Source: an uncultured Kangiellaceae bacterium (GTDB lineage: Bacteria > Pseudomonadota > Gammaproteobacteria > Enterobacterales > Kangiellaceae). From it: DNA of 64,000 nt. A model generated the notes under the pieces. It ran no database searches, had not been told where the DNA came from, and saw only the letters and a program-made list of their open reading frames with translations. The DNA lies in the NCBI GenBank assembly GCA_905479925.1, contig CAJQOL010000013.1:1-64000 (forward strand), written 5' to 3'. The position numbers were made by a program, and so were the translations under genes. The stretch's first letter is position 1. Each line of letters starts with the position of its first letter. Below, one piece after another: positions 1-64,000 of the stretch.

Positions 1-536
1 CCAAAAACATCCTTATAAAAGTTAGCCCATTTTTCCATGGTTCCTTTATATACATTATTTGTTAAATGATCGATTTCAATAAAACCTTTATGTGCCTGCA
101 GTACCGGTTCGGCCAAAGCCTCAAAGTCAGTATCCCAGATGGTATCTTCACCTTCATAACGATCAACAAAATAAATCAGACTATCACCAATACCGTAAAT
201 TGCTGGATAAGGAAAATCAGTACTCTCGGCAGCTTTTGCACCGCGCTTAACCGCTTCATTTTTAGCAAACTCAGCATCTTTTACTCGCCAACCCATAGAC
301 GAAATAGCCGGTCCGTGAGATTTTGTAAACTCTGCCGAAAATCCCGACTTTTCTTGATTTAACAAGAAATGAATACGATTCTGGTGAAAATGCAAAATAT
401 CTTTCTGTTTATGTTTTTGGGTCTTAGAAAAACCAAAATCCATAAATACGTTTTCCATAAAGCTGGTGTCTGCAGACGCGAACTCGGTAAACTCAATTCC
501 TGTTAAACCCAATGGGTTATTTGTTTCTTGTGACAT
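1..536 (-). CDS. hppD: 4-hydroxyphenylpyruvate dioxygenase, 3' part cut by window edge
   Basis: Fe(II) dioxygenase that turns 4-hydroxyphenylpyruvate into homogentisate in tyrosine breakdown. The reverse strand reads MSQETNNPLGLTGIEF from an ATG at 536, with a GGAG ribosome site just upstream. About 178 residues are visible. They cover the N-terminal vicinal-oxygen-chelate domain and the start of the second domain, where IDHLTNNV carries the first iron-ligand histidine expected in this family. The C-terminal two iron ligands lie beyond the window. It follows hmgA by 69 bp on the same strand, so the two next-step enzymes are probably co-transcribed. Identification is from family pattern; substrate is inferred from the hmgA neighbour. 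Confidence 0.9.
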   Translation of the reverse strand, partial: MSQETNNPLGLTGIEFTEFASADTSFMENVFMDFGFSKTQKHKQKDILHFHQNRIHFLLNQEKSGFSAEFTKSHGPAISSMGWRVKDAEFAKNEAVKRGAKAAESTDFPYPAIYGIGDSLIYFVDRYEGEDTIWDTDFEALAEPVLQAHKGFIEIDHLTNNVYKGTMEKWANFYKDVF

Positions 537-605
537 ATCGATACTCCAAAAAATAAAGTAGCTTATTGCTAACAATGAATTAGCGAACAGCTAATGATTA
601 ATATG

Positions 606-1766
606 TTATTGCTCTAACCAACTTTGGTTATAATCGTCTTCCAAACAAGACTTAAAATGATTGGTGACGTTGAGCGGCGCAAAGGTATCAACCATCACCG
701 CATATTCGTATGTTTCTTTTTTACCAATTGATGCTTCTGTTTTACCTGGCTGTGGACCGTGCGGCACACCTTTCGGGTGCAAAGTAATTGAGCCCGCTTC
801 TATACCTGTGCGGCTCATAAAGTCTCCATGAACGTAGTACAAGACTTCGTCACTATCAACGTTGGAATGATAATAAGGCGCAGGAATAGATTCCGGATGA
901 AAGTCGTATAGTCTTGGAACAAAATTACATACAACAAAATTATTGGCGGTAAATACCAAGTGGGAACTTGGTGGTAAATGTATCTTCCCAACCAACGGTG
1001 CGTAATCGTCGATATTAAATGCCCATGGATAACATGCGCCATCCCAACCTACAAGGTCAAACGGGTGCCATTCAAGAATCGTTTTTTGATATCGGTCGCC
1101 GTATTTTATGTAAAGTGGATACTCACCCTTTTCGACGGTTGCGGTCTGCAATTCCGGAGTTCTTATATCTCGTTCACAGTAAGGGGCGCTTTCTAACATT
1201 TGACCAGTTGGTGTTCTAAAGTGGCTCGGAATTGAAATCATGGTGCTTGATTCAATAACAAACAATCTCACATCATCGTAGTTGTCAAACTTAAGTTGGT
1301 AGGTGGTTCCCTTAGGAATCACCAAATAGTCCCATTGGCGAATCTCAATATTACCGTATTCGGATAATAGTGTTCCGCTACCTTGGTGGACAAAAACAAC
1401 CTCATCAGCGTAAGCGTTACGATAAAAATCCTCAGTATCAGAGGTTACTTTGGCGGTATACATGGCAACATCGTTATTGAACATATGTTGTTTTCTAGCG
1501 GTAAAGAAATTTCCACCTTCTAAAATTCGAGCGGTATGAATCTTGTAGTTCTGTAAAATCCTATCTTTCCACTCTTGGCCATGGTCAACTTCATGGGGCT
1601 CTACTCTGACAACTTTTGTTGGCATGTTGTGATGATATTTATTGGAATAGATATTTGAGAAGCCATGGGTAGAAAAGAGCTCTTCTCTATAAAGCTCACC
1701 ATCTTCCTTCCTAAAAGCAATATGTCGTTTGCTGGGGATTGACCCCTGTTTGATATAAAACGGCAC
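606..1766 (-). CDS. hmgA: homogentisate 1,2-dioxygenase
   Basis: Ring-cleaving Fe(II) dioxygenase that converts homogentisate to maleylacetoacetate. The protein has 386 residues, shorter than the roughly 440-residue human and Pseudomonas forms, and fits the short bacterial type. The cupin iron site is visible near the C-terminus: His300 and an acidic residue at 306 or 307 in HSNVDSDE, and His336 in GVPHGP. The 36-residue spacing between the two histidines matches the classical enzyme. The start is GTG at 1766 behind an AGGGGG ribosome site. It is transcribed ahead of hppD. No maleylacetoacetate isomerase or fumarylacetoacetase is in view, so the rest of the pathway must lie elsewhere. Confidence 0.92.
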   Translation of the reverse strand: MPFYIKQGSIPSKRHIAFRKEDGELYREELFSTHGFSNIYSNKYHHNMPTKVVRVEPHEVDHGQEWKDRILQNYKIHTARILEGGNFFTARKQHMFNNDVAMYTAKVTSDTEDFYRNAYADEVVFVHQGSGTLLSEYGNIEIRQWDYLVIPKGTTYQLKFDNYDDVRLFVIESSTMISIPSHFRTPTGQMLESAPYCERDIRTPELQTATVEKGEYPLYIKYGDRYQKTILEWHPFDLVGWDGACYPWAFNIDDYAPLVGKIHLPPSSHLVFTANNFVVCNFVPRLYDFHPESIPAPYYHSNVDSDEVLYYVHGDFMSRTGIEAGSITLHPKGVPHGPQPGKTEASIGKKETYEYAVMVDTFAPLNVTNHFKSCLEDDYNQSWLEQ

Positions 1767-2083
1767 TAAAATCCCCCTAACGAGCTAGCCATATTCAATA
1801 GATAGCCATCATAGCCGCAAAAACCAACAGATAAAAGGATAAAGATTAGCAAGAGTCAATCAAATATATTGATTAAGTTAACGTTCTAATACGACAATTT
1901 TGGCTGTTAGAGGATTTAACCTACTTGATACCTGATGTTTGAGTCCGCAAATAGAGCAACGATATAAAATCGGATGGTTAATTAACCGACAAATGGCAAG
2001 AAAGTGTTACCTTCAATAGTTACTCACCTCATTAGATGTTAGCATTACACCTCCTAAAGCAAAGGTTTTAATAAGTAGCATCA
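1767..2083. other. divergent intergenic region hmgA / ftsY
   Basis: 317 bp between two divergent genes, so it must hold both promoters. I see no coding remnant. A small inverted repeat (AATCAA, five bases, TTGATT) lies at 1858-1874 and could be an operator for the tyrosine-degradation genes. That is only a pattern observation, and I could not place a convincing sigma-70 promoter. Confidence 0.4.
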
Positions 2084-3241
2084 ATGACAGAGAAAACACC
2101 TAAGAAATCGGGACTTTTTGGTTGGTTTGGCGGCGCGAAAAGCAAGCCTGAAGAAACCCCGAAAGTAGCGGTTGAAAACAAAATTGATAACGACGTTGAA
2201 ATAACGACTAGCAACGGTTCTAGTTCCTCAGAACAACCAGTCGACAATACTCCGGCAGCAACTTTAGACGAAAGCAAAGACACAGAAGTAGCTGTTGCGG
2301 TGACACAAGAGCCCGAACAAAAGAGCTCTTTTTTTAAGCGTTTAAAAGATGGACTGGCCAAAACTCGTTCGCAGTTCTCTTCTGGCATTGCTGATCTTGT
2401 TCTAGGTCAAAAAGAAATAGACGAAGATATATTGGAGGAAGTCGAAACGTTACTATTAATGGCAGATGTTGGCGTAGATACAACCAATCAGATTATCGAA
2501 GACCTCACCGAAAGAGCAGCCCGCAAAGAGTTAAAGGACACTACCGCTTTGATTGAAAAATTAAAGTCGCTGTTACTCGATATTATTGAACCTGTTCAAG
2601 CCCCTTTGCATATTGATACCACTAAGCAGCCCTATGTGATTCTCATGGTTGGTGTTAACGGTGTTGGAAAAACAACTACCATTGGCAAAATAGCTCATCA
2701 ACTAATAGCCGATGGCAAAAGCGTAATGCTTGCGGCGGGCGATACTTTTAGAGCCGCGGCGGTTGAGCAACTCAAAACTTGGGGAGAGCGCAATGATATC
2801 CCTGTTGTTGCTCAACACACCGGTGCAGACAGTGCATCAGTTATTTTTGACGCCGTAGAACGCGGTAAAGCTCGAAATATTGACGTCATTATTGCCGACA
2901 CCGCAGGCAGGCTGCACAATAAAAGCAACTTGATGGAAGAGCTAAGTAAGATTAAGCGGGTCATGGGAAAAATTGACCAGTCAGCTCCCCATGAGGTGAT
3001 GCTAGTGGTGGATGCCGGAACCGGACAAAATGCTTTAGTGCAAGCAATAGAGTTTAATAAGGTGGTTGACCTAAGCAGTGTTACTATCACCAAACTAGAT
3101 GGTACCGCCAAAGGTGGAGTAGTATTTTCGCTAGCCAATCAAATGAAATTACCGATCCGTTTTATTGGCGTCGGTGAAAGCAAACAAGATTTGCGAGCCT
3201 TTGATGCTAAAGATTACATTGACGCTCTTTTTGAGCAGTAA
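2084..3241 (+). CDS. ftsY: signal recognition particle receptor FtsY
   Basis: SRP receptor GTPase that docks ribosome-nascent chain complexes at the inner membrane with Ffh. The 385 residues begin with an acidic, low-complexity A domain (about 1-80), followed by the N domain and the GTPase G domain. G1 is GVNGVGKTT at 190-198, DTAGR lies near 270, and TKLDGTAKGG near 340. This is the normal gammaproteobacterial plan with a shortish acidic region. It starts the ftsY-ftsE-ftsX cluster, with ftsE only 29 bp downstream. No strong Shine-Dalgarno is visible before the ATG. Confidence 0.97.
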   Translation: MTEKTPKKSGLFGWFGGAKSKPEETPKVAVENKIDNDVEITTSNGSSSSEQPVDNTPAATLDESKDTEVAVAVTQEPEQKSSFFKRLKDGLAKTRSQFSSGIADLVLGQKEIDEDILEEVETLLLMADVGVDTTNQIIEDLTERAARKELKDTTALIEKLKSLLLDIIEPVQAPLHIDTTKQPYVILMVGVNGVGKTTTIGKIAHQLIADGKSVMLAAGDTFRAAAVEQLKTWGERNDIPVVAQHTGADSASVIFDAVERGKARNIDVIIADTAGRLHNKSNLMEELSKIKRVMGKIDQSAPHEVMLVVDAGTGQNALVQAIEFNKVVDLSSVTITKLDGTAKGGVVFSLANQMKLPIRFIGVGESKQDLRAFDAKDYIDALFEQ

Positions 3242-3270
3242 TCTAAGCCACATAATAGGAGCGCCACATC

Positions 3271-3996
3271 ATGATTCAATTTGCCCAAGTTTCAAAACGT
3301 TACCCTAACGGACAGGACGCATTACGTAATGTTGATTTAGAAATTGCGTCTGGGGAAATGGCTTTCTTGACTGGTCACTCCGGGGCCGGAAAAAGTACCA
3401 TGCTCAAATTGATTTGTTTGATGGAAAGAGCAACATCTGGTCAAGTAATTATCAACGGAAAGAATTTAAACAAAGTTAAAAGAAGAAAAATACCGGCGGT
3501 TAGGCGCGACATAGGTATGATTTTTCAAGATCACCGTTTGTTATTTGACCGTAGCGTATTTGATAACGTTGCGCTACCTCTTATGATTGCTGGATATGAC
3601 CATCGAGAAATAGGCCGCCGTGTCAGAGCCGCGCTTGATAAAGTTGGCTTATTATCAAAAGAAAAAAACACGCCGATCATGTTGTCAGGTGGGGAACAAC
3701 AGCGAGTAGGCATTGCTCGTGCAGTCGTTAACAAGCCACCATTATTACTAGCCGATGAGCCTACTGGAAACCTTGACCCAGAACTCTCCGCAGAAATAAT
3801 GAAACTATTCGAACAGTTTAATCAAGTGGGTGTTAGCCTGCTTATTGCTTCTCATGATTTGAGCTTGCTAGCCAAAATGCACTATCGAACACTTGTTATG
3901 AAAGAAGGTCGGTTAGTGCAAGATCAAACCGATCAAATGTTTGAAGATGAAGCGTTAAAAGTCGACACTATGAGCGAGACTAGCGACCATGAATAG
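3271..3996 (+). CDS. ftsE: cell division ATP-binding protein FtsE
   Basis: ABC-type ATPase that pairs with FtsX at the septum to control peptidoglycan amidase activation. The 241 residues carry Walker [10 protein letters not shown] (35-43), the signature LSGGEQQR (138-145) and Walker B LLLADEP (158-164). The C-terminal tail after about 215 is longer and more acidic than in the usual protein of about 222 residues. The ATG has a TAGGAG ribosome site. The last eight bases overlap the start of ftsX, which suggests translational coupling. Confidence 0.97.
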
Positions 3997-4963
3997 TGAT
4001 TCTAATAGCGGCGCAAGTCTCAACCAGGGCGCAAGTGTTAAGAACAAGTTAAAAATGTTGCTTAGATTACATAAGTTAGAAGCAAAACGTGGAATTAATG
4101 AAATCCTCGATAATCCATTTTCTAATTTTATGACGGTATTGGTAATCGCTATTGCTCTCGCGTTACCCGCGGGATTACAGATTTTGCTGGATAATGGGAA
4201 AAGCTTATCTCAAAGCTGGGACGGGGCAAGCCGTATATCGCTCTATTTAAAACTAGACCTTGAAGCAACTCAAATTGAACAAGTTACCTCCCAAGTTCGA
4301 CAAAACTTAGCCATTGAGAGCGTTGAGCTAATTATGCCCGCGCAAGCTCTTAATGACTTTGCTGAACGCTCAGGCTTTGCAGATGCGATTTCAGAACTAG
4401 ACTCTAACCCGCTTCCCGCCACCCTAATAGTACAACCGAAATCGACTCACTCCAGCCCACAGGCATCAGAAATCCTATTGGCTGAATTTAAGCAACTAGA
4501 GGGCGTGGAGAAAGTACAGCTCGACCTTGATTGGGTGCGAAAACTTTATGCCTTATTGCAGCTCGCAGAAAAAGCAGCATCTGCGCTAGGTTTGGCCCTT
4601 GGCCTGGCGGTTTTACTGATTGTCGGTAATACCATTAGGCTATCGGTTCAAAACCGACGTGAAGAAATTGAAGTGGTAAAGTTGGTTGGTGCAACCGATG
4701 CTTTTATACGACGCCCTTTTCTATATACCGGTTTTTGGTATGGTTTTTTCGCCGGAACATTATGCTGGATAATATTGGAAGCATCATTGATTTGGCTTCA
4801 GCAGCCCGTTGCGAATCTTGCCGGTTTATACCAGAGTGAGTACTCGGTAAACGGTCTTAATCTCAGCCAAAGCGCAAAGCTCCTGTTGTTTAGCTGCGGG
4901 CTTGGTTTATTAGGATCCTGGTTGAGTGTCGGCCGACATATTCGCCAAATTGAACCTCGCTAA
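3989..4963 (+). CDS. ftsX: cell division permease-like protein FtsX
   Basis: Membrane partner of FtsE. The 324 residues show the FtsX layout: a cytoplasmic N-terminus, TM1 near 45-65, a periplasmic domain of about 100 residues, and a C-terminal block of three membrane segments with the conserved NTIRLSVQNRREEIEVVKLVGA stretch at the end of TM2. The start overlaps ftsE by eight bases. No convincing terminator follows; 272 bp separate it from rpoH. Confidence 0.96.
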   Translation: MNSDSNSGASLNQGASVKNKLKMLLRLHKLEAKRGINEILDNPFSNFMTVLVIAIALALPAGLQILLDNGKSLSQSWDGASRISLYLKLDLEATQIEQVTSQVRQNLAIESVELIMPAQALNDFAERSGFADAISELDSNPLPATLIVQPKSTHSSPQASEILLAEFKQLEGVEKVQLDLDWVRKLYALLQLAEKAASALGLALGLAVLLIVGNTIRLSVQNRREEIEVVKLVGATDAFIRRPFLYTGFWYGFFAGTLCWIILEASLIWLQQPVANLAGLYQSEYSVNGLNLSQSAKLLLFSCGLGLLGSWLSVGRHIRQIEPR

Positions 4964-5079
4964 CGGCTAATCGAGCCTGAAATGTCATACTTTTTTACAT
5001 ATTCTACCGTTCCTTGGCTGAAACCTTTTGCCACCACGTGGGTCTATCTTATTGTTTTTAAATGCTAAAATTTATTAAT

Positions 5080-5189
5080 TTAGCACTCATCAGCATAAGG
5101 TGCCAAAATATTAGCACTCTTGCCTGTAGAGTGCTAAACTAACTGACAATAGATGGTAAAACTCTAATTTATTTCTGGTTTTAGCACTT
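5080..5189 (+). promoter_or_regulatory. three TTAGCACT half-sites upstream of rpoH
   Basis: Besides the full CIRCE element, the same half-site motif occurs as TTAGCACTC at 5080-5088 and TTAGCACTT at 5181-5189, in the same orientation as the left CIRCE arm (5111-5119). The flanking copies lack a good inverted partner. A degenerate AATGCTAA sits at 5061-5068. They could be secondary HrcA contacts or decayed operators. Their existence is directly visible; binding is inferred. Confidence 0.55.
5111..5137. promoter_or_regulatory. CIRCE element (HrcA operator) upstream of rpoH
   Basis: TTAGCACTC at 5111-5119 and GAGTGCTAA at 5129-5137 flank a nine-base spacer. This matches the consensus CIRCE palindrome exactly, all 18 arm bases. 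CIRCE is bound by the heat-shock repressor HrcA, usually in front of groESL or dnaK. Here it lies 98 bp upstream of the rpoH start codon. No hrcA gene is in the window, so the repressor would be encoded elsewhere. Confidence 0.93.
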
Positions 5190-5235
5190 TTTGCATCTCG
5201 CTTAGGCTTGAGATACCGGAATTAGGAGAATTAAT

Positions 5236-6096
5236 ATGAACAAGAATTTATCAAAAACTTTGCAGCCAGTTAATTTATTGGTTCCACAAGGTAATATTGA
5301 GTCTTACGTTACTGCGATTCATGCGATTCCTGTGTTGACCGCTGAAGAAGAAAGAGCTTTAGCAATCGAATACAAAGAATCAGGCGACTTAGACGCAGTT
5401 AGAGGTTTAATCATGTCTCACTTACGTTTTGTTGCTCATATCGCACGAAGCTACAGTGGTTATGGCCTGCCACAGGCGGATCTGATTCAAGAAGGAAATG
5501 TTGGTTTAATGAAAGCGGTTAAACGCTTTGATCCAGAAGTTGGCGTTAGGTTAATTTCATTTGCTGTTCATTGGATTAAAGCTGAGATCCATGAGTTTGT
5601 ACTAAAGAACTGGCGCGTGGTTAAAGTAGCAACAACTAAAGCTCAGCGTAAGTTGTTTTTTAATCTAAGAAGCGCAAAAAAATCTCAAAACTGGCTAACC
5701 AATGATGAAATCAAAGCGGTTGCTGAGGATTTGGGGGTTGCCGAAATAGAAGTTCGACGCATGGAAAGCCGTTTAAACTCTCGCGACACAGCATTCGACT
5801 TACCCAATGATGCTGATGACGAAAATAGCTTTGCTCCAGCCGCTTATTTAGAATCGGCCAATAGTGACCCAGCGGTTAAATTTGAAGCTGAAGATTGGCA
5901 GCAACATCATCAACAGCGGTTGATGAATGCTATTAAAACCCTTGATGAACGAAGCCAAGATATTTTAGCCGCTCGTTGGTTGTCGGAAGACAAATCAACA
6001 CTACAAGAGTTAGCGGATAAATATTCAGTTTCAGCTGAAAGAGTTCGTCAATTAGAAAAAAATGCGATGAAGAAGCTAAAGTCAGTTATGGCGTAA
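5236..6096 (+). CDS. rpoH: RNA polymerase heat-shock sigma factor RpoH (sigma-32)
   Basis: Directs RNA polymerase to heat-shock promoters. The 286 residues contain sigma region 2 with the core- and DNA-binding segment around 60-130, the diagnostic RpoH box QRKLFFNLR at 137-145, and a C-terminal region 4 helix-turn-helix with [17 protein letters not shown] near 256-272. The ATG follows an AGGAG ribosome site. The gene lies in the usual position downstream of ftsX but is separated by 272 bp that hold a CIRCE operator. A simple terminator follows. A likely target, hsp20, sits 1.2 kb downstream with a matching promoter. Confidence 0.97.
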
Positions 6097-6167
6097 AGAC
6101 AACGCATAACCGTAAAGACCACTAATTTCGGATGTTACTAGCAAATTGACATATATCCATTTTGAAT

Positions 6168-6196
6168 AAAAAAAGCGTCTTATAGACGCTTTTTCT
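6168..6196 (+). terminator. rho-independent terminator after rpoH
   Basis: The stem AGCGTC / GACGCT with a five-base loop is flanked by an A-run and a T-run and lies 72 bp after the rpoH stop. The A-run and T-run make it potentially bidirectional. Confidence 0.85.
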
Positions 6197-6363
6197 TTAC
6201 CTTTAAGAAACCGCTCACCTACTGTTCGCTCGCCGCATGCATCCTGCAGCCATTATTACTCTCCTGAGATAGCAATTAAACAACCCCAGATAGCGCTAAT
6301 TTGATGACAGATTGAATTCGCAGAAAGACGTTTTTGTGTCTACACTTATTGTAATAATAATTA

Positions 6364-6380
6364 GGTTGTTAATAATAACC
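6364..6380. promoter_or_regulatory. inverted repeat beside the lipoprotein ribosome site
   Basis: GGTT-G-TTA-A-TAA-T-AACC is a near-perfect palindrome that ends exactly where the AGGAG ribosome site (6381-6385) begins. It could be an operator or an RNA hairpin that affects initiation. Only the symmetry is directly seen. Confidence 0.35.
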
Positions 6381-6392
6381 AGGAGACAAAAG

Positions 6393-7238
6393 ATGAAGCG
6401 CCAAAGCTACCCGCTTATAATAACTCTGATCACTCTGTTTCTATTTGCCTGTAACGAAACCCCTTCTAATAATGAGGCGCAGCCGGCAGTGGCGGCGACC
6501 AAACCAGTTGCAGCCACCGAGCCAGTTGCAGAAAAACCAATGTGCAGTATCAAAATGGGCTGGGATCCATGGGAACCCTATCAATATCTTTCACCCGATA
6601 ATCAAGTACGCGGACTAGAAATTGAACTAATTTCGGCGATTGCTAAACAAGCAAACTGTAACGTTGAATTTGTACAAAGCGACTGGATGAACCTATTGAA
6701 AGGCATTCGTGACGGTTCTGTCGATATGTTGGGTGGGGCAAGTAAAACCGCTGCTCGCGAAGAGTTTGCGATGTTTTCTAACCCATACCGAAAAGAGTCC
6801 TTCGTTTTATACGTAAGAAGCGAGCAGTTAGAAAGCTACTCGGGAAAAAATCTCGAGACGTTACTTAAAGAAAAGTTCAGACTCGGTGTGACGGAAGATT
6901 ATATCTACGGTGATGAAATTTCGGCATTACAGGACAACCCTGAATATCAATCACAGATTACTAATGTTCCAATTTCAGAGGTTAACTATTACAACTTAAC
7001 CCAACAACAAGTTGATGGCTTTCTTGAAGACCCATTTGTTGCAGCTTATACCGTAAGAAGAAAAGGTCTAGATACACAGATTGCGGCCTCTTCTATTACC
7101 GTAGACAGTGGTGATGTTGCGTTGATGTTTAGTAAAAAGAGCGTCAAACCGGAACTGGTTGAAGCCTTTAATAAAGGGTTAGCGACCATTAAAAGCTCTG
7201 GCGAATACCGCAAAATACTCGATAAATACAGCCAGTAA
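6393..7238 (+). CDS. periplasmic solute-binding lipoprotein, family 3
   Basis: The protein resembles amino-acid-type extracellular solute-binding proteins of ABC transporters. From the ATG at 6393, which has AGGAG seven bases upstream, it has 281 residues. An N-terminal lipoprotein signal ends in LFAC with Cys20, and is followed by a low-complexity Ala/Pro/Val linker with a repeated ATKPVA/ATEPVA unit encoded by an 18 bp duplication at 6495-6530. The mature part shows the bilobal fold opening WDPWEPYQYL and the segment GLEIELISAIAKQANC. An upstream in-frame ATG at 6312 is rejected because it lacks a ribosome site and breaks the signal peptide. No permease or ATPase gene is nearby, so its ligand and partner are unknown. 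Confidence 0.8.
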   Translation: MKRQSYPLIITLITLFLFACNETPSNNEAQPAVAATKPVAATEPVAEKPMCSIKMGWDPWEPYQYLSPDNQVRGLEIELISAIAKQANCNVEFVQSDWMNLLKGIRDGSVDMLGGASKTAAREEFAMFSNPYRKESFVLYVRSEQLESYSGKNLETLLKEKFRLGVTEDYIYGDEISALQDNPEYQSQITNVPISEVNYYNLTQQQVDGFLEDPFVAAYTVRRKGLDTQIAASSITVDSGDVALMFSKKSVKPELVEAFNKGLATIKSSGEYRKILDKYSQ

Positions 7239-7243
7239 TAAAC

Positions 7244-7272
7244 AAAAAAACCGGCTTAAAGCCGGTTTTTTT
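7244..7272. terminator. bidirectional terminator between lipoprotein gene and hsp20
   Basis: The stem CCGGCT / AGCCGG with a TAA loop is flanked by an A-run on the left and a T-run on the right. It can end transcription from both convergent genes. Confidence 0.88.
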
Positions 7273-7294
7273 ACTGCTTAAAATCTATCTATCG

Positions 7295-7720
7295 CTAATG
7301 AATTTCAATATTAGTTGTTTTCTCCACCGCAGCCTTTTTCGGCAATGTTAAATATAACATCCCATTCTTTGATTCAGCTTTTATCGCTGTTTCATCAACA
7401 TTATCAGGTAATGAAAAACTGCGACTAAAGCTTCCGTAGGAACGCTCTATTCTGTGATTCTTTTTATCCTCATGCTCAGAATGCCGCTCACCACTAAAAC
7501 TCAAAATGTTATTTTCAATATTAACCTTAATATCGTCTTTATTAACCTCTGGAAGTTCTGCTTTTATCTGAAAATTTTGCTCATTCTCGACAATATCAAC
7601 AGCCGGGGACCAATCAGAGGACGAGGAATGCTCATGGTTAGGGCGTTTAACCAAAGCGCGATTAATTGTTGAGAAGAAATCATCTAAACTTCTTTGAGAA
7701 TGCCAAGGTGTCATGTTCAT
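7295..7720 (-). CDS. small heat-shock protein, Hsp20 family
   Basis: ATP-independent chaperone that holds unfolding proteins. The 141 residues comprise a short N-terminal arm and an alpha-crystallin domain from about 45. It contains AELPEVNKDDIKVNIENN and the GMLYLTLPK strand, and a short tail ends in an I-x-I-like TNIEI. This is the class A/IbpA-like length. The ATG at 7720 follows a GGAG ribosome site that lies in the loop of a predicted leader hairpin. A sigma-32-type promoter lies about 95-120 bp upstream. It is convergent with the lipoprotein gene. Confidence 0.93.
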   Translation of the reverse strand: MNMTPWHSQRSLDDFFSTINRALVKRPNHEHSSSSDWSPAVDIVENEQNFQIKAELPEVNKDDIKVNIENNILSFSGERHSEHEDKKNHRIERSYGSFSRSFSLPDNVDETAIKAESKNGMLYLTLPKKAAVEKTTNIEIH

Positions 7721-7723
7721 AAT

Positions 7724-7755
7724 AGTATCTCCATACTTTGAAGTTAGGCTTCAAA
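7724..7755 (-). promoter_or_regulatory. two leader hairpins over the hsp20 ribosome site (possible RNA thermometer)
   Basis: On the transcript strand, TTTGAAG-CCTAA-CTTCAAA forms a perfect seven-pair hairpin. It is followed directly by AGTAT-GGAG-ATACT, a five-pair hairpin whose four-base loop is the Shine-Dalgarno itself. The start codon follows three bases later. Hairpins around the ribosome site are common in small heat-shock gene leaders (ROSE and fourU thermometers), but this layout matches neither class. Temperature sensing is inference. Confidence 0.5.
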
Positions 7756-7812
7756 AAATAATAATAAAGAAACTATAAAACCGGTTTTAGTCGTTTTCTT
7801 TGTACAACCTAT

Positions 7813-7840
7813 ATATAGGGATCAGTTAGCCTTTTTCAAG
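7813..7840 (-). promoter_or_regulatory. sigma-32 promoter of hsp20
   Basis: Reading the reverse strand, CTTGAAA (7840-7834) is followed after 13 bases by CCCTATAT (7820-7813). This is close to the RpoH consensus CTTGAAA / CCCCATNT with normal spacing. It lies upstream of hsp20, giving a leader of roughly 85-90 bases. Confidence 0.85.
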
Positions 7841-7997
7841 GTTAAACACTAGTAATAGCTTCTTTTTTGATATTGCCGCTCTTAGAACAGTTGCTAAGGC
7901 TATTAAGACCCTGTAAAATCCTGCCTCCATTAAATGTGTATGGTATTTGACCAATATTGGATCATTTGGCGATACGCAGCGAAATAGAGTAATTAAC

Positions 7998-8213
7998 ATG
8001 AAAAACGATATACACCCAAATTATGAAACGATGACTGCTACCTGTAGTTGTGGAAATACCATCGAAGTAGGTTCAACGCTTTGCAAAGATATCAATCTAG
8101 ATATCTGCTCTGAGTGTCACCCTTTCTACACTGGTAAGCAGAAAACTGCTGAAACTGGTGGCCGAGTGGATAAATTCCGTAAACGTTTTGCGGCACGTTC
8201 ACTTAAGAAATAG
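7998..8213 (+). CDS. rpmE: 50S ribosomal protein L31
   Basis: Ribosomal protein of the large-subunit bridge region. From ATG 7998 it has 71 residues, beginning [10 protein letters not shown], with Cys16, Cys18, Cys37 and Cys40. This is the zinc-binding C-plus form, at the same residue positions as in E. coli. An in-frame ATG 51 bp upstream would add an extension unlike the family and is rejected. The ribosome site is weak. A terminator follows within 70 bp, partly inside the start of the downstream nuclease frame. Confidence 0.95.
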
Positions 8214-8220
8214 GTTTTCT

Positions 8221-9054
8221 TTGACCTTAGCGTCTAAAATAATCGATTTCAAAAAAAAGGTGCTTTATGGCACCTTTTTTGTTTTTAGTGGGTTGTTCTC
8301 ACTACAGGCTGACACTAGCCCCCCCCCTTCTGCAAACTCTTTGCTTTGTCCAACCCTAAGCTCTTTCAATGCCAATCAAATCAATAAAAGTAAAATACAA
8401 TGGCATGTCGATGGCGACACAGTGCATACCGTCGATGGACAAAAACTACGCTTACTCAATATAAATGCACCAGAGTTAAATCCAACCAACAAACGTCCCC
8501 CACAAAGAAATGCTCATCAAGCTCTAAAACTTCTAAAACAAATAGCACCGCTGAACGAGTCTGTATACTGGGTTTATGATGAACAAAAAACGGACCGCTA
8601 TTCTCGGCAACTGGTTTACCTATTTAATAAAGACGGAGAGTTTGTTAATGCAAAGATGATAGCATCCGGCCTTGCTCATCAACTGGTAATTCCCCCTAAC
8701 CAGCGTTTCTGGCGCTGTTTACAGCAATTAGAAAAAAAAGCCAAAAAGCAAAAATTAGGAGTATGGAGTGAGCCTAGCCAAGTTAAGCGTTCAAAAGCTG
8801 AAATCGAAGCTGCAAATGGTTTTCATTGGGTTAGTGGAGAGATAGTGCAGCAACGGCCGTCAAGGAAATACCTGTGGTTAGTTCTCGATAACGACCTGTG
8901 GGTTGGGATCAAGCGTAATCACCTAGCCAGTTTTAAACCCTTTCTCAAGCAACTCGAGGTCGGCTCCAAATTATCCATAAAAGGATATCTATTCAAAAGT
9001 CACGGCCAAACTCGGGTAAACCTTAACCACCCAGCGATGCTCTTGCTTCCATAG
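8221..9054 (+). CDS. secreted thermonuclease-like (SNase) protein, start uncertain
   Basis: The SNase-like domain is clear: DGDTV, then RLLNINAPEL with the expected catalytic Arg and Glu, and DRYSRQLVYL with a second Arg. A second small beta-rich part near the C-terminus begins at FHWVSGEIV. The N-terminus is unclear. The open frame runs back to ATG 8158 inside rpmE. A TTG at 8221 gives a basic start (FKKK) and a hydrophobic stretch VLYGTFFVFSGLFSLQA that looks like a signal peptide. A GTG at 8260 lies inside the rpmE terminator stem. Just after the signal lies a run of nine C (8319-8327), where slippage would change the frame. I chose 8221 as a compromise. Probably a periplasmic or secreted nuclease. 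Confidence 0.72.
   Translation: MTLASKIIDFKKKVLYGTFFVFSGLFSLQADTSPPPSANSLLCPTLSSFNANQINKSKIQWHVDGDTVHTVDGQKLRLLNINAPELNPTNKRPPQRNAHQALKLLKQIAPLNESVYWVYDEQKTDRYSRQLVYLFNKDGEFVNAKMIASGLAHQLVIPPNQRFWRCLQQLEKKAKKQKLGVWSEPSQVKRSKAEIEAANGFHWVSGEIVQQRPSRKYLWLVLDNDLWVGIKRNHLASFKPFLKQLEVGSKLSIKGYLFKSHGQTRVNLNHPAMLLLP
8251..8281 (+). terminator. terminator after rpmE, inside the nuclease reading frame
   Basis: The stem AGGTGC / GCACCT with a six-base loop is preceded by eight A and followed by six T. It lies 38 bp after the rpmE stop and overlaps the putative signal-peptide codons of the next gene. Confidence 0.8.
8319..8327 (+). repeat. C9 homopolymer near the start of the nuclease gene
   Basis: Nine consecutive C lie within the codons just after the signal peptide. 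With one extra C, the ATG at 8267 (MAPFLFLVGCSHYRL) would read into the nuclease domain, giving a lipoprotein-like start. With nine C, that frame stops soon afterwards. Confidence 0.8.
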
Positions 9055-9113
9055 AAAGACAACGCTTGAGGATTAAAACGACGGTCAAAATTTCGCGAAT
9101 CGACAAGACTCGA

Positions 9114-10811
9114 TTAAAAAGAGGTTCTCCGATAACTGCGGTACTCGGGTTTCCAGAAATTGGACATGATTCTTCGCTCAAGTTCGTCATCGGAAATAGT
9201 AAATGCATGCCCTTCTTGCATGGCCTGCTTTGCGACAGCTATCGCTATTACTTTACTTACTTCTCTTATCGATTCGAGACTCGGAAGCAATTCATTACCA
9301 TCCCCTTTAACCAACGGTGAACAACTAGCCAATGCTTCGCTAGCTGCTATAAACATTTTTTCTGTAACTCGTTTAGATTTTGCTGCAATAACGCCTAAAC
9401 CAATCCCCGGAAAAATATAACTGTTATTACATTGAGCAATATTATGCGTCTGACCTTGATACTCGACAGGGTCAAAAGGACTGCCGGTAGCGACAATTGC
9501 GTTACCTTCAGTCCACTCAATCACGTCAGATGGCAACGCTTCAACTCGTGAGGTTGGATTAGATAACGGCAGGATTATCGGTTTGGGACAATTTGCATAC
9601 ATAGTCTTAATGATCGCTTCGCTCATAAGTCCCGGTTGACCTGAAACCCCAACCAATATTGAAGGTTTTGACTCACGAACAACATCAAGCAAGGAAATTT
9701 TATCCGGCTCAGTTCCCCACCCTTTAACGCTATCTGGCAACTTTGCAAAATCAGTTTGAAAATCCCTAAGGTGAGCCATATCTGTGGTTAGTAGGCCTTT
9801 ACTACTGGTCAAATAAATTTGGCTTAACGCTTGCTTCTCCGATAGCCCTTCTTTTTTCATATGAGCAACTATTTGCTCCGCGATTCCACAACCCGCGGAA
9901 CCGGCTCCCACAAACACAACTCGGTGATCTCTCAACCTAGACTTCTGGGCATGACAAGAAGCCAAAAGCGTTCCGACCGTTACACAAGCTGTTCCCTGAA
10001 TATCATCGTTAAAGCAACATAATTCGTCTTGATATTTTTTCAGCAGTGGGGTTGCATTGCCCTGTGCAAAGTCTTCAAATTGCACTAACGCATTAGGCCA
10101 TCGCTCTTTTACCGTTTGAATAAAACTATCAACAAACTCAAAATATTCATCGCCAGTTATTCGCTTATGACGCCACCCCATATACATGGGATCATCTAAG
10201 AGCTCTTGGTTATTTGTTCCAACATCAAGAGTAACTGGAAGTGTATAAGCAGGACTGATACCACCACAGGCTGAATAAAGTGCCAGTTTTCCAATCGGTA
10301 TACCCATACCGCCAATCCCCTGGTCACCTAATCCCAAGATTCTTTCGCTATCAGTTACCACGATCACTTTTACGTTTTGCTTAGTGGCATTTTGCAACAT
10401 AAACTCCATCCGCTCTCTATCCGGATAGCTCAGAAAAACGCCGCGCTTTCTGCGATAAATTTTAGAAAATTGCTGGCATGCCAATCCAACTGTCGGGGTA
10501 TAGATGATCGGCATCATCTCTTCCAAATGACAGGTGATTAAACTGTAATATAAAGTCTCATTGGTATCTTGAATATTTCTTAGATAAATATGCTTATCTA
10601 AATCATCCTCAAACTGAGAATACTGAGAATAAGCTCTGGCGGTTTGCTCTTCGATTGTTTCAACAACGTGCGGTAGCAAACCCTCAAGATTAAATTCCTG
10701 TTTCTCTCGTTGAGAAAATGCGCTGCCTTTATTTAGAAGCGGCGTTTCTAAAAGGATTGGGCCGGCATAACGTAAATAGAGAGCTCTTCTAGAAGATCGT
10801 GAGTTGGTCAT
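9114..10811 (-). CDS. maeA: NAD-dependent malic enzyme
   Basis: Oxidative decarboxylation of malate to pyruvate with NAD reduction. The 565 residues match the long malic enzyme (SfcA/MaeA type). An N-terminal [19 protein letters not shown] leads to [10 protein letters not shown] with the catalytic tyrosine, then [15 protein letters not shown], and [16 protein letters not shown] is the nucleotide-binding motif. I prefer ATG 10811, with GGTGA five to six bases upstream, over the in-frame GTG at 10820. It stands alone, convergent with the nuclease gene and divergent from priA. Confidence 0.93.
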
Positions 10812-10977
10812 AAGTATCACCGATAAGGTTCATGCTAATATTACACAATAGTAGTCGATAGACAGGCGTTTAACCAACGACTAGTTGTTCTAAATTACTA
10901 AAAGTTAATAGAAGTTGAGAAAAGCTTGCTCGATAACCGGTTTTGCTTAGTAATCCAGCGCTATCGGCAATAGGCCG

Positions 10978-13455
10978 GTGCCACCATTAACAATTAATCG
11001 CCAGTATCTTCCCCTTGTTATCGGTAACCGCATAGTTCAAAATAGTCCTCCTTTTTACCTAAACGAATACGTTTTGACTACTGAAAGCCAACCATCGCAA
11101 CCGAGCCATAACCAAGGCAAACCTATATTCGTTGAGGTAGCGATAGCGATCCCTTTGAGACGGACTTTCGAATACTCCGTCCCGCAAAATACGTCCTACA
11201 CTCTGGCGCCAGGAATGCGGGTTCAAGTGACTTTTTCTGGCCGTACAAAAATAGCCATTATTGTAAAAGTAAAAGATCACAGTGATTTTGAAAGCTCGAA
11301 GATAAAACCAATAAACATGCTGGTAGATGAATCCCCTATCATCAATCAAAATCTTATTAAGCTGACTGATTGGATGATTCGCTATTACCACGCGCCACCC
11401 GGCGAGGTTTGGCAAACGGTTTTACCAACGGCGCTAATGAAAGGGCAATCTACTCAGTTAAAGCGCAGCAGTGTTTGGAAGATTAGCGACAAAGGTAAAG
11501 TGGCTCTCGAACAAGAAACTTTACCCAAGAATGCAATAAAACAGCGACAGACTTTGGTGACTTTGTCGCGACTTGAAAAGACGGAAAATGCGGGCGCTGA
11601 TAACGATAACCTGTCTCAATTTGATATTTCCAAAACCACCTTAAAATCACTCTCTGGCAAAGGCCTCGTAGAGCAAACCTATCATTCGGAAAACTCAAAT
11701 AAACAAATAGTAACGGTTAACACACCGGAGAATCTTACTTTAACCGATGAACAATCGATCGCAATCAGCGAAATATCTGAAAATTTAAACGAGTTTAATG
11801 CCTGGTTGCTATTTGGGGTAACCGCCAGCGGAAAAACCGAAGTTTATCTAAGGGTGATTGAAGAATGCCTAAGAGAAGGTAAACAAGCATTAGTACTAGT
11901 GCCTGAAATCGGTTTAACCCCTCAAACCGTTAGCCGGTTTAAACAACGTTTTAATACCAGCGTAGAAATGCTTCATTCTGGCATGACTGAAATGCAAAGA
12001 CTGCAAGTCTGGCTCAAAGCAAGAGCTGGCAACGCGAAGATTGTAATTGGCACACGTTCCGCGTTATTTGTTCCGCTTAAACATCCTGGAATTATCATTA
12101 TCGATGAAGAGCATGATGGCTCGTTTAAGCAACAACAGGGACTTCGCTACTCTGCTAGGGATATAGCGATGGTAAGAGCGACCATTGAGAATATTCCAAT
12201 CGTTCTTGGCAGCGCATCACCGTCCATAGAAACCTTAATGAATGTTAAAAAGCACAAAATAAAGCAGCTCACTTTAAAGAAAAAAGCAATCAGCGAAAAT
12301 GCCATAAAGTTTAATGTTATCGACCTTAAGAATCAGCCTATGAAACAAGGCTTGTCTTATTCGCTAATTGACTCTATACGCCACCATGTCAAACATAACG
12401 GCCAAGTACTACTTTTTCTCAACAGAAGAGGTTACTCTCCGGTACTGCTTTGTCATAGTTGCGGCTTTAGCAGCGAGTGCAAACGCTGCGAAAGCCATTT
12501 TACCTATCACAGTAGTCAAACCAAACAGCCTAATCAATCTGATCTCGAGGGCTCTGATCTCAAGCGCTCTGATCTCGAGCACTCTGATCCCGGGCACTCT
12601 GATCCCGGGCACTCTACTTGTTCGACCGATGTCTCCGGCTTTTTACAATGCCATCATTGCGGCTCAACAAGAAAAATCCCCAAGCAATGCCCCAGTTGTG
12701 GTGATCAACAATTTGTGCCCGTTGGGCTTGGTACAGAACGACTAGAAGAAACCATTAAGCAGCTTTTTCCTGAGCAGAAAACAATTCGAATCGACCGCGA
12801 TAGCACTCGCAAAAAGTCTTCTATGCAATCCTTTGTCGAAGAAATTAAGTCAGGCGAGGTCGATATTTTGATAGGAACCCAAATGCTTGCGAAGGGGCAT
12901 CACTTTCCAAAAGTTACTTTAGTGGCATTGATTGATATGGATGGCGCCTTATACAGTAGTGATTTTCGGGCTCCTGAATACGCAGCGCAGCTAATCACTC
13001 AAGTTTCAGGCAGAGCTGGGCGGGCAGAGAAACCCGGTGAAGTTATTATTCAAACCCACCATGTTGAACATCCTATGTTAAACACGCTGCTTAATCAGGG
13101 CTACGCCAGTTTTGCTAACTTAGCCATTGAAGAGCGAATTGATGCATTGTTACCGCCGCACACCTTCAACGCTCTGTTTCAAGCGGAGGCAAACGTTTTA
13201 GGTTATACCAAGAGTTTTCTATCCGACGTAAAACAAGTTTTAAGGCAGTTTCAGTCTAATGAGGTAGAGCTACTCGGACCGGTTCCGGCTTTTTATACCA
13301 AAAAGGCCGGCAAGTTTAGATATCAGCTTTTTCTAGAATCAACCGACAGAAAATTTCTTCACCTACTTCTTGCGGAAGCACTTAGCGAGATAGAGAAACT
13401 TGAATCCTCAAAGAGAGTTAGGTGGCGCTTAGATATCGACCCAGTAGCAGATTAA
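10978..13455 (+). CDS. priA: primosomal helicase PriA with a repeat insertion in the zinc region
   Basis: Superfamily 2 helicase that restarts stalled replication forks. Walker A GVTASGKT lies at 280-287 and the DEEH box is in IIIDEEHDGS. The zinc-binding region has eight cysteines in four CxxC pairs. Between the second and third pairs, where E. coli PriA has a short loop, there are about 35 extra residues that include five SDxxx pentapeptides encoded by five 15 bp repeats. The canonical start FVEVAIAIPLRRTFEY appears at about residue 51, so the true start is uncertain. GTG 10978 is the longest frame and TTG 11074 is an alternative. Confidence 0.94.
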   Translation: MPPLTINRQYLPLVIGNRIVQNSPPFYLNEYVLTTESQPSQPSHNQGKPIFVEVAIAIPLRRTFEYSVPQNTSYTLAPGMRVQVTFSGRTKIAIIVKVKDHSDFESSKIKPINMLVDESPIINQNLIKLTDWMIRYYHAPPGEVWQTVLPTALMKGQSTQLKRSSVWKISDKGKVALEQETLPKNAIKQRQTLVTLSRLEKTENAGADNDNLSQFDISKTTLKSLSGKGLVEQTYHSENSNKQIVTVNTPENLTLTDEQSIAISEISENLNEFNAWLLFGVTASGKTEVYLRVIEECLREGKQALVLVPEIGLTPQTVSRFKQRFNTSVEMLHSGMTEMQRLQVWLKARAGNAKIVIGTRSALFVPLKHPGIIIIDEEHDGSFKQQQGLRYSARDIAMVRATIENIPIVLGSASPSIETLMNVKKHKIKQLTLKKKAISENAIKFNVIDLKNQPMKQGLSYSLIDSIRHHVKHNGQVLLFLNRRGYSPVLLCHSCGFSSECKRCESHFTYHSSQTKQPNQSDLEGSDLKRSDLEHSDPGHSDPGHSTCSTDVSGFLQCHHCGSTRKIPKQCPSCGDQQFVPVGLGTERLEETIKQLFPEQKTIRIDRDSTRKKSSMQSFVEEIKSGEVDILIGTQMLAKGHHFPKVTLVALIDMDGALYSSDFRAPEYAAQLITQVSGRAGRAEKPGEVIIQTHHVEHPMLNTLLNQGYASFANLAIEERIDALLPPHTFNALFQAEANVLGYTKSFLSDVKQVLRQFQSNEVELLGPVPAFYTKKAGKFRYQLFLESTDRKFLHLLLAEALSEIEKLESSKRVRWRLDIDPVAD
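12538..12612 (+). repeat. five 15 bp tandem repeats inside priA
   Basis: The unit TCTGATCTCGAGGGC and variants follow one another five times. The last two copies (12583-12612) are identical, which indicates recent expansion. They encode SDLEG, SDLKR, SDLEH, SDPGH and SDPGH in the frame of PriA. Confidence 0.95.
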
Positions 13456-13653
13456 GCAATCGCAATTGAAAAACTAGCAGGCAAAAGAAAGGGCGATAAA
13501 TCGCCCATATCCGTTTTTTTCATCCAATGAAAAAGTTGCTCCCTGCAATATCCCTATTAATCAAATCCTTGATATGAGATTTCCTATCTCGTCAGTCCTT
13601 TTAATCCAGCGATTTCCCTACCGCGTGATAGACAGATTACCGATGTTAAAAAA

Positions 13654-13668
13654 TCATACAAGTAGGGT
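13654..13668 (+). repeat. direct repeat copy 1, TCATACAAGTAGGGT
   Basis: Identical to bases 13944-13958, 290 bp downstream. The downstream copy forms the right arm of the inverted repeat at the integrase promoter, so this one may be a distant second binding site. Confidence 0.75.
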
Positions 13669-13905
13669 ATCTCGTGTTTTTGAATAAAAATAACAGCCCT
13701 CTTTTTATAGTTGTAACAAAAAACTATACATATCAATAAGTTAATTGGCAGCAAACAGTATTCAACGCGATAAGAGGTAGAAAAGAAAAGCCAATTCCCT
13801 AGCTTACCCTAAGCGTTCTCTTGCAACGTTAATGGTCAATCGCTTACAAACTACAAAAAGGTAAAACGACATTCCTATCTTCGTATAATGCTCAAATTAC
13901 CTAGT

Positions 13906-13934
13906 TTGACAAACACTACTTGTACGAGTACTAT
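13906..13934 (+). promoter_or_regulatory. strong sigma-70 promoter of the integrase-like gene
   Basis: TTGACA at 13906-13911, a 17-base spacer and TACTAT at 13929-13934. The -35 is a perfect consensus and the spacing is optimal. Transcription would begin near 13941, about 26 bases before the ATG. Confidence 0.8.
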
Positions 13935-13955
13935 CAATACTACTCATACAAGTAG
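13916..13955. promoter_or_regulatory. inverted repeat overlapping the promoter (operator or recombinase site)
   Basis: CTACTTGTACGAGTA (13916-13930) and TACTCATACAAGTAG (13941-13955) are inverted copies with 14 of 15 positions matching, separated by ten bases. The left arm covers the promoter spacer and the first two bases of the -10. The right arm lies at the transcript start, next to the ribosome site. The position suits a repressor operator; the size also suits a tyrosine-recombinase core site. Confidence 0.75.
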
Positions 13956-13966
13956 GGTGAAGATAA

Positions 13967-14890
13967 ATGCTTAAACTTTCGTCACTGTTGAAACAATCGA
14001 CTAATCAAATTCATACGGCTCAAATCTGCGAAAGATTAGAGAAGTATTGCGATAGTAATCAATTTTCATCAGCGAAGACTAAGCAAGTGATCAATTGGTC
14101 GCTACGCTTAATTCGATTCCATAATCAGCAACACCCTGCCGATTTAAGCCAAGGTGATATAGAAACGTTTATTACCTGGTTAGCCGCTGAGGAGAGCCAT
14201 TCCAAAGAAACCCAACATCAAGCCGCGAAGTCCATCCAAATTCTTTATTATGGTTTGCTAAACATCGACCTGAACCCACTGAATTATCAATCAGTGAGAA
14301 TTCGAAGATCATTAGAGACTCGTTTTGGATTTACCCAATGCCGCGCTATTTTAGACAACATGCGAGGAGAAAGCCTTTTGATGGCGGAATTAGCTTTCTA
14401 TGCAAAGTTAAGATTAAAAGAGGTGGTTCAGTTAAAACTAACGGACATCAATCTCAAGAAGAATAGAATTACTATTAAACATAAGACGGGGATAACAGAA
14501 AAGATAACCATTCCTTTAAAGTTAAATTTATCTCTGAGAATACAAGCAATGAGAGTAAAACAGCAGATTTTAAAGAGCGCTTTAGCGAAGCAATTTTTGT
14601 TTCCATATCGACATAGCAATAATAACCTTGTTGAGCTAAATACCGATCAATTACAGCTATTAAAAAACGATATACAAATTGCGATTAAACAATTTAAACG
14701 TCTTTCGCCACTTAATACAGCTCATTCTTATATACAAAACCGTAAATTATCCAATAGCCATAAATATATCAATGACTACGCTAGATTGAAAAATAATTAC
14801 AAGAAAGCTAATCAAACAAGTGACCAACAAACCGCGTTTAATTTTAAGACAAAACCATCAGTTTTTACTTTTGATAGCAATGTCGCTTAG
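13967..14890 (+). CDS. IntI/Xer-like tyrosine recombinase homologue without the C-terminal catalytic box
   Basis: The 307 residues begin with a SAM-like N-terminal domain (about 10-95), then a catalytic-domain start typical of integron-type integrases. KLRLKEVVQLKLTDI carries the first catalytic Arg, and HKTG carries the beta-hairpin Lys. The family then needs H-x-x-R, His/Trp and Tyr. The C-terminal part here (LNTAHSYIQNRKL onward) has no such motif, and no other frame supplies it. So the length is normal, but the protein should not recombine DNA by the usual chemistry. It could be a DNA-binding relic or a repurposed protein. The gene has a strong promoter, and the helicase gene starts 30 bp downstream. 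Confidence 0.65.
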   Translation: MLKLSSLLKQSTNQIHTAQICERLEKYCDSNQFSSAKTKQVINWSLRLIRFHNQQHPADLSQGDIETFITWLAAEESHSKETQHQAAKSIQILYYGLLNIDLNPLNYQSVRIRRSLETRFGFTQCRAILDNMRGESLLMAELAFYAKLRLKEVVQLKLTDINLKKNRITIKHKTGITEKITIPLKLNLSLRIQAMRVKQQILKSALAKQFLFPYRHSNNNLVELNTDQLQLLKNDIQIAIKQFKRLSPLNTAHSYIQNRKLSNSHKYINDYARLKNNYKKANQTSDQQTAFNFKTKPSVFTFDSNVA

Positions 14891-14920
14891 TTATTTTTGG
14901 CCAAGAGTCTATTTTTAATT

Positions 14921-16998
14921 ATGCAAACAATCGTTCTAAATCGCGAACAACAAGAAGCCGTATGTTATGGTAAAAAATGTATAAAAAACGGATTTGAAAG
15001 CCCTCCTCTTTTAATTATTGCAGGAGCGGGAACTGGAAAACTAATACTTTGGCAAATAGGGCGGCTCATCTGATTGTTAAAGATGTCGATCCTAATCGTA
15101 TACTTTTAATGACTTTTTCTAGACGCGCTGCTGGTGAATTAGCCGATAGAACAAAACGCATTGTTGCTGCCGAGCTAAAGGCTATCGGAAGTAAAACTAG
15201 GTCAGTCAATCTCCCTTGGATGGGTACCTTTCACTCTATAGCTAACAGATTACTTAGAGAACACTCCTCGATAATCGGTCTTTCATCGAGTTTTTCTATC
15301 ATTGACAACAGTGATGCTGCGGACATGTTAGACGTATTAAGGCACGAGTTAAACCTTTGTCAGTCACAAAAGCGTTTTCCAAAGAAAACAACCTGCCTTA
15401 ACATCTATTCCCGTTGTGTTAACTCTCAAATGGATATAGCAAAAATTCTTGAGTTAGAGTTTCCTTGGTGTGAAGACTGGGAACACGAGCTTAGACAGCT
15501 ATTTCGTTTGTATAGCAAAAGAAAACAAGAACAAGTTCTATTAGATTACGATGACCTGTTACTTTATTGGTACTACATGGTTCAAGACAAAGAGTATGCA
15601 AAACGAATTAGCCAGCAGTTTGATCATGTTCTTGTTGACGAATATCAAGATACTAATAGGTTGCAAGCCGCTATTCTTAGTTGCTTATTTCCTTCGGGTA
15701 GAGGACTAACCGTCGTGGGCGACGATGCGCAATCAATTTACCGCTTTAGAAGCGCTGAAATTGAAAATATTCTTAATTTTCCACAACAGTTTAAACCCGC
15801 AGCAAAGGTGATAACGCTCAAAACTAATTATCGCTCAACTCAGCCAATTCTTAACTTGTCTAATACACTATTAGCGCAGAGTAACGTTGGCTATCAAAAA
15901 GAGCTGGTTAGTTACGCTAGTTCAAACCCCTATACTATGAAAAGAAAACCTGCCTTAGTTAAAGTAGAGGACGACGCTGGGCAAGCCAAATATATTGTAG
16001 AGAAAGTTTTAGAAAATAGAGAAATGGGGTTGGCTTTAAAACAAAACGCGGTACTTTTTAGAAGTAGTTATCATAGCGATAGACTAGAGATAGAACTAAT
16101 GCGCGCAGATATCCCTTATATAAAATACGGAGGGCTTAAATTTCTTGAAGCTGCCCATGTTAAAGATTTACTGTCGATCATCCGCTGGGTTAATAACCCT
16201 AAACATTTGCTTTCAGGTAATCGAGTACTAAGATTACTTCCAAATGTAGGTCCAAAACTGGCGAAAAAAGCACTGGATTTTTTGCATAATAATCAATTCC
16301 AACTTGAGGCGCTTTCAAGGTTTCTAACCCCCAATAACGTTTCTGATGGGTGGGAACAGTTAATAAAATTTATAAACGCTTGCCAATCTGATAATTCTAA
16401 TTGGCCGGCTCAAATGGATTTAGCACAGCTTTTTTATAATCCGCTTTTGGAGCTGAAATACGATGACTCATATACTAGAAACGGTGATATTGAGCACCTT
16501 TCAAAACTTGCTCAGCAGTTCTCAAACGTAGAAGAGTTTGTTTCTGAACTAACTTTGGAACCACCATCATGCTCCGGTGATCTTACCGATAAAGCACATA
16601 AAGACGATGATTTCTTAATACTATCAACCGTTCATAGTGCAAAGGGCCAAGAATGGGATAGTGTATTCATCTTAAATGTTGCAGATGGCAATTTCCCAAA
16701 CGAGTACTCCACCTCTAACGAGAAAGAAGTGGAGGAAGAAAGACGATTACTCAATGTTGCTATTACTCGAGCGAAGACTGGCTTGCATTTAATTCAACCT
16801 CTCAAGTATTGGGTGCCTGAACAGGCTAAATATGGGAAAAAACACGTATATGGTGCAAAAAGTCGCTTTTTGACACCTTCGGTATTAAATCAACTTGAAG
16901 ACGACTTCTATCCCAAGAGTACCAATATGGCTGCCGAGCCAATGATAGACGGCATAACTATCAGTAACATACAGAGTAAAATACGCGAGCAGTGGTAA
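14921..16998 (+). pseudogene. UvrD/Rep-family ATP-dependent helicase, frameshifted in Walker A
   Basis: Superfamily 1 helicase. ATG 14921 opens MQTIVLNREQQEAV (Q-motif) and reaches AGAGTGK, then goes out of frame at 15040/15041 and stops 11 codons later. Inserting one A there restores GKTNTLANRAAHLIV and continues to 16998. Everything downstream is intact: VDEYQDT (motif II), VGDDAQSIYRFR (III), TNYRST (IV), STVHSAKGQEWD (V) and NVAITRAK (VI). The restored length would be about 692 residues. The lesion falls in four A (15037-15040), where a -1 ribosomal slip would also produce GKT. It could therefore be a recent mutation, a sequence error or a leaky frameshift. It follows the integrase-like gene by 30 bp. 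Confidence 0.8.
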
Positions 16999-17430
16999 AA
17001 ACACTCAAGTCCCGCCTAGCTTTTAAGAATAGCAATGATACTTATAACAATCCTACCTATAACAATCCTGCTTATGACAATCCCAATTAATAACTTAAGG
17101 TCAAAGCAATCCTTTTGATTGTTGTTAATAGGCCAGCTTTCCGCGCCTCTATAACAATAACCACTTAATATAAACGGTTTAATCGACAGCGTAGCGCTGA
17201 CTATCTTATTGATTTAATTAGATAATATTAGACTTTGAATTGTTTTCTTATTGGCTCAAATACTCTCAACGGTATCCGCCCATAAAACCTGTTCGAATTA
17301 GAAATTCTCAACTACACTTAATTATCAAACATTTAACGTTAAACAAGTAATTTGGAGGCTTTTGCAGATAGCCGCTGCAATCGTCAGAATCGGCAATGGA
17401 ATTCAAAGTATTATGCCTAAATAAGTAATT
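16999..17430. other. 432 bp intergenic region before the hybrid kinase
   Basis: No gene or RNA recognised. It contains three 15 bp tandem repeats at 17041-17085 and a small inverted repeat (TTGCAG ... CTGCAA) near 17360. No clear promoter or terminator. Confidence 0.5.
17041..17085 (+). repeat. three 15 bp tandem repeats after the helicase gene
   Basis: Units CTTATAACAATCCTA, CCTATAACAATCCTG and CTTATGACAATCCCA. The core TATAACAATCC is kept with one change in the third unit. Confidence 0.9.
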
Positions 17431-20400
17431 ATGACCCAATTTTCTAACTCTAAAAATACTAAAGAACAAAGTGATCATCATGGGTCGAAACGGTCTCGTT
17501 CACTTTATACGCATTCTATAATTTGGTTATTACTTGTCGCACTTTTTCCGCTTACCATAATCTCCGTTTTTAACTATAACGAAACAACTCTCTCCCTCAA
17601 AAATGAGATCGAACAGAAGACTTTTCAATCAGCCATAATGAAACACCATTCACTCAAAGAATGGCTAGAAAGACTCGTTACCGACGTTAAGAACCAATCA
17701 ACCAATAACAGCTATGTAAAGCTACTGGAAGAAAAAACTAACCTTTGGAAACAAGCGGAGCAGAGCCCTAGTGAATTTAAAAAAGCACAAGCTTCTTTAG
17801 CTCCCTCATCATTACTAAATGCTATAAATTTACCTACCGATTTTAGTAACAACTTTAAGAATTGGTTTTTAGTTGACTCTGATCTAAATATTCTGCACAG
17901 CCAAATCAATTCATCGGCAATTACTAAGAATTTGGGTGCTCCGAGTATCCAAAATGAAGAGTGGTTAAACGCATTGAATTTAACCCTTACAAGAGGAGCA
18001 ATGTCATTCTCTGGGACTATCGCTAATTTTGAAGATGACGGTCCTAGCACTAGCTATATATTTGCCCCTCTCTATGGAAAAAAACAAACGATAGTTGGAG
18101 CCCTAGCATTCGAAGTTCAAAATGACACATTTTATAAACGTGTTGTATCGGATTTTTCTACCAATCAACGTTTTTACTTAACTGATATAAGCGGATTACT
18201 ACTTACTCCATTAGAAGGAAAAGTGGATGAAGTATTAAAGCAATCGATAGAACAGCCGCGTTATAAAATGTGGTATCAAGAAAATGGTCAAGTCTTTGCT
18301 ATAGACCAAAATGACAACAGTAACAATATCAAAAGACAAGTGACTTATTCTTATACCGGTCTTAACGGTAAAGAAGTAATCGGTATTCACCAACAGATTA
18401 AAGTTGCCAATTTTAACGCCATTCTCGTCAACGAAATTGATAGGGAAGTCGCTTATTCGCAACTCTATATTTATCAGAAACGATTGTTACTTTTAATAGG
18501 CATGTTATTCATTATTTTAATTACCGTGTCCTTATTTGCCGCAAGAAGTATGAGTCTTCCAATTAGGCAGTTGCTTGCTCTATTTAATAAAAGATTAAGA
18601 GGCGAGCCAACAAATTGGCTCAATAGCAGTCGACAACAAGAAGTCAACCATTTGCAATCGCTAATAGAAGCGTTGTTTACCAGTAGCTACAATACAGAGA
18701 AGGCACTTAAGCAAAGTAATGAAGAAGTTAAATACTCGATTCGGGAGTTATCTGAACAAAAATACGCCCTTGATCAGCATGCGATTGTAGCAACAACTGA
18801 TATCCGTGGGACTATAACTTCCGTCAATCAAAAATTCTGTGATATTAGCGGCTACCTTAAATCAGAGCTGATTGGAAAGAATCATCGAATTTTAAATTCT
18901 GGCTACCATGACAAACAGTTTTTTAGAGAAATGTATCTAACCATTTCTAGCGGTAAAGTATGGGTCAACGAAGTTTGCAACCGGGCGAAAGGCGGAAATC
19001 TCTATTGGGTAGCTACAACAATTGTTCCAAACCTCAATGAAAACGGAAAACCAAAAAGTTATATCGCTATTAGAGAAGAGATAACCCAAAAGAAAGAGGC
19101 TGAGATCGCACTTGCTAAAAGCGAAGCGATAACTCGTAATATTCTAAGTTCGGTTTCAGAAGCAATTATGACGGTCAATACAAATGGCGTTATACTTGAA
19201 GCTAACAAGGCCTCCGAAGAGATATTTTCTTATCAAATGGAATCCGTTGTTGGCTTGCATATTACTGACTTAATGGATGAAGCGCTTTCTGATAAATGTC
19301 AGCGAATATTTACCCGGGTAAACCAGGACAAGAACAACAAATACTTGAACAAGCGAATTAACTTAACCGGTAAAAAAAGCAGTGGGGATTTGTTCCCACT
19401 TGAACTTTCAATTACCGAACTTAGTGTCGATACCAATAGCTACTATGCGGTAATCGTAAAAGATCTAACAAAACAACGTTATGAAGCTCGTCAAAAACAA
19501 CTACTTCTTAAAAACGCAGACCTAAAGCTAAGAATAGCCAAGACTTTGTCTAAGAATATTTTGTTGTGTGATAAGTTGGAGTCAGCTCTTAATATTCTAT
19601 TATCCAGCGGCGTACTATCTCAAGCATTAAAATCAGCTATATTCTTAAATGAAACAGAAACTCAAGCCGCCTATTTAGTGAGTAAAGTAGGGAACTTTGA
19701 AAAAGGCTATGCTCAAGATCGCACGCACTGCTATTCGGTTTGTCAGAATAAGGAGATAGCGATTGAGGACTACACCGATGAAAATGACCTTACCCATGAA
19801 AACGGAGTCAGTGAGAATAATAAACTGACGGCCTATTATGTCCCTATCGCAAACCACGCAGTTGACCTAGAGCAGATATTGGGTGTTTTGATCATTCATA
19901 CTGAGCGTCAAAAAGAAACGAATATAGCTAAGTTAACACTATTACAAGATATAGCCGATCTTTTTGCAGCCGCAATTATTCAAGACAACGCACGACAAAT
20001 GTTGAAACAAGCCAGTGAATTAGCGGACCAAAATAATCAACTTAAGAGCGAATTTTTAGCCAGTATGAGTCATGAAATTAGAACCCCTATGAATGGCGTT
20101 TTAGGTATGCTCGGCCTGCTGCTAAATAGCCGACTGAATGACGATCAAAAACATAAAGCAATGCTAGCTCAGTCAAGCGCCCAATCTTTACTGGTGTTGA
20201 TTAATGATATTTTAGATTTTTCAAAAATTGAAGCCGGCAAACTGGAACTTGAAGAAATTGACTTTGATGTTCAAAAACTTCTCGAAGAATTTGTGCAAAC
20301 TTTCGCTTTAAAAGCACAGGCTATAGGCGTTGAACTTGTATTGGACACCTGCGAGGTGACTGAATCTTTCATAAAAGGTGATCCCAATAGACTCCGCCAA

Positions 20401-22341
20401 GTGCTGACAAACTTGGTTGGCAACGCGATCAAATTTACTGAGAAAGGCGAGATTGTTATTCGTGCTAAGTTAACGATGCAACTAAATGGCGAATACATTT
20501 TTGAATGCTCGGTCGAAGATTCAGGCATTGGCATTCCTAAAAATAAAACAGAGTCCATGTTTAAAGAATTCACTCAAATCGATGCATCAACCACTCGTCG
20601 ATACGGAGGCACCGGGCTCGGTCTGTCTATATGCAAAAAGATATGCAACCTTATGAAAGGCGACATCTCAGTCAAAAGTGAGGTAGGTAAAGGTAGTCAG
20701 TTTCATTTCCATGTGAGTGTTCTGCCAAGCGAACGCTCCACACTGATTGTGCCAAATGAAGATCTAAGTGAACTTCACCTAATGGTGGTAGACGACAACG
20801 AAACCGCTCGCGATGTTATTAGCAAGCAATTAACTCGCTGGGGAGCTTCGGTTCAGCAGGCTGGCAGCGGAAAAGAAGCCCTGAAAAAACTTACGAATAA
20901 TTATGACTCCGATAATACCAATATAGACGCGATATTTGTCGATACAAAAATGCCGGTCATGGACGGCTTTACTTTCGTAGAAAAAGTAAAACGACTCGAT
21001 AAATTCAGTTCTGTGGACTTCGTCATGATGAAATCACTAGCTGATGAAAATGAACTTAACCTTCTACAAAACGCAAAAATAAGTAGCTATTTTACAAAGC
21101 CCGCTTCAACCTTTGATCTACTAAAAGCTATCTCGAGAATCTTCAGCAAGGATAATTCGGTCAATAACTCGGTTAATAACTTGGTTAGCGCACAGAACTT
21201 TAATCAAGCGAACGCAAATGACTCGGTTACTGAAAGCTTAGCTAATCGGCGAATATTACTAGTAGAAGATAATCCCATCAATCAGGAAGTGGTCCTTGGT
21301 ATTTTAGAGGATACGGAGCTTACCGTTGATATAGCAAACAATGGCGTCGAAGCTATCCATATTTTGAGCCAGAGTTCCCTTAGAAAATATGATTTGGTGC
21401 TAATGGATTGTCAAATGCCAGAGATGGATGGTTATCAGACAACTAAAAATATTCGAGCCGGAAAAACCGGAGAGTGTAATTTAACAATACCGATAGTCGC
21501 TATGACCGCTAATGCCATGCAAGGCGACAAGGAAAAATGCTTGGCAAGCGGTATGGACGACTATTTACCAAAACCTGTGGAACCCAATGTACTCATCCAG
21601 AAAATAAAGGAATGGTTGTTTACAAATCAAAGTACAGAAGAGCAACTTCAGCAAACCGTTCAGGTGGAGCAACCTTCCTTAGAAGCGGCTAATTACGAAG
21701 ATATCGAGGTAGTCTGGGATAAAAATGGAGCGCTTAAGCGCGTCATGGGCAAAGAAAAGCTGCTGTTAAGATTAATCACCCTTTTTATTGAGGATACACC
21801 TAATAAGATTTCCAGCTTAGAACAAGCGGTTAAGGATTCGAATATCGCTGAGGTAAAACTGATAGCACATACTGTGAAGGGCCTTGCTGGCAATATTAAT
21901 GCTGAACAGTTAAGAGCTTCAAGTGAAAAACTGGAAAAGTTTGCCCGTGACGAAAATACAGCGCCCTTTAATGAGATACTAAAAAAGATCAAAACATCCC
22001 TTACCCTGCTTTTGGTGGAGCTCAATCAATTTGTCAACGACAACCAGAGCGAGCAGACTTCTACTGTCTTTGACAAAGAAAAAGCGACCGAACTCTTTAA
22101 AGCCTTGTCTATTAAAATTGAACAAAATGACTATATTGACCAAGATGAAGTAGACCAATTCTGCGGACAGTTCTCGCAAAAAAGCTGTCAAGAGTTTATA
22201 AGTCAACTACGCAGCCAACTTGCGCAATTTGATAATGAAAATGCACGAGCCAGTTTGGAGCAAATTGCTCAAGTCTCCCAATTAGAGATTGTTTTAACCG
22301 CTAATAATATCTCGCAGTCTGGCGGTACCACCAATGGATAA
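17431..22341 (+). CDS. hybrid sensor histidine kinase with two PAS, GAF, two receiver domains and Hpt
   Basis: Large inner-membrane phosphorelay kinase of 1636 residues. A membrane segment lies near 28-48, followed by a periplasmic sensor of about 300 residues (Cache-like by size) and a second membrane segment near 350-370. PAS domains start near 447 and 571, and a GAF-like part lies at about 700-860. The dimerisation helix has [11 protein letters not shown] with His881, followed by the ATPase with [10 protein letters not shown] and GTGLGLSI. Receiver 1 begins near 1116 with acceptor Asp1171, and receiver 2 near 1274 with Asp1326. The Hpt has His1480 in AHTVKGLAG. The layout resembles BarA/ArcB-type kinases. 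It overlaps the diguanylate cyclase gene by eight bases, so that protein is the likely output. Confidence 0.9.
21157..21192 (+). repeat. three 12 bp tandem repeats in the linker between receiver domains
   Basis: TCGGTCAATAAC, TCGGTTAATAAC and TTGGTTAGCGCA encode SVNN, SVNN and LVSA between receiver 1 and receiver 2. The third copy is diverged. Confidence 0.75.
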
Positions 22342-23230
22342 AGAGGCCACCATATTACTGGTTGATGACGAACCAATTAACTTGCAACTATTAGCAAACT
22401 ATCTAAGTGATGACTACCTCATTAAAGTCGCAAAGAATGGCGAGCAATGCTTGGAAATATGTGCATTAGATGATAAACCCGATCTCATTTTATTAGATGT
22501 CGATATGCCAGGATTAGACGGTTATGCGGTTTGTAGGCGTTTGAAGCAAGACTTAGATACCGCTGAGATTCCGGTAATATTTGTAACGGCCCTAGATAAT
22601 GAAGAAGATGAGGAAAAAGCGCTTAGCTTAGGGGCTGTTGACTTTCTTTCTAAACCGGTTCGTGTAGGTATCCTTAAAGCCCGTTTAAAAACCCATTTAG
22701 AGCTTAAACTAAAACGGGATCAGCTAGAAGAAATGGCTATGAAGGATCAACTAACCGGTCTATTCAATCGTCACTATCTACTCGAGTCTGCTAATCATCG
22801 CGTTGCAAGAGCAATGAGAAATGATTACCCAATTAGTTTATTAATGATTGATATAGACCACTTTAAAATCATTAACGATACCCATGGACATAGCGTGGGC
22901 GACGACATTCTTATCGCGGTCGCTACCTTGTTGAAGCAAGAGAGTCGACAAGAGGACATAGTTGCTCGTTTTGGTGGTGAGGAGTTTGTAATATTTTTGG
23001 ATGAATGTGAGACCTCAGTAGCTCACAAGATTGCCGAGCGTATACGAATGAGGATAGAAGAATTAAAACCTAAAGACTTGAATATTTCGGCAAGTATTGG
23101 CGTAGCTCAACTGCACAATGGCAAAGAGGGTTTTGCTAAATTAATTAAGCGCGCAGATGATGCAATGTACCTAGCAAAGGAAAGTGGAAGAAACAGAGTA
23201 ATTGTTGATAGAGCATTTAGGGAAAATTAA
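22334..23230 (+). CDS. response regulator with GGDEF diguanylate cyclase domain (PleD-like)
   Basis: Makes the second messenger c-di-GMP on phosphorylation. The 298 residues hold a receiver domain (1-125; DD at 11-12, acceptor Asp55 in LLDVDMPG) and a GGDEF domain. The active-site loop reads GGEEF at 214-218, which is compatible with activity. RQED at 205-208, five residues before it, matches the RxxD inhibitory site, so product feedback is expected. Its start overlaps the hybrid kinase gene by eight bases, arguing for translational coupling and a kinase-to-cyclase signal path. Confidence 0.93.
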
Positions 23231-23321
23231 ACCCCGATTAATCTTTTTTACTTTTGTAAATAAGCACTAGTGCTTCAATTTCGGTTTATCAAATACGCCA
23301 TACCTACTAACTCCAAAAAAG

Positions 23322-23939
23322 CTAAAACAAAAGCCTTATTGCGATAACCACTAACATCACTCCCATCCCCCAATCAATAAAATGGCCATGCTGCTGGTAC
23401 CAGTTGAGAACTAGTGGTCTTGAAAATCCCCATGCGACAATTGCGAACCAAATAAAGGTATAAACGGATAACCAAGCGCCATAACCAAACTGAATCAATA
23501 GTGGCGTATCAATACTCACGATATTAGTAAACAAGGCAACAAAGAACAGAGTCACTTTAGGGTTTAATACATTAACAAAAAAACCTTGTTTAACCGCTTG
23601 AAAAGGTGAAATAACGATCTGAGTTACAGCTGACTCGGCCGTCGCTTCAGGCGAAGAAGGCCTGGATTGAGAGCAGCCGTAGGCAAGCCATAATAAATAT
23701 CCTGCACCTAACCACTTAATTAATGTGAATAATAGTTCCGAGCCTGCTAGCAAAAATGCGACGCCTAATAAGGTGTAAGCAACGTGCACCAAGATCCCTA
23801 AACCAATGCCTAGCGCGGTATATAGGCCGGTAGATTTACCGGCATTGAGGGTATTTTTTAGCACCACCGCAAAATCAGCGCCGGGGCTAGCGACGGCAAA
23901 AATATGAGCGGTTGCTAACAAAAGAAATTCACTTAGCAC
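23322..23939 (-). CDS. LysE/RhtB family amino-acid exporter
   Basis: The 205-residue integral membrane protein has about six hydrophobic segments and the N-terminal family signature PGADFAVVLKNTLNAG. Members export amino acids such as lysine, threonine or homoserine lactones; the substrate cannot be told here. The start is GTG at 23939 with an AAGGGG ribosome site. glnS lies 46 bp upstream on the same strand, so the two may be co-transcribed. Confidence 0.85.
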   Translation of the reverse strand: MLSEFLLLATAHIFAVASPGADFAVVLKNTLNAGKSTGLYTALGIGLGILVHVAYTLLGVAFLLAGSELLFTLIKWLGAGYLLWLAYGCSQSRPSSPEATAESAVTQIVISPFQAVKQGFFVNVLNPKVTLFFVALFTNIVSIDTPLLIQFGYGAWLSVYTFIWFAIVAWGFSRPLVLNWYQQHGHFIDWGMGVMLVVIAIRLLF

Positions 23940-23985
23940 AGCTATTACCCCTTAGGCTTAACTGAACAGCCGAATTCATTCTAAG

Positions 23986-25683
23986 TTAGCTTTTAGCTTC
24001 AATTTTTGCCCAACTATCCCGTAGCGTCACGGTTCGGTTAAACACTAGGTTATCGGCAGAATGTTGGTATCTATCCGCACAAAAATAACCTTCTCGTTCA
24101 AATTGGAAGACTTGTTCTGGTTTCGCTTCACCCAAAGAAAGTTCCACTCGGGCATCGACCACTTCGACTAAACACTCCGGATTAACGCAATCTAGAAAAT
24201 TCTCTTCTGCAGCCGGATTAGCTACATTGAATAACCGATCATACAATCGCACCGTAGCAGGTTTAGAGTGACTTTCTGAAACCCAATGGATAACCCCTTT
24301 CGGCTTATAACCCTCTGGGTTTTTGCCCAGAGTATTGAGGTCAACGGTACATAAAAGTTCTACGATATTTCCCTGCCCATCTCTTACAATTTCGTCACAA
24401 GTAATAACATAAGCATTTCTTAAGCGAACCGCTTTACCTAGAACTAGACGCTTGTATTTCTTATTAGCACTTTCCCTAAAATCTGCTTGGTCAATTAATA
24501 TTGTTTTTGAAAAAAATATTTCTCTCTTTCCCATAGATTCTTTTTGTGGATGTATCGGTGCTTGAATCGACTCTACTTTATCATCTGGGTAGTTTACTAA
24601 CGTTACCTTTAATGGATTAAGCACCGCCATCGCTCTACCAGCGTTTTCACCCAAATCTTCACGTACTGAATTTTCTAGCAAACTCATTTCTACCGTATGT
24701 ACCTTTTTAGTAACTCCGGTTCGACCGATAAAATCTCGGATTGCAGCAGCTGAGTAACCGCGTCGACGCATTCCCGATATTGTAGGCATTCGAGGATCAT
24801 CCCAACCATCCACGACTCCCTCATTTACCAATAGATTTAATTTACGCTTACTTGTAATGGTATGTTCTAGGTTCAGTCTTGAAAACTCTATTTGTTGCGG
24901 ATGACAGTCAATTGTAATATTTTCCAAAAACCAATCGTACAAAGGTCTGTGATCTTCAAACTCTAAGGTACAAAGTGAATGAGTGATACCTTCAATGGCG
25001 TCTGAAATCCCGTGGGTAAAATCGTATGTTGGATAAATACACCACTTATCTCCAGTTCTAATGTGGTGTGCTTTCTTGATTCGATAAATAACCGGATCTC
25101 GTAAGTTGATATTAGGCGAAGACATATCAATTTTAGCCCTTAGAGCGATAGAACCATCCTCAAACTCTCCGGCTTTCATTCGATTAAACAGGTCCAAATT
25201 TTCCGCTACAGCTCTATCACGATAAGGACTATTTTTGCCTGGCTCCGTTAATGTACCGCGGTAATCGCGCATTTCTTCCATGCTCAGCTCACAAACGTAA
25301 GCGACACCTTTCTCAATTAGCTCTACGGCATAATCGAATAATCGATCAAAGTAGTCCGCCGAATGTTTTATTTCTCCGGCCCACTTAAAACCTAACCATT
25401 CCACATCATTTGCAATTGCTTCTGCGTAAGCCGCCTCTTCCTTAGCTGGGTTAGTATCATCAAAACGCAAATTACACTCGCCGTTATAATCTTTAGCAAT
25501 ACCAAAATTGATACAGATAGACTTAGCATGGCCGATATGCAGAAAGCCATTTGGCTCAGGAGGAAAACGAGTTTGAACGTTAGTTCTTTTTCCAGACTCT
25601 AGATCGTTGTCAATAATGTTACGGATAAAGTTTGTTGGCTTAACATTAGATGCTTCTGCATCAGCTGTATTTGAATCGCTCAT
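23986..25683 (-). CDS. glnS: glutaminyl-tRNA synthetase
   Basis: Class I aminoacyl-tRNA synthetase that charges tRNA-Gln. The 565 residues are the normal length. The signature is [15 protein letters not shown] with HIGH at 49-52, and the second motif is the degenerate KMSKS form ITSKRKL. The C-terminal anticodon-binding beta-barrels are complete. The first 20 residues are a short Ser/Asn-rich extension. The ATG lies at 25683. Confidence 0.97.
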
Positions 25684-25922
25684 GGTTAACCTTCGCTTGG
25701 TGCACTTAATTAAAAGTCGCTTGCCTTAAATCAGATAAGTATCAGATCGTTGAGAAAACAACTGGTTGTTTTTCATTTCATCTTAAAGTGGGGATTTTAC
25801 CTTAGAATTAAAGCCCATCCTAAGCATAATTACTTAAAATTATCGCTGTAACCACAACCATTTGGCTATATGTTAGGGTAAAATGCGATTTGACGCCTAA
25901 ACCCCAAATTTCAATATCTATT

Positions 25923-27584
25923 ATGCCATCGACTTTTGACCAAATATTAAAACAAGGTATGGAAGCTTCGCCTCAGCAAGTAGCGCTCTTCAAAAAGAAC
26001 GCCACTCTTAGCTATATCGATTTATGGCAGATGGTTGAACAGCTAGCGGTTAGGCTTTCTACGGATAAAGAAAGCCCAATAACTAATGAGCCTCATTGCG
26101 GTGAGCGCGTGGCAGTCTATTTGCCCAAACAGTTCGAAAGTGTCGCGAGCTTATTCGCCATAAGCCTAGCGAATCAAGTATTTGTGCCTATAAATCCGCT
26201 ACTTAAAGCCGCACAAGTTGGCTATATCATGGAAAACTGTCAGGTTTCGACGTTAATTACGTCATTAGCCAGGTATAAACAGCTCAAGGATACACTGGCG
26301 CAACTGCCATCCCTTAAGCGCATTATTTTGACAGACAGCAATGACCAAGAGCTACCAGAAGGTTGCCTAAAATGGGAAAAGGAGCTAACGATAGCTCGGC
26401 AACAACTTGAAGATACCCAGGAAAATAGCTCGATAACCGATAGCAATGCGCCTATAGATGTCGAGATAGAGACAAGCGCAGAGCAGGACTCCTCAACCAG
26501 GATTGCGGCAATACTATATACCTCAGGCAGTACCGGCCAACCTAAAGGCGTGGTTCTTTCACATCAAAATTTGGTTGAAGGCGCCAAAAGTGTTTCCGCA
26601 TACCTTAACAACGTTTCTTCCGATCGTTTATTAGCAGTACTCCCTTTTAGTTTTGATTATGGACTAAGCCAACTAACGACGGCATTTCTTAGTAGAGCCA
26701 GCGTTGTCCTTTTGGAATACTTATTACCACGGGATGTGATAAATGCAGTTGAAAAGTATCAAATCAGTGGGTTGGCGGCGGTTCCCCCACTTTGGCTGCA
26801 ATTAGCAGATTTGGAGTGGCCAGAAGCTGCTCAAACCTCACTTCGATACATGACCAATAGTGGCGGTGCTATGCCAACTGCTGCCTTAACCTTACTGAAA
26901 AAGCAACTTCCGAAGTCTGACTTCTATTTAATGTATGGCCTAACAGAAGCCTTTAGAAGTACCTATCTTGAACCGGAGCAATTAGCTGAGCGTCCAGAAT
27001 CAATGGGCCAAGCCATCCCAAACGCCACCATTCTGGTTATTAACGACCAAGGCGAGCACGCTAAAGCAAACGAAGAAGGTGAGCTGGTTCATTTGGGTGT
27101 TCATGTTTCATTGGGATATTGGCAAAATGAAGCAAAAACCCAACAAAAGTTTCGTCCTCTTCCAGACACAATGCACGCTCAATACGGAAGTGAAAAGGCG
27201 GTATGGTCCGGTGACCGGGTGAGAAAAGACGAGCAAGGTTATTTGTATTTTATTGGCAGAAATGACGATATGATTAAATGCTCGGGCTACCGTATTAGCC
27301 CCGCAGAAATAGAAGAAGTCATTTACCAGCACCCCAGTATCAAAGAGGTCTCGGCAATCGGCGTGCCGGATCCCAAACTTGGCCAAGCTATTTTATTAGT
27401 ACTGGTTCCACAAAAAACTAATCCAGAAGCCGGTTTTGATGAAAAGACGTTACGTCAGTATTGTCGTCAACAACTGCCTAACTTTATGCAGCCGAAGCAC
27501 ATAGAACTAATAAATTCGCTTCCGCGTAACCCCAATGGTAAAATCAACCGTCAATTACTTGCTCAAAAATATACCGCTAAATAG
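25923..27584 (+). CDS. acyl-CoA ligase (AMP-forming), exosortase-A-associated type
   Basis: ANL-superfamily adenylating enzyme. From ATG 25923 it has 553 residues. The phosphate-binding loop YTSGSTGQPKG lies near residues 197-210, MYGLTEAFRSTY follows, and the hinge and C-terminal part ends with PRNPNGKINR carrying the catalytic Lys. A TTG start at 25890 is also possible; neither has a clear ribosome site. With the PLP decarboxylase 50 bp downstream, it matches the pair usually found with exosortase A / PEP-CTERM exopolysaccharide loci. No exosortase, PEP-CTERM protein or acyl carrier protein is seen here. The substrate is unknown. Confidence 0.82.
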   Translation: MPSTFDQILKQGMEASPQQVALFKKNATLSYIDLWQMVEQLAVRLSTDKESPITNEPHCGERVAVYLPKQFESVASLFAISLANQVFVPINPLLKAAQVGYIMENCQVSTLITSLARYKQLKDTLAQLPSLKRIILTDSNDQELPEGCLKWEKELTIARQQLEDTQENSSITDSNAPIDVEIETSAEQDSSTRIAAILYTSGSTGQPKGVVLSHQNLVEGAKSVSAYLNNVSSDRLLAVLPFSFDYGLSQLTTAFLSRASVVLLEYLLPRDVINAVEKYQISGLAAVPPLWLQLADLEWPEAAQTSLRYMTNSGGAMPTAALTLLKKQLPKSDFYLMYGLTEAFRSTYLEPEQLAERPESMGQAIPNATILVINDQGEHAKANEEGELVHLGVHVSLGYWQNEAKTQQKFRPLPDTMHAQYGSEKAVWSGDRVRKDEQGYLYFIGRNDDMIKCSGYRISPAEIEEVIYQHPSIKEVSAIGVPDPKLGQAILLVLVPQKTNPEAGFDEKTLRQYCRQQLPNFMQPKHIELINSLPRNPNGKINRQLLAQKYTAK

Positions 27585-27634
27585 CGGCAATTCAAACTGT
27601 TTGCTAGTACTCACGTTATTCTTGGAGGCTATTG

Positions 27635-28885
27635 ATGCCGCAATCTCACTCTAACAAAAAACCAGTTGAACATACCCCAATGTCTCAATTTAAGAGTGAT
27701 GGGCAACAATTATTGGTTAATGGTAAACAGTTGCGAGAGCTGAAATCTCGTGCCGGTAAAACCCCTTTTTATGCCTACGATAGGTCGATTATCGAAAACA
27801 ATATCAATCATTTTAGAAGCAGCATGCCTAGCCGTTTAGGGTTGCACTATGCCATTAAGGCCAACCCAATGCCTGCTCTAGTCGATTTTATTTCACCGCT
27901 CGTAGATGGTCTCGATGTTGCCAGCGGACTTGAGCTAAATGTGGCGCTTAACAGTGGCAAATCGGCCAGCGCTATTAGTTTTGCAGGTCCCGGAAAAAAC
28001 CTATCAGAGCTAGAGATGGCTGTAGCCACTGGTGCCACAATCAATATCGAGTCAACCACTGAGCTTGAAAGGCTCAATCAACTATCTGAAACAATCGGCA
28101 AACCAGCCAACATTGCGGTGCGAGTCAATCCCGATTTCGAATTAAAGTCCTCGGGAATGAAAATGGGTGGAGGTTCGCAGCAATTTGGTATCGACGCTGA
28201 ACAGGTTCCAGACGTGTTAAACGCCATCAAATCTTCAGAGCATTACTATAAAGGGCTGCATATATTTACCGGCTCTCAAAACTTAAATGCCGATTCAATT
28301 AAAGTTGCCCATGAGAATATCTTTGCACTAGCAGTACGCTTACAACGCGACGCTCAAATGCCGATACAATGTTTAAACATTGGTGGAGGTTTAGGCATTC
28401 CTTATTTCCCGGGAGAAAAACCGCTGCAACTTAACGAAATAGCCGATGCTTTGGAGCTTCATCTGGATAGTTTCTACCAAGAGTTTGGGGATACCCACAT
28501 TGCAATGGAGTTAGGTCGATATCTTGTTGGAAACGCCGGTATTTATGTTTGCGAAGTCACCGATATAAAAGAGTCAAGAGGTACCCGGTTCGCCATTGTT
28601 AACGGCGGGTTACACCATCACCTTTCGGCTTCGGGAAACTTTGGTCAAGTCATTCGCAAGAACTACCCTGTTGCCATTGGTAATAAAATGGATAAACCAA
28701 ACGCCGGCCCCCTTCAAATCGTTGGCCCGCTATGCACACCATTGGATATAATGGCCAACAAATACGATTTACCTGATACAGACATAGGCGATCTGGTTGT
28801 TATATACCAATCGGGCGCTTATGGTTTTACCGCGAGCCCTAGGGATTTCCTTAGTCACCCGCAACCCGTTGAAATGCTGGTATAG
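27635..28885 (+). CDS. PLP-dependent decarboxylase, exosortase-A-associated type
   Basis: Alanine-racemase-fold (group IV) decarboxylase related to diaminopimelate and ornithine decarboxylases. The PLP Lys75 lies in HYAIKANP, the glycine-rich phosphate site in NIGGGLGIPYF, and the C-terminal substrate/PLP part includes GPLCTPLD with the catalytic Cys and SGAYGF. ATG 27635 with GGAGG upstream is preferred over the TTG three bases earlier. The 416 residues are the usual length. It probably works with the upstream ligase on a small acyl or amino-acid precursor; the reaction is not established. Confidence 0.85.
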   Translation: MPQSHSNKKPVEHTPMSQFKSDGQQLLVNGKQLRELKSRAGKTPFYAYDRSIIENNINHFRSSMPSRLGLHYAIKANPMPALVDFISPLVDGLDVASGLELNVALNSGKSASAISFAGPGKNLSELEMAVATGATINIESTTELERLNQLSETIGKPANIAVRVNPDFELKSSGMKMGGGSQQFGIDAEQVPDVLNAIKSSEHYYKGLHIFTGSQNLNADSIKVAHENIFALAVRLQRDAQMPIQCLNIGGGLGIPYFPGEKPLQLNEIADALELHLDSFYQEFGDTHIAMELGRYLVGNAGIYVCEVTDIKESRGTRFAIVNGGLHHHLSASGNFGQVIRKNYPVAIGNKMDKPNAGPLQIVGPLCTPLDIMANKYDLPDTDIGDLVVIYQSGAYGFTASPRDFLSHPQPVEMLV

Positions 28886-29024
28886 TCAGATGTCTATTGG
28901 TGAGTAATGTTCGTTCATATACAGTCACCGATAGGGATGCTATATTAAACCTTAGTGCCTCAACGAATCGATAACTGAAACAAAGAATCAAGTACCAACT
29001 ATCTAATTAGGATTATTTTTCCAT

Positions 29025-31505
29025 ATGGTTTTTAGCCGCTTATATCAAAATATTGTTGCTCTACCGTTAAAACTGCTGGTAAGTAGCAAGCTAGTTCCAG
29101 AAAATCCTTTGAAAGATTTAGATATAGAACCGGATGCACCTATCTATTATGTGTTTCAACGGCGTTCAACAAGTAGCTTTATTATGCTTAGAGATAAAGC
29201 GAAGCTATTAGGTCTGCCAGCGCCAAAGCTTATTAAACAAGGCTCAAAAGAAATAGAGAATGGTGCGGTATTTTTTCTACAATCAAAATCCTTTTTTAAC
29301 CTGGGGGGAAAACCGGTTAAAAAATATCAGCAGTTGCTTGCGACACTTTTACAAACTCAAAAAGAATCACCAGAAACTCATCACCAGTTAATTCCATTCT
29401 CGATTTATTGGGGACGAAATCCCGGCCGAGAAAATTCTTTTTTTAGACTAATGTTTACCGATTCAGAAAGTGCCAACCCCCTGCGTAAATTTTTCCTTTT
29501 TTTATTTCAAGGAAGGAATACCTTTGTACGAATTGCACAACCGGTGGACTTAAGAAAAATAATTCATCCCGACTCTGGTGAAAGCTCTCAGGTAACGAAA
29601 TTAACGCGCACATTACGAGTTCACTTCCATCGATTACGACGTGCAGCAATGGGTCCGTTAATTACTAATAGAAGTCAGGTTATCACTAACATTATTGTTA
29701 GCGACAATGTGAAAGGCGCTATTCAAAAAGAAAGTAAAACCAAGAAAATAAGTCTTAAAAAATCGACTAAACTTGCGGAAAAATATGCGAAAGAAATAGC
29801 GTCCGCCTATTCATACAAAGCCGTACGCTTTATGGAGTCTACCTTAACCCACCTATGGAATAGGATCTATGACGGCGTTGTTGTTAAAAACTCCGAAATG
29901 GTGAGAGACTTAGCATCAACCCATGAAATCATTTATGTACCCAGTCACCGTAGCCATATTGATTATTTGTTACTATCTTACACCCTCTATCATGAAGGTC
30001 TTGTTCCTCCACATATAGCTGCTGGCATTAACCTTAACTTTTGGCCTGCCGGACCGTTATTACGTAGGGGTGGGGCGTTCTTTTTGCGTCGTAGTTTTGG
30101 CGGAAATAAGTTATATACAGCGGTTTTTAACGAATATATTTTTCAACTAATGGACCGGGGTATTCCATTGGAATTTTTCCCAGAAGGCGGACGTAGTAGA
30201 ACAGGAAGATTATTACCCCCTAAAACAGGCCTGTTAGCTATGACGCTTCAAGCCCTATTAAGAGGCACCCGCCGGCCGGTTGTTATTGTGCCCGTTTATA
30301 TTGGTTATGAGCGAATTTTTGAAGGCAAGAGCTATTTAAATGAACTGCGTGGCGCAGAGAAAAAGAAGGAATCAATTGGACAACTATTAGGTATTAGAAA
30401 AACCCTAAAACAAAATTTTGGTAAAGTCTATTTGAACTTTGCTGAGCCTATCCACTTGAATGACTATCTTGATAAGAATCAACCGGATTGGCACGATTAC
30501 CGTGGTCAGGTTGGAGCAAAGCCAGCATGGCTATCGCCACAGGTTTCTGAGTTAGCTGAACTGGTCATGCAAAAAATCAATGCCTCTAGTACCGTAAATG
30601 CTATTAGCTTGGTCGCCCTAGTTTTACTGTCGACAGAAAGAAATGCAATTGGCAGAAAAGAATTAGTTGAGCAGCTAAATGTTTTATTATCTCTGCTCTG
30701 CTCTGCTCCTTATAGTTCGTTAACCCATATTCCAAGTGAAGATGGCGAATCAATTATTAAACAAGCTGAAGCGCTGGGTACCATTTATTCCATAGCTAAC
30801 CCAATGGGAGAAATTATAACAACTGATGAACAGACCGCGGTACTTTTGACCTATTATAGGAATAACATTTTACATGTTTTTATTAGTTATTCTTTGGTTG
30901 CCAGCTGTTTCATTAATGTGAAAAAAATTGCTCGTTCTACCTTACTCAAAAAATGCCGTTCTATTTTCCCGTTTATTAAACAAGAGCTTTATATTCAGTG
31001 GGACGATGAGATGCTCGACAAAAATCTTAATTTAGTCATTGATTTGTTCATCAAAGAAGGTCTAATTGTAGACAACGATAAACAGTTAGAGCGCTGCGAT
31101 GAAACTAGTAAGAAATTTGAGCAGTTAATGTCTCTCGCACAGATTGTTAGACCAACATTACTTCGCTATGGCATTCTGCTAACATTATTATCTAGCCAAG
31201 CAGGGCTTGGTCGAACAAGTCGTAAAGAGCTGGAAAAACATAGCCAGCAGGTCGCACAACGACTAGCTGCTTTATATAGTCTTAATGCTCCTGAATCATT
31301 TGATAAGAACCTTTTCAAAACAACCATTAGCGTTTTAAAAGACGCCGATTTAATCAGGGTTGCTGAAGATAATTCTTTTGATATCGACCCTAAGTTAGCA
31401 CTACTGAATCAGCAGGTACTGGATAATATAAATATTTCTTCTAAACACATTATGCAAAAAACAGCATCGTGGGCCAAGAAATACTGGGAAAAAACCACCA
31501 CTTAA
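29025..31505 (+). CDS. plsB: glycerol-3-phosphate 1-O-acyltransferase PlsB
   Basis: First step of membrane phospholipid synthesis, at the inner membrane. The 826 residues are standard for gammaproteobacterial PlsB. The catalytic HRSHID motif (H-x4-D) lies at 308-313, followed by the conserved FFLRRSF and FPEGGRSRTGRLL blocks. AGGA precedes the ATG. The gene starts 139 bp after the decarboxylase and may be independently transcribed. An inverted repeat CGACAAT / ATTGTCG at 31530-31552 follows the stop but lacks a T-run. Confidence 0.97.
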   Translation: MVFSRLYQNIVALPLKLLVSSKLVPENPLKDLDIEPDAPIYYVFQRRSTSSFIMLRDKAKLLGLPAPKLIKQGSKEIENGAVFFLQSKSFFNLGGKPVKKYQQLLATLLQTQKESPETHHQLIPFSIYWGRNPGRENSFFRLMFTDSESANPLRKFFLFLFQGRNTFVRIAQPVDLRKIIHPDSGESSQVTKLTRTLRVHFHRLRRAAMGPLITNRSQVITNIIVSDNVKGAIQKESKTKKISLKKSTKLAEKYAKEIASAYSYKAVRFMESTLTHLWNRIYDGVVVKNSEMVRDLASTHEIIYVPSHRSHIDYLLLSYTLYHEGLVPPHIAAGINLNFWPAGPLLRRGGAFFLRRSFGGNKLYTAVFNEYIFQLMDRGIPLEFFPEGGRSRTGRLLPPKTGLLAMTLQALLRGTRRPVVIVPVYIGYERIFEGKSYLNELRGAEKKKESIGQLLGIRKTLKQNFGKVYLNFAEPIHLNDYLDKNQPDWHDYRGQVGAKPAWLSPQVSELAELVMQKINASSTVNAISLVALVLLSTERNAIGRKELVEQLNVLLSLLCSAPYSSLTHIPSEDGESIIKQAEALGTIYSIANPMGEIITTDEQTAVLLTYYRNNILHVFISYSLVASCFINVKKIARSTLLKKCRSIFPFIKQELYIQWDDEMLDKNLNLVIDLFIKEGLIVDNDKQLERCDETSKKFEQLMSLAQIVRPTLLRYGILLTLLSSQAGLGRTSRKELEKHSQQVAQRLAALYSLNAPESFDKNLFKTTISVLKDADLIRVAEDNSFDIDPKLALLNQQVLDNINISSKHIMQKTASWAKKYWEKTTT

Positions 31506-31860
31506 AAATAATACGACTCGCCGATTCAGCGACAATCAAACTTGAATTGTCGTTGATTGGTTCAAAAATATAGCTTTTCATCTGTATCGCAAAACTCGCC
31601 CCGATAGTTTCTTTGGCGGCTTGTCACTTCAGAAATATTATCCTGAATAGAATTAATATCTAACCTAGATATATTTTTTATAGACCAAGCGAATTAATGC
31701 CCATCCTTTATACATTCGACTTATTTACTTACGGTTTTCAAGTTGAGCGTAATTCTTAGCTATGGTTATATAAATAGCATCAATACAAAGGTTTTTAACA
31801 CTCCCGTTTATTCATTACTAATATACCGGAAAGTAATATACCTGAAAGAATGAGATTTTC
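31506..31860. other. 355 bp intergenic region plsB / dehydrogenase
   Basis: No gene seen. It contains the weak hairpin after plsB (31530-31552) and a duplicated 15 bp unit immediately upstream of the next gene (31819-31848). Confidence 0.5.
31819..31848 (+). repeat. two 15 bp tandem repeats upstream of the dehydrogenase
   Basis: TAATATACCGGAAAG and TAATATACCTGAAAG differ by one base. They end 12 bp before the ATG, so they may affect promoter or leader function. Confidence 0.85.
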
Positions 31861-32859
31861 ATGAAAGCAATCATCTATCAAAACTATGGTGCTCCCGAAG
31901 TACTTAATGTCGCGGAAGTTAAAAAACCGGAAGTAAAAGAAGGCCAAATACTTATTAAGGTATTAGCCGCCGAGGTAACTAAAGCTGACTGTGAAATGCG
32001 TAGCTTTAAATTCCCTGTAAAGTGGTTCTGGCTTCCACTACGAATAGCACTCGGCATTACAAAACCTAGGAATCAAATACTCGGTGGATACTTTTGCGGT
32101 GTTGTTGATGAGATAGGTGATATAGCTGATGATAAAGCGGCACATGAAGCTGAGCAATTGCAAGTAGGACAAACCGTTTTTGGGTCCGCTGGTTTTCATA
32201 TGGGTGCATATGGCGAGTACCTTTGCCTATCTAGCGATGCTTCGGTGATCTCTAAACCAACCAATATGAGCCCGGTGGAAGCTGCTGCGCTGCCACTTGG
32301 AGGCTTTAATGCGCTACATTATCTGAAACGGGCCAATATCCAGCCTGGAGAAAAAGTGTTGATCAATGGTGCCGGAGGAAGTATTGGTTTGTTTGCAGTA
32401 CAAATTGCCAAGCAGCTAGGCGCTGAAATAACCGCCGTTGATAGCGGAGCTAAACAGCAAATGTTGGAATCCATCGGCATCGACCATTTTATCGACTATA
32501 CAAAAACTGATTTTACTAAAAGCTCAGAAAGCTACGACGTCATTTTTAGCATGGTCGCTAGTAATTCGTACTCAGGCTGTATAAGACGTTTAAAAAGCGG
32601 TGGTCGATACCTAATGGCAAACCCACGATTCTTACTGATGTTACGTTCAGTATTAACTACAAGGTTCTCTAATAAAACCGTGCTGTTCGCTTTTGCGGGA
32701 GAAAAAAAAGAAGAGTTACTTGAGTTGAAAGACATGGTCGAAAAAGAACAAATTCGTTCAATTATTGATAAGGTATATCAACCGGAACAAGCTGCTGAAG
32801 CCCACCATCGAGTGGAAACGGAGAATCGAATTGGCAGTGTGGTTATTAGGTTGCAGTAA
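31861..32859 (+). CDS. NAD(P)-dependent dehydrogenase of the quinone oxidoreductase (MDR) family
   Basis: Medium-chain reductase of 332 residues with a GroES-like N-terminal domain and a Rossmann fold with GAGGSIGLFAVQIAKQLGA near 165-185. The zinc-ligand cysteines of alcohol dehydrogenases are absent, so a quinone or enal reductase role is more likely than alcohol oxidation. The exact substrate is unknown. It is convergent with the alkaline phosphatase gene. A duplicated 15 bp unit lies just upstream. Confidence 0.82.
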   Translation: MKAIIYQNYGAPEVLNVAEVKKPEVKEGQILIKVLAAEVTKADCEMRSFKFPVKWFWLPLRIALGITKPRNQILGGYFCGVVDEIGDIADDKAAHEAEQLQVGQTVFGSAGFHMGAYGEYLCLSSDASVISKPTNMSPVEAAALPLGGFNALHYLKRANIQPGEKVLINGAGGSIGLFAVQIAKQLGAEITAVDSGAKQQMLESIGIDHFIDYTKTDFTKSSESYDVIFSMVASNSYSGCIRRLKSGGRYLMANPRFLLMLRSVLTTRFSNKTVLFAFAGEKKEELLELKDMVEKEQIRSIIDKVYQPEQAAEAHHRVETENRIGSVVIRLQ

Positions 32860-32916
32860 ACTTAAGTGATGTTATTGTCTTTTGTAAGAGGCGATAACTA
32901 TTCTGAAACAATATGC

Positions 32917-32942
32917 AAAACCTTGAGATAACCCAAGGTTTT
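32917..32942. terminator. hairpin between convergent genes, possible bidirectional terminator
   Basis: AAAACCTTG and CAAGGTTTT pair across a short loop. The flanking A and T runs are only four bases long, so termination strength is doubtful. Confidence 0.5.
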
Positions 32943-32981
32943 GCCATGCTAAAAAAACTTATCGATTATCGTTCTACCAAC

Positions 32982-34607
32982 CTATCGTCTTTTCATCGCC
33001 GATACTGCTTTTTTCTCTAGCTTAGCGGCTTCGTTCATCGCATGAAATATAATGCTTTGCTCGTTAGTTCCGCTAATTAATTTAGCACCAGGTCCTTGTC
33101 CATAAATGGCAACATCTTCACCAGCATGAGTTTCAGAGGAAAGTGGTACTAATGCTTCTTGGTGATAACCACTCGATTGAGTATCTACACCAACTAAGTC
33201 TTTACGACCAGCGTCCGCTGAATAGCCGTAAGTTGCATCAGCATTTGTTTCGTCACCTAAGTCTCTAAAACCACGACCATTGGAGTAACCTAATGTTGTG
33301 TAGGGTAGGCCATCAGACGCTAAAGATGGTTCTTCGTTTCCAGGAGAAACAACTTTTCCTAAAATCGGATTACCGCGTTTTGGGTAGCCTGCAATTGTGA
33401 ATACATGACTATGGTCAGCGGTAACAATGATTAATGTTTCGCTCATATCAGATGCTTCAACCGCTGCTTTTACAGCGTCAGAAAACGCGATTGTATCAGT
33501 CAACGCGTTAAAAGCACTTCCCGCATGATGACCATGGTCAATTCGTCCTGACTCTACTGATAAGAAGTAGCCATTCGGATTGTTATCTAATACATCAATG
33601 GCTTTAGTGGTCATTTCTACGATTGATGGCTCACCTGCGATATCGTTTCCTCTATCAGCTTCGTATTGCATATGAGACTCATTGAAAAGAGCAAAGATTT
33701 TGCTTGTTGTGTTAGCATCAATCGAATCGAAACCAGCTTGGTCATAAACGTACTCGCCATAAGGGTATGCATTTTGCCATTCCGACACTAAATCACGTCC
33801 GTCGGTACGATCACCTTCCACAGAACTTGAAGCGTCAGGGCTGTTGTAGTCTGCATCTTTAGGTAGGAAGTGACGACGTCCACCGCCCATTACCACTTCA
33901 ATTCCATCAACATTTCTAGCATTAGGAAAACGTTGACGTAGGTTACTTTCAAAATTCACTAGCTGAGAGGCTATATCTTCACAGCCACCGTCGATAGCGT
34001 CGGCAGGCATATCAGAGATATCTTCCCAGTTTCTATCAGCTGACTTAGCGTAAGTTGCAGCAGGTGTTGCATGAGTAATTCGAGCTGTAGATAGTATACC
34101 CGTCGATTTTCCTGCAATTTCAGCCAGTTCTAACGCCGTTACTAACTCGTTACCAGCAACAGTAGAACAATCTCCACGAACGATATCTTCGTCAACACCG
34201 ATAACACCAACGTCAGTTTTAACACCTGACATCATCGCCGTCATTGTTCCCGCTGAATCTGGAGTTTGTGCATCAACGTTATAAGTTTTTGCTAAACCAG
34301 TGTAGGGAAAAAGGTCCATCGCTAGATCGTTTTCTTCACCCATCATGCCTTTTAATTGACCTTCAAGAATACGGGCAGCTGTTACAGTAGAAACTCCCAT
34401 ACCGTCGCCAACAAACAAGATAACATTCTTAGCTTTTATTCCAGAGGTACCTTTACGCTTAACCACGCTCTTGGCATCCATGTACCATTGGTTGCTTTTC
34501 TGGTAGTCGGGAATAATTGATTTTGAGCCGCGTGACTCCGCGCTAGCCGTAAAGGCGATGCTCGAAGTCGCTAGTACGCCAGCGATTAGCATTGCTGATT
34601 TTTTCAT
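32982..34607 (-). CDS. alkaline phosphatase, PhoA family
   Basis: Periplasmic phosphomonoesterase. Two ATGs compete, at 34616 and 34607. The AGGAG ribosome site sits one base from the first and ten from the second, so the second (MKKSAMLIAGVLA) is the likely start. A Sec signal peptide ends near ASA. The metal-binding Asp is in FVGDGMG and the phosphorylated Ser118 is in TPDSAGT, with zinc ligands in ESGRIDHGHH and TADHSH. It has 541 residues, longer than the roughly 450-residue E. coli enzyme. Phosphate starvation is the usual trigger, but I see no convincing Pho box. Confidence 0.9.
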   Translation of the reverse strand: MKKSAMLIAGVLATSSIAFTASAESRGSKSIIPDYQKSNQWYMDAKSVVKRKGTSGIKAKNVILFVGDGMGVSTVTAARILEGQLKGMMGEENDLAMDLFPYTGLAKTYNVDAQTPDSAGTMTAMMSGVKTDVGVIGVDEDIVRGDCSTVAGNELVTALELAEIAGKSTGILSTARITHATPAATYAKSADRNWEDISDMPADAIDGGCEDIASQLVNFESNLRQRFPNARNVDGIEVVMGGGRRHFLPKDADYNSPDASSSVEGDRTDGRDLVSEWQNAYPYGEYVYDQAGFDSIDANTTSKIFALFNESHMQYEADRGNDIAGEPSIVEMTTKAIDVLDNNPNGYFLSVESGRIDHGHHAGSAFNALTDTIAFSDAVKAAVEASDMSETLIIVTADHSHVFTIAGYPKRGNPILGKVVSPGNEEPSLASDGLPYTTLGYSNGRGFRDLGDETNADATYGYSADAGRKDLVGVDTQSSGYHQEALVPLSSETHAGEDVAIYGQGPGAKLISGTNEQSIIFHAMNEAAKLEKKAVSAMKRR

Positions 34608-34616
34608 TGTGTTCAT

Positions 34617-34800
34617 GCTCCTGTGTTTTACTTTAGTGTTTTTTATTAGAATAGAAATTTAACTGCCATTAAAGTCTAAGGAGCTGATGTTTCAAAAATA
34701 TTGCAGGTTTGTTTAAGTTTAATTACAGGAAGCGTCTCGCCTCATACACTTTTGAGATTTTTTGTTGGGGTTCGAACCACCAACCTACAGTTTAGCGCGA
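34617..34800. other. promoter side of the alkaline phosphatase gene
   Basis: AT-rich and without coding signs. An imperfect palindrome centred on GGTTCGAACC (about 34764-34784, flanked by GTTGG and CCAAC) could be an operator. Confidence 0.4.
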
Positions 34801-34971
34801 CATAGCAGGATAAGAAGGTTTAAATTTTAAAAGGCTAAAAATGTTTTAGCTGATAGACACAGCAGTAACTTTGTCGCCTTTGAAGTTGGTTTTTCATCCC
34901 AAAGTTATTTCGGTAAGTGTTTTAAAGCGCAATTTGGCGTATCCCCGCTAAGCTACATTGATAGCCAATAG
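34801..34971 (+). pseudogene. remnant of an AraC-family regulator (C-terminal helix-turn-helix)
   Basis: One frame reads KAKNVLAD, then FVAFEVGFSSQSYFGKCF and FGVSPLSY, and ends at TAG 34969-34971. This is the second helix-turn-helix and the C-terminal end of an AraC/XylS activator. Upstream the frame has a stop (34828) and no N-terminal domain, so only about 46 codons survive. It looks like the tail of a deleted regulator gene, lying between the phosphatase and the PDZ protein gene. Confidence 0.72.
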
Positions 34972-35040
34972 TGTTCAATCTATTAGCTTAACAGGGGAAC
35001 GCTTGTTACTTTTCCTAAGGCATATTGTTGTAATGTATAT

Positions 35041-35085
35041 TATCGTAAGACATAGCATCGTAAGACATAGTATCGTAAGGTTCAC
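35041..35085 (+). repeat. three 15 bp tandem repeats
   Basis: TATCGTAAGACATAG, CATCGTAAGACATAG and TATCGTAAGGTTCAC lie just after the stop of the PDZ protein gene, on the 3' side. The third copy is diverged at its end. Confidence 0.9.
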
Positions 35086-35108
35086 TAGCCACTTTAAATA
35101 CTAAGGCG

Positions 35109-36008
35109 TTATAACTCACACTCACTATCTGAAGTTTTCCAAACGACTGGGTTCCAGTACTCTTCCCTGCTTTTTCGTGTTCGCTTTTTCCGATCGAATT
35201 TTGCCGCTATATGATATGTTTTATTAGGTTCTATATTCACTTCAATTAATTTAGAACTTTTCATGCCACCACGACGTCGTTTTAGCGATGGGTCATCAAT
35301 GAGTTCGTGAACATAGATTTGATGTTTGCCTGCGGACAATTTAAACGAGTGACGGCTTCGTATAGTTGCATTATCATCAATTTTGTTAATGTATGAGGCG
35401 TATAAATCTCTTGAACGTGGCGGCCCAAAAAGCACTGAAACATACCCGCACGCACTACTATCGGCCTCTAACATGTTAGCAGCAACTTTTGCACCTGGCG
35501 TGCCAACTTGTAGCCTAATTGTTGGTGTAAAACGCCCCTCTAAAGTAGTGTTATAGCTGCTAACATTATTGCCGTTATCAACTGAAAACTGGATGCTATC
35601 TCCGGCGCTCAACATCTGTATTTGATTCAAAATATCAATGCTATTTGAACTCTGTATTTTTGTATTATTAAAGCTAACTAGGTTAGCGCCTATTTCCAAA
35701 TCTAAAGACTCTGCGGTACTTCCTGGTGTAACAGATAGAATTTTAAACCCTTTACTTGGTTCATCTACGTCAAGCAAGAGTCCAAGATTTGCTTCTTTTT
35801 GTGCGGGAAGCTCAATCGTTAGGTTTATATCTTCAGCAGTTTTGCCGACTTTTGCTTCGTTCTTTCCTATTGCTAAAAGCGTTCCTTTAATTTGTGTTTT
35901 CAACTGCTCTACCAGCGCCTCAGATTCGGCGGTTAGCTGCGGAGCCGCGGCTAGCTGAAAGCTTATTAAAGATACTCCAAGCAGTTTAAATATACTTGAT
36001 TTGTTCAT
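35109..36008 (-). CDS. secreted PDZ-domain protein, third gene of an ECF sigma operon
   Basis: Unknown function. The 299 residues have a signal peptide (cleavage near LAAA), a helical stretch, and a PDZ-like domain at about 73-150 (LGLLLDVDEP and IQSSNSIDILNQIQ). The C-terminal beta-rich domain from about 185 has FKLSAGKHQIYVHEL and IEVNIEPNKTYHIAAKF, resembling small envelope beta-sandwich modules. The ATG has AGAGGA upstream. It follows the anti-sigma gene by 14 bp, so it is probably co-expressed and may sense or protect the envelope under control of that sigma factor. Confidence 0.6.
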   Translation of the reverse strand: MNKSSIFKLLGVSLISFQLAAAPQLTAESEALVEQLKTQIKGTLLAIGKNEAKVGKTAEDINLTIELPAQKEANLGLLLDVDEPSKGFKILSVTPGSTAESLDLEIGANLVSFNNTKIQSSNSIDILNQIQMLSAGDSIQFSVDNGNNVSSYNTTLEGRFTPTIRLQVGTPGAKVAANMLEADSSACGYVSVLFGPPRSRDLYASYINKIDDNATIRSRHSFKLSAGKHQIYVHELIDDPSLKRRRGGMKSSKLIEVNIEPNKTYHIAAKFDRKKRTRKSREEYWNPVVWKTSDSECEL

Positions 36009-36022
36009 AATAGATTCCTCTT

Positions 36023-36634
36023 TTAAATAAAAATGGGGGTCTTTATTGTTTTTTTTGTTTGTTCATCAATCATCAATCTAATGGTAAAAATTCTTTGCTG
36101 CCAAAGCGTCATTTTTTCCGTTTTACTTAAACCATTGATATAGGCTCTTTGTAACTCATCATCGATACTGGCAAGTTTATTGTTAAGTGGTTGACTGGCA
36201 CTTAACACTAATTGACTGGATTCGTTTAAGTTCTTTAATGTTTTTTGTAATTGGTTATTTTCTTCAATAAGTTCAGCTAAAGTAGGTGAATTTATAGCTT
36301 CACCCAATTCGGTTTTAGACTCTAAGAAAATACCAGAGACTAATACCGCAGCAAGCGAAGCCGCCAAAGCAAAACTACTAATTTGCCAGAATTTGGAGTT
36401 ACTCTTTTTTTCCACTACAGAGCTTTCTTCTGACTCAACCTGATGAGTCGCAGCAATTTCAGCCCAACGATCGCTTGGCATATCGAGTGAATCAAAAGTT
36501 GCCAGCTTTTCTTGTAGTGACTGATGTGTTCGCGCCCTAGCTTGACAGGTTTCGCACAAAGATAGATGTAACTTGAGTTCAGAAGAAACATTATCTTGTG
36601 ACGCTGATAAAAGCTGTTCATCGGTTAAGTGCAT
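36023..36634 (-). CDS. membrane anti-sigma factor with zinc-finger-like N-terminus
   Basis: The 203 residues begin with a short ZAS-like segment, LHLSLCETCQAR, that contains the H-x3-C-x2-C motif of zinc anti-sigma factors. One membrane segment lies near 87-107, followed by a periplasmic part with a coiled-coil region. It overlaps the sigma factor gene by 17 bases and is followed closely by the PDZ protein gene. It most likely holds the sigma factor inactive at the inner membrane until a signal arrives. Confidence 0.8.
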   Translation of the reverse strand: MHLTDEQLLSASQDNVSSELKLHLSLCETCQARARTHQSLQEKLATFDSLDMPSDRWAEIAATHQVESEESSVVEKKSNSKFWQISSFALAASLAAVLVSGIFLESKTELGEAINSPTLAELIEENNQLQKTLKNLNESSQLVLSASQPLNNKLASIDDELQRAYINGLSKTEKMTLWQQRIFTIRLMIDEQTKKTIKTPIFI

Positions 36635-37190
36635 ATTCCACCTCTTGCCTCTTGGCTATCTCTTTTAACTTTTTATAGGCTCTACACAAAGTGACCTTGG
36701 AAAAACTCTCTGATTTCTCATATAACTTGCCGATTTCTCGATGATTATATCCTTCAAGCTCATGCAGTAATAAAACTGCCCTCTGCTCATCACTTAATTT
36801 GGCTAGTAAGTACTCGAGATCTCGGCAACTATTAAGCCAGTTGTCATCAAATAGATCCCTACTTTCTAATTCGCCAACTTCCTCGGTTGTTACTAGTTGG
36901 ACTTTTTTCTTCTGCCTAACGGCGTTAATCGTTTCATTAACAATAATTCGCCTAATCCAACCTGCAAATGATCCTTCACCACGATATTGTTTAATGACTT
37001 TCATAATTCTAATAAATGCATTTTGGACCACGTCCTGCGCTAACATAGAATCCCGACATATTCGAAGAGCGAGAGTATAAGCCGCGCTTGAGTAGGTCCT
37101 ATAGATATCTTCAAATGCTTTAATATCATTTGCCTTCGCCCGCTTAATTAGCGCGCTAGATAATTCTTGTGAAAATCCATTTTTATTCAT
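36618..37190 (-). CDS. ECF-family RNA polymerase sigma factor
   Basis: Alternative sigma factor of about 190 residues. Region 2 includes RICRDSMLAQDVVQNAFIRIM and the DNA-contacting FAGWIRRIIVNETINAVRQ. Region 4 has LHELEGYNHREIGKLY near the C-terminus. I prefer ATG 37190; a TTG at 37202 would add four residues. The gene heads a three-gene operon with its anti-sigma factor and a PDZ protein. A possible self-recognised promoter lies upstream. Confidence 0.9.
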   Translation of the reverse strand: MNKNGFSQELSSALIKRAKANDIKAFEDIYRTYSSAAYTLALRICRDSMLAQDVVQNAFIRIMKVIKQYRGEGSFAGWIRRIIVNETINAVRQKKKVQLVTTEEVGELESRDLFDDNWLNSCRDLEYLLAKLSDEQRAVLLLHELEGYNHREIGKLYEKSESFSKVTLCRAYKKLKEIAKRQEVEYALNR

Positions 37191-37231
37191 AGAACTCGGC
37201 AAAATATCGTTTTTTATTGTGTTATATAAGG

Positions 37232-37260
37232 TAAGACAAGCAGGAGCTGAAAAGGGTTAC
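37232..37260 (-). promoter_or_regulatory. candidate ECF-type promoter of the sigma operon
   Basis: On the reverse strand, GTAACCC (37260-37254) is followed after 16 bases by GTCTTA (37237-37232). ECF promoters often have an AAC-containing -35 and a GTC-containing -10 with this spacing, and ECF operons commonly autoregulate. A match by eye only. Confidence 0.45.
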
Positions 37261-37310
37261 ATCTATTTAATAGCAATTTAAGACCCTAAACACTAATTAG
37301 GTCAGCTAAC

Positions 37311-37352
37311 TGTATAAGGTAAATTGGATAAGGTAATTTGTATAAGGTAAAT
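37311..37352 (+). repeat. three 14 bp tandem repeats
   Basis: TGTATAAGGTAAAT, TGGATAAGGTAATT and TGTATAAGGTAAAT. The first and third are identical. Confidence 0.9.
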
Positions 37353-37401
37353 TATACAAACTAACTGAATACAGTGATCATACAAGCAAGCCGAGCCAAT
37401 A

Positions 37402-37440
37402 AGCAAAGTCGGCGAGCAAAGTCGGCAAGCAAAATCAGAA
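37402..37440 (+). repeat. three 13 bp tandem repeats
   Basis: AGCAAAGTCGGCG, AGCAAAGTCGGCA and AGCAAAATCAGAA, 50 bp away from the 14 bp array. The third copy is diverged. Confidence 0.85.
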
Positions 37441-37480
37441 GCTTAACGAAACAAGAACTTAATCTGTTAAAAGGTTGTAA

Positions 37481-38173
37481 TTATCTTATGGCGCGGAACA
37501 AGGCTAACCAGCGCCATAGTCTCAAAATATCCGCTAATGCTGCAGCCACGTAGGTTAATGCGCATGCTCGCAATATTTGCCGTATAGCAGGCATGTAAGC
37601 TTCTGGAACATAACCGCCGTTACCTAAAATGGGTAAAGCCTTGTTAAAGCTAGCATCCCACTCTTCTGGCAATATGGCGAGGTACATGAAAACTGAGGAA
37701 AGCATGGTGACAAGTCCAATGACCATCATAAGGCCTGCGACGTGCGGAATCTTTATGATAATTCCGATTAGCGGGATGGCCATTAAGCAACCAACACCTA
37801 TCTTTTGTAATCGGTGTGCCCCAGACAGGTATTTTTTTCTCAAGTGACTAACCGGTTCATCTCGGTTGAATTGGATAGCGTGCCCTACTTCGTGAGCCGC
37901 AACGGCGACGGCGGTTAATGATTTGCCGTTATAATACTCAGGGCTTAGTCTGACTTTATTATCTTGGGGGTCATAATGATCGGCGCCAGGTTCAGAGGTT
38001 TCAACTTCGACTTGTTGTAAATCAAACTTATCTAATAGGTGTCGTGCTAGTTCCTTACCGGTTCCTGGCATCATGTCGAGCTCATCGGAGTGCTTACGCA
38101 ACACATACTTAACCCACCACTGTGGCGCTAGTACCAACAAAACAACCAATAATATAATAACCACAATTATCAA
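37481..38173 (-). CDS. membrane zinc metallopeptidase, YugP-like
   Basis: Member of the neutral zinc metallopeptidase family 2. The HEVGH zinc motif lies in VAVAAHEVGHAIQ, and three to four membrane segments surround it. The in-frame TTG at 38173 has AGGGAGA about seven bases upstream and starts MIIVVIILL, so I prefer it to the TTG at 38191. The length is about 230 residues, usual for the family. No substrate is known. It follows the EnvZ-like gene by about 100 bp on the same strand. Confidence 0.85.
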   Translation of the reverse strand: MIIVVIILLVVLLVLAPQWWVKYVLRKHSDELDMMPGTGKELARHLLDKFDLQQVEVETSEPGADHYDPQDNKVRLSPEYYNGKSLTAVAVAAHEVGHAIQFNRDEPVSHLRKKYLSGAHRLQKIGVGCLMAIPLIGIIIKIPHVAGLMMVIGLVTMLSSVFMYLAILPEEWDASFNKALPILGNGGYVPEAYMPAIRQILRACALTYVAAALADILRLWRWLALFRAIR

Positions 38174-38272
38174 TTGTGCTCTCCCTGGCAAAAACCAGAA
38201 CTAACTGACTTTGAGACTAAAGGATAAACCCAACATGCTCGATTTAAGCGGTAAATAGCCGTTGAATAATTG

Positions 38273-39574
38273 TTAGTCACGATCTGAAATTGGCATTTCG
38301 AAGGTTGCTTCTAATCCACCGTCAGGATGATTGTGTAATCGAATGTCACCGCCATGCATTTCCGCTATTCGCTGAACAATGGACAGGCCTAATCCAGAAC
38401 CTTTACCACCTCGCGCTTTGTCACCACGGGCAAAAGGCTGGAAGAGTCGCGCTTTATCCAGATCGGCAATCCCCTTTCCGTGATCTCTAATAGTAACCAA
38501 AAGCTGATTTTTCTTTACCTTGCTATTGACCAATACCGGCGCACTTCCGTATCGAAATGCATTTTCAATGAGGTTGCTAAATAGTCGTTTCATCGCCATT
38601 GGTTTAAACCTTAAATCCTTAAGGGGGGCTAAATGCATTTCTAAACCTGAATGTTGTTTACTGGCTGCTTCGACCACCTGTTCTATAAGTTCATTAAGAT
38701 TACCAGCGGCCTTTTGTTCTTCACTTCCGTAGCGAACATAACCAATAAACTGGTCGATAATATCGTCCATATCTTGGGTGTCCGCAATGAGCCCCTGTTT
38801 TAGCTCTTCATCTTCATCGGACATAAACTCTACCGATAATCTAATTCTGGTAATAGGGGTTCTTAAATCATGGGATATACCGGCCAGGAGCAGCGTTCTG
38901 TCTTCTTCTAACTGATGTACATCCGCCGCCATTTGGTTAAACGCCGAGGTTACAGCGACTAACTCCTGAGGCCCTGTTTCTTTGAGTTTACCGGGATAGT
39001 CTCCACGGCCAATTTCCCTGGCTGCAAACGCTAGACGTTTTAATGGTCGATGAAGTTGGTGCACCAGTAACCCCGCACCTGTCAGACTAAGAAAAAGTAA
39101 CATGCCTGAAAAAATGATAAACGAAATAGGCATACTGCCGTCATACTCGCCAATTGGCATTCTTACCCAGTATTCCGGATGAGACGGCTCATTGACCCAT
39201 ACGTAAACACGATCAGAGATTTCTACTTTAACTAAGGTTCCCTCGCCTAAGAACTCCTGAGCAACGCTGGTAAACGCTTCATGCTCTACCGAATTTTCTA
39301 ATCCCTGCGGTGGTTCCGCTCCATTTAACCAGAACAATTCCATTTCGGTTGTTTCGCTTAGCCCTATAGACAGGTTTCGTGGGATTTCTGTTTCTGCGCT
39401 GATGTATTGAAGTTTAATTTGGTTTGTCACCAAATACATAATGGTGCGATTTTTTTGTTCGACAACAAAATGCTCTACGGTAATGAATGAGATCAATTGA
39501 CTAATAATCAACAGAACGCCAATCATTAGGCTATTTCTACCGAAGAAGCTTCTTGGGAGGATGTGAAAACTCAA
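38273..39574 (-). CDS. EnvZ-like sensor histidine kinase
   Basis: Inner-membrane two-component kinase of 433 residues. The N-terminal PRSFFGRNSLMIGVLL resembles EnvZ. The two membrane segments (about 14-34 and 150-172) flank a periplasmic domain, followed by HAMP (about 173-225). The H-box GISHDLRTPITRIRLS has His235, and NLIENAFRYG and GSGLGLSIVQR are the N and G boxes. The start is TTG 39574. No OmpR-type regulator gene adjoins it, unlike the usual ompR-envZ operon. Confidence 0.85.
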   Translation of the reverse strand: MSFHILPRSFFGRNSLMIGVLLIISQLISFITVEHFVVEQKNRTIMYLVTNQIKLQYISAETEIPRNLSIGLSETTEMELFWLNGAEPPQGLENSVEHEAFTSVAQEFLGEGTLVKVEISDRVYVWVNEPSHPEYWVRMPIGEYDGSMPISFIIFSGMLLFLSLTGAGLLVHQLHRPLKRLAFAAREIGRGDYPGKLKETGPQELVAVTSAFNQMAADVHQLEEDRTLLLAGISHDLRTPITRIRLSVEFMSDEDEELKQGLIADTQDMDDIIDQFIGYVRYGSEEQKAAGNLNELIEQVVEAASKQHSGLEMHLAPLKDLRFKPMAMKRLFSNLIENAFRYGSAPVLVNSKVKKNQLLVTIRDHGKGIADLDKARLFQPFARGDKARGGKGSGLGLSIVQRIAEMHGGDIRLHNHPDGGLEATFEMPISDRD

Positions 39575-39666
39575 TGTAGGTTTCTCTATAACAATCAGCG
39601 TTACCCTATCATAACGCTTTTGTAATCATGGGTAAAACAAGCCCCAGCAGACGCTAGTGGTAACGA

Positions 39667-40335
39667 TTATTTAACGAGATCAGAAATATCGGCGATCAGC
39701 TGAGTTTTATCGGCGCTATTAATGACGTCACCTTGAAGAATTCCATAACGTTCAGCGTTTGGACCGACTATAAAAATACGACCTGAATGATCGACGCTGT
39801 AATACTCGCCTTCTTCGGTATTAAGCGAATAGATACCGCCAAGGGATTTAATCAAGCGATCGATCTCAGCAGTCTCTCCACTAATACCAACAAAGTCCTG
39901 ATGGAAATAATCTAAATATTTTGTGAGATGTTCAGGGGTATCCCTTTTAGGATCAACCGAGAAAAATACGAATTGAGTTTTGCGTCTGATACTCGGTTCT
40001 AACTGATTATATATTTGAGTCATTTGAGACAGTGTATTTGGACAGATGTCAGGACAGTTTGTATAACCGCTAAAGATAAAATTCCAATAACCTTTGAAGT
40101 CATTGTTAGTAAATTGAGTCTCACTATGATCGATGAGATTAAAATCCGGTAGCAAGTTCTTTTTTGGATAAATCAACATAGTCGAGTATTGTTCAACAAT
40201 CTTACTCCGTTGATCGGCTTGTTTAGTTTCTTTTTCTGCACGATTGTCATCTAACGCCGAAAACATTGAATCTTTAAGAATAAAGCCGGCAACCAGTGCG
40301 ATTGCTATCAATATATAAGGGGCAAATTTACTCAT
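39667..40335 (-). CDS. SCO1/SenC family copper chaperone
   Basis: Membrane-anchored thioredoxin-fold protein that delivers copper to the CuA site of cytochrome oxidase. The 222 residues have one N-terminal membrane anchor, the copper motif CPDIC in NCPDICPNTLSQM, and the later copper-ligand His in YSVDHSGR. All three copper ligands are present. It lies downstream of ctaB in the cytochrome oxidase assembly cluster. Confidence 0.94.
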   Translation of the reverse strand: MSKFAPYILIAIALVAGFILKDSMFSALDDNRAEKETKQADQRSKIVEQYSTMLIYPKKNLLPDFNLIDHSETQFTNNDFKGYWNFIFSGYTNCPDICPNTLSQMTQIYNQLEPSIRRKTQFVFFSVDPKRDTPEHLTKYLDYFHQDFVGISGETAEIDRLIKSLGGIYSLNTEEGEYYSVDHSGRIFIVGPNAERYGILQGDVINSADKTQLIADISDLVK

Positions 40336-40367
40336 TGTTAGTGCTCTCTAAACGGTGCGTTATAAAT

Positions 40368-41270
40368 CTAGTATTTAAAGTAATGGTCCACAAGCAGTGC
40401 GACAAACATAAGCAATAAATAGTTAATCGAATACTTAAAAGTATCCATCGCAATTTTTCTTTCTTCTGAAAGTTTTAGCTTAATGGTATACCACAGGAAA
40501 ATTAACCCTAGTACTGTCGAACTAACCAGATAAATGAGTCCCGACATATGGGTGAGGTAAGGCAAAAGCCCTGCAAATATCAATAAAACGGTATAAAGAA
40601 TAATACTAGTTTTTGTAAAATCAATACCGTGGGTAACGGGTAACATTGGAATGTCGGCTTTTGCATATTCATCACGCCTAAATATCGCCAGCGCCCAAAA
40701 GTGAGGCGGTGTCCAAACAAAGATAATCAATACAAGAAGTAATGCATGTGGATGAATATCACCGGCATAACCATCAACGGCTGTCCAACCTAAAAGAGGT
40801 GGTATTGCGCCGCTTAAACCGCCAATAACAATATTTTGTGGGGTGGCGCGTTTTAAATACATCGTGTAAACGAACGCATAACCAACAAGTCCAAAAAATG
40901 TTAACAGAGCCGTTAGTGGGTTAATATAAAAGTACAACATCAATAATGAAGACACAGACAGTAGCGTTGCAAATAGGATGGCATTTTTCTGGTCGATTTT
41001 TCCGGTGGCAACCGGACGCTTTGAGGTTCTAGCCATAATCGTATCTATTTTTTGATCGACGACATGATTTACAACGGCCGCTCCCCCTGACGCAAAACCA
41101 ATACCCACTGTGGCAACAATTAATATATCCCAGGGTACCATTCCTGGCGTAGCTAAAAACATACCAACAACTGCAGTTATCAATATTAGCAACACAACTT
41201 TGGGCTTGGTAAGCTCTAAGTAATCACGCCAAGTTGTTGGCACTGATTCGGGCATTGTATTATCCGTCAT
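40368..41270 (-). CDS. ctaB: protoheme IX farnesyltransferase (heme o synthase)
   Basis: Adds a farnesyl tail to heme b, giving heme o for the oxidase. The 300-residue UbiA-family membrane protein has about nine hydrophobic segments. The first Asp-rich site is NHVVDQKIDTIMARTSKRP and the second is RRDEYAKADIPMLPV. The GTG at 41279 lies directly on the ribosome site, so ATG 41270 is preferred. Its start lies within the end of ctaA, suggesting coupling. Confidence 0.96.
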   Translation of the reverse strand: MTDNTMPESVPTTWRDYLELTKPKVVLLILITAVVGMFLATPGMVPWDILIVATVGIGFASGGAAVVNHVVDQKIDTIMARTSKRPVATGKIDQKNAILFATLLSVSSLLMLYFYINPLTALLTFFGLVGYAFVYTMYLKRATPQNIVIGGLSGAIPPLLGWTAVDGYAGDIHPHALLLVLIIFVWTPPHFWALAIFRRDEYAKADIPMLPVTHGIDFTKTSIILYTVLLIFAGLLPYLTHMSGLIYLVSSTVLGLIFLWYTIKLKLSEERKIAMDTFKYSINYLLLMFVALLVDHYFKY

Positions 41271-42294
41271 TTTTATCACCCACCTTCAGTTGAGCTTTTT
41301 CCGGCATTACTAGATAAGTTAGCAACATAGCCATCGTTATCAATAACAACGCTCCAACACCATTGTGAGCAACGGCATTGTATAGTGGTAAATCAAAGAT
41401 GATATTGAAAACACCAAGCATTACTTGAATAACCAACAAACCGGCCAGTAACACACCAAACTTCTTCAGCGTGGTAGAGGTCTGTTGACTGATCAATTTA
41501 AAGCATAAAAACGACATAATAAGGGTGGTAACAATTGCGCCGATCCGGTGAGTAGCATGAATAGCTATTCGCGCCGTATTATCTAATATGCCGAACTCAT
41601 AATCCTCTGCGCCATGCCCCCAAATAGTAAAGCCCATCACAAAATCGCTAGCCGACCACCAGTCTCCTTGGCAAATTGGAAGCTCATAACAAATGGTCGC
41701 TGCGTAATTAGCCGATGTCCAACCGCCTAAGGCAACTTGAATAATGAGTACAACAAAAGCGATCAGTGATATTAGCTTGAACTTTGCTCTTTCAAACAAC
41801 GGCTGTGGATTAGTAAACTGATAGCTATAACGTAAGCTCAAAGAACCAAGCAACATGAAGGTGGTCATTCCCCCCATAAGGTGGGTCATAACAATACCCG
41901 GGTGGAGTTTCATAGTGACCGTCCACATACCAAGCGCAGCCTGAAAAATAATCAAGACAAGCAGCCCAATTGAATGTGGTCTGGTAATTCTGTTTTCACT
42001 TTTTAAACTCAATAACGCGAGCGCCAATACCATTAACCCCAAAGTACCTGCGAAATAACGATGAACCATTTCTGGCCACGCTTTTTCAAACTCGTAGGGT
42101 CTTTCGGGAAAAGCTTCATTAGCTACGCTTATATCATCTTGTTGAGTAGGGATGTGTGAAAAGCCATAACATCCTGGCCAATCTGGACACCCAAGTCCCG
42201 CATGTGAAAGGCGCGTAAACGCCCCGAGCAATACTACGACAAAAGCAAAAGCAGTTGCTGCTATTGCTAGTTTTCTTACAAATTGCTGATTCAT
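41260..42294 (-). CDS. ctaA: heme A synthase
   Basis: COX15/CtaA membrane monooxygenase that oxidises heme o to heme a. The 344 residues have about eight membrane segments and the conserved LGAFTRLSHAGLGCPDWPGC near the N-terminus, plus heme-ligand histidines in EMVHRYFA and HATHRIGA. It has the longer proteobacterial form of the protein. It runs into ctaB with an overlap. Confidence 0.95.
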   Translation of the reverse strand: MNQQFVRKLAIAATAFAFVVVLLGAFTRLSHAGLGCPDWPGCYGFSHIPTQQDDISVANEAFPERPYEFEKAWPEMVHRYFAGTLGLMVLALALLSLKSENRITRPHSIGLLVLIIFQAALGMWTVTMKLHPGIVMTHLMGGMTTFMLLGSLSLRYSYQFTNPQPLFERAKFKLISLIAFVVLIIQVALGGWTSANYAATICYELPICQGDWWSASDFVMGFTIWGHGAEDYEFGILDNTARIAIHATHRIGAIVTTLIMSFLCFKLISQQTSTTLKKFGVLLAGLLVIQVMLGVFNIIFDLPLYNAVAHNGVGALLLITMAMLLTYLVMPEKAQLKVGDKNDG

Positions 42295-42359
42295 TGTCTT
42301 TCTCTTTGTTACCTTGTTCTCTTAATAGCTTTCTATTTTCCAGCTTTCTAATTCTAGTG

Positions 42360-43004
42360 TTAACCCAAACGCGAATATTTGAATAAATGAAGTATGTCCC
42401 TACGCATTTCACGACTGCGAAGTGGCGCTTCCTTTTCGTCTTTCACCAAAGGATACTTCATAAATATATTTCCTAGTGGATCAACGAGATAGATAGCGTT
42501 TGCCGGCAGTTCTAAGTTTTTTCCGCTTTGAGTTTTAGCTTTAGGTTTTAGTCCAGAATTAGTAAAAGCACTAAAACCGGTTGGAAACTCACCGGGGTCA
42601 AGTGTGGAGGAACTCGGCAATACCACCATTTGGCTGATCCTTAAAGACTCCTTCCCTAAACCGACATACGTTTGGTTAACGGTATTTAAGTTTAGATTCA
42701 AGCAATCTTGGTCACATTGCTCTGGCTGAATTGGTACCAGCCACCAGTACAAAGTTTCAAACTCTTTACCGGTCACTTTTTCGCCGTTAGCATGAAAAAT
42801 ATCAAAGTCTTCAATATCAACGACACTATCTGACTCAATGAGAATTCCTTGAGCGCCACCCGCCCCGGAAAACCACTGTCCAAAATAGGCGGCGTAAGCT
42901 AGAGCAACTGGCGTTATAAACATAACAAACAAGACAACCAGTGTCTTACGGTTCTTAGCTACATTTTCTGCTTTTGATTGATCTTGGTTTTCATCAAAAT
43001 CCAC
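42360..43004 (-). CDS. SCO-like membrane-anchored protein of the oxidase cluster
   Basis: Not characterised by name. The 214 residues have a single N-terminal membrane segment (about 25-43) and a thioredoxin-like soluble domain with CDQDC, a C-x3-C motif like that of SCO proteins, followed by YLVDPLGNIFMKYP. The distal histidine ligand of SCO is not evident. The position between SURF1 and ctaA, and conservation of such genes in gammaproteobacterial oxidase clusters, support an assembly role. The start is GTG 43004 with GAGGA upstream. Confidence 0.7.
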   Translation of the reverse strand: MDFDENQDQSKAENVAKNRKTLVVLFVMFITPVALAYAAYFGQWFSGAGGAQGILIESDSVVDIEDFDIFHANGEKVTGKEFETLYWWLVPIQPEQCDQDCLNLNLNTVNQTYVGLGKESLRISQMVVLPSSSTLDPGEFPTGFSAFTNSGLKPKAKTQSGKNLELPANAIYLVDPLGNIFMKYPLVKDEKEAPLRSREMRRDILHLFKYSRLG

Positions 43005-43090
43005 AATATCTTCCTCTAAAAAATTTTCTAACCATACTCATTTACTTAAAAACAAAGGCTTCGGATCACCAGATTCTTGGCTTACTCCTT

Positions 43091-43840
43091 TTATGCCTCT
43101 TTTTCTTTCTTGATTAACACCACTAAACTGACAATTAGGAATGTAAAAGCTAAACCGAACCACTGGAAAGCGTATGCCAAGTGTTTTTCAGGCGGCATAC
43201 TTACCCACGCCCAATCAATCGAAAAAGTACCATTAACGTCACTGTCTAATCGCACGAGATAAGGTTCAATTTCTTTCCCCAATTTTCGCTCTAGTTTAGA
43301 GACGATAAAAGAATCTAAAACAGGCAATCGCAATAAATTACCGTGACTTTCAATGGCAGCATCTTCCGAGAGCACCTGCGGATTTATTGGATACAAGCGG
43401 CCTTCTATTTGCCATTGGTGCAGCGGTAAATCAATTGATGGTAAATCATCTCTATGGGCACGCCCAGCAATCCAACCTCTATTAACAAGGAACAATTTTC
43501 CGCTATTAGGCTCTTCCACCAAATTTAATACGTGATAGCCCAGTTCACCGTTTTGTATTTTGTTTTCCAACAACAAATTAATATCTACCGCCAGTTCAAC
43601 GGGTAACGCCACCCGTTCAAAATTTCTAATAGCCTCATTAGAAATAGGGTCAATACTGGTAATGGCTTGCTTGCTCGGTTGATTTAAGATATTTAAACGT
43701 TGCTGCTTTTCCTGTGCCCTAGACAACTGCCAATAGCCCAACTCATTGAGTCCGGTTTGAATCAATAAGAATATGATCAAGAACCAAAAATTAATGGTAA
43801 TCCGGTACTGACCGATTTTGTAATCTATTGAATGTCGCAA
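43091..43840 (-). CDS. SURF1 family oxidase assembly protein
   Basis: Helps insert heme a into subunit I of the aa3 oxidase. The 249 residues have membrane segments at both ends and a periplasmic domain between. The N-terminal GLNELGYWQLSRAQEKQQR and the internal VNRGWI strand are SURF1 hallmarks. The C-terminal YAFQWFGLAFTFLIVSL is the conserved second membrane helix. The start is TTG 43840. It begins the downstream assembly block, after the opposite-strand DUF2909-like gene. Confidence 0.9.
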   Translation of the reverse strand: MRHSIDYKIGQYRITINFWFLIIFLLIQTGLNELGYWQLSRAQEKQQRLNILNQPSKQAITSIDPISNEAIRNFERVALPVELAVDINLLLENKIQNGELGYHVLNLVEEPNSGKLFLVNRGWIAGRAHRDDLPSIDLPLHQWQIEGRLYPINPQVLSEDAAIESHGNLLRLPVLDSFIVSKLERKLGKEIEPYLVRLDSDVNGTFSIDWAWVSMPPEKHLAYAFQWFGLAFTFLIVSLVVLIKKEKEA

Positions 43841-43924
43841 AAGTTTCTAGGTCACTAGCAAAAATAGCTTAGGGCGCGTATTCTATCATTATTACGCATA
43901 TTCAACCTAGGGAAACACGTTTCA

Positions 43925-44146
43925 ATGATTATTAAAATCTTGATTATTTTGGCCATGCTAGCAATTATGGTTAGCTTATTTCGTAGTCTGTATTTTCTTG
44001 CCACAGAAAAATCAGAATCTAAAAAGACAGTGCGGGGTCTAAGCTGGAGAATTGGCCTTTCAATCGGATTGTTTTTGCTTATTGTGCTCAGTATTTATAT
44101 GGGATGGCTCGAACCACATGGTTTACCTATTGTAAATAAACCATAA
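43925..44146 (+). CDS. small twin-transmembrane protein (DUF2909-like)
   Basis: The 73 residues have two hydrophobic helices (about 3-25 and 40-62) joined by a basic loop. This fits the small DUF2909 family often found beside cytochrome oxidase genes. No function is known. It is the only plus-strand gene inside the oxidase cluster and ends in a strong terminator. Confidence 0.75.
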   Translation: MIIKILIILAMLAIMVSLFRSLYFLATEKSESKKTVRGLSWRIGLSIGLFLLIVLSIYMGWLEPHGLPIVNKP

Positions 44147-44174
44147 AACTAGCGATTAAACGCAGAAAGAGAAC

Positions 44175-44208
44175 AAAAAAAACCGAAGCCAAGGCTTCGG
44201 TTTTTTTA
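44175..44208. terminator. bidirectional terminator between the DUF2909-like gene and ctaE
   Basis: A ten-pair stem AACCGAAGCC / GGCTTCGGTT with a two-base nominal loop, flanked by an A-run and seven T. It serves both convergent transcripts. Confidence 0.92.
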
Positions 44209-44248
44209 TTTCCTCTAGAAAGCTTCTAGCGAAAGTTGGGTTTACCAA

Positions 44249-45181
44249 CTAGATTAGGTAAACAAATATAAATAGGAATAACCATACTACGTCAACAAAG
44301 TGCCAGTACCAAGCTCCAGCTTCATAGGCAAAGTGCTGCTTCTCGGTGAAATCACCTTTAGCACAACGAATCGACAAGACAATTAAGAAAATAGTTCCTA
44401 TCGTTACGTGAAATCCATGAAAACCAGTTAACATAAAGAATGTAGAACCATAGATTCCGCTTCCTAGTGTTAATCCTAAGTCATTGTAAGCGTGGTAATA
44501 CTCATATACCTGTAAACATAGGAATATAATACCTAAGAACGCCGTAATAGACGTGTAGTTAATCAGTGCTTGTCGGTTATTATCTTTTAGTGCGTGATGC
44601 GCGATAGTTAACGTCCATGAACTAGTTAATAGTATGGCTGTATTGATAGCCGGTAAACCCATGGCGCCCATTGCAGTGGTAGTCGTTCCATCTGGTGTCG
44701 TTGTCAACGGCCACTCAGGTATAAAGTTAGGCCACAATAATGCGTGAGTCATAACATTATTACCTTCACCACCTAACCAAGGAATGATTAATTGGCGAAC
44801 ATATAATAAAGCACCAAAGAATGCGGCAAAGAACATCACTTCTGATAAGATAAACCAAAGCATACCTTGCTTAAAAGAGCGGTCCATTTGAGCGCTGTAT
44901 AACCCTTGCTTTGATTCTCTAATAGCATCACGCCACCAAGACCACAGCATATAGACGATAATCGTTAATCCTAACGCAAAGATAATTCCGCCTAAGTCAC
45001 TAAATAAAACCTGAAAGCTAAAACCTTCAGTTGCCGCTGGCGCATATTTACCCGTTGTATTCTGGATAAAATTTGCTCCGCCAAAAGCTAACAAAAACAG
45101 TCCAATTGCGCCAACTATTGGCCATGGGCTTTGTTCTGGTACGTAATAATTTTCGTACTTTTCTTCTGCTTCATTGCTCAT
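44249..45181 (-). CDS. ctaE: cytochrome c oxidase subunit III
   Basis: Membrane subunit III of the heme-copper oxidase. The 310 residues have about seven membrane segments, with FILSEVMFFAAFFGA and the C-terminal WYWHFVDVVWLFLFIFVY typical of the family. GGAGAAAG precedes the ATG. It is the last structural gene of the ctaC-ctaD-cox11-ctaE operon. Confidence 0.96.
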   Translation of the reverse strand: MSNEAEEKYENYYVPEQSPWPIVGAIGLFLLAFGGANFIQNTTGKYAPAATEGFSFQVLFSDLGGIIFALGLTIIVYMLWSWWRDAIRESKQGLYSAQMDRSFKQGMLWFILSEVMFFAAFFGALLYVRQLIIPWLGGEGNNVMTHALLWPNFIPEWPLTTTPDGTTTTAMGAMGLPAINTAILLTSSWTLTIAHHALKDNNRQALINYTSITAFLGIIFLCLQVYEYYHAYNDLGLTLGSGIYGSTFFMLTGFHGFHVTIGTIFLIVLSIRCAKGDFTEKQHFAYEAGAWYWHFVDVVWLFLFIFVYLI

Positions 45182-45212
45182 TTACTTTCTCCACTTGAGC
45201 GAACGTTTCGCT

Positions 45213-45773
45213 CTATTTGGTTGCTGCAGATTCTGTCTTCACCGAATCCGTAACATTAAATAATTGGTATGACAGGGTTAATCGAGTGACATCTTCCGGA
45301 ATGTCAGCATCAATATAAAACTTCATTGGCATTTCAACTTCTTCACCGGCGGCTAATACTTGCTGGTCAAAGCAAAAACACTCGGTTTTATTTAAGTACA
45401 ATGCTGCTTCCCCTGGAGACACGCTAGGTACCGTTTGTCCGACAATATCATTCTTTGAACGATTTTTTGCGAAAAAACGAACTTCGTTTAGCTCACCCGG
45501 GTAAACCACCATAGACTTAACCTTTGAACCAAAGTCCCAAGGCATGCCTCGATTAACATTAGTCAAGAATTCAATGGTCACTTGACGCTTTTTGTCAATT
45601 TCAACATCTTGGTACAGAGCCTGTCCACGAGTCTTACCGTTAATACCGGTAATGTCACAAAAAACGTTATAAAGTGGCACCAACGCAAAGGCAAATAAAA
45701 ACATGCCGCCAATAATTCCAACCAGCCGATAGACTAGTTTCTTATTGTCTGAATTTTGCGTTGGTTCTGTCAT
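45213..45773 (-). CDS. ctaG: cytochrome c oxidase assembly protein Cox11/CtaG
   Basis: Copper chaperone for the CuB site of subunit I. The 186 residues have one N-terminal membrane helix and a periplasmic immunoglobulin-like domain. The copper motif is CFCFDQQ, and PLYNVFCDITGINGKT is the conserved segment after the membrane helix. It lies between ctaD and ctaE, the common order in proteobacteria. Confidence 0.95.
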   Translation of the reverse strand: MTEPTQNSDNKKLVYRLVGIIGGMFLFAFALVPLYNVFCDITGINGKTRGQALYQDVEIDKKRQVTIEFLTNVNRGMPWDFGSKVKSMVVYPGELNEVRFFAKNRSKNDIVGQTVPSVSPGEAALYLNKTECFCFDQQVLAAGEEVEMPMKFYIDADIPEDVTRLTLSYQLFNVTDSVKTESAATK

Positions 45774-45787
45774 TTTAATATTCTATC

Positions 45788-47341
45788 TTAGTCAACTTTA
45801 GGCGGTGTACTAAATGTATGGTACGGAGCTGGTGATGGCAACGCATCCCACTCTAAACCAGTAGCACCTTCCCACTGCTTGTCTTCGGCTTTCTTACCAC
45901 TTCGAATTGCAATAACCAAAGTAATTAAGAAGTAAATCTGAGTTAAACCTAAACCGAAAGCACCAATACTTGCCCACATATTAAAGTCAGCAAACATCAT
46001 ATTGTAGTCTGGAATACGACGAGGCATACCCGCTAAACCACTAAAGTGCATTGGGAAGAATGTTAAGTTAACAAAAATCATCGATAACCAAAAATGAATC
46101 TTACCGCTGGTTTCGTTGTACATTTTTCCAGTCCACTTAGGCAACCAGTAATAAACCGCCGCCGTTGTACCGAAAATAGCACCAGGGAATAATACGTAGT
46201 GGAAATGAGCAACTACGAAGTAAGTGTCATGGTATTGGAAATCTACCGGAGCCATTGCCAACATAACGCCTGAGAATCCACCGATTGTAAATAAGATTAC
46301 AAAAGCGATAGAGAAAAGCATTGGCGTTTCAAAAGTCAAAGACCCTTGCCACATTGTTGCAACCCAGTTAAAGACTTTAACACCGGTTGGAACCGCAATT
46401 AGCATAGTGGCGATCATAAAGAACAACTCACCCGCTAAAGGCATACCAACAGCAAACATATGATGAGCCCAAACAATGAAAGAAAGTAATGCAATAGACG
46501 CTGTTGCGTAAACCATTGATGAATAACCAAACAGTTTCTTACGAGAAAATGCAGGGATGATTTCAGATACAACACCAAATGCTGGCAATATCATGATGTA
46601 AACTTCAGGATGACCAAAGAACCAGAATATATGCTGGAACATAACTGGGTCACCACCACCGGCAGCATCAAAGAACGCTGTTCCGAAATGACGGTCTGTT
46701 AGCATCATAGTTACCGTTCCAGCTAATACAGGCATTACCATGATTAGAAGGAAAGCAGTAATTAACCATGTCCATACAAACAAAGGCATTTTCATTAAAG
46801 TCATGCCAGGTGCGCGCATATTGAAAACGGTAACAATAACGTTAATCGCTCCCATAATTGACGATATCCCCATCATGTGAACACCTAAGATGAAGAAGTC
46901 GGTGCTTGGTGGTCCATACGTTGTTGATAATGGTGCATAGAATGTCCAACCAAAGTTTGGAGCACCGCCATCCATAAATAATGACGACAATAACAATGTG
47001 AAAGCAAAAGGAAGAATCCAAAAGCTCCAATTGTTCATTCTAGGTAAAGCCATATCTGGCGCTCCAACTTGCATTGGAATTAACCAGTTAGCTAAACCAA
47101 CCATACTTGGCATAACCGCACCAAAAACCATAATCAAACCATGCATGGTTGTCATTTGGTTAAAGAAGTTAGGCTCTACAAATTGTAGTCCTGGTTGGTA
47201 TAACTCGGCACGAATGACCATTGCCATCGCACCACCAATCAAGAACATAACAAAAGAGAACCAAAGGTACATCGAACCGATGTCCTTGTGATTTGTTGTG
47301 TATAACCAGCGAGTAAAGCCGGTTGGATGATGATCGCTCAT
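45788..47341 (-). CDS. ctaD: cytochrome c oxidase subunit I
   Basis: Catalytic subunit carrying heme a, heme a3 and CuB. The 517 residues have twelve membrane segments. The heme a ligand is in MTTMHGLIMVFG. The CuB and cross-linked Tyr motif is WFFGHPEVYIMILPAFG, HH lies in IVWAHHMF, and HDTYFVVAHFHYVL carries the heme a3 ligand. An AGGAGA ribosome site precedes the ATG. HPEVY marks a type A1 oxidase. Confidence 0.98.
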   Translation of the reverse strand: MSDHHPTGFTRWLYTTNHKDIGSMYLWFSFVMFLIGGAMAMVIRAELYQPGLQFVEPNFFNQMTTMHGLIMVFGAVMPSMVGLANWLIPMQVGAPDMALPRMNNWSFWILPFAFTLLLSSLFMDGGAPNFGWTFYAPLSTTYGPPSTDFFILGVHMMGISSIMGAINVIVTVFNMRAPGMTLMKMPLFVWTWLITAFLLIMVMPVLAGTVTMMLTDRHFGTAFFDAAGGGDPVMFQHIFWFFGHPEVYIMILPAFGVVSEIIPAFSRKKLFGYSSMVYATASIALLSFIVWAHHMFAVGMPLAGELFFMIATMLIAVPTGVKVFNWVATMWQGSLTFETPMLFSIAFVILFTIGGFSGVMLAMAPVDFQYHDTYFVVAHFHYVLFPGAIFGTTAAVYYWLPKWTGKMYNETSGKIHFWLSMIFVNLTFFPMHFSGLAGMPRRIPDYNMMFADFNMWASIGAFGLGLTQIYFLITLVIAIRSGKKAEDKQWEGATGLEWDALPSPAPYHTFSTPPKVD

Positions 47342-47356
47342 ATTGATCGTCTCCTA

Positions 47357-48490
47357 TTAGTTACCGGCTTTAAAAGCCTGAATGTCAGCGGGTTGAACGG
47401 TATCGCCAGTGTTGTTACCCCAAGCATTTCGCTCATAGGTGATAACAGCAGCCATTTCCGCGTCGGTCAATTGCGCCCCATAAGCCGCCATTGAAGTACC
47501 TGTTTTACCATTAACAACTATGTCGATATGTCCTTCAGCTGGTCCTTTAGCAATCCGGCTATCTTTTAGCGCTGGGAATGTAGGTGGCATGCCTAAACCG
47601 TTAGGCATATGACACATACCACACTTGGCGTCGTAGGTAGTTTTACCAAGCGCCATTAATTTGTCCATGTCCCAACTTGCCGCCGCAGCCTCTGCTGCCG
47701 CTTTTTCCGCCGCTATTCTTTCGTCATTCTTAGTAGCAACCCAAGCTTTATAGTCGTCTTTGCTTAAAACTTTGACAACAACTGGCATAAAGCCATGGTC
47801 TTTACCACATAGCTCGGTACATTGACCTCTAAATATCTTGCCAGCATGCTCTGCAGGGATATTGGTCCATGTTTCATTAATAAATCCAGGGATAGCGTCT
47901 TTCTTAACCGCTAAATCAGGAACCCACCAAGAATGAATAACGTCATCAGCAGTTACTAGAAACCTTACTTTAGTGTCAACAGGGATAACAAGCATGTTAT
48001 CAACTTCGAGTAAATAGTTAGGATCATCAACCGCTAGTGTTCTGTCTAAGTTACTAAAGAAGTTAATATCATTTTCTAAGTACTTATAATGCCATTTCCA
48101 TTGTGAGCCCGTTACCTGAATACTCATTTCAGATTCAGAAGCATCTTCCATTTTCACAAGCAATTTAACTGCAGGCCATGTCAAATAAACAAGGATAATG
48201 ATAGGAATAATTGTCCACACAAATTCTACAGAAGTACTGTGAGAAAAGGTTGCAGGTGTTGGATTTTTAGACTTGCGATGAAAAATGAACGAATAAATCA
48301 TTGCACCGAATACGACAACCGATATAGCAACCATGACCCACACAACCATCATGTGTAAATCAAAAGCTCCAATACTGGTTTCCGTCACTCCGGGCCGCAT
48401 ATTCAGGTCAGATGCCGCCTGTACTCCGCCACTAAGCAAAACGCTTAACAAAGAAGCAATGCCAGCAATCAACTTGCGTCGAATGGCCAT
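47357..48490 (-). CDS. ctaC: cytochrome c oxidase subunit II fused to cytochrome c
   Basis: CuA-bearing electron entry subunit. The 377 residues comprise a signal peptide, two membrane helices and the cupredoxin domain. The CuA site is in CTELCGKDHGFMPVVV, followed by a linker rich in Ala and Lys (about 275-290) and a C-terminal mono-heme cytochrome c with CGMCH and an axial Met in AAYG-type context. The fusion marks a caa3-like enzyme. It is the first gene of the oxidase operon. Confidence 0.96.
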   Translation of the reverse strand: MAIRRKLIAGIASLLSVLLSGGVQAASDLNMRPGVTETSIGAFDLHMMVVWVMVAISVVVFGAMIYSFIFHRKSKNPTPATFSHSTSVEFVWTIIPIIILVYLTWPAVKLLVKMEDASESEMSIQVTGSQWKWHYKYLENDINFFSNLDRTLAVDDPNYLLEVDNMLVIPVDTKVRFLVTADDVIHSWWVPDLAVKKDAIPGFINETWTNIPAEHAGKIFRGQCTELCGKDHGFMPVVVKVLSKDDYKAWVATKNDERIAAEKAAAEAAAASWDMDKLMALGKTTYDAKCGMCHMPNGLGMPPTFPALKDSRIAKGPAEGHIDIVVNGKTGTSMAAYGAQLTDAEMAAVITYERNAWGNNTGDTVQPADIQAFKAGN

Positions 48491-48756
48491 TGAGAGATCT
48501 CCATTTATTATTGTAAAAAAACGGCACTGCCGTTTACTGGGATTAGTATGAAAATAAGGAATTTATGACACGACAAGAGGTAGCAAATTCCACCAATTTG
48601 CTTAACAACCTACATACCCCTCCTTATTATGGTGGAATTATAAGGCACAAAACCTAGGAATCAAGCAAAATAATGCCTTTTTGCCAAGGGACAAATTGCC
48701 ACAGGCATGATCTAGGACAAGCATTTACTCGCTTTTGAGTATGAACCGCTAGCAGA
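48491..48756. other. promoter region of the oxidase operon
   Basis: 266 bp between the convergently facing end of the second ECF unit and ctaC. It must hold the oxidase promoter, but no consensus pair stood out. No coding sign. Confidence 0.4.
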
Positions 48757-49425
48757 TCAGCGGTTGAAGAGCTTTATTTGTTCATCAATCGGATAGTTAG
48801 GGTAAACCTGCTTGAACCGCTCTAATTCAGTCTTAGCGTCACTAACACGTCCTTTCTTAAGTAGTTCTATTATGGTTCTCGCCCAAGCATCTTGCTCTGG
48901 ATAGTCTACTTTTTGTTGCTGATTACCGGTATAGAGGGCATCGTCATTTTGGGAGTCTCCGAGCTCAGTGTCTAGCGGTTGTAGCTCAACAACCTCTAGT
49001 TCCGTCTTACCAACAGATTCAGGGGGTAATACTAGACTCGGCAGTTGTCGACCGCTTTTATCATTTGGCTCACTATTTTCTTCCAACTTTATACTTATTT
49101 CTTTCGAACTTTTCGCGGAATCAGCCGTAAATTCACTTTCAACAAATTGGTCGGGGGCTTGCCATAACGAATTGATAGCGATAACGCTAAAACTAAACGC
49201 AGTTGCGACGTACAAAGGTAAAGAGAGCTTTCTCCACCAGCTGAAACGATATTGATTAGTGTTGGGACGACGCTTCGATTCACGCACTGACGCTGCGATA
49301 ATTTGTTTATCAAGGAATAACGAGGGTTCCGCTTCATCAGCACAAAGAGCATTCTCAATTTGAACTAAATCTGCTTCTATGTCCTTTATTTCCGAGTCTT
49401 TTGGATCATTCATATTAGCATTCAT
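48757..49425 (-). CDS. putative membrane anti-sigma factor
   Basis: The 222 residues have an acidic N-terminal domain, one membrane segment near 69-87 following a WWRK basic patch, a variable linker, and a C-terminal helical motif (DAWARTIIELLKKGRVSDAKTELERF) like a tetratricopeptide half-unit. There is no clear zinc motif. The start shares one base with the stop of the sigma gene upstream (TAATG), and GGAGA precedes it. Position and topology make it the likely partner of that ECF factor, but no family signature proves it. Confidence 0.68.
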   Translation of the reverse strand: MNANMNDPKDSEIKDIEADLVQIENALCADEAEPSLFLDKQIIAASVRESKRRPNTNQYRFSWWRKLSLPLYVATAFSFSVIAINSLWQAPDQFVESEFTADSAKSSKEISIKLEENSEPNDKSGRQLPSLVLPPESVGKTELEVVELQPLDTELGDSQNDDALYTGNQQQKVDYPEQDAWARTIIELLKKGRVSDAKTELERFKQVYPNYPIDEQIKLFNR

Positions 49426-50072
49426 TATTTTGACTCTCCGAGAGGAGCTTGCATAAGGTCCCTCAGTTTGTAGGTTGCATACCGTAAACGGCTCTTGACC
49501 GTCTCTTTTCCGCAGTCCAAGATCACAGCAATATCGTCCAAAGACAGCCCCGTGTTTAATTTCAACAGCAAGGTATTTTTTTGCTCATTCGGCAACAACT
49601 CAATCATTTTTCGCAGTTCTGCAGCCCTTTGTTTAGATTCATAATCGTCGCCTTCAAATGAATCATTAAGACTAACTTCATCAGCGACTTGCTCCTCTTG
49701 ATATTCACAATCTGCTAGTCGCTTTTTTTCTTTTCTATAAACGTCAATCACGTGATTTGTTGCAATGCGGTATAGATAAGTTGTAAAAAGCGCCTTTGGC
49801 TGATATCGCGTGCGGTTGTTAATAATTTTCATCCAAACTTCTTGAAAACACTCCTCAGCAATCGCTCGATTAGAAAACTGCCTTAGACAATAACGAAACA
49901 ATCCGGCCCGGTGTCTTTGGTAAAGAACTTCAAAAGCTTCAGAATTACCTTTTGCGTACTGAAGAATTAGTTGTTCATCATTTAAATCATTTATCATGGC
50001 TCTAGTGAACTTCAAATCCAAAGAATTTGCAAATTTGATTCCTTCAATAGGTTTTAGAGCGATAGCATTCAT
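49425..50072 (-). CDS. ECF-family RNA polymerase sigma factor, second pair
   Basis: The 215 residues have region 2 with YCLRQFSNRAIAEECFQEVWMKI and ATNHVIDVYRKEKKR, and region 4 with LNTGLSLDDIAVILDCGKETVKSRL. An N-terminal extension of about 25 residues precedes the usual start, so ATG 49997 (MINDLNDEQ) is an alternative. It is coupled to the downstream anti-sigma gene. It belongs to a different ECF subgroup from the factor at 36618, judged by region 4. Confidence 0.88.
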   Translation of the reverse strand: MNAIALKPIEGIKFANSLDLKFTRAMINDLNDEQLILQYAKGNSEAFEVLYQRHRAGLFRYCLRQFSNRAIAEECFQEVWMKIINNRTRYQPKALFTTYLYRIATNHVIDVYRKEKKRLADCEYQEEQVADEVSLNDSFEGDDYESKQRAAELRKMIELLPNEQKNTLLLKLNTGLSLDDIAVILDCGKETVKSRLRYATYKLRDLMQAPLGESK

Positions 50073-50400
50073 ATCAATTAAGTAATCTTTTAACTTTTAG
50101 CTTTTCGGAAAAACTATAAAACACAAAAACAACCATCGGTAGAGTCTGAGGTGGTTCTACTTTGCAGCTGATATTTTGTCACATCCTCTAATAACGTACT
50201 CAAAATAGAAAAGGGGTCAAAAAGCGTCTAACAAAAGAAATTATGTCTGTTATTTAGTGTGCCATAATAAACAATAGGCTCGGCGGTTCTTATATCCCTT
50301 TAAAGGCGCCTATGAGAGACTGGCCCTCAGCTAAAGCTAATCATCATTCGAACAGATAGGTATACAACAGATAGGCACACAACCGATAGGCAAACTTGAT
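50073..50400. other. divergent intergenic region, second sigma gene / DUF3530-like gene
   Basis: 328 bp without coding signs. A GTGACAA / GTAGAA pair spaced 15 bases apart on the reverse strand (near 50155-50185) is a weak ECF-promoter candidate. Three 15 bp repeats lie next to the plus-strand gene. Confidence 0.4.
50351..50395 (+). repeat. three 15 bp tandem repeats ending at the ribosome site
   Basis: AACAGATAGGTATAC, AACAGATAGGCACAC and AACCGATAGGCAAAC. The third copy ends five bases before the ATG at 50401 and its ATAGG is the only ribosome-site-like sequence there. Confidence 0.9.
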
Positions 50401-51399
50401 ATGCGGAAACCTTACATTTACATTTGTTACTTGTTGACTGTAGTTTTTGTTACCGGTTTTAACGACGCTTTCGCAGAAGAAGACTTAACAGAAGAGAATT
50501 TACCCGCTGCCGAAGTAGATACTCCTAAAGCGACCTTATCTTTTAATGTAGAGCCAAACTTACTCCACCGCGCTCTGGATAGGTTTAAAACACAATGGTT
50601 AATGGTTAGAGAAACTCAGCACTTATTATTAACGGTTGAGCAGCAAGGAAAAATAGAACGAGGTAATATTTTATTTTTTCACGCGCAGGGAGAAAACCCC
50701 AACCATCCCAAACTCGTTAGACCGCTTGTACTTCAACTTAGCAAACTAGGTTGGAATGTATTCGTACCGCACATTGCAAATGAAGATTTTCCTCGCAAGT
50801 TTCCCTCTTCAGAGGATGAAGAACCAGCAAACGACGAAAATAGCGAACAACAAACCGACGAAACTAAACAGCCCGATAACAATGAGCAGACGTCAGCAAA
50901 TGATAATAATGAGACGGCTTCTACAGAACAAGATGACAACCTTGTTTTGGAACCACAGGAAGAATTGTTCTTTTTTGAAAATGAAGCAGATTATCAGCAG
51001 TATATTGAAGAAATCTGTCAATCAGTTGCAAACGATACCGACATCGATCAATTACCGACATTTTTTATTACACACCAAAATTACAGCATATGGTCAATTC
51101 CTTGTATTAAATTGAGTAGCACGGCTTCACCGATCGTTATGCTTAACCCCCAATCGCCGTTATCTGATATTAATCAGATCGAAGCATCATTTAAACAACA
51201 GTCTGTTCCCCTTTATAGCATTTATTCCAGTGAAGATGACAATGATTCTCTCTACCGCTTGATCAAATCAAAAAAATGGGGCGGAAATAACCAACAGTTA
51301 AGAACCTATTTATTTCCAACCGGCAACCTTTCTGAAGAAAATAATGTGTTAGCAAAACTAATAACTGGTTGGATTGAAAAGCAAAGAAAAACAAAATAG
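50401..51399 (+). CDS. secreted DUF3530-like protein
   Basis: The 332 residues have a signal peptide ending near AFA and an alpha/beta-hydrolase-like core (ILFFHAQGENPNHPKLVRPLVLQLSKLGWNVFVPHI). This matches DUF3530, although the catalytic serine elbow is not obvious. An acidic Asn/Glu-rich insert lies near 140-190, where the family often has a linker. The role is unknown. Repeats lie immediately upstream. Confidence 0.65.
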   Translation: MRKPYIYICYLLTVVFVTGFNDAFAEEDLTEENLPAAEVDTPKATLSFNVEPNLLHRALDRFKTQWLMVRETQHLLLTVEQQGKIERGNILFFHAQGENPNHPKLVRPLVLQLSKLGWNVFVPHIANEDFPRKFPSSEDEEPANDENSEQQTDETKQPDNNEQTSANDNNETASTEQDDNLVLEPQEELFFFENEADYQQYIEEICQSVANDTDIDQLPTFFITHQNYSIWSIPCIKLSSTASPIVMLNPQSPLSDINQIEASFKQQSVPLYSIYSSEDDNDSLYRLIKSKKWGGNNQQLRTYLFPTGNLSEENNVLAKLITGWIEKQRKTK

Positions 51400-51618
51400 A
51401 TCACAAAAAAGGCGTTTCATTTGTTTCTAAGCTAAACTCACTTAGCGTATTGAAATTGCTTAAAAAGTTTATTATTTGTTTGAAATCGACTCATAGACGG
51501 TGAAAAGTAAAAAAAAAGACTATTTTTCGAACAAATAACGCATTTTTTTTTGAATTTTTTTATAACACAATATAAACTTCGCAATGAACTAACTACATTC
51601 AAAACAGTGGAGATAATC

Positions 51619-52278
51619 ATGGCCAAAGGCGGCGTAAAGAAAAAGACAGCTAAGGTAGCAGCTAAGAAAGCAGCTCCTAAAAAAGTAGCAGCTAAAAAAG
51701 CAGCTCCTAAAAAGGTAGCAGCGAAGAAAGCAGCTCCTAAAAAGGTAGCAGCTAAAAAAGCAGCTCCTAAAAAGGCAGCAGCTAAAAAAGCAGCTCCTAA
51801 GGCAATGGGAATTGACAAAGTAATTGCTACAGCTTCTAAAGCTTGCGAAAAAGCAACTGCAGGTGTTAAGAAGTCTGATGCAACTATGAAGGGTCTAGTA
51901 GCTAAAGTTGCAGCAGCAACTAAAGCGGTAGCCACTAAAAAAGCTGCAGCAGCTAAGAAGAAAACAGCGGCAACTAAAAAAGCTGTTCAATCTGCAATGA
52001 AAGCTAAAGCTAACGCTTCTGCAAAAGTTAAAGCTCATAAAGAAAAAGCTAAAGCAGCTAACGATGCACTTAAAGCAGCTAACGCTATGCTTAAAGCAAT
52101 GCAAGGTGTTAAAGCTAAAATGGCTAGCGCAGCTAAGAAAGACGCAGCAACAGTTGCTCGTTTACAAGCTAAACAAGCTAAAGCGGCAGCATCTTTAGAA
52201 GCAAAACTAATCAAAGTTGCTTCTAAGCCTAAGAAAGCTAAGAAAAAAGCTAAGAAAAAGGCTCCTGCAAAAAAATAA
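51619..52278 (+). CDS. histone H1-like Lys/Ala-rich DNA-binding protein
   Basis: From ATG 51619 (GGAG upstream) it has 220 residues. The N-terminal part is a block of AAPKK and AAKK units, nearly perfect in DNA at a 30 bp period. The central helical part (about 70-190) is likely coiled, and a lysine-rich tail ends KKAPAKK. It belongs to the family of bacterial H1-like proteins such as AlgP/HctA, which coat or compact DNA. The in-frame ATG at 51550 adds an AT-rich leader and is rejected. It ends in a strong terminator. Confidence 0.85.
   Translation: MAKGGVKKKTAKVAAKKAAPKKVAAKKAAPKKVAAKKAAPKKVAAKKAAPKKAAAKKAAPKAMGIDKVIATASKACEKATAGVKKSDATMKGLVAKVAAATKAVATKKAAAAKKKTAATKKAVQSAMKAKANASAKVKAHKEKAKAANDALKAANAMLKAMQGVKAKMASAAKKDAATVARLQAKQAKAAASLEAKLIKVASKPKKAKKKAKKKAPAKK
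51655..51799 (+). repeat. 30 bp coding repeats in the histone-like gene
   Basis: About five copies of a unit built from GTAGCAGCTAAGAAAGCAGC and CTCCTAAAAAA, encoding VAAKKAAPKK. The near-identity at DNA level points to recent expansion or gene conversion. Confidence 0.85.
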
Positions 52279-52301
52279 GCTAACGTTTCGTTAGGTTAAA
52301 C

Positions 52302-52330
52302 AAAAAAGGAAGCTTAGGCTTCCTTTTTTA
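52302..52330. terminator. terminator after the histone-like gene
   Basis: The stem GGAAGC / GCTTCC is flanked by six A and six T. It lies between convergent genes and can act in both directions. Confidence 0.9.
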
Positions 52331-52355
52331 TTGTGTGAAATTTCAGTTCTGACCA

Positions 52356-52910
52356 TTAAGGCTTAAGCACTCTCTCTAATAAGCGATTCAGCTCGTTTTT
52401 TGCTTCCCGCGCACCATAAGATGTTTGCTGGAACACGGTTTTTCCAGATGCTAAGCTTTTAACGTATATGGAACGATCCTTAATTAACTGGCAACCATCA
52501 GCATATAGCTTCATGGCCATTATTCTCTCTTCATGTCTTCTTGTATCAACCGCATTCACGCATTTAATAATCCGTTTATCTCTAACATGACGTTGTGCTT
52601 TAGATACCGCTTTCAAGTCGAGTATGCTTGCACGCATTGGTAAGATGATTGTTTCCTCAGTCGGTAAATTTTTCACAGAAGGTGCATAGTCACTAATAAT
52701 GAAATCAACATTGGGTGGAACAACAGGTAAATTGGGAACGACACTGAAAGGCAGTTGATTTTCAGAAAAAACATCGGAAGCCGACTGTTGTGGATCTAAA
52801 TCACACACTAACACTTTATAACCGGCATAATAGGCAGCCGCAGCAAAGTTCAGTGCTAAGGTTGTTTTACCTACCCCTCCTTTTGGTGACCAGAATGCTA
52901 TACGTCTCAT
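52356..52910 (-). CDS. small ParA/MinD-type ATPase, no ParB partner
   Basis: The 184-residue deviant Walker ATPase has KGGVGKTT at 10-17 with the signature Lys10, CDLDPQQSAS as the A'-motif and DFIISDYAP as Walker B. It is shorter than chromosomal ParA and lacks a DNA-binding N-terminal domain. No parB or parS-like site is seen, so it is an orphan positioning or regulatory ATPase. It follows the FHA-cyclase gene by 24 bp on the same strand and likely shares its transcript. Confidence 0.85.
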   Translation of the reverse strand: MRRIAFWSPKGGVGKTTLALNFAAAAYYAGYKVLVCDLDPQQSASDVFSENQLPFSVVPNLPVVPPNVDFIISDYAPSVKNLPTEETIILPMRASILDLKAVSKAQRHVRDKRIIKCVNAVDTRRHEERIMAMKLYADGCQLIKDRSIYVKSLASGKTVFQQTSYGAREAKNELNRLLERVLKP

Positions 52911-52934
52911 ACAGGTACTTCCTAAAAACTAATA

Positions 52935-53840
52935 TTAGCTTTGAATGTTAATTTGAATAAGATGTTTCGTTGACTTATGCGTGGGTACGCCAAGCGACAG
53001 CTCACTGCTCTCTAATAAAGGAAACTCTTCTCTCCGCAGATAAAACTCTAATCCGTTCGCCGGTTTCAAGTAACACCCGTTGGTCGAATGATCAACCAAT
53101 ACAAACTTACCTCTATTATAGCTAATATGACAATGTTCTCTTGAAATCTGACTATCTTCAATGGTTAATTGGCAAGACATTGAGTCTCGGCCAATCATAA
53201 AGGGTGTCATGTTAGCTTCTATCACTATTTCTTGGCCTGCAAATTCAAGTGCCAAGATCTGTTTATTAATATTGTCCAACTCAACATCAGTAGACAGAAA
53301 ACGTGTCTCATTATGAAAGCCTTGCTCATCTTGCCAGTAAAGTCGATAAATAGTAGAAGCGCTTGTTGCTCCTTTCAATTTTATTCGATCAAATTCTCGT
53401 GCTTTCGAGCGGTGATTTTCAGCTAAACTCATGTACATTGCTTCGGAGAAAATAATTTGGCTGCCTTGAGCAAGTTTGGTTAAGTGCGCTGCGTCATTAA
53501 CCGCTTCACCAAACAAATCACCTTTTTCTAACAGCACCTCACCAAAGGATATGCCGATACTAACCAATAAACGATGTTGCAAAAAGCTCTTGGCAAACTC
53601 TTCTTGAATCGCTATGGCAGCCGCAACACAATTTTCCGCCGAGGAAAAACTCACCATAACCTCATCACCTATGGTTTTTATCACTCGTCCTTTTCTTTGC
53701 GCTGTTTGAACTTGTATTTGAGTAAGAAGGTAGTCGATTACCGTTTTTGCTAAGCTATTCCCTTTGGTCTTATATAAAGCGGAACTACCGGATATGTCAG
53801 CAAACATAATCGCTTTTTGTTTCTCTTTTGTCAGTATCAT
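52935..53840 (-). CDS. class III nucleotide cyclase fused to an FHA domain
   Basis: The 301 residues hold a cyclase homology domain (about 8-170) and a phosphothreonine-binding FHA domain (about 208-290: MIGRD, SREHC, STNG). Metal-binding Asp15 and Asp59 are present, as are adenine-specifying Lys55 and Asp108 and the Asn115. The transition-state Arg, expected four residues after the Asn, is His119. It may be weak, inactive or regulatory. GGGAG precedes the ATG. It is in an apparent operon with the ParA-like ATPase. Confidence 0.82.
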   Translation of the reverse strand: MILTKEKQKAIMFADISGSSALYKTKGNSLAKTVIDYLLTQIQVQTAQRKGRVIKTIGDEVMVSFSSAENCVAAAIAIQEEFAKSFLQHRLLVSIGISFGEVLLEKGDLFGEAVNDAAHLTKLAQGSQIIFSEAMYMSLAENHRSKAREFDRIKLKGATSASTIYRLYWQDEQGFHNETRFLSTDVELDNINKQILALEFAGQEIVIEANMTPFMIGRDSMSCQLTIEDSQISREHCHISYNRGKFVLVDHSTNGCYLKPANGLEFYLRREEFPLLESSELSLGVPTHKSTKHLIQINIQS

Positions 53841-53917
53841 ATCCTTATCTCCCTGGCCTATGTTAAAAGACCATCAATCGACAAATATTATATCAGCGCC
53901 TGAAATATCACCTAACG

Positions 53918-54766
53918 CTAATTTTTTCTAGCAACAAAGCGGTTAGTTGGTCGTCCATCGGGCAACAAAGCAATATCATCTAAAAGAACGGTAAAGCTGC
54001 CAAACTGACGCTTCAACTCACCCTCTTTGAGTAAATATCTTGGATTCTTCGGACTACCCCATTGCTCACAGCCTTGCATAAAAGTCTGGTAAATTATATA
54101 TCCCCCTCTATTTAGCATTTTTTCTAGTTTGCTTAATAAAGGTCTATGCAAGTATCTAACAACGATGATGGCATCAAAACGTCCGAGCATCGAATCAAGT
54201 TGCTCAACATTTTTTTCGATATCTAACAACTTTGTCTCAACACTTCCCTGTAACGAAGGCTCTCTTAAACGCAAACCGTCTACTTTCTCTAATGCGCTCG
54301 CACTGTGGTCAACCGCTGTAATATCCCAACCAAACTTGGCCATAAACAAACTATCTCGTCCAGCACCGCAGCCTATATCCAACCCCGATACCTGTTTGTT
54401 TTTTGTATCAACATGCTCGACGAACCAATCCACGACGCTAGCAGGTTGCCAAAGGGTGTTTGATTGACTACCTCGTTGACCGATACCCAGTGCGACGATT
54501 TCCTCTAAATTGGCAACGGAATCCGTCATCACATTTTCTATACGATAGTTCTTAGATTCTAGGAATTCTGTCGCAACGGCTAAGGATTGAGAATTTCCAA
54601 ACAAATTAATTGACGTTTGATTACTGGGTAATTCATGTAAACGAGATGCTAAATCTTGCAAAGGAAAATTTGCTGCGCCATTAAGATGAAGATTTGCGTA
54701 ATCTTTCTCTGAGCGGATATCGACAGTGGGGCTCAATAAAAATTGTTGAAAGTCCATATTAGGCAT
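53918..54766 (-). CDS. rhodanese-like and SAM-dependent methyltransferase fusion
   Basis: The 282 residues have an N-terminal rhodanese-like fold (about 1-95) in which the catalytic Cys loop reads NLFGNSQS, with no Cys, so it cannot transfer sulfur. The methyltransferase domain from about 120 has LDIGCGAGRDSLFMAKFG as SAM motif I. It resembles TehB-type methyltransferases. The substrate is unknown. Its start overlaps the end of trmH by eight bases, so they are probably coupled. Confidence 0.75.
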   Translation of the reverse strand: MPNMDFQQFLLSPTVDIRSEKDYANLHLNGAANFPLQDLASRLHELPSNQTSINLFGNSQSLAVATEFLESKNYRIENVMTDSVANLEEIVALGIGQRGSQSNTLWQPASVVDWFVEHVDTKNKQVSGLDIGCGAGRDSLFMAKFGWDITAVDHSASALEKVDGLRLREPSLQGSVETKLLDIEKNVEQLDSMLGRFDAIIVVRYLHRPLLSKLEKMLNRGGYIIYQTFMQGCEQWGSPKNPRYLLKEGELKRQFGSFTVLLDDIALLPDGRPTNRFVARKN

Positions 54767-55445
54767 TTAGCATAGAGTGTCTCATTTGATGCCACTCATC
54801 ATCATCAATATCACCATCTTCATTAATCATCGGATATCTTATCTGATATTTATCACAGAATTTTTTAACCTCTGGATGCAACCACTCAAACCTTAGTTTT
54901 TCGCAAACTTTGTCATCAAGTTGGCGTTTATCATAAAGGCCGGCTTGTTCACGCTGTCTTTGCGCTTCATATAAAATGATAGCGGTCGCTACAGATACAT
55001 TTAGCGATTGAACCATACCCAACATTGGTACAAGAATGTGTTGGTCCGCCAACTCGGCAGCCCTATCACTGACACCAAACTTTTCTGACCCAACTAATAC
55101 ACAGGTTGGTTTAGTATAATCAATACTTCTGAAATCTACCGCTCTATCCGAAAAATGGGCTGCGAGAATCTGCTTTCCCTCACTCTTCATTTGCGCTAAG
55201 CCAGTATCTAACTCATTATGCGTATGGGTGGTCACCCACCGGTTACTTCCCATAGCCGTTCCATGACACTCTCTTAAAACGCTCTTTGGGTAAACCGCAT
55301 GAACGTCACCGATACCAATAGCGTCACAGGTACGCACGATTGCCGCTAGATTATGAGGCTTATGAACTTCATCCATAAATACCGTAAGGTTTGTTTGGCG
55401 TCGATTCAGTAACTCAATGATTTTTTGATTTCTAGGATTACTCAC
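54759..55445 (-). CDS. trmH: tRNA (guanosine-18-2'-O)-methyltransferase TrmH
   Basis: SPOUT enzyme that methylates G18 in the tRNA D-loop. The 228 residues have motif 1 (HNLAAIVRTCDAIGIG), motif 2 (LVGSEKFGVSD) and motif 3 (VPMLGMVQSLNVSVATAIILYEAQRQR), with the C-terminal TrmH extension. The start is GTG 55445. In E. coli it also follows spoT; here ridA lies between. Confidence 0.94.
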   Translation of the reverse strand: MSNPRNQKIIELLNRRQTNLTVFMDEVHKPHNLAAIVRTCDAIGIGDVHAVYPKSVLRECHGTAMGSNRWVTTHTHNELDTGLAQMKSEGKQILAAHFSDRAVDFRSIDYTKPTCVLVGSEKFGVSDRAAELADQHILVPMLGMVQSLNVSVATAIILYEAQRQREQAGLYDKRQLDDKVCEKLRFEWLHPEVKKFCDKYQIRYPMINEDGDIDDDEWHQMRHSMLNA

Positions 55446-55488
55446 AGCTATGCCTGGTCTGTTTCTATTGAGCCTATTGAGGAAAAAA

Positions 55489-55872
55489 TCATTGGTTTAG
55501 CGACATAATCGCATCCATTTCCACTTGAGCACCTTTAGGTAGCTCGCGAACTCCAACAGCGGCACGAGCTGGATAGGGCTCGTTGAAATACTCTGCCATT
55601 ACCTGGTTGACTATCGGAAAACAGCTGAGTTCCGTTAGGAAAATATTCAACTTATCGATATTGCTTAAGTCTCCGCCAGCGGCATTGGTGATAGCGGTTA
55701 GATTTTTGAAAACTTGATGAATTTGTGGTTCAATTTCCTGAGATACAAATTCCATGGTTTCAGGGTCGAGCGGGATCTGTCCCGAAATATAAACAGTATT
55801 TCCAGTTTGAACAGCCTGCGAATAGGTACCAATTGCCGCGGGTGCATTTTCTGTATTGATTATCTTACGCAT
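55489..55872 (-). CDS. ridA: RidA family enamine/imine deaminase
   Basis: Destroys reactive enamines such as 2-aminoacrylate. The 127 residues match the family length, with the N-terminal IGTYSQAV, the ISGQIPLDP strand, and the conserved Arg in PARAAVGVRELP. It lies in the spoT-trmH block, as in many gammaproteobacteria. Confidence 0.94.
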   Translation of the reverse strand: MRKIINTENAPAAIGTYSQAVQTGNTVYISGQIPLDPETMEFVSQEIEPQIHQVFKNLTAITNAAGGDLSNIDKLNIFLTELSCFPIVNQVMAEYFNEPYPARAAVGVRELPKGAQVEMDAIMSLNQ

Positions 55873-55995
55873 TGTTTATTTTCCTATATGGCGAACTCGC
55901 AGTTATTAGTGATAAAAAAATAACTAATGTAAACACGGTTGATTTAATCTAACATGCACCTAATTAGCTAAGTTTGATCAATGTAATTTTAACGA

Positions 55996-58098
55996 CTAAC
56001 GTTTACGAGAAACTTTTATTACAAAGTCAAAAAGACGAATCTTGCGAATTAAGTTGGCTAACTGCAAACGACCTTTAAGGTCCAGCGCAAAAGCTAACAT
56101 ATTCGTAGAGCCATCCATTGCATCAATGGCAACATTAACGATATTAACGCCATCTTCAGCGATTAAATTAGTGACCTTTGCAAGAACTCCATGACGATTC
56201 ATGACTTCAACTTTTAGTTCTACTCGGAATAGCCCTTCGACATTTTTTTCCCATTGAACAGGGACATATTTGTCGAGCTTTGTGGAGTGATCGGCAATAT
56301 TCCTGCAGTCTTGGCGATGCAAAATAAAACCACCGTGACTACTAATAGTTCCTACAATAGAATCACCAGGAATAGGATGACAGCATTTCGCATATTCGAT
56401 CATCATCCCTTCGGTGCCTTTTATCGCAAGCGGCCGATTGGTATCTTCATGTTTCTTAATGGCGTCTTCAGCGCTAGGTGATAAGCGATGAGCGATAATA
56501 ACGCTAGCCGTTTGACCTAATCCTATTTCCGCCAGAATATCGTCAAAACTGTCCTTACGCGTTTCTTTAACAACTCGCTCAAATACCGCGTCATCAATGG
56601 TATCTAAAGATTGGTTTCCTAGTGATTTTTCCAGCAATCGTCTACCGAGGTTAATCGAATCATCTCGTCGTAAATTTTTAATGAAATGACGAATATTTGT
56701 TCGTGCTTTACTCGTTATAACAAAGCTTAACCATCCCGGGTTTGGTTTTGCGCCAGGTGCGGTGATAATTTCAACGGTTTGACCATTTATGAGTGTACGT
56801 GAGAGTGACACGATAGTGCCATCCACTTTACACGCGATACAACTGTTGCCAACGTCGGTATGTATTGCATAGGCAAAATCAACAGGGGTCGCATTCTTAG
56901 GCAACTCGATAATATTGCCATTTGGAGTGAATATGTAAACTTCGTCAGGAAATAAATCCACTTTAACGTTTTCAATAAACTCTAATGAGTCGCCGCTATT
57001 TTTTTGTAACTCCATTAAGTTACTCATCCACTCTCTGGCTTTTACCTCTGCTCTATTAACATCATTTGGACTTTTGTAGAGCCAGTGTGCGGCAACACCA
57101 TTCTCAGCCATTTGATGCATTTCAGTGGTTCGTATTTGCACTTCAATATGAAGTCCGTGCGGCCCCTTAAGAGTGGTATGCAATGACTGATACCCATTCG
57201 TTTTAGGTATCGCAATATAGTCTTTAAATCGCCCAGGAACAGGCCGGTATAGATTGTGTAATTGACCAAGCACTCGATAGCAAGAATCTTCGGTATCCGT
57301 TATAACTCTGAAGCCATAAACGTCCATAACCTCATTAAAAACACCAACTTTATTAAGCATCTTTTTATAGATACTAAATACCGACTTTTCTCGACCAGAA
57401 ATTTCAGAGTTAATCCCTTCGGCGTTAAGTCGTTGATGGATGTTATTAGATATACTATTAATTATCTCTTTGCGGTTTCCTCTGGCCCGTCGAACAGACT
57501 CTTTTAGGACTCGACATCGCATCGGATATTTTGCGGCAAAACCAAGATCTTCTAACTCTTCGCGAATAGCATACATTCCCAACCGATTAGCAATTGGTGC
57601 GTATATTTCCATGGTTTCTTTAGCTATTCTGGAACGCTTTTCCGAATTAAGTGCACCGAGGGTTCTCATATTGTGCAAACGATCAGCAAGTTTAATGAGA
57701 ACAACCCGTAAGTCTTCGACCATTGCCATCATCATTTTACGGAAATTTTCAGCTTGAGCTTCTTTGCGGGAACGGAATTTAATTTGGGTAAGTTTACTGA
57801 CCCCTTCAACGAGCGCAGCAACTCTTTCACCAAAACTCTCGGCCAACTGCTCGCGAGTAACTTCACAGTCTTCAATGACGTCGTGTAATAACGCCGCCAT
57901 AATCGTCTGCGAATCTAAATGGAGCGTTGCAAGGATCTTGGCAACCGCAACGGGATGGGTAATATATGGATCGCCGCTTGAGCGAAGCTGCCCGTCATGA
58001 GCATCACGGGCAAAAACGAAAGCTTGTTGAATTGTTTCTACCTGACCTTCATCAAGGTAGCTCTGTAGCTGTTCTTTAAGACCACTAAAAAGATACAA
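55996..58098 (-). CDS. spoT: bifunctional (p)ppGpp synthetase/hydrolase SpoT
   Basis: Stringent-response enzyme of 700 residues. The hydrolase has an HD domain near 45-200 with LLHDVIED. The synthetase domain has RFKDYIAIPK, the RxKD form found in bifunctional enzymes. TGS follows (VYIFTPNGNIIELPKNATPVDFAY), then a helical part and a C-terminal ACT domain. The start is TTG 58098, with AGGAGG five bases upstream. Order gmk-rpoZ-spoT matches E. coli. Confidence 0.97.
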   Translation of the reverse strand: MYLFSGLKEQLQSYLDEGQVETIQQAFVFARDAHDGQLRSSGDPYITHPVAVAKILATLHLDSQTIMAALLHDVIEDCEVTREQLAESFGERVAALVEGVSKLTQIKFRSRKEAQAENFRKMMMAMVEDLRVVLIKLADRLHNMRTLGALNSEKRSRIAKETMEIYAPIANRLGMYAIREELEDLGFAAKYPMRCRVLKESVRRARGNRKEIINSISNNIHQRLNAEGINSEISGREKSVFSIYKKMLNKVGVFNEVMDVYGFRVITDTEDSCYRVLGQLHNLYRPVPGRFKDYIAIPKTNGYQSLHTTLKGPHGLHIEVQIRTTEMHQMAENGVAAHWLYKSPNDVNRAEVKAREWMSNLMELQKNSGDSLEFIENVKVDLFPDEVYIFTPNGNIIELPKNATPVDFAYAIHTDVGNSCIACKVDGTIVSLSRTLINGQTVEIITAPGAKPNPGWLSFVITSKARTNIRHFIKNLRRDDSINLGRRLLEKSLGNQSLDTIDDAVFERVVKETRKDSFDDILAEIGLGQTASVIIAHRLSPSAEDAIKKHEDTNRPLAIKGTEGMMIEYAKCCHPIPGDSIVGTISSHGGFILHRQDCRNIADHSTKLDKYVPVQWEKNVEGLFRVELKVEVMNRHGVLAKVTNLIAEDGVNIVNVAIDAMDGSTNMLAFALDLKGRLQLANLIRKIRLFDFVIKVSRKR

Positions 58099-58137
58099 AT
58101 TAGCCTCCTAAAACAGAATCAGCCGACAGGTGGTAAG

Positions 58138-58386
58138 CTATTCTTCGGTAACTTCTTCGATAATAGCTTCGGATGATGTTGCACCCAGTTTGTCAATATT
58201 TTCTACAGATACTAGATTTTCTTCAATTTCTCTTAAGGCTACAACCGTTGGCTTGTCATCGTCCCAATCAACCATTGCATCTTTACCACCGGTAGCAAGT
58301 TGCCTAGCACGTTTAGACGCAACCATAATTAGGTCAAATCGGTTACCAATTGCATCTACTGCATCTTCTACTGTTACTCTAGCCAT
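58138..58386 (-). CDS. rpoZ: RNA polymerase omega subunit
   Basis: Small RNA polymerase assembly subunit of 82 residues. [20 protein letters not shown] and [12 protein letters not shown] are the conserved core. It lies 39 bp before spoT and 100 bp after gmk in the usual block. Confidence 0.96.
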
Positions 58387-58485
58387 TCTAATCCAGCCTT
58401 TATCTTAAAAATTTGGTGTTCAGAGTCTATTTTGGCAAAATCGACCAGACTCAAAAAGGTCGCATAGTTTACCCTAGTTTACGGA

Positions 58486-59136
58486 TTACTCCAAAAGATT
58501 GCACAACAATTGAGCATGTTTTTCGGACTGTTTCTCTAATTTTTGCTGTTCTGCTGGAGATTTCTGCCTTTCGCCAACAATTATGGTTTTAATTTCATCC
58601 ACCGCTAGCGCAAAGTTGTCATTAATCACCAAGTAATCATATTCATTATAGTGAGACATTTCATCAATTGCAGAATTCATACGCCCCTGAATTATCTCAG
58701 AGTCATCCTGCCCTCTGCCGGTCAATCGCTTTTCAAGCTCTTGCTTGCTAGGAGGTAGAATAAAAATCGAAAGACTACTGCTTATTTGCTTTCGTATTTG
58801 TCGCGCTCCCTGCCAGTCAATTTCAAGTATTACGTCAATTCCTTTGGTTAACTGCTCTGAAATTGACGCTTTACTCGTTCCATAATAATTACCAAAAACC
58901 TCTGCATGCTCGTAAAACGCTTCCTCCTCAACCAGCTCTTTAAATTTTTCTACCGATACAAAGTGATAGTCAACTCCGTCAACCTCTGCATCTCTGCGTT
59001 TACGAGTTGTATGGGATATACTGGTTTGAACGTTACTCAGATCGCTCATTAATTGCTTCAATAAGCTAGTCTTGCCAGCACCTGAGGGCGCTGAAACCAC
59101 AAATAAATTGGCTTTGTTGCTACTGGAGACTGTCAT
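58486..59136 (-). CDS. gmk: guanylate kinase
   Basis: Phosphorylates GMP to GDP. The 216 residues have the P-loop SGAGKTS at 18-24, the GMP-binding region SHTTRKRRDAEVDGVDYHFVS, and the LID-like ILPPSKQELEKRLTGRG. The ATG is well placed after the conserved upstream gap from yicC. Confidence 0.96.
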   Translation of the reverse strand: MTVSSSNKANLFVVSAPSGAGKTSLLKQLMSDLSNVQTSISHTTRKRRDAEVDGVDYHFVSVEKFKELVEEEAFYEHAEVFGNYYGTSKASISEQLTKGIDVILEIDWQGARQIRKQISSSLSIFILPPSKQELEKRLTGRGQDDSEIIQGRMNSAIDEMSHYNEYDYLVINDNFALAVDEIKTIIVGERQKSPAEQQKLEKQSEKHAQLLCNLLE

Positions 59137-59287
59137 TTTCTTTCGGAATTCTCGGATCGTAGAGTTGGTTTATGCTGTGGAATAGTTTAACAAGGGCAAA
59201 TGTTTTACGCTAGCCTACAGAAAAATGGATTGTATTATTTCTGCAGGCCTTTGATTAAATATTCTCAACTCCGTAATTAGACTCTAT

Positions 59288-60154
59288 TTATTCAATATTT
59301 TGGATTTGTTCACGCATTTGTTCAATTAATACCTTCAATTCAACCGACGCCGCTGTAGTTTTACTGCTTATGGATTTAGAACCCAGCGTATTCGCCTCAC
59401 GATTAAGTTCCTGCATAAGAAAATCAAGCCTTCTTCCTGCAACACCACCGCGCTTAACCAAGCGAGTAATTTCAGCAATATGAGTGTCTAATCGATCGAG
59501 TTCTTCATCAACATCGATTTTTTGTGCAATCATAACCATTTCTTGCTCTAAACGTGACTCTTCAAACTCTAATTTTACTTCCTCAAACCGGTTCATAATT
59601 TTTGACTTCTGCCACTCGACAATTTTCGGCATTTCTTCGCGTACTAAAGCAACCTGCTCCGAGATACCATCGGCACGTTTTTCAATCATATCGGCAATAC
59701 TTGCACCTTCTCGTGCGCGCATCGTTATTAATTGCTCAATCGCGTTATCTAGAGTCGCAAATAGCTCTTTTTCTACGTCTTCAGCGTTGAGCTCATTCTT
59801 TTTGATAATGCCAGGCCAACTGAGCAGTCGCGTTAAATCTGGTGATTGTTCAATTTCTGCAATTGACTGAAGCTTTCTGTGGGAAGCCACTAACGAGCCG
59901 GCTAAATCTTCATTAATTGAAAGACCATCGTTGTCAGCTTGATTAAACTCTAATTTAAGACTGCAATCCACCTTACCGCGATTCAGTTTTTTTCTAAGCT
60001 TTTCTCGCAACTTAAATTCTATGTATCTAAAAGATTCCGGCAACCGAAAATTGGTTTCTAAAAATCGACTATTAACCGAACGAAGCTCCCAAGCACCATT
60101 TCCCCAATTTTGCTCAATAGGCTGTCTAGAAAATGCGGTCATACTCTTTAACAT
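59288..60154 (-). CDS. YicC family protein (endoribonuclease type)
   Basis: The 288 residues start MLKSMTAFSRQP, the family opening, and contain ELRSVNSRFLETNFRLPE and the long C-terminal helical part ending in ELKVLIEQMREQIQNIE, with the conserved RRLDFLMQELNREANTLGSKS. YicC is linked to RNA processing and sits divergently from rph, as here. Function is by homology only. Confidence 0.93.
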   Translation of the reverse strand: MLKSMTAFSRQPIEQNWGNGAWELRSVNSRFLETNFRLPESFRYIEFKLREKLRKKLNRGKVDCSLKLEFNQADNDGLSINEDLAGSLVASHRKLQSIAEIEQSPDLTRLLSWPGIIKKNELNAEDVEKELFATLDNAIEQLITMRAREGASIADMIEKRADGISEQVALVREEMPKIVEWQKSKIMNRFEEVKLEFEESRLEQEMVMIAQKIDVDEELDRLDTHIAEITRLVKRGGVAGRRLDFLMQELNREANTLGSKSISSKTTAASVELKVLIEQMREQIQNIE

Positions 60155-60361
60155 TGCTTACTCCGGTAATTACTAAGATAAACGTCACAAAAAACTTAAA
60201 AAATGGTTAAAAATCAGCCAAATACGACTATTATTTAAACATATGGGTTAAATTGTACCTCGAGTTGCGAGAATTTTTACATTAAATAGCTCGATATCTA
60301 CAATATTTGTAGTATTTTAGTTAGAATTGAAACAGTTTACGCCTATTTATCGGAGAATAAG

Positions 60362-61075
60362 ATGCGACCTAGCGGTAGAACCAGTAATCAATTGAGACCA
60401 ATTCAGATAACCCGGCAGTTTACTAATCACGCCGAAGGCTCGGTTTTGATTGAAATGGGGGAAACAAGGGTACTTTGCACCGCTTCGGTTGAAGAAGGCG
60501 TTCCAAGGTTTTTGAAAGGAAAAAAACAAGGTTGGCTAACAGCGGAATACGGCATGCTTCCACGAGCAACCCACACCCGTAATAATCGTGAGGCGGCCCG
60601 CGGCAAGCAAAGTGGGCGTACTCAAGAAATTCAGCGTTTAATTGGACGCTCGTTACGAGCAGCAATTGACTTAAATTTGCTCGGTGAATATACCATTACA
60701 ATTGACTGTGACGTATTACAAGCTGATGGCGGTACAAGAACCGCTTCAATATCGGGAGGTTGTATTGCTCTAGTTGAAGCAATAAATGAGCTGATTCGTA
60801 AGAAAAAAATCAAAACAAACCCGATCAGACATATGATTGCAGCCGTATCTGTAGGTATCTACAAAGGCGAACCGGTACTCGACTTGGATTATCCAGAGGA
60901 CTCTGACGCCGAAACCGATATGAATATTGTGATGAATGAAGAGAACGGAATTATCGAAGTCCAAGGCACTGCGGAAGGCGCAACTTTTAGCCAAGAAGAA
61001 CTTATGCAGATGATGAGTTTAGGTCATCAAGGAATTAAAGAAATCATAGAAGCACAAAAGACCGCTTTAGCATAA
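60362..61075 (+). CDS. rph: ribonuclease PH
   Basis: 3' to 5' phosphorolytic exoribonuclease that trims tRNA precursors. The 237 residues have [20 protein letters not shown] at the start, phosphate-site [15 protein letters not shown], and [18 protein letters not shown] in the active site. CGGAG precedes the ATG. A perfect palindrome CTACAA-TAT-TTGTAG lies at 60298-60312 in the shared upstream region. The next gene follows after 22 bp. Confidence 0.97.
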
Positions 61076-61097
61076 GCGGCAGGAACTAAAAAATATA

Positions 61098-61985
61098 ATG
61101 GCATTAAAATTTCTGATAGTCGACGATAGTAAGGCAATGCAAACTATTGTTAAACGTATTCTAACCAATGCGGGTTACGCGGATCATGATTTTCGGTTTT
61201 CCGACGATGGTGAAGGAGCGATTAGAGAAATTGTTCAATGGAAACCAGATATGGTCTTGCTAGATTGGCACATGCCTGGCATTTCCGGACTGCAAGTATT
61301 AAGAAAAATTCGAGAGTTAGAAATTAAGACCAAAATAGGTTTAATTACCGCTGAAAAAAATGCCAGCTCAATCGAACAAGCAAAGCAGGCAGGGGCGGTT
61401 TTTGTTATCCATAAACCTTTTACCAATAAAGATCTTCAAGAAAGCCTGATTCCTGCACTTGCAGGTGTAAGCACGCCGTCAAACAAAGCGATAAGCACTA
61501 AGGAAATCATATTTCCGTCACCGACGGCACTTAGCATGTTTATTAGCACGATTACGGGGGAACGTGTCAAAGTGGAACAAGTGAAATCGCACGATGTGAC
61601 AAAACTGCTTTATCCTTGCAAAATAGCCCTTTATGGTAACAACGACAAGCAAATTAGAGCGGTACAAGTCCTAGACTCTAATTTGACCGAACGATTATCG
61701 GAGCTATTTGCTTCAAGTGTTTATCGCGGTCAAGCATTTGACGACAAGCTTCTAACAAAATCCTTTTTAAGATCTTTAACCGTATTTGGCGCAACTTGTC
61801 ATGACTTAAAGCACAATAGAGAGCTAAGTCTATTCAAAACCTACGCAATGCCTAAACTTATTGATAAGGTAGTAAAACTGAATGAACTAAGTGGTGACGA
61901 TCGTTTAGATCTAAAATTCACATTTTCCGATGGTGATTCTGGTCACGCTATTTTCTACATTGAAAATACCTCGGATAACGCTTAA
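61098..61985 (+). CDS. response regulator with an unrecognised C-terminal domain
   Basis: The 295 residues have an N-terminal receiver domain (1-125) with DD at 9-10, acceptor Asp56 in LLDWHMPG and the conserved Lys in IHKPF. The remaining 170 residues have no DNA-binding or output motif that I recognise. The region is mixed alpha/beta, with a CHDLKHN segment. A CheC/CheX-like fold is possible but not shown. It may be co-transcribed with rph, and no kinase is adjacent. Confidence 0.75.
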   Translation: MALKFLIVDDSKAMQTIVKRILTNAGYADHDFRFSDDGEGAIREIVQWKPDMVLLDWHMPGISGLQVLRKIRELEIKTKIGLITAEKNASSIEQAKQAGAVFVIHKPFTNKDLQESLIPALAGVSTPSNKAISTKEIIFPSPTALSMFISTITGERVKVEQVKSHDVTKLLYPCKIALYGNNDKQIRAVQVLDSNLTERLSELFASSVYRGQAFDDKLLTKSFLRSLTVFGATCHDLKHNRELSLFKTYAMPKLIDKVVKLNELSGDDRLDLKFTFSDGDSGHAIFYIENTSDNA

Positions 61986-62014
61986 CTTAATAGTTATCGA
62001 CTAACGCTCTCAAT

Positions 62015-63448
62015 TTATTCCCCGCTTGTTTCCGATACGCTTTCTTGTTTTTCTCTGGTCGCTTGTTGCTCGACGTCCATTTCTGTATCCGGCTTCTCAA
62101 CCAGCAATGAATTATTTTCTTGTTTAGAATCGCCCTCAGCAACCTTACCTTCTTCGCTAGAATCAAACTCCTCTAGTAGGCTAAAAAACTGAGTCTCTAA
62201 CAACTGGTGTTCATCTTTTAGCCTTTCCAGAGCTTTAGAGGAAGTCATCTCAATATCGGCATCTTCAGATATCAGCATAAACTGCTGTTCGAGCATTTCC
62301 TTTTCCAAAATCAAACGATCCATTGCGGCTTCGCTTTTCTCGAGCTGTCCTCTTAACTCACTCAGTTTCTCGATTTGGTCTTGATTTTGACCCGAATTTT
62401 TTATTTGAGTGGTGAGAATTTCATTACGGGTTTCTAACGTTTTATATTTACGGGCAAGTTGTCGATGATCACTGCTTAACTTAGAAATATTTCTGTGTAA
62501 TTGCTGCTCGGAATTTTTATGCATTCGCATTTGTTCTTTTTGAGCTTGAAACATTTGAGCCTTTGCAATAAACGCTCTAAGCTGTGTTGATGTTTTTTCT
62601 AGATCACCAGCCAAGCGGTCCTTCATTTTTGAAACTTCATCGAGCTCTTTGATGACACGGTCCATTTCTTCTTTAGTAAACTGCAAAGAGGATGGATCAA
62701 AATTTGAGTAGGATTGAGCGTTTAATAGCGACTCTTCAACGTTTCCAATAATATTCTCTGCATTCTCAAGTTCCCTTAACTCATTCTCTGTTTCCTTTTC
62801 GTCCTCGTCAAACAACTCAACGTCTACCACTAAACCTACCATTTCTCCTAGTGAGCTATAGCGCTCCTTAAAGCTATCAAGATCTTCGCTGGCGCTATGA
62901 TTACCATTCTCGGCCAGTCGGTTCTTTAACTCTTCTAGCGCTTGCTCACCGCCAGACATGGTGTAAGCAATGGAGTTTTTAAGATCATGATACATTTCCT
63001 TATAGTTATCTTCTTCATTTTTCTCTCCTTGTTCCTGGGCGGTTTGAGAAGATTGCTGATTTTTGAGAGCCTGTAATTCTTTTTTAACTTCATCAACATG
63101 CTCTTTCATTTCTGCACGTTGTTTTACAGCAAAATTGGCAGCTTCTTGAGCAGTATCCTTTTGCTTGTTCATTTTCTTATTTTTCTTTTCGAGGGCTTCA
63201 ATGGTTGCTTGGTCGTCCTCTCTATCGGAACTCCTTTCTTTATCTATGTCCTCTATTTTTTGTTTTAACTCCTGGATTTGAACACGAAGACCCTTATTAC
63301 GACTAATAGCGTCTTTCAGTTTGAACGTTAGCTCCTCATTTTGTTCTTTGAGGGTATTGTTGATATTAAAAAGCTTGAAAAATAAGTAAGCACTAACTCC
63401 TATTAGCACTACAAATATTTCTGCAACAATTAAAACTTGATTCGACAA
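62015..63448 (-). CDS. membrane-anchored long coiled-coil protein
   Basis: The 477 residues have one N-terminal membrane segment (about 6-24) and then almost continuous charged coiled coil (Lys/Glu/Gln heptads) with breaks near 145-175 and 230-260. The C-terminal tail is acidic. No enzymatic motif. It might be a structural or scaffold protein on the cytoplasmic face. The start is TTG 63448. It is convergent with the response regulator gene. Confidence 0.65.
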   Translation of the reverse strand: MSNQVLIVAEIFVVLIGVSAYLFFKLFNINNTLKEQNEELTFKLKDAISRNKGLRVQIQELKQKIEDIDKERSSDREDDQATIEALEKKNKKMNKQKDTAQEAANFAVKQRAEMKEHVDEVKKELQALKNQQSSQTAQEQGEKNEEDNYKEMYHDLKNSIAYTMSGGEQALEELKNRLAENGNHSASEDLDSFKERYSSLGEMVGLVVDVELFDEDEKETENELRELENAENIIGNVEESLLNAQSYSNFDPSSLQFTKEEMDRVIKELDEVSKMKDRLAGDLEKTSTQLRAFIAKAQMFQAQKEQMRMHKNSEQQLHRNISKLSSDHRQLARKYKTLETRNEILTTQIKNSGQNQDQIEKLSELRGQLEKSEAAMDRLILEKEMLEQQFMLISEDADIEMTSSKALERLKDEHQLLETQFFSLLEEFDSSEEGKVAEGDSKQENNSLLVEKPDTEMDVEQQATREKQESVSETSGE

Positions 63449-63813
63449 AAGCTAGACCATCTATTAAATAAGTCAGGTAAGTATAGGATATTTATCAATA
63501 AATTGCTTAAACTTGCCGCACAGCCCTCTAACCTCCGAGAAGATAGAACTGAAAAACTGGCTCTTTCTATGGGTTACCAGTTATTTTAGTCCCACTTGTA
63601 ATAACCGGCTCAACTAAGCAGCTATTGGTTAACACAAAATCCGCCTTTTTAAGAACAAATAATATCAATAAAAACAGTGAGTTATATAGATACAGGATGT
63701 AAATGTATTGATTTGGTAAACCACTCTTCATTTTGTTTACATAACTGCTGCTAATAAAATTGGGGACAAATGAGTAACCTTTACTCTAGCCACTACAAGT
63801 AAAGGAAATAGAC
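63449..63813. other. 365 bp divergent intergenic region
   Basis: AT-rich, no gene or RNA seen. It must hold promoters for the coiled-coil gene and the VWA gene; none could be assigned with confidence. Confidence 0.4.
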
Positions 63814-64000
63814 ATGAAAAATTCACCAATTCGTTCCGCCATTAGAGCCATCCTCATCTCCAGCGTTTTAGTTACAACCGCTAGTTTTGCCCATAACAAC
63901 AGTCCTAGTGATGCCAAGAGGCACATTATCGCGCCTCAACCTCAGGCGGCACCAAAAATTCAACTAGCAATACTATTAGACACCAGCGGTAGTATGGACG
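63814..64000 (+). CDS. secreted von Willebrand factor A-domain protein, 5' part
   Basis: ATG 63814, with an AAAGGAAA ribosome site, opens MKNSPIRSAIRAILISSV, a signal peptide ending near SFA. The visible 62 residues end at LLDTSGSMD, the MIDAS metal-binding motif of VWA domains. The gene continues beyond the window, so total size and partner are unknown. Confidence 0.82.
   Translation, partial: MKNSPIRSAIRAILISSVLVTTASFAHNNSPSDAKRHIIAPQPQAAPKIQLAILLDTSGSMD

Follow-up and report, generated by a model that had tools for sequence, protein, structure and literature searches.

Inactive integron integrases are common. Such inactive IntI proteins have been found to correlate with a loss of LexA control, which was read as a way of living with an unregulated integrase (PMC3108266). 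Loss of activity within the recombinase fold is also reported for MrpR, described as having lost its recombinase function and turned into a repressor (PMC10516654). In the SOS response, ImuB is described as an inactive polymerase that was retained as an adaptor (PMC11791113). The literature searched contained no report of a dead integron integrase retained for another role. The gene described here, which lies within a window of 64,000 nucleotides (the whole stretch of DNA that was analysed), is best read, and rather probably so, as coding for a domesticated, non-cutting integrase that would serve the SOS response as a DNA-binding accessory. It would thereby provide an example, open to direct testing, of how an enzyme from a mobile element became part of the response to DNA damage.

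The features of the locus are collected in Table 1. The product of the first gene is composed of an N-terminal SAM-like DNA-binding domain (PF13495, E 2.9e-13), a remnant of the recombinase catalytic domain (PF00589, matched in part, E 5.5e-8) and a disordered tail. Its best curated relative is the integron integrase model TIGR02249, which matches residues 24-200 with 86 bits and whose cut-off of 265 bits is thereby missed. The catalytic domain ends before the HxxR box, this box and the Tyr nucleophile are both absent, and the alignment places R, T, Q, K, Q and A where live integron integrases have R, K, H, R, H and Y. In the AlphaFold2 model obtained from the nine-row alignment (mean pLDDT 72.7, pTM 0.47), a core spanning approximately residues 14-250 is fairly confident while the tail, residues 251-307, is disordered. 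The top Foldseek match of this model is 2a3v, the Vibrio cholerae integron integrase bound to attC (E 1.1e-10), and the matches also include MrpR, YopR and SroF, which are regulators with a recombinase fold. As the TM-scores of these structural matches do not exceed 0.41, the orientation of the domains is not reliable. The integrase-like protein devoid of H-x-x-R and Tyr that the first-pass annotation had recognised, with the DNA-binding architecture of recombinases maintained, is thus borne out by the sequence and the alignment for the former part, and by the PF13495 and 2a3v matches for the latter.

Table 1. Features of the locus and their positions in the window.
Feature	Position	Strand	Remarks
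Sigma-70-type promoter	13906..13934	+	-35 TTGACA 13906-13911, 17-nt spacer, -10 TACTAT 13929-13934; read directly
Putative SOS (LexA-type) box 1, ACTACTTGTACGAGTACT	13915..13932	+	Overlaps the -10 element; 17.9 bits, rank 2 in 64 kb
Putative SOS (LexA-type) box 2, ACTACTCATACAAGTAGG	13939..13956	+	After the -10 element; 23.0 bits, rank 1 in 64 kb
Dead gene of the integron-integrase family	13967..14890	+	307 aa; profile matches, AlphaFold2, Foldseek, tree, catalytic residues
Tail motif Q-x-x-[FY]-x-[FL], QTAFNF	14828..14845	+	Codons 288-293; resembles a beta-clamp-binding motif
UvrD/PcrA-type helicase gene, frameshifted in Walker A	14921..16998	+	Start ATG 14921
Downstream helicase ORF, as listed in the first-pass annotation	15049..16998	+	649 aa, TTG start; all helicase motifs but Walker A

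Compared with the integron integrases (TIGR02249; 2a3v), the dead protein shares the N-terminal SAM-like domain, the overall fold and the presence of a LexA-type box at its gene, but it differs in having neither the catalytic R/K/H/R/H/Y residues nor the C-terminal part from the HxxR box onwards, in its new disordered tail, in its housekeeping neighbours, and in the lack of a conserved IntI insertion. This last element (LPxAL..KYP-type, located before the W-x-x-[VLI]-F-P strand) is the part by which integron integrases read folded attC hairpins, as in 2a3v. Its motif is found in none of the nine dead proteins and is readable in most of the live ones, and the corresponding segment of the window's protein is far shorter than in live IntI. 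Since the insertion is not conserved, binding of DNA structures by the dead protein is not assured.

Eight further genomes of the family carry homologues of the dead integrase, which makes nine proteins from two genera in all, distributed between the genus of the window (with G002, G004 and G005) and a second one (G007, G014, G017, G023 and G041). Measured across the full alignment, the homologues are 26-40% identical to the window's own protein, and the reading frame is open in all nine genomes. In a tree built from these nine proteins and 33 live integron integrases, the dead proteins form a single clade with a support of 100/100 and a long stem. The full R, K, H, R, H, Y set is present in 32 of the 33 live relatives, the remaining one being cut short before H3/Y, and is complete in none of the dead proteins, where the first R alone persists, in two cases. 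This loss, common to the nine homologues, implies that the window's integrase is not simply one decayed copy, and decay of a single copy was rejected on that ground. The non-cutting recombinase relative proposed in the first-pass annotation is accordingly conserved as such across the clade, and no close homologue with an intact catalytic C-terminus was found among its members. Besides, a search through 395 genomes of the order revealed no dead-type integrase outside the family: the next matches reach at most 172 bits, against 293-446 bits for the dead clade, and those that were read possess both HxxR and Tyr. The plasmid search returned generic IntI matches alone, with less than 60% identity and none spanning 80% of the query. 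Selection was judged from conservation, the diverged sequences being saturated at synonymous sites. On balance, it appears that catalysis was lost once, in the ancestor of the two related genera, and that the protein persisted in a DNA-binding role induced by damage.

The promoter of the gene carries two palindromes that are the two highest-scoring sites of the 64 kb, the third reaching 10.0 bits only, according to a matrix built solely from lexA, recA, imuA and dinB sites; the controlled promoter noticed at first pass is real. All nine dead-integrase genes are preceded by a motif close to CTACT-N6-AGTAG, the best-scoring site of each homologous locus being located 28-157 bases ahead of the chosen start, and TTGACA followed by this same palindromic motif recurs upstream of most of them. 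In these same genomes, the motif is also found upstream of imuA-imuB (L099, L101 and L109), of dinB (L100) and of recA (L108, and L124 in the window's own genome), and the lexA gene of this genome (L139) has a degenerate form of it, CTATTTGTACGGGTAG. Because the same motif occurs at recA, lexA, imuA and dinB, the palindromes are read as a general SOS box, and their interpretation as a private operator of the dead integrase was rejected. At recA (loci L222-L249), a box of the CTACT-N6-AGTAG type was detected in all five promoters tested of the window's genus and in some of those of the sister genus, a third genus (g4) has a variant, ACTAGT...GAGTAGT, and genus g5 has no clear box of either type. 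The classic sequence CTGT-N8-ACAG, which most beta- and gammaproteobacteria use as their LexA box (PMC3323433, PMC3108266), was found in none of the 24 recA promoters tested. These genomes thus very likely have CTACT-N6-AGTAG as their LexA box, divergent from CTGT-N8-ACAG, and LexA would bind it at the dead-integrase genes as well, as the sharing of the motif suggests. The literature searched contained no report on the LexA of Kangiella. Among the recA loci, that of G005 (G005:C12:18387-19347) appears as two overlapping matches, so that its assembly may be damaged or contain indel errors.

Judged from the sequences, a clade-wide absence of catalysis combined with a strictly kept SOS box is the opposite of the pattern reported in the literature. 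The loss of catalysis in the whole clade while the SOS box was kept indicates a new function rather than decay. Among the options listed in the first-pass annotation, repair fares best on the basis of the SOS promoter.

A possible way of action comes from the tail. The pattern Q-x-x-[FY]-x-[FL], picked after inspection, occurs in seven of the nine dead-protein tails against 0.6 expected from shuffled tails, those of G007 and G041 being the two that do not match. It departs from the canonical clamp-binding consensus, QLxLF or the hexapeptide QLxLxL (PMC4564189), by the presence of F or Y in place of leucines. The tail nonetheless recalls a clamp-binding motif, and a role at the clamp may be proposed for it. 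The dead integrase would in this respect resemble ImuB, its closest functional analogy and a model for how it may work: like ImuB, it would be a dead enzyme that is retained within the SOS regulon and carries a motif for clamp binding, although ImuB, a catalytically dead Y-family polymerase, has an unrelated fold and the clamp interaction of the dead integrase is a motif resemblance only. In addition, seven of the nine dead proteins end with AA or VA. Such -AA/-VA C-termini are typical of ClpXP substrates and recall ClpXP degrons; both features of the tail are to be taken as leads.

According to the model that can be drawn from these elements, DNA damage would lead to cleavage of LexA and to expression of the operon. 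The dead protein would then bind single-stranded or branched DNA through its SAM-like core and the remnant of its catalytic domain, DNA intermediates being bound at stalled forks, while the Q-x-x-F-x-F tail on the sliding clamp would hold it at the replication fork. A helicase would thereby be aided or recruited at the fork, namely the operon partner or, where this partner has been lost, the housekeeping UvrD, and the -AA/-VA end would permit later removal by ClpXP. That an integron integrase turned into an SOS-induced, clamp-tethered DNA-binding adaptor serving an SOS-specific UvrD paralogue, and hence a gene-capture enzyme into a DNA-repair factor, is put forward as a tentative proposal, itself less probable than not.

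It could also be considered that the dead integrase is a transcriptional repressor of the MrpR type, regulating its own or other SOS promoters. MrpR is indeed a precedent of a recombinase turned repressor (PMC10516654), the recombinase-fold repressors MrpR/YopR and SroF are among the structural matches, and a recombinase fold without catalytic residues is common to the dead integrase and the MrpR type. More generally, MrpR/YopR from phage SPbeta and SroF from phi3T share with it the tyrosine-recombinase fold, the lost recombinase activity and the reuse for DNA binding. However, these are phage-encoded repressors that are not known as SOS-controlled together with a helicase, and MrpR retains its whole C-terminal domain, including the Tyr, whereas this domain is gone in the dead integrase. 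Moreover, the promoter palindromes are accounted for as SOS boxes, also present at lexA, recA, imuA and dinB, and no separate conserved operator was seen, the general SOS box being the sole one. Repression is therefore unlikely to be the function of the protein.

Another explanation would be that the dead integrase, as a dominant-negative inhibitor, interferes with live integron integrases or with Xer recombination, the SOS response inducing it alongside the live enzyme. In this line, the fold is shared with live IntI, and live IntI genes of the genomes studied have the same SOS box (G007:C23, G007:C1 and G004:C220). Nevertheless, G000, G002, G014 and G023 all have the dead protein and no other IntI homologue, and the attC-reading insertion specific to IntI is not conserved, so that such an inhibition is quite unlikely. 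As to the state of the live genes, G007 still has intact ones, and its relatives G004 and G017 have broken live-type copies that retain the SOS box (L122 2275-3099 in G004, L126 3069-3784 in G017).

The second gene of the locus begins 30 bases after the stop codon of the first, a distance that the first-pass annotation had given correctly. The window's helicase has the Pfam UvrD-helicase and UvrD_C domains in common with UvrD, PcrA and Rep, from which it differs by its pairing with the dead integrase and by scores that are far under the equivalog cut-offs (at least 911 bits): taken on the downstream ORF, which lacks Walker A, these scores are 309 for PcrA, the nearest curated model, and 288, 287 and 245 bits for the others, against cut-offs of 911, 965, 1144 and 951 bits. 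The upstream frame reads LLIIAGAGTGK, which corresponds to Walker A, is lost in the A run at 15037-15040 and stops at 15071-15073. No such shift occurs in the homologues L004, L005 and L010, and Walker A is intact in the relatives. A programmed frameshift was judged unlikely by inspection, as the relatives read through and the slippage geometry is poor. The window's helicase is thus either broken, possibly reflecting a further loss under way, or contains a sequence or assembly error. While the UvrD type assigned at first pass holds, the ORF as then listed does not, the gene starting upstream of it and being frameshifted. In G007, the helicase (L031 9811-9946) has no in-frame ATG, GTG or TTG at the homologous position past the dead-integrase stop.

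Among the 40 genomes of the family that were searched, the helicase occurs in four (the window's, G004, G007 and G017), always directly after the dead integrase, and these four helicases are monophyletic (SH-aLRT 97). Five of the nine genomes with a dead integrase have no helicase, including G014 and G023, whose genomes are at least 99% complete, and the helicase was probably lost several times. The linkage that had been suggested between the two genes therefore holds wherever the helicase is present in the family, but is not obligatory. Because five of nine genomes lack the helicase and the window's copy is broken, its partnership with the dead integrase cannot be essential, and for the same reasons the helicase looks dispensable, whereas the integrase-like protein does not. 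In the sample of the order, the only other case, in G167, stands alone and its locus carries CTGTACAGATATACAG. Elsewhere, the subfamily is widespread and solitary in the loci read. A LexA box matched to the clade was found at many of these loci, GTTC-N7-GTTC or its complement in 10 of 14 from alphaproteobacteria and CTGT-N8-ACAG in four of eight from beta- and gammaproteobacteria, with at most 0.01 expected per locus and none in both swapped controls. It is thus probable that the helicase, which belongs to a separate subfamily, is itself a UvrD paralogue under SOS regulation, and the boxes suggest that this widespread paralogue is a likely SOS gene across several groups of proteobacteria.

The chromosomal environment helps to weigh the idea, raised at first pass, of a decaying mobile element, in which a pseudogene-like integrase remnant would stand beside a helicase fragment. 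In the window, G004 and G005, the dead integrase lies between priA and glnS/LysE, and in G002 it is on the LysE/glnS side, where the contig starts. In G014, G017 and G023, it is found in the MBL/YbaN/tsaA neighbourhood, tsaA not being seen adjoining in G023, and in G007 and G041 it adjoins tsaA. The neighbours are housekeeping genes, and two fixed chromosomal loci, one per genus, look like vertical inheritance and not mobility. The frameshift of the window's helicase, the longer branch of this helicase, about twice that of G004 (0.49 vs 0.22), and the broken live IntI genes in the relatives G004, G005 and G017 would fit with decay. However, the dead-integrase ORF remains open in nine of nine genomes at 26-40% identity, with one pattern of loss and with the SOS promoter and the tail conserved, and inactive IntI elsewhere correlate with the loss of LexA control (PMC3108266), the opposite of what is observed here. 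As an account of the locus, decay is very improbable: for the integrase it is already largely refuted, the fixed syntenic position and the conserved promoter and tail speaking against it, and for the window's helicase it still stands.

Finally, an anti-phage defence unit made of a helicase and a DNA-binding subunit, also among the options of the first-pass annotation, is hardly probable, since the matches of the helicase to the PADLOC GajB and RTasHel models amount to generic UvrD similarity, neither GajA nor a reverse transcriptase could be recognised as a neighbouring partner (for GajA, at the four paired loci, with neighbouring ORFs read by eye), the loci are fixed in a housekeeping context, and in other genomes the helicase mostly stands alone, often behind an SOS box.

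Some minor observations were made besides. Genes for REP-associated-type transposases (MTRARESIIDLEST...) in G007 and G017 (L116, L120 and L130) have the same SOS-type box directly upstream, which suggests their damage-induced expression. Half of SOS box 2, together with the bases that follow it, recurs exactly as a 15-bp sequence (TCATACAAGTAGGGT) at 13654-13668 of the window, 290 bp upstream. The Rfam scan of the window gave no match at the gathering threshold; below it, PrrB_RsmZ (RF00166) matches the minus strand at 13483-13591, between priA and the dead integrase, with an E-value of 1.2e-5 and a score of 31.8 bits, the gathering score being 44. With its many GGA motifs and a terminator hairpin, this element is likely a small RNA of the CsrB/RsmZ type. 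Its conservation extends to G004, and G002 has two copies of it in tandem.
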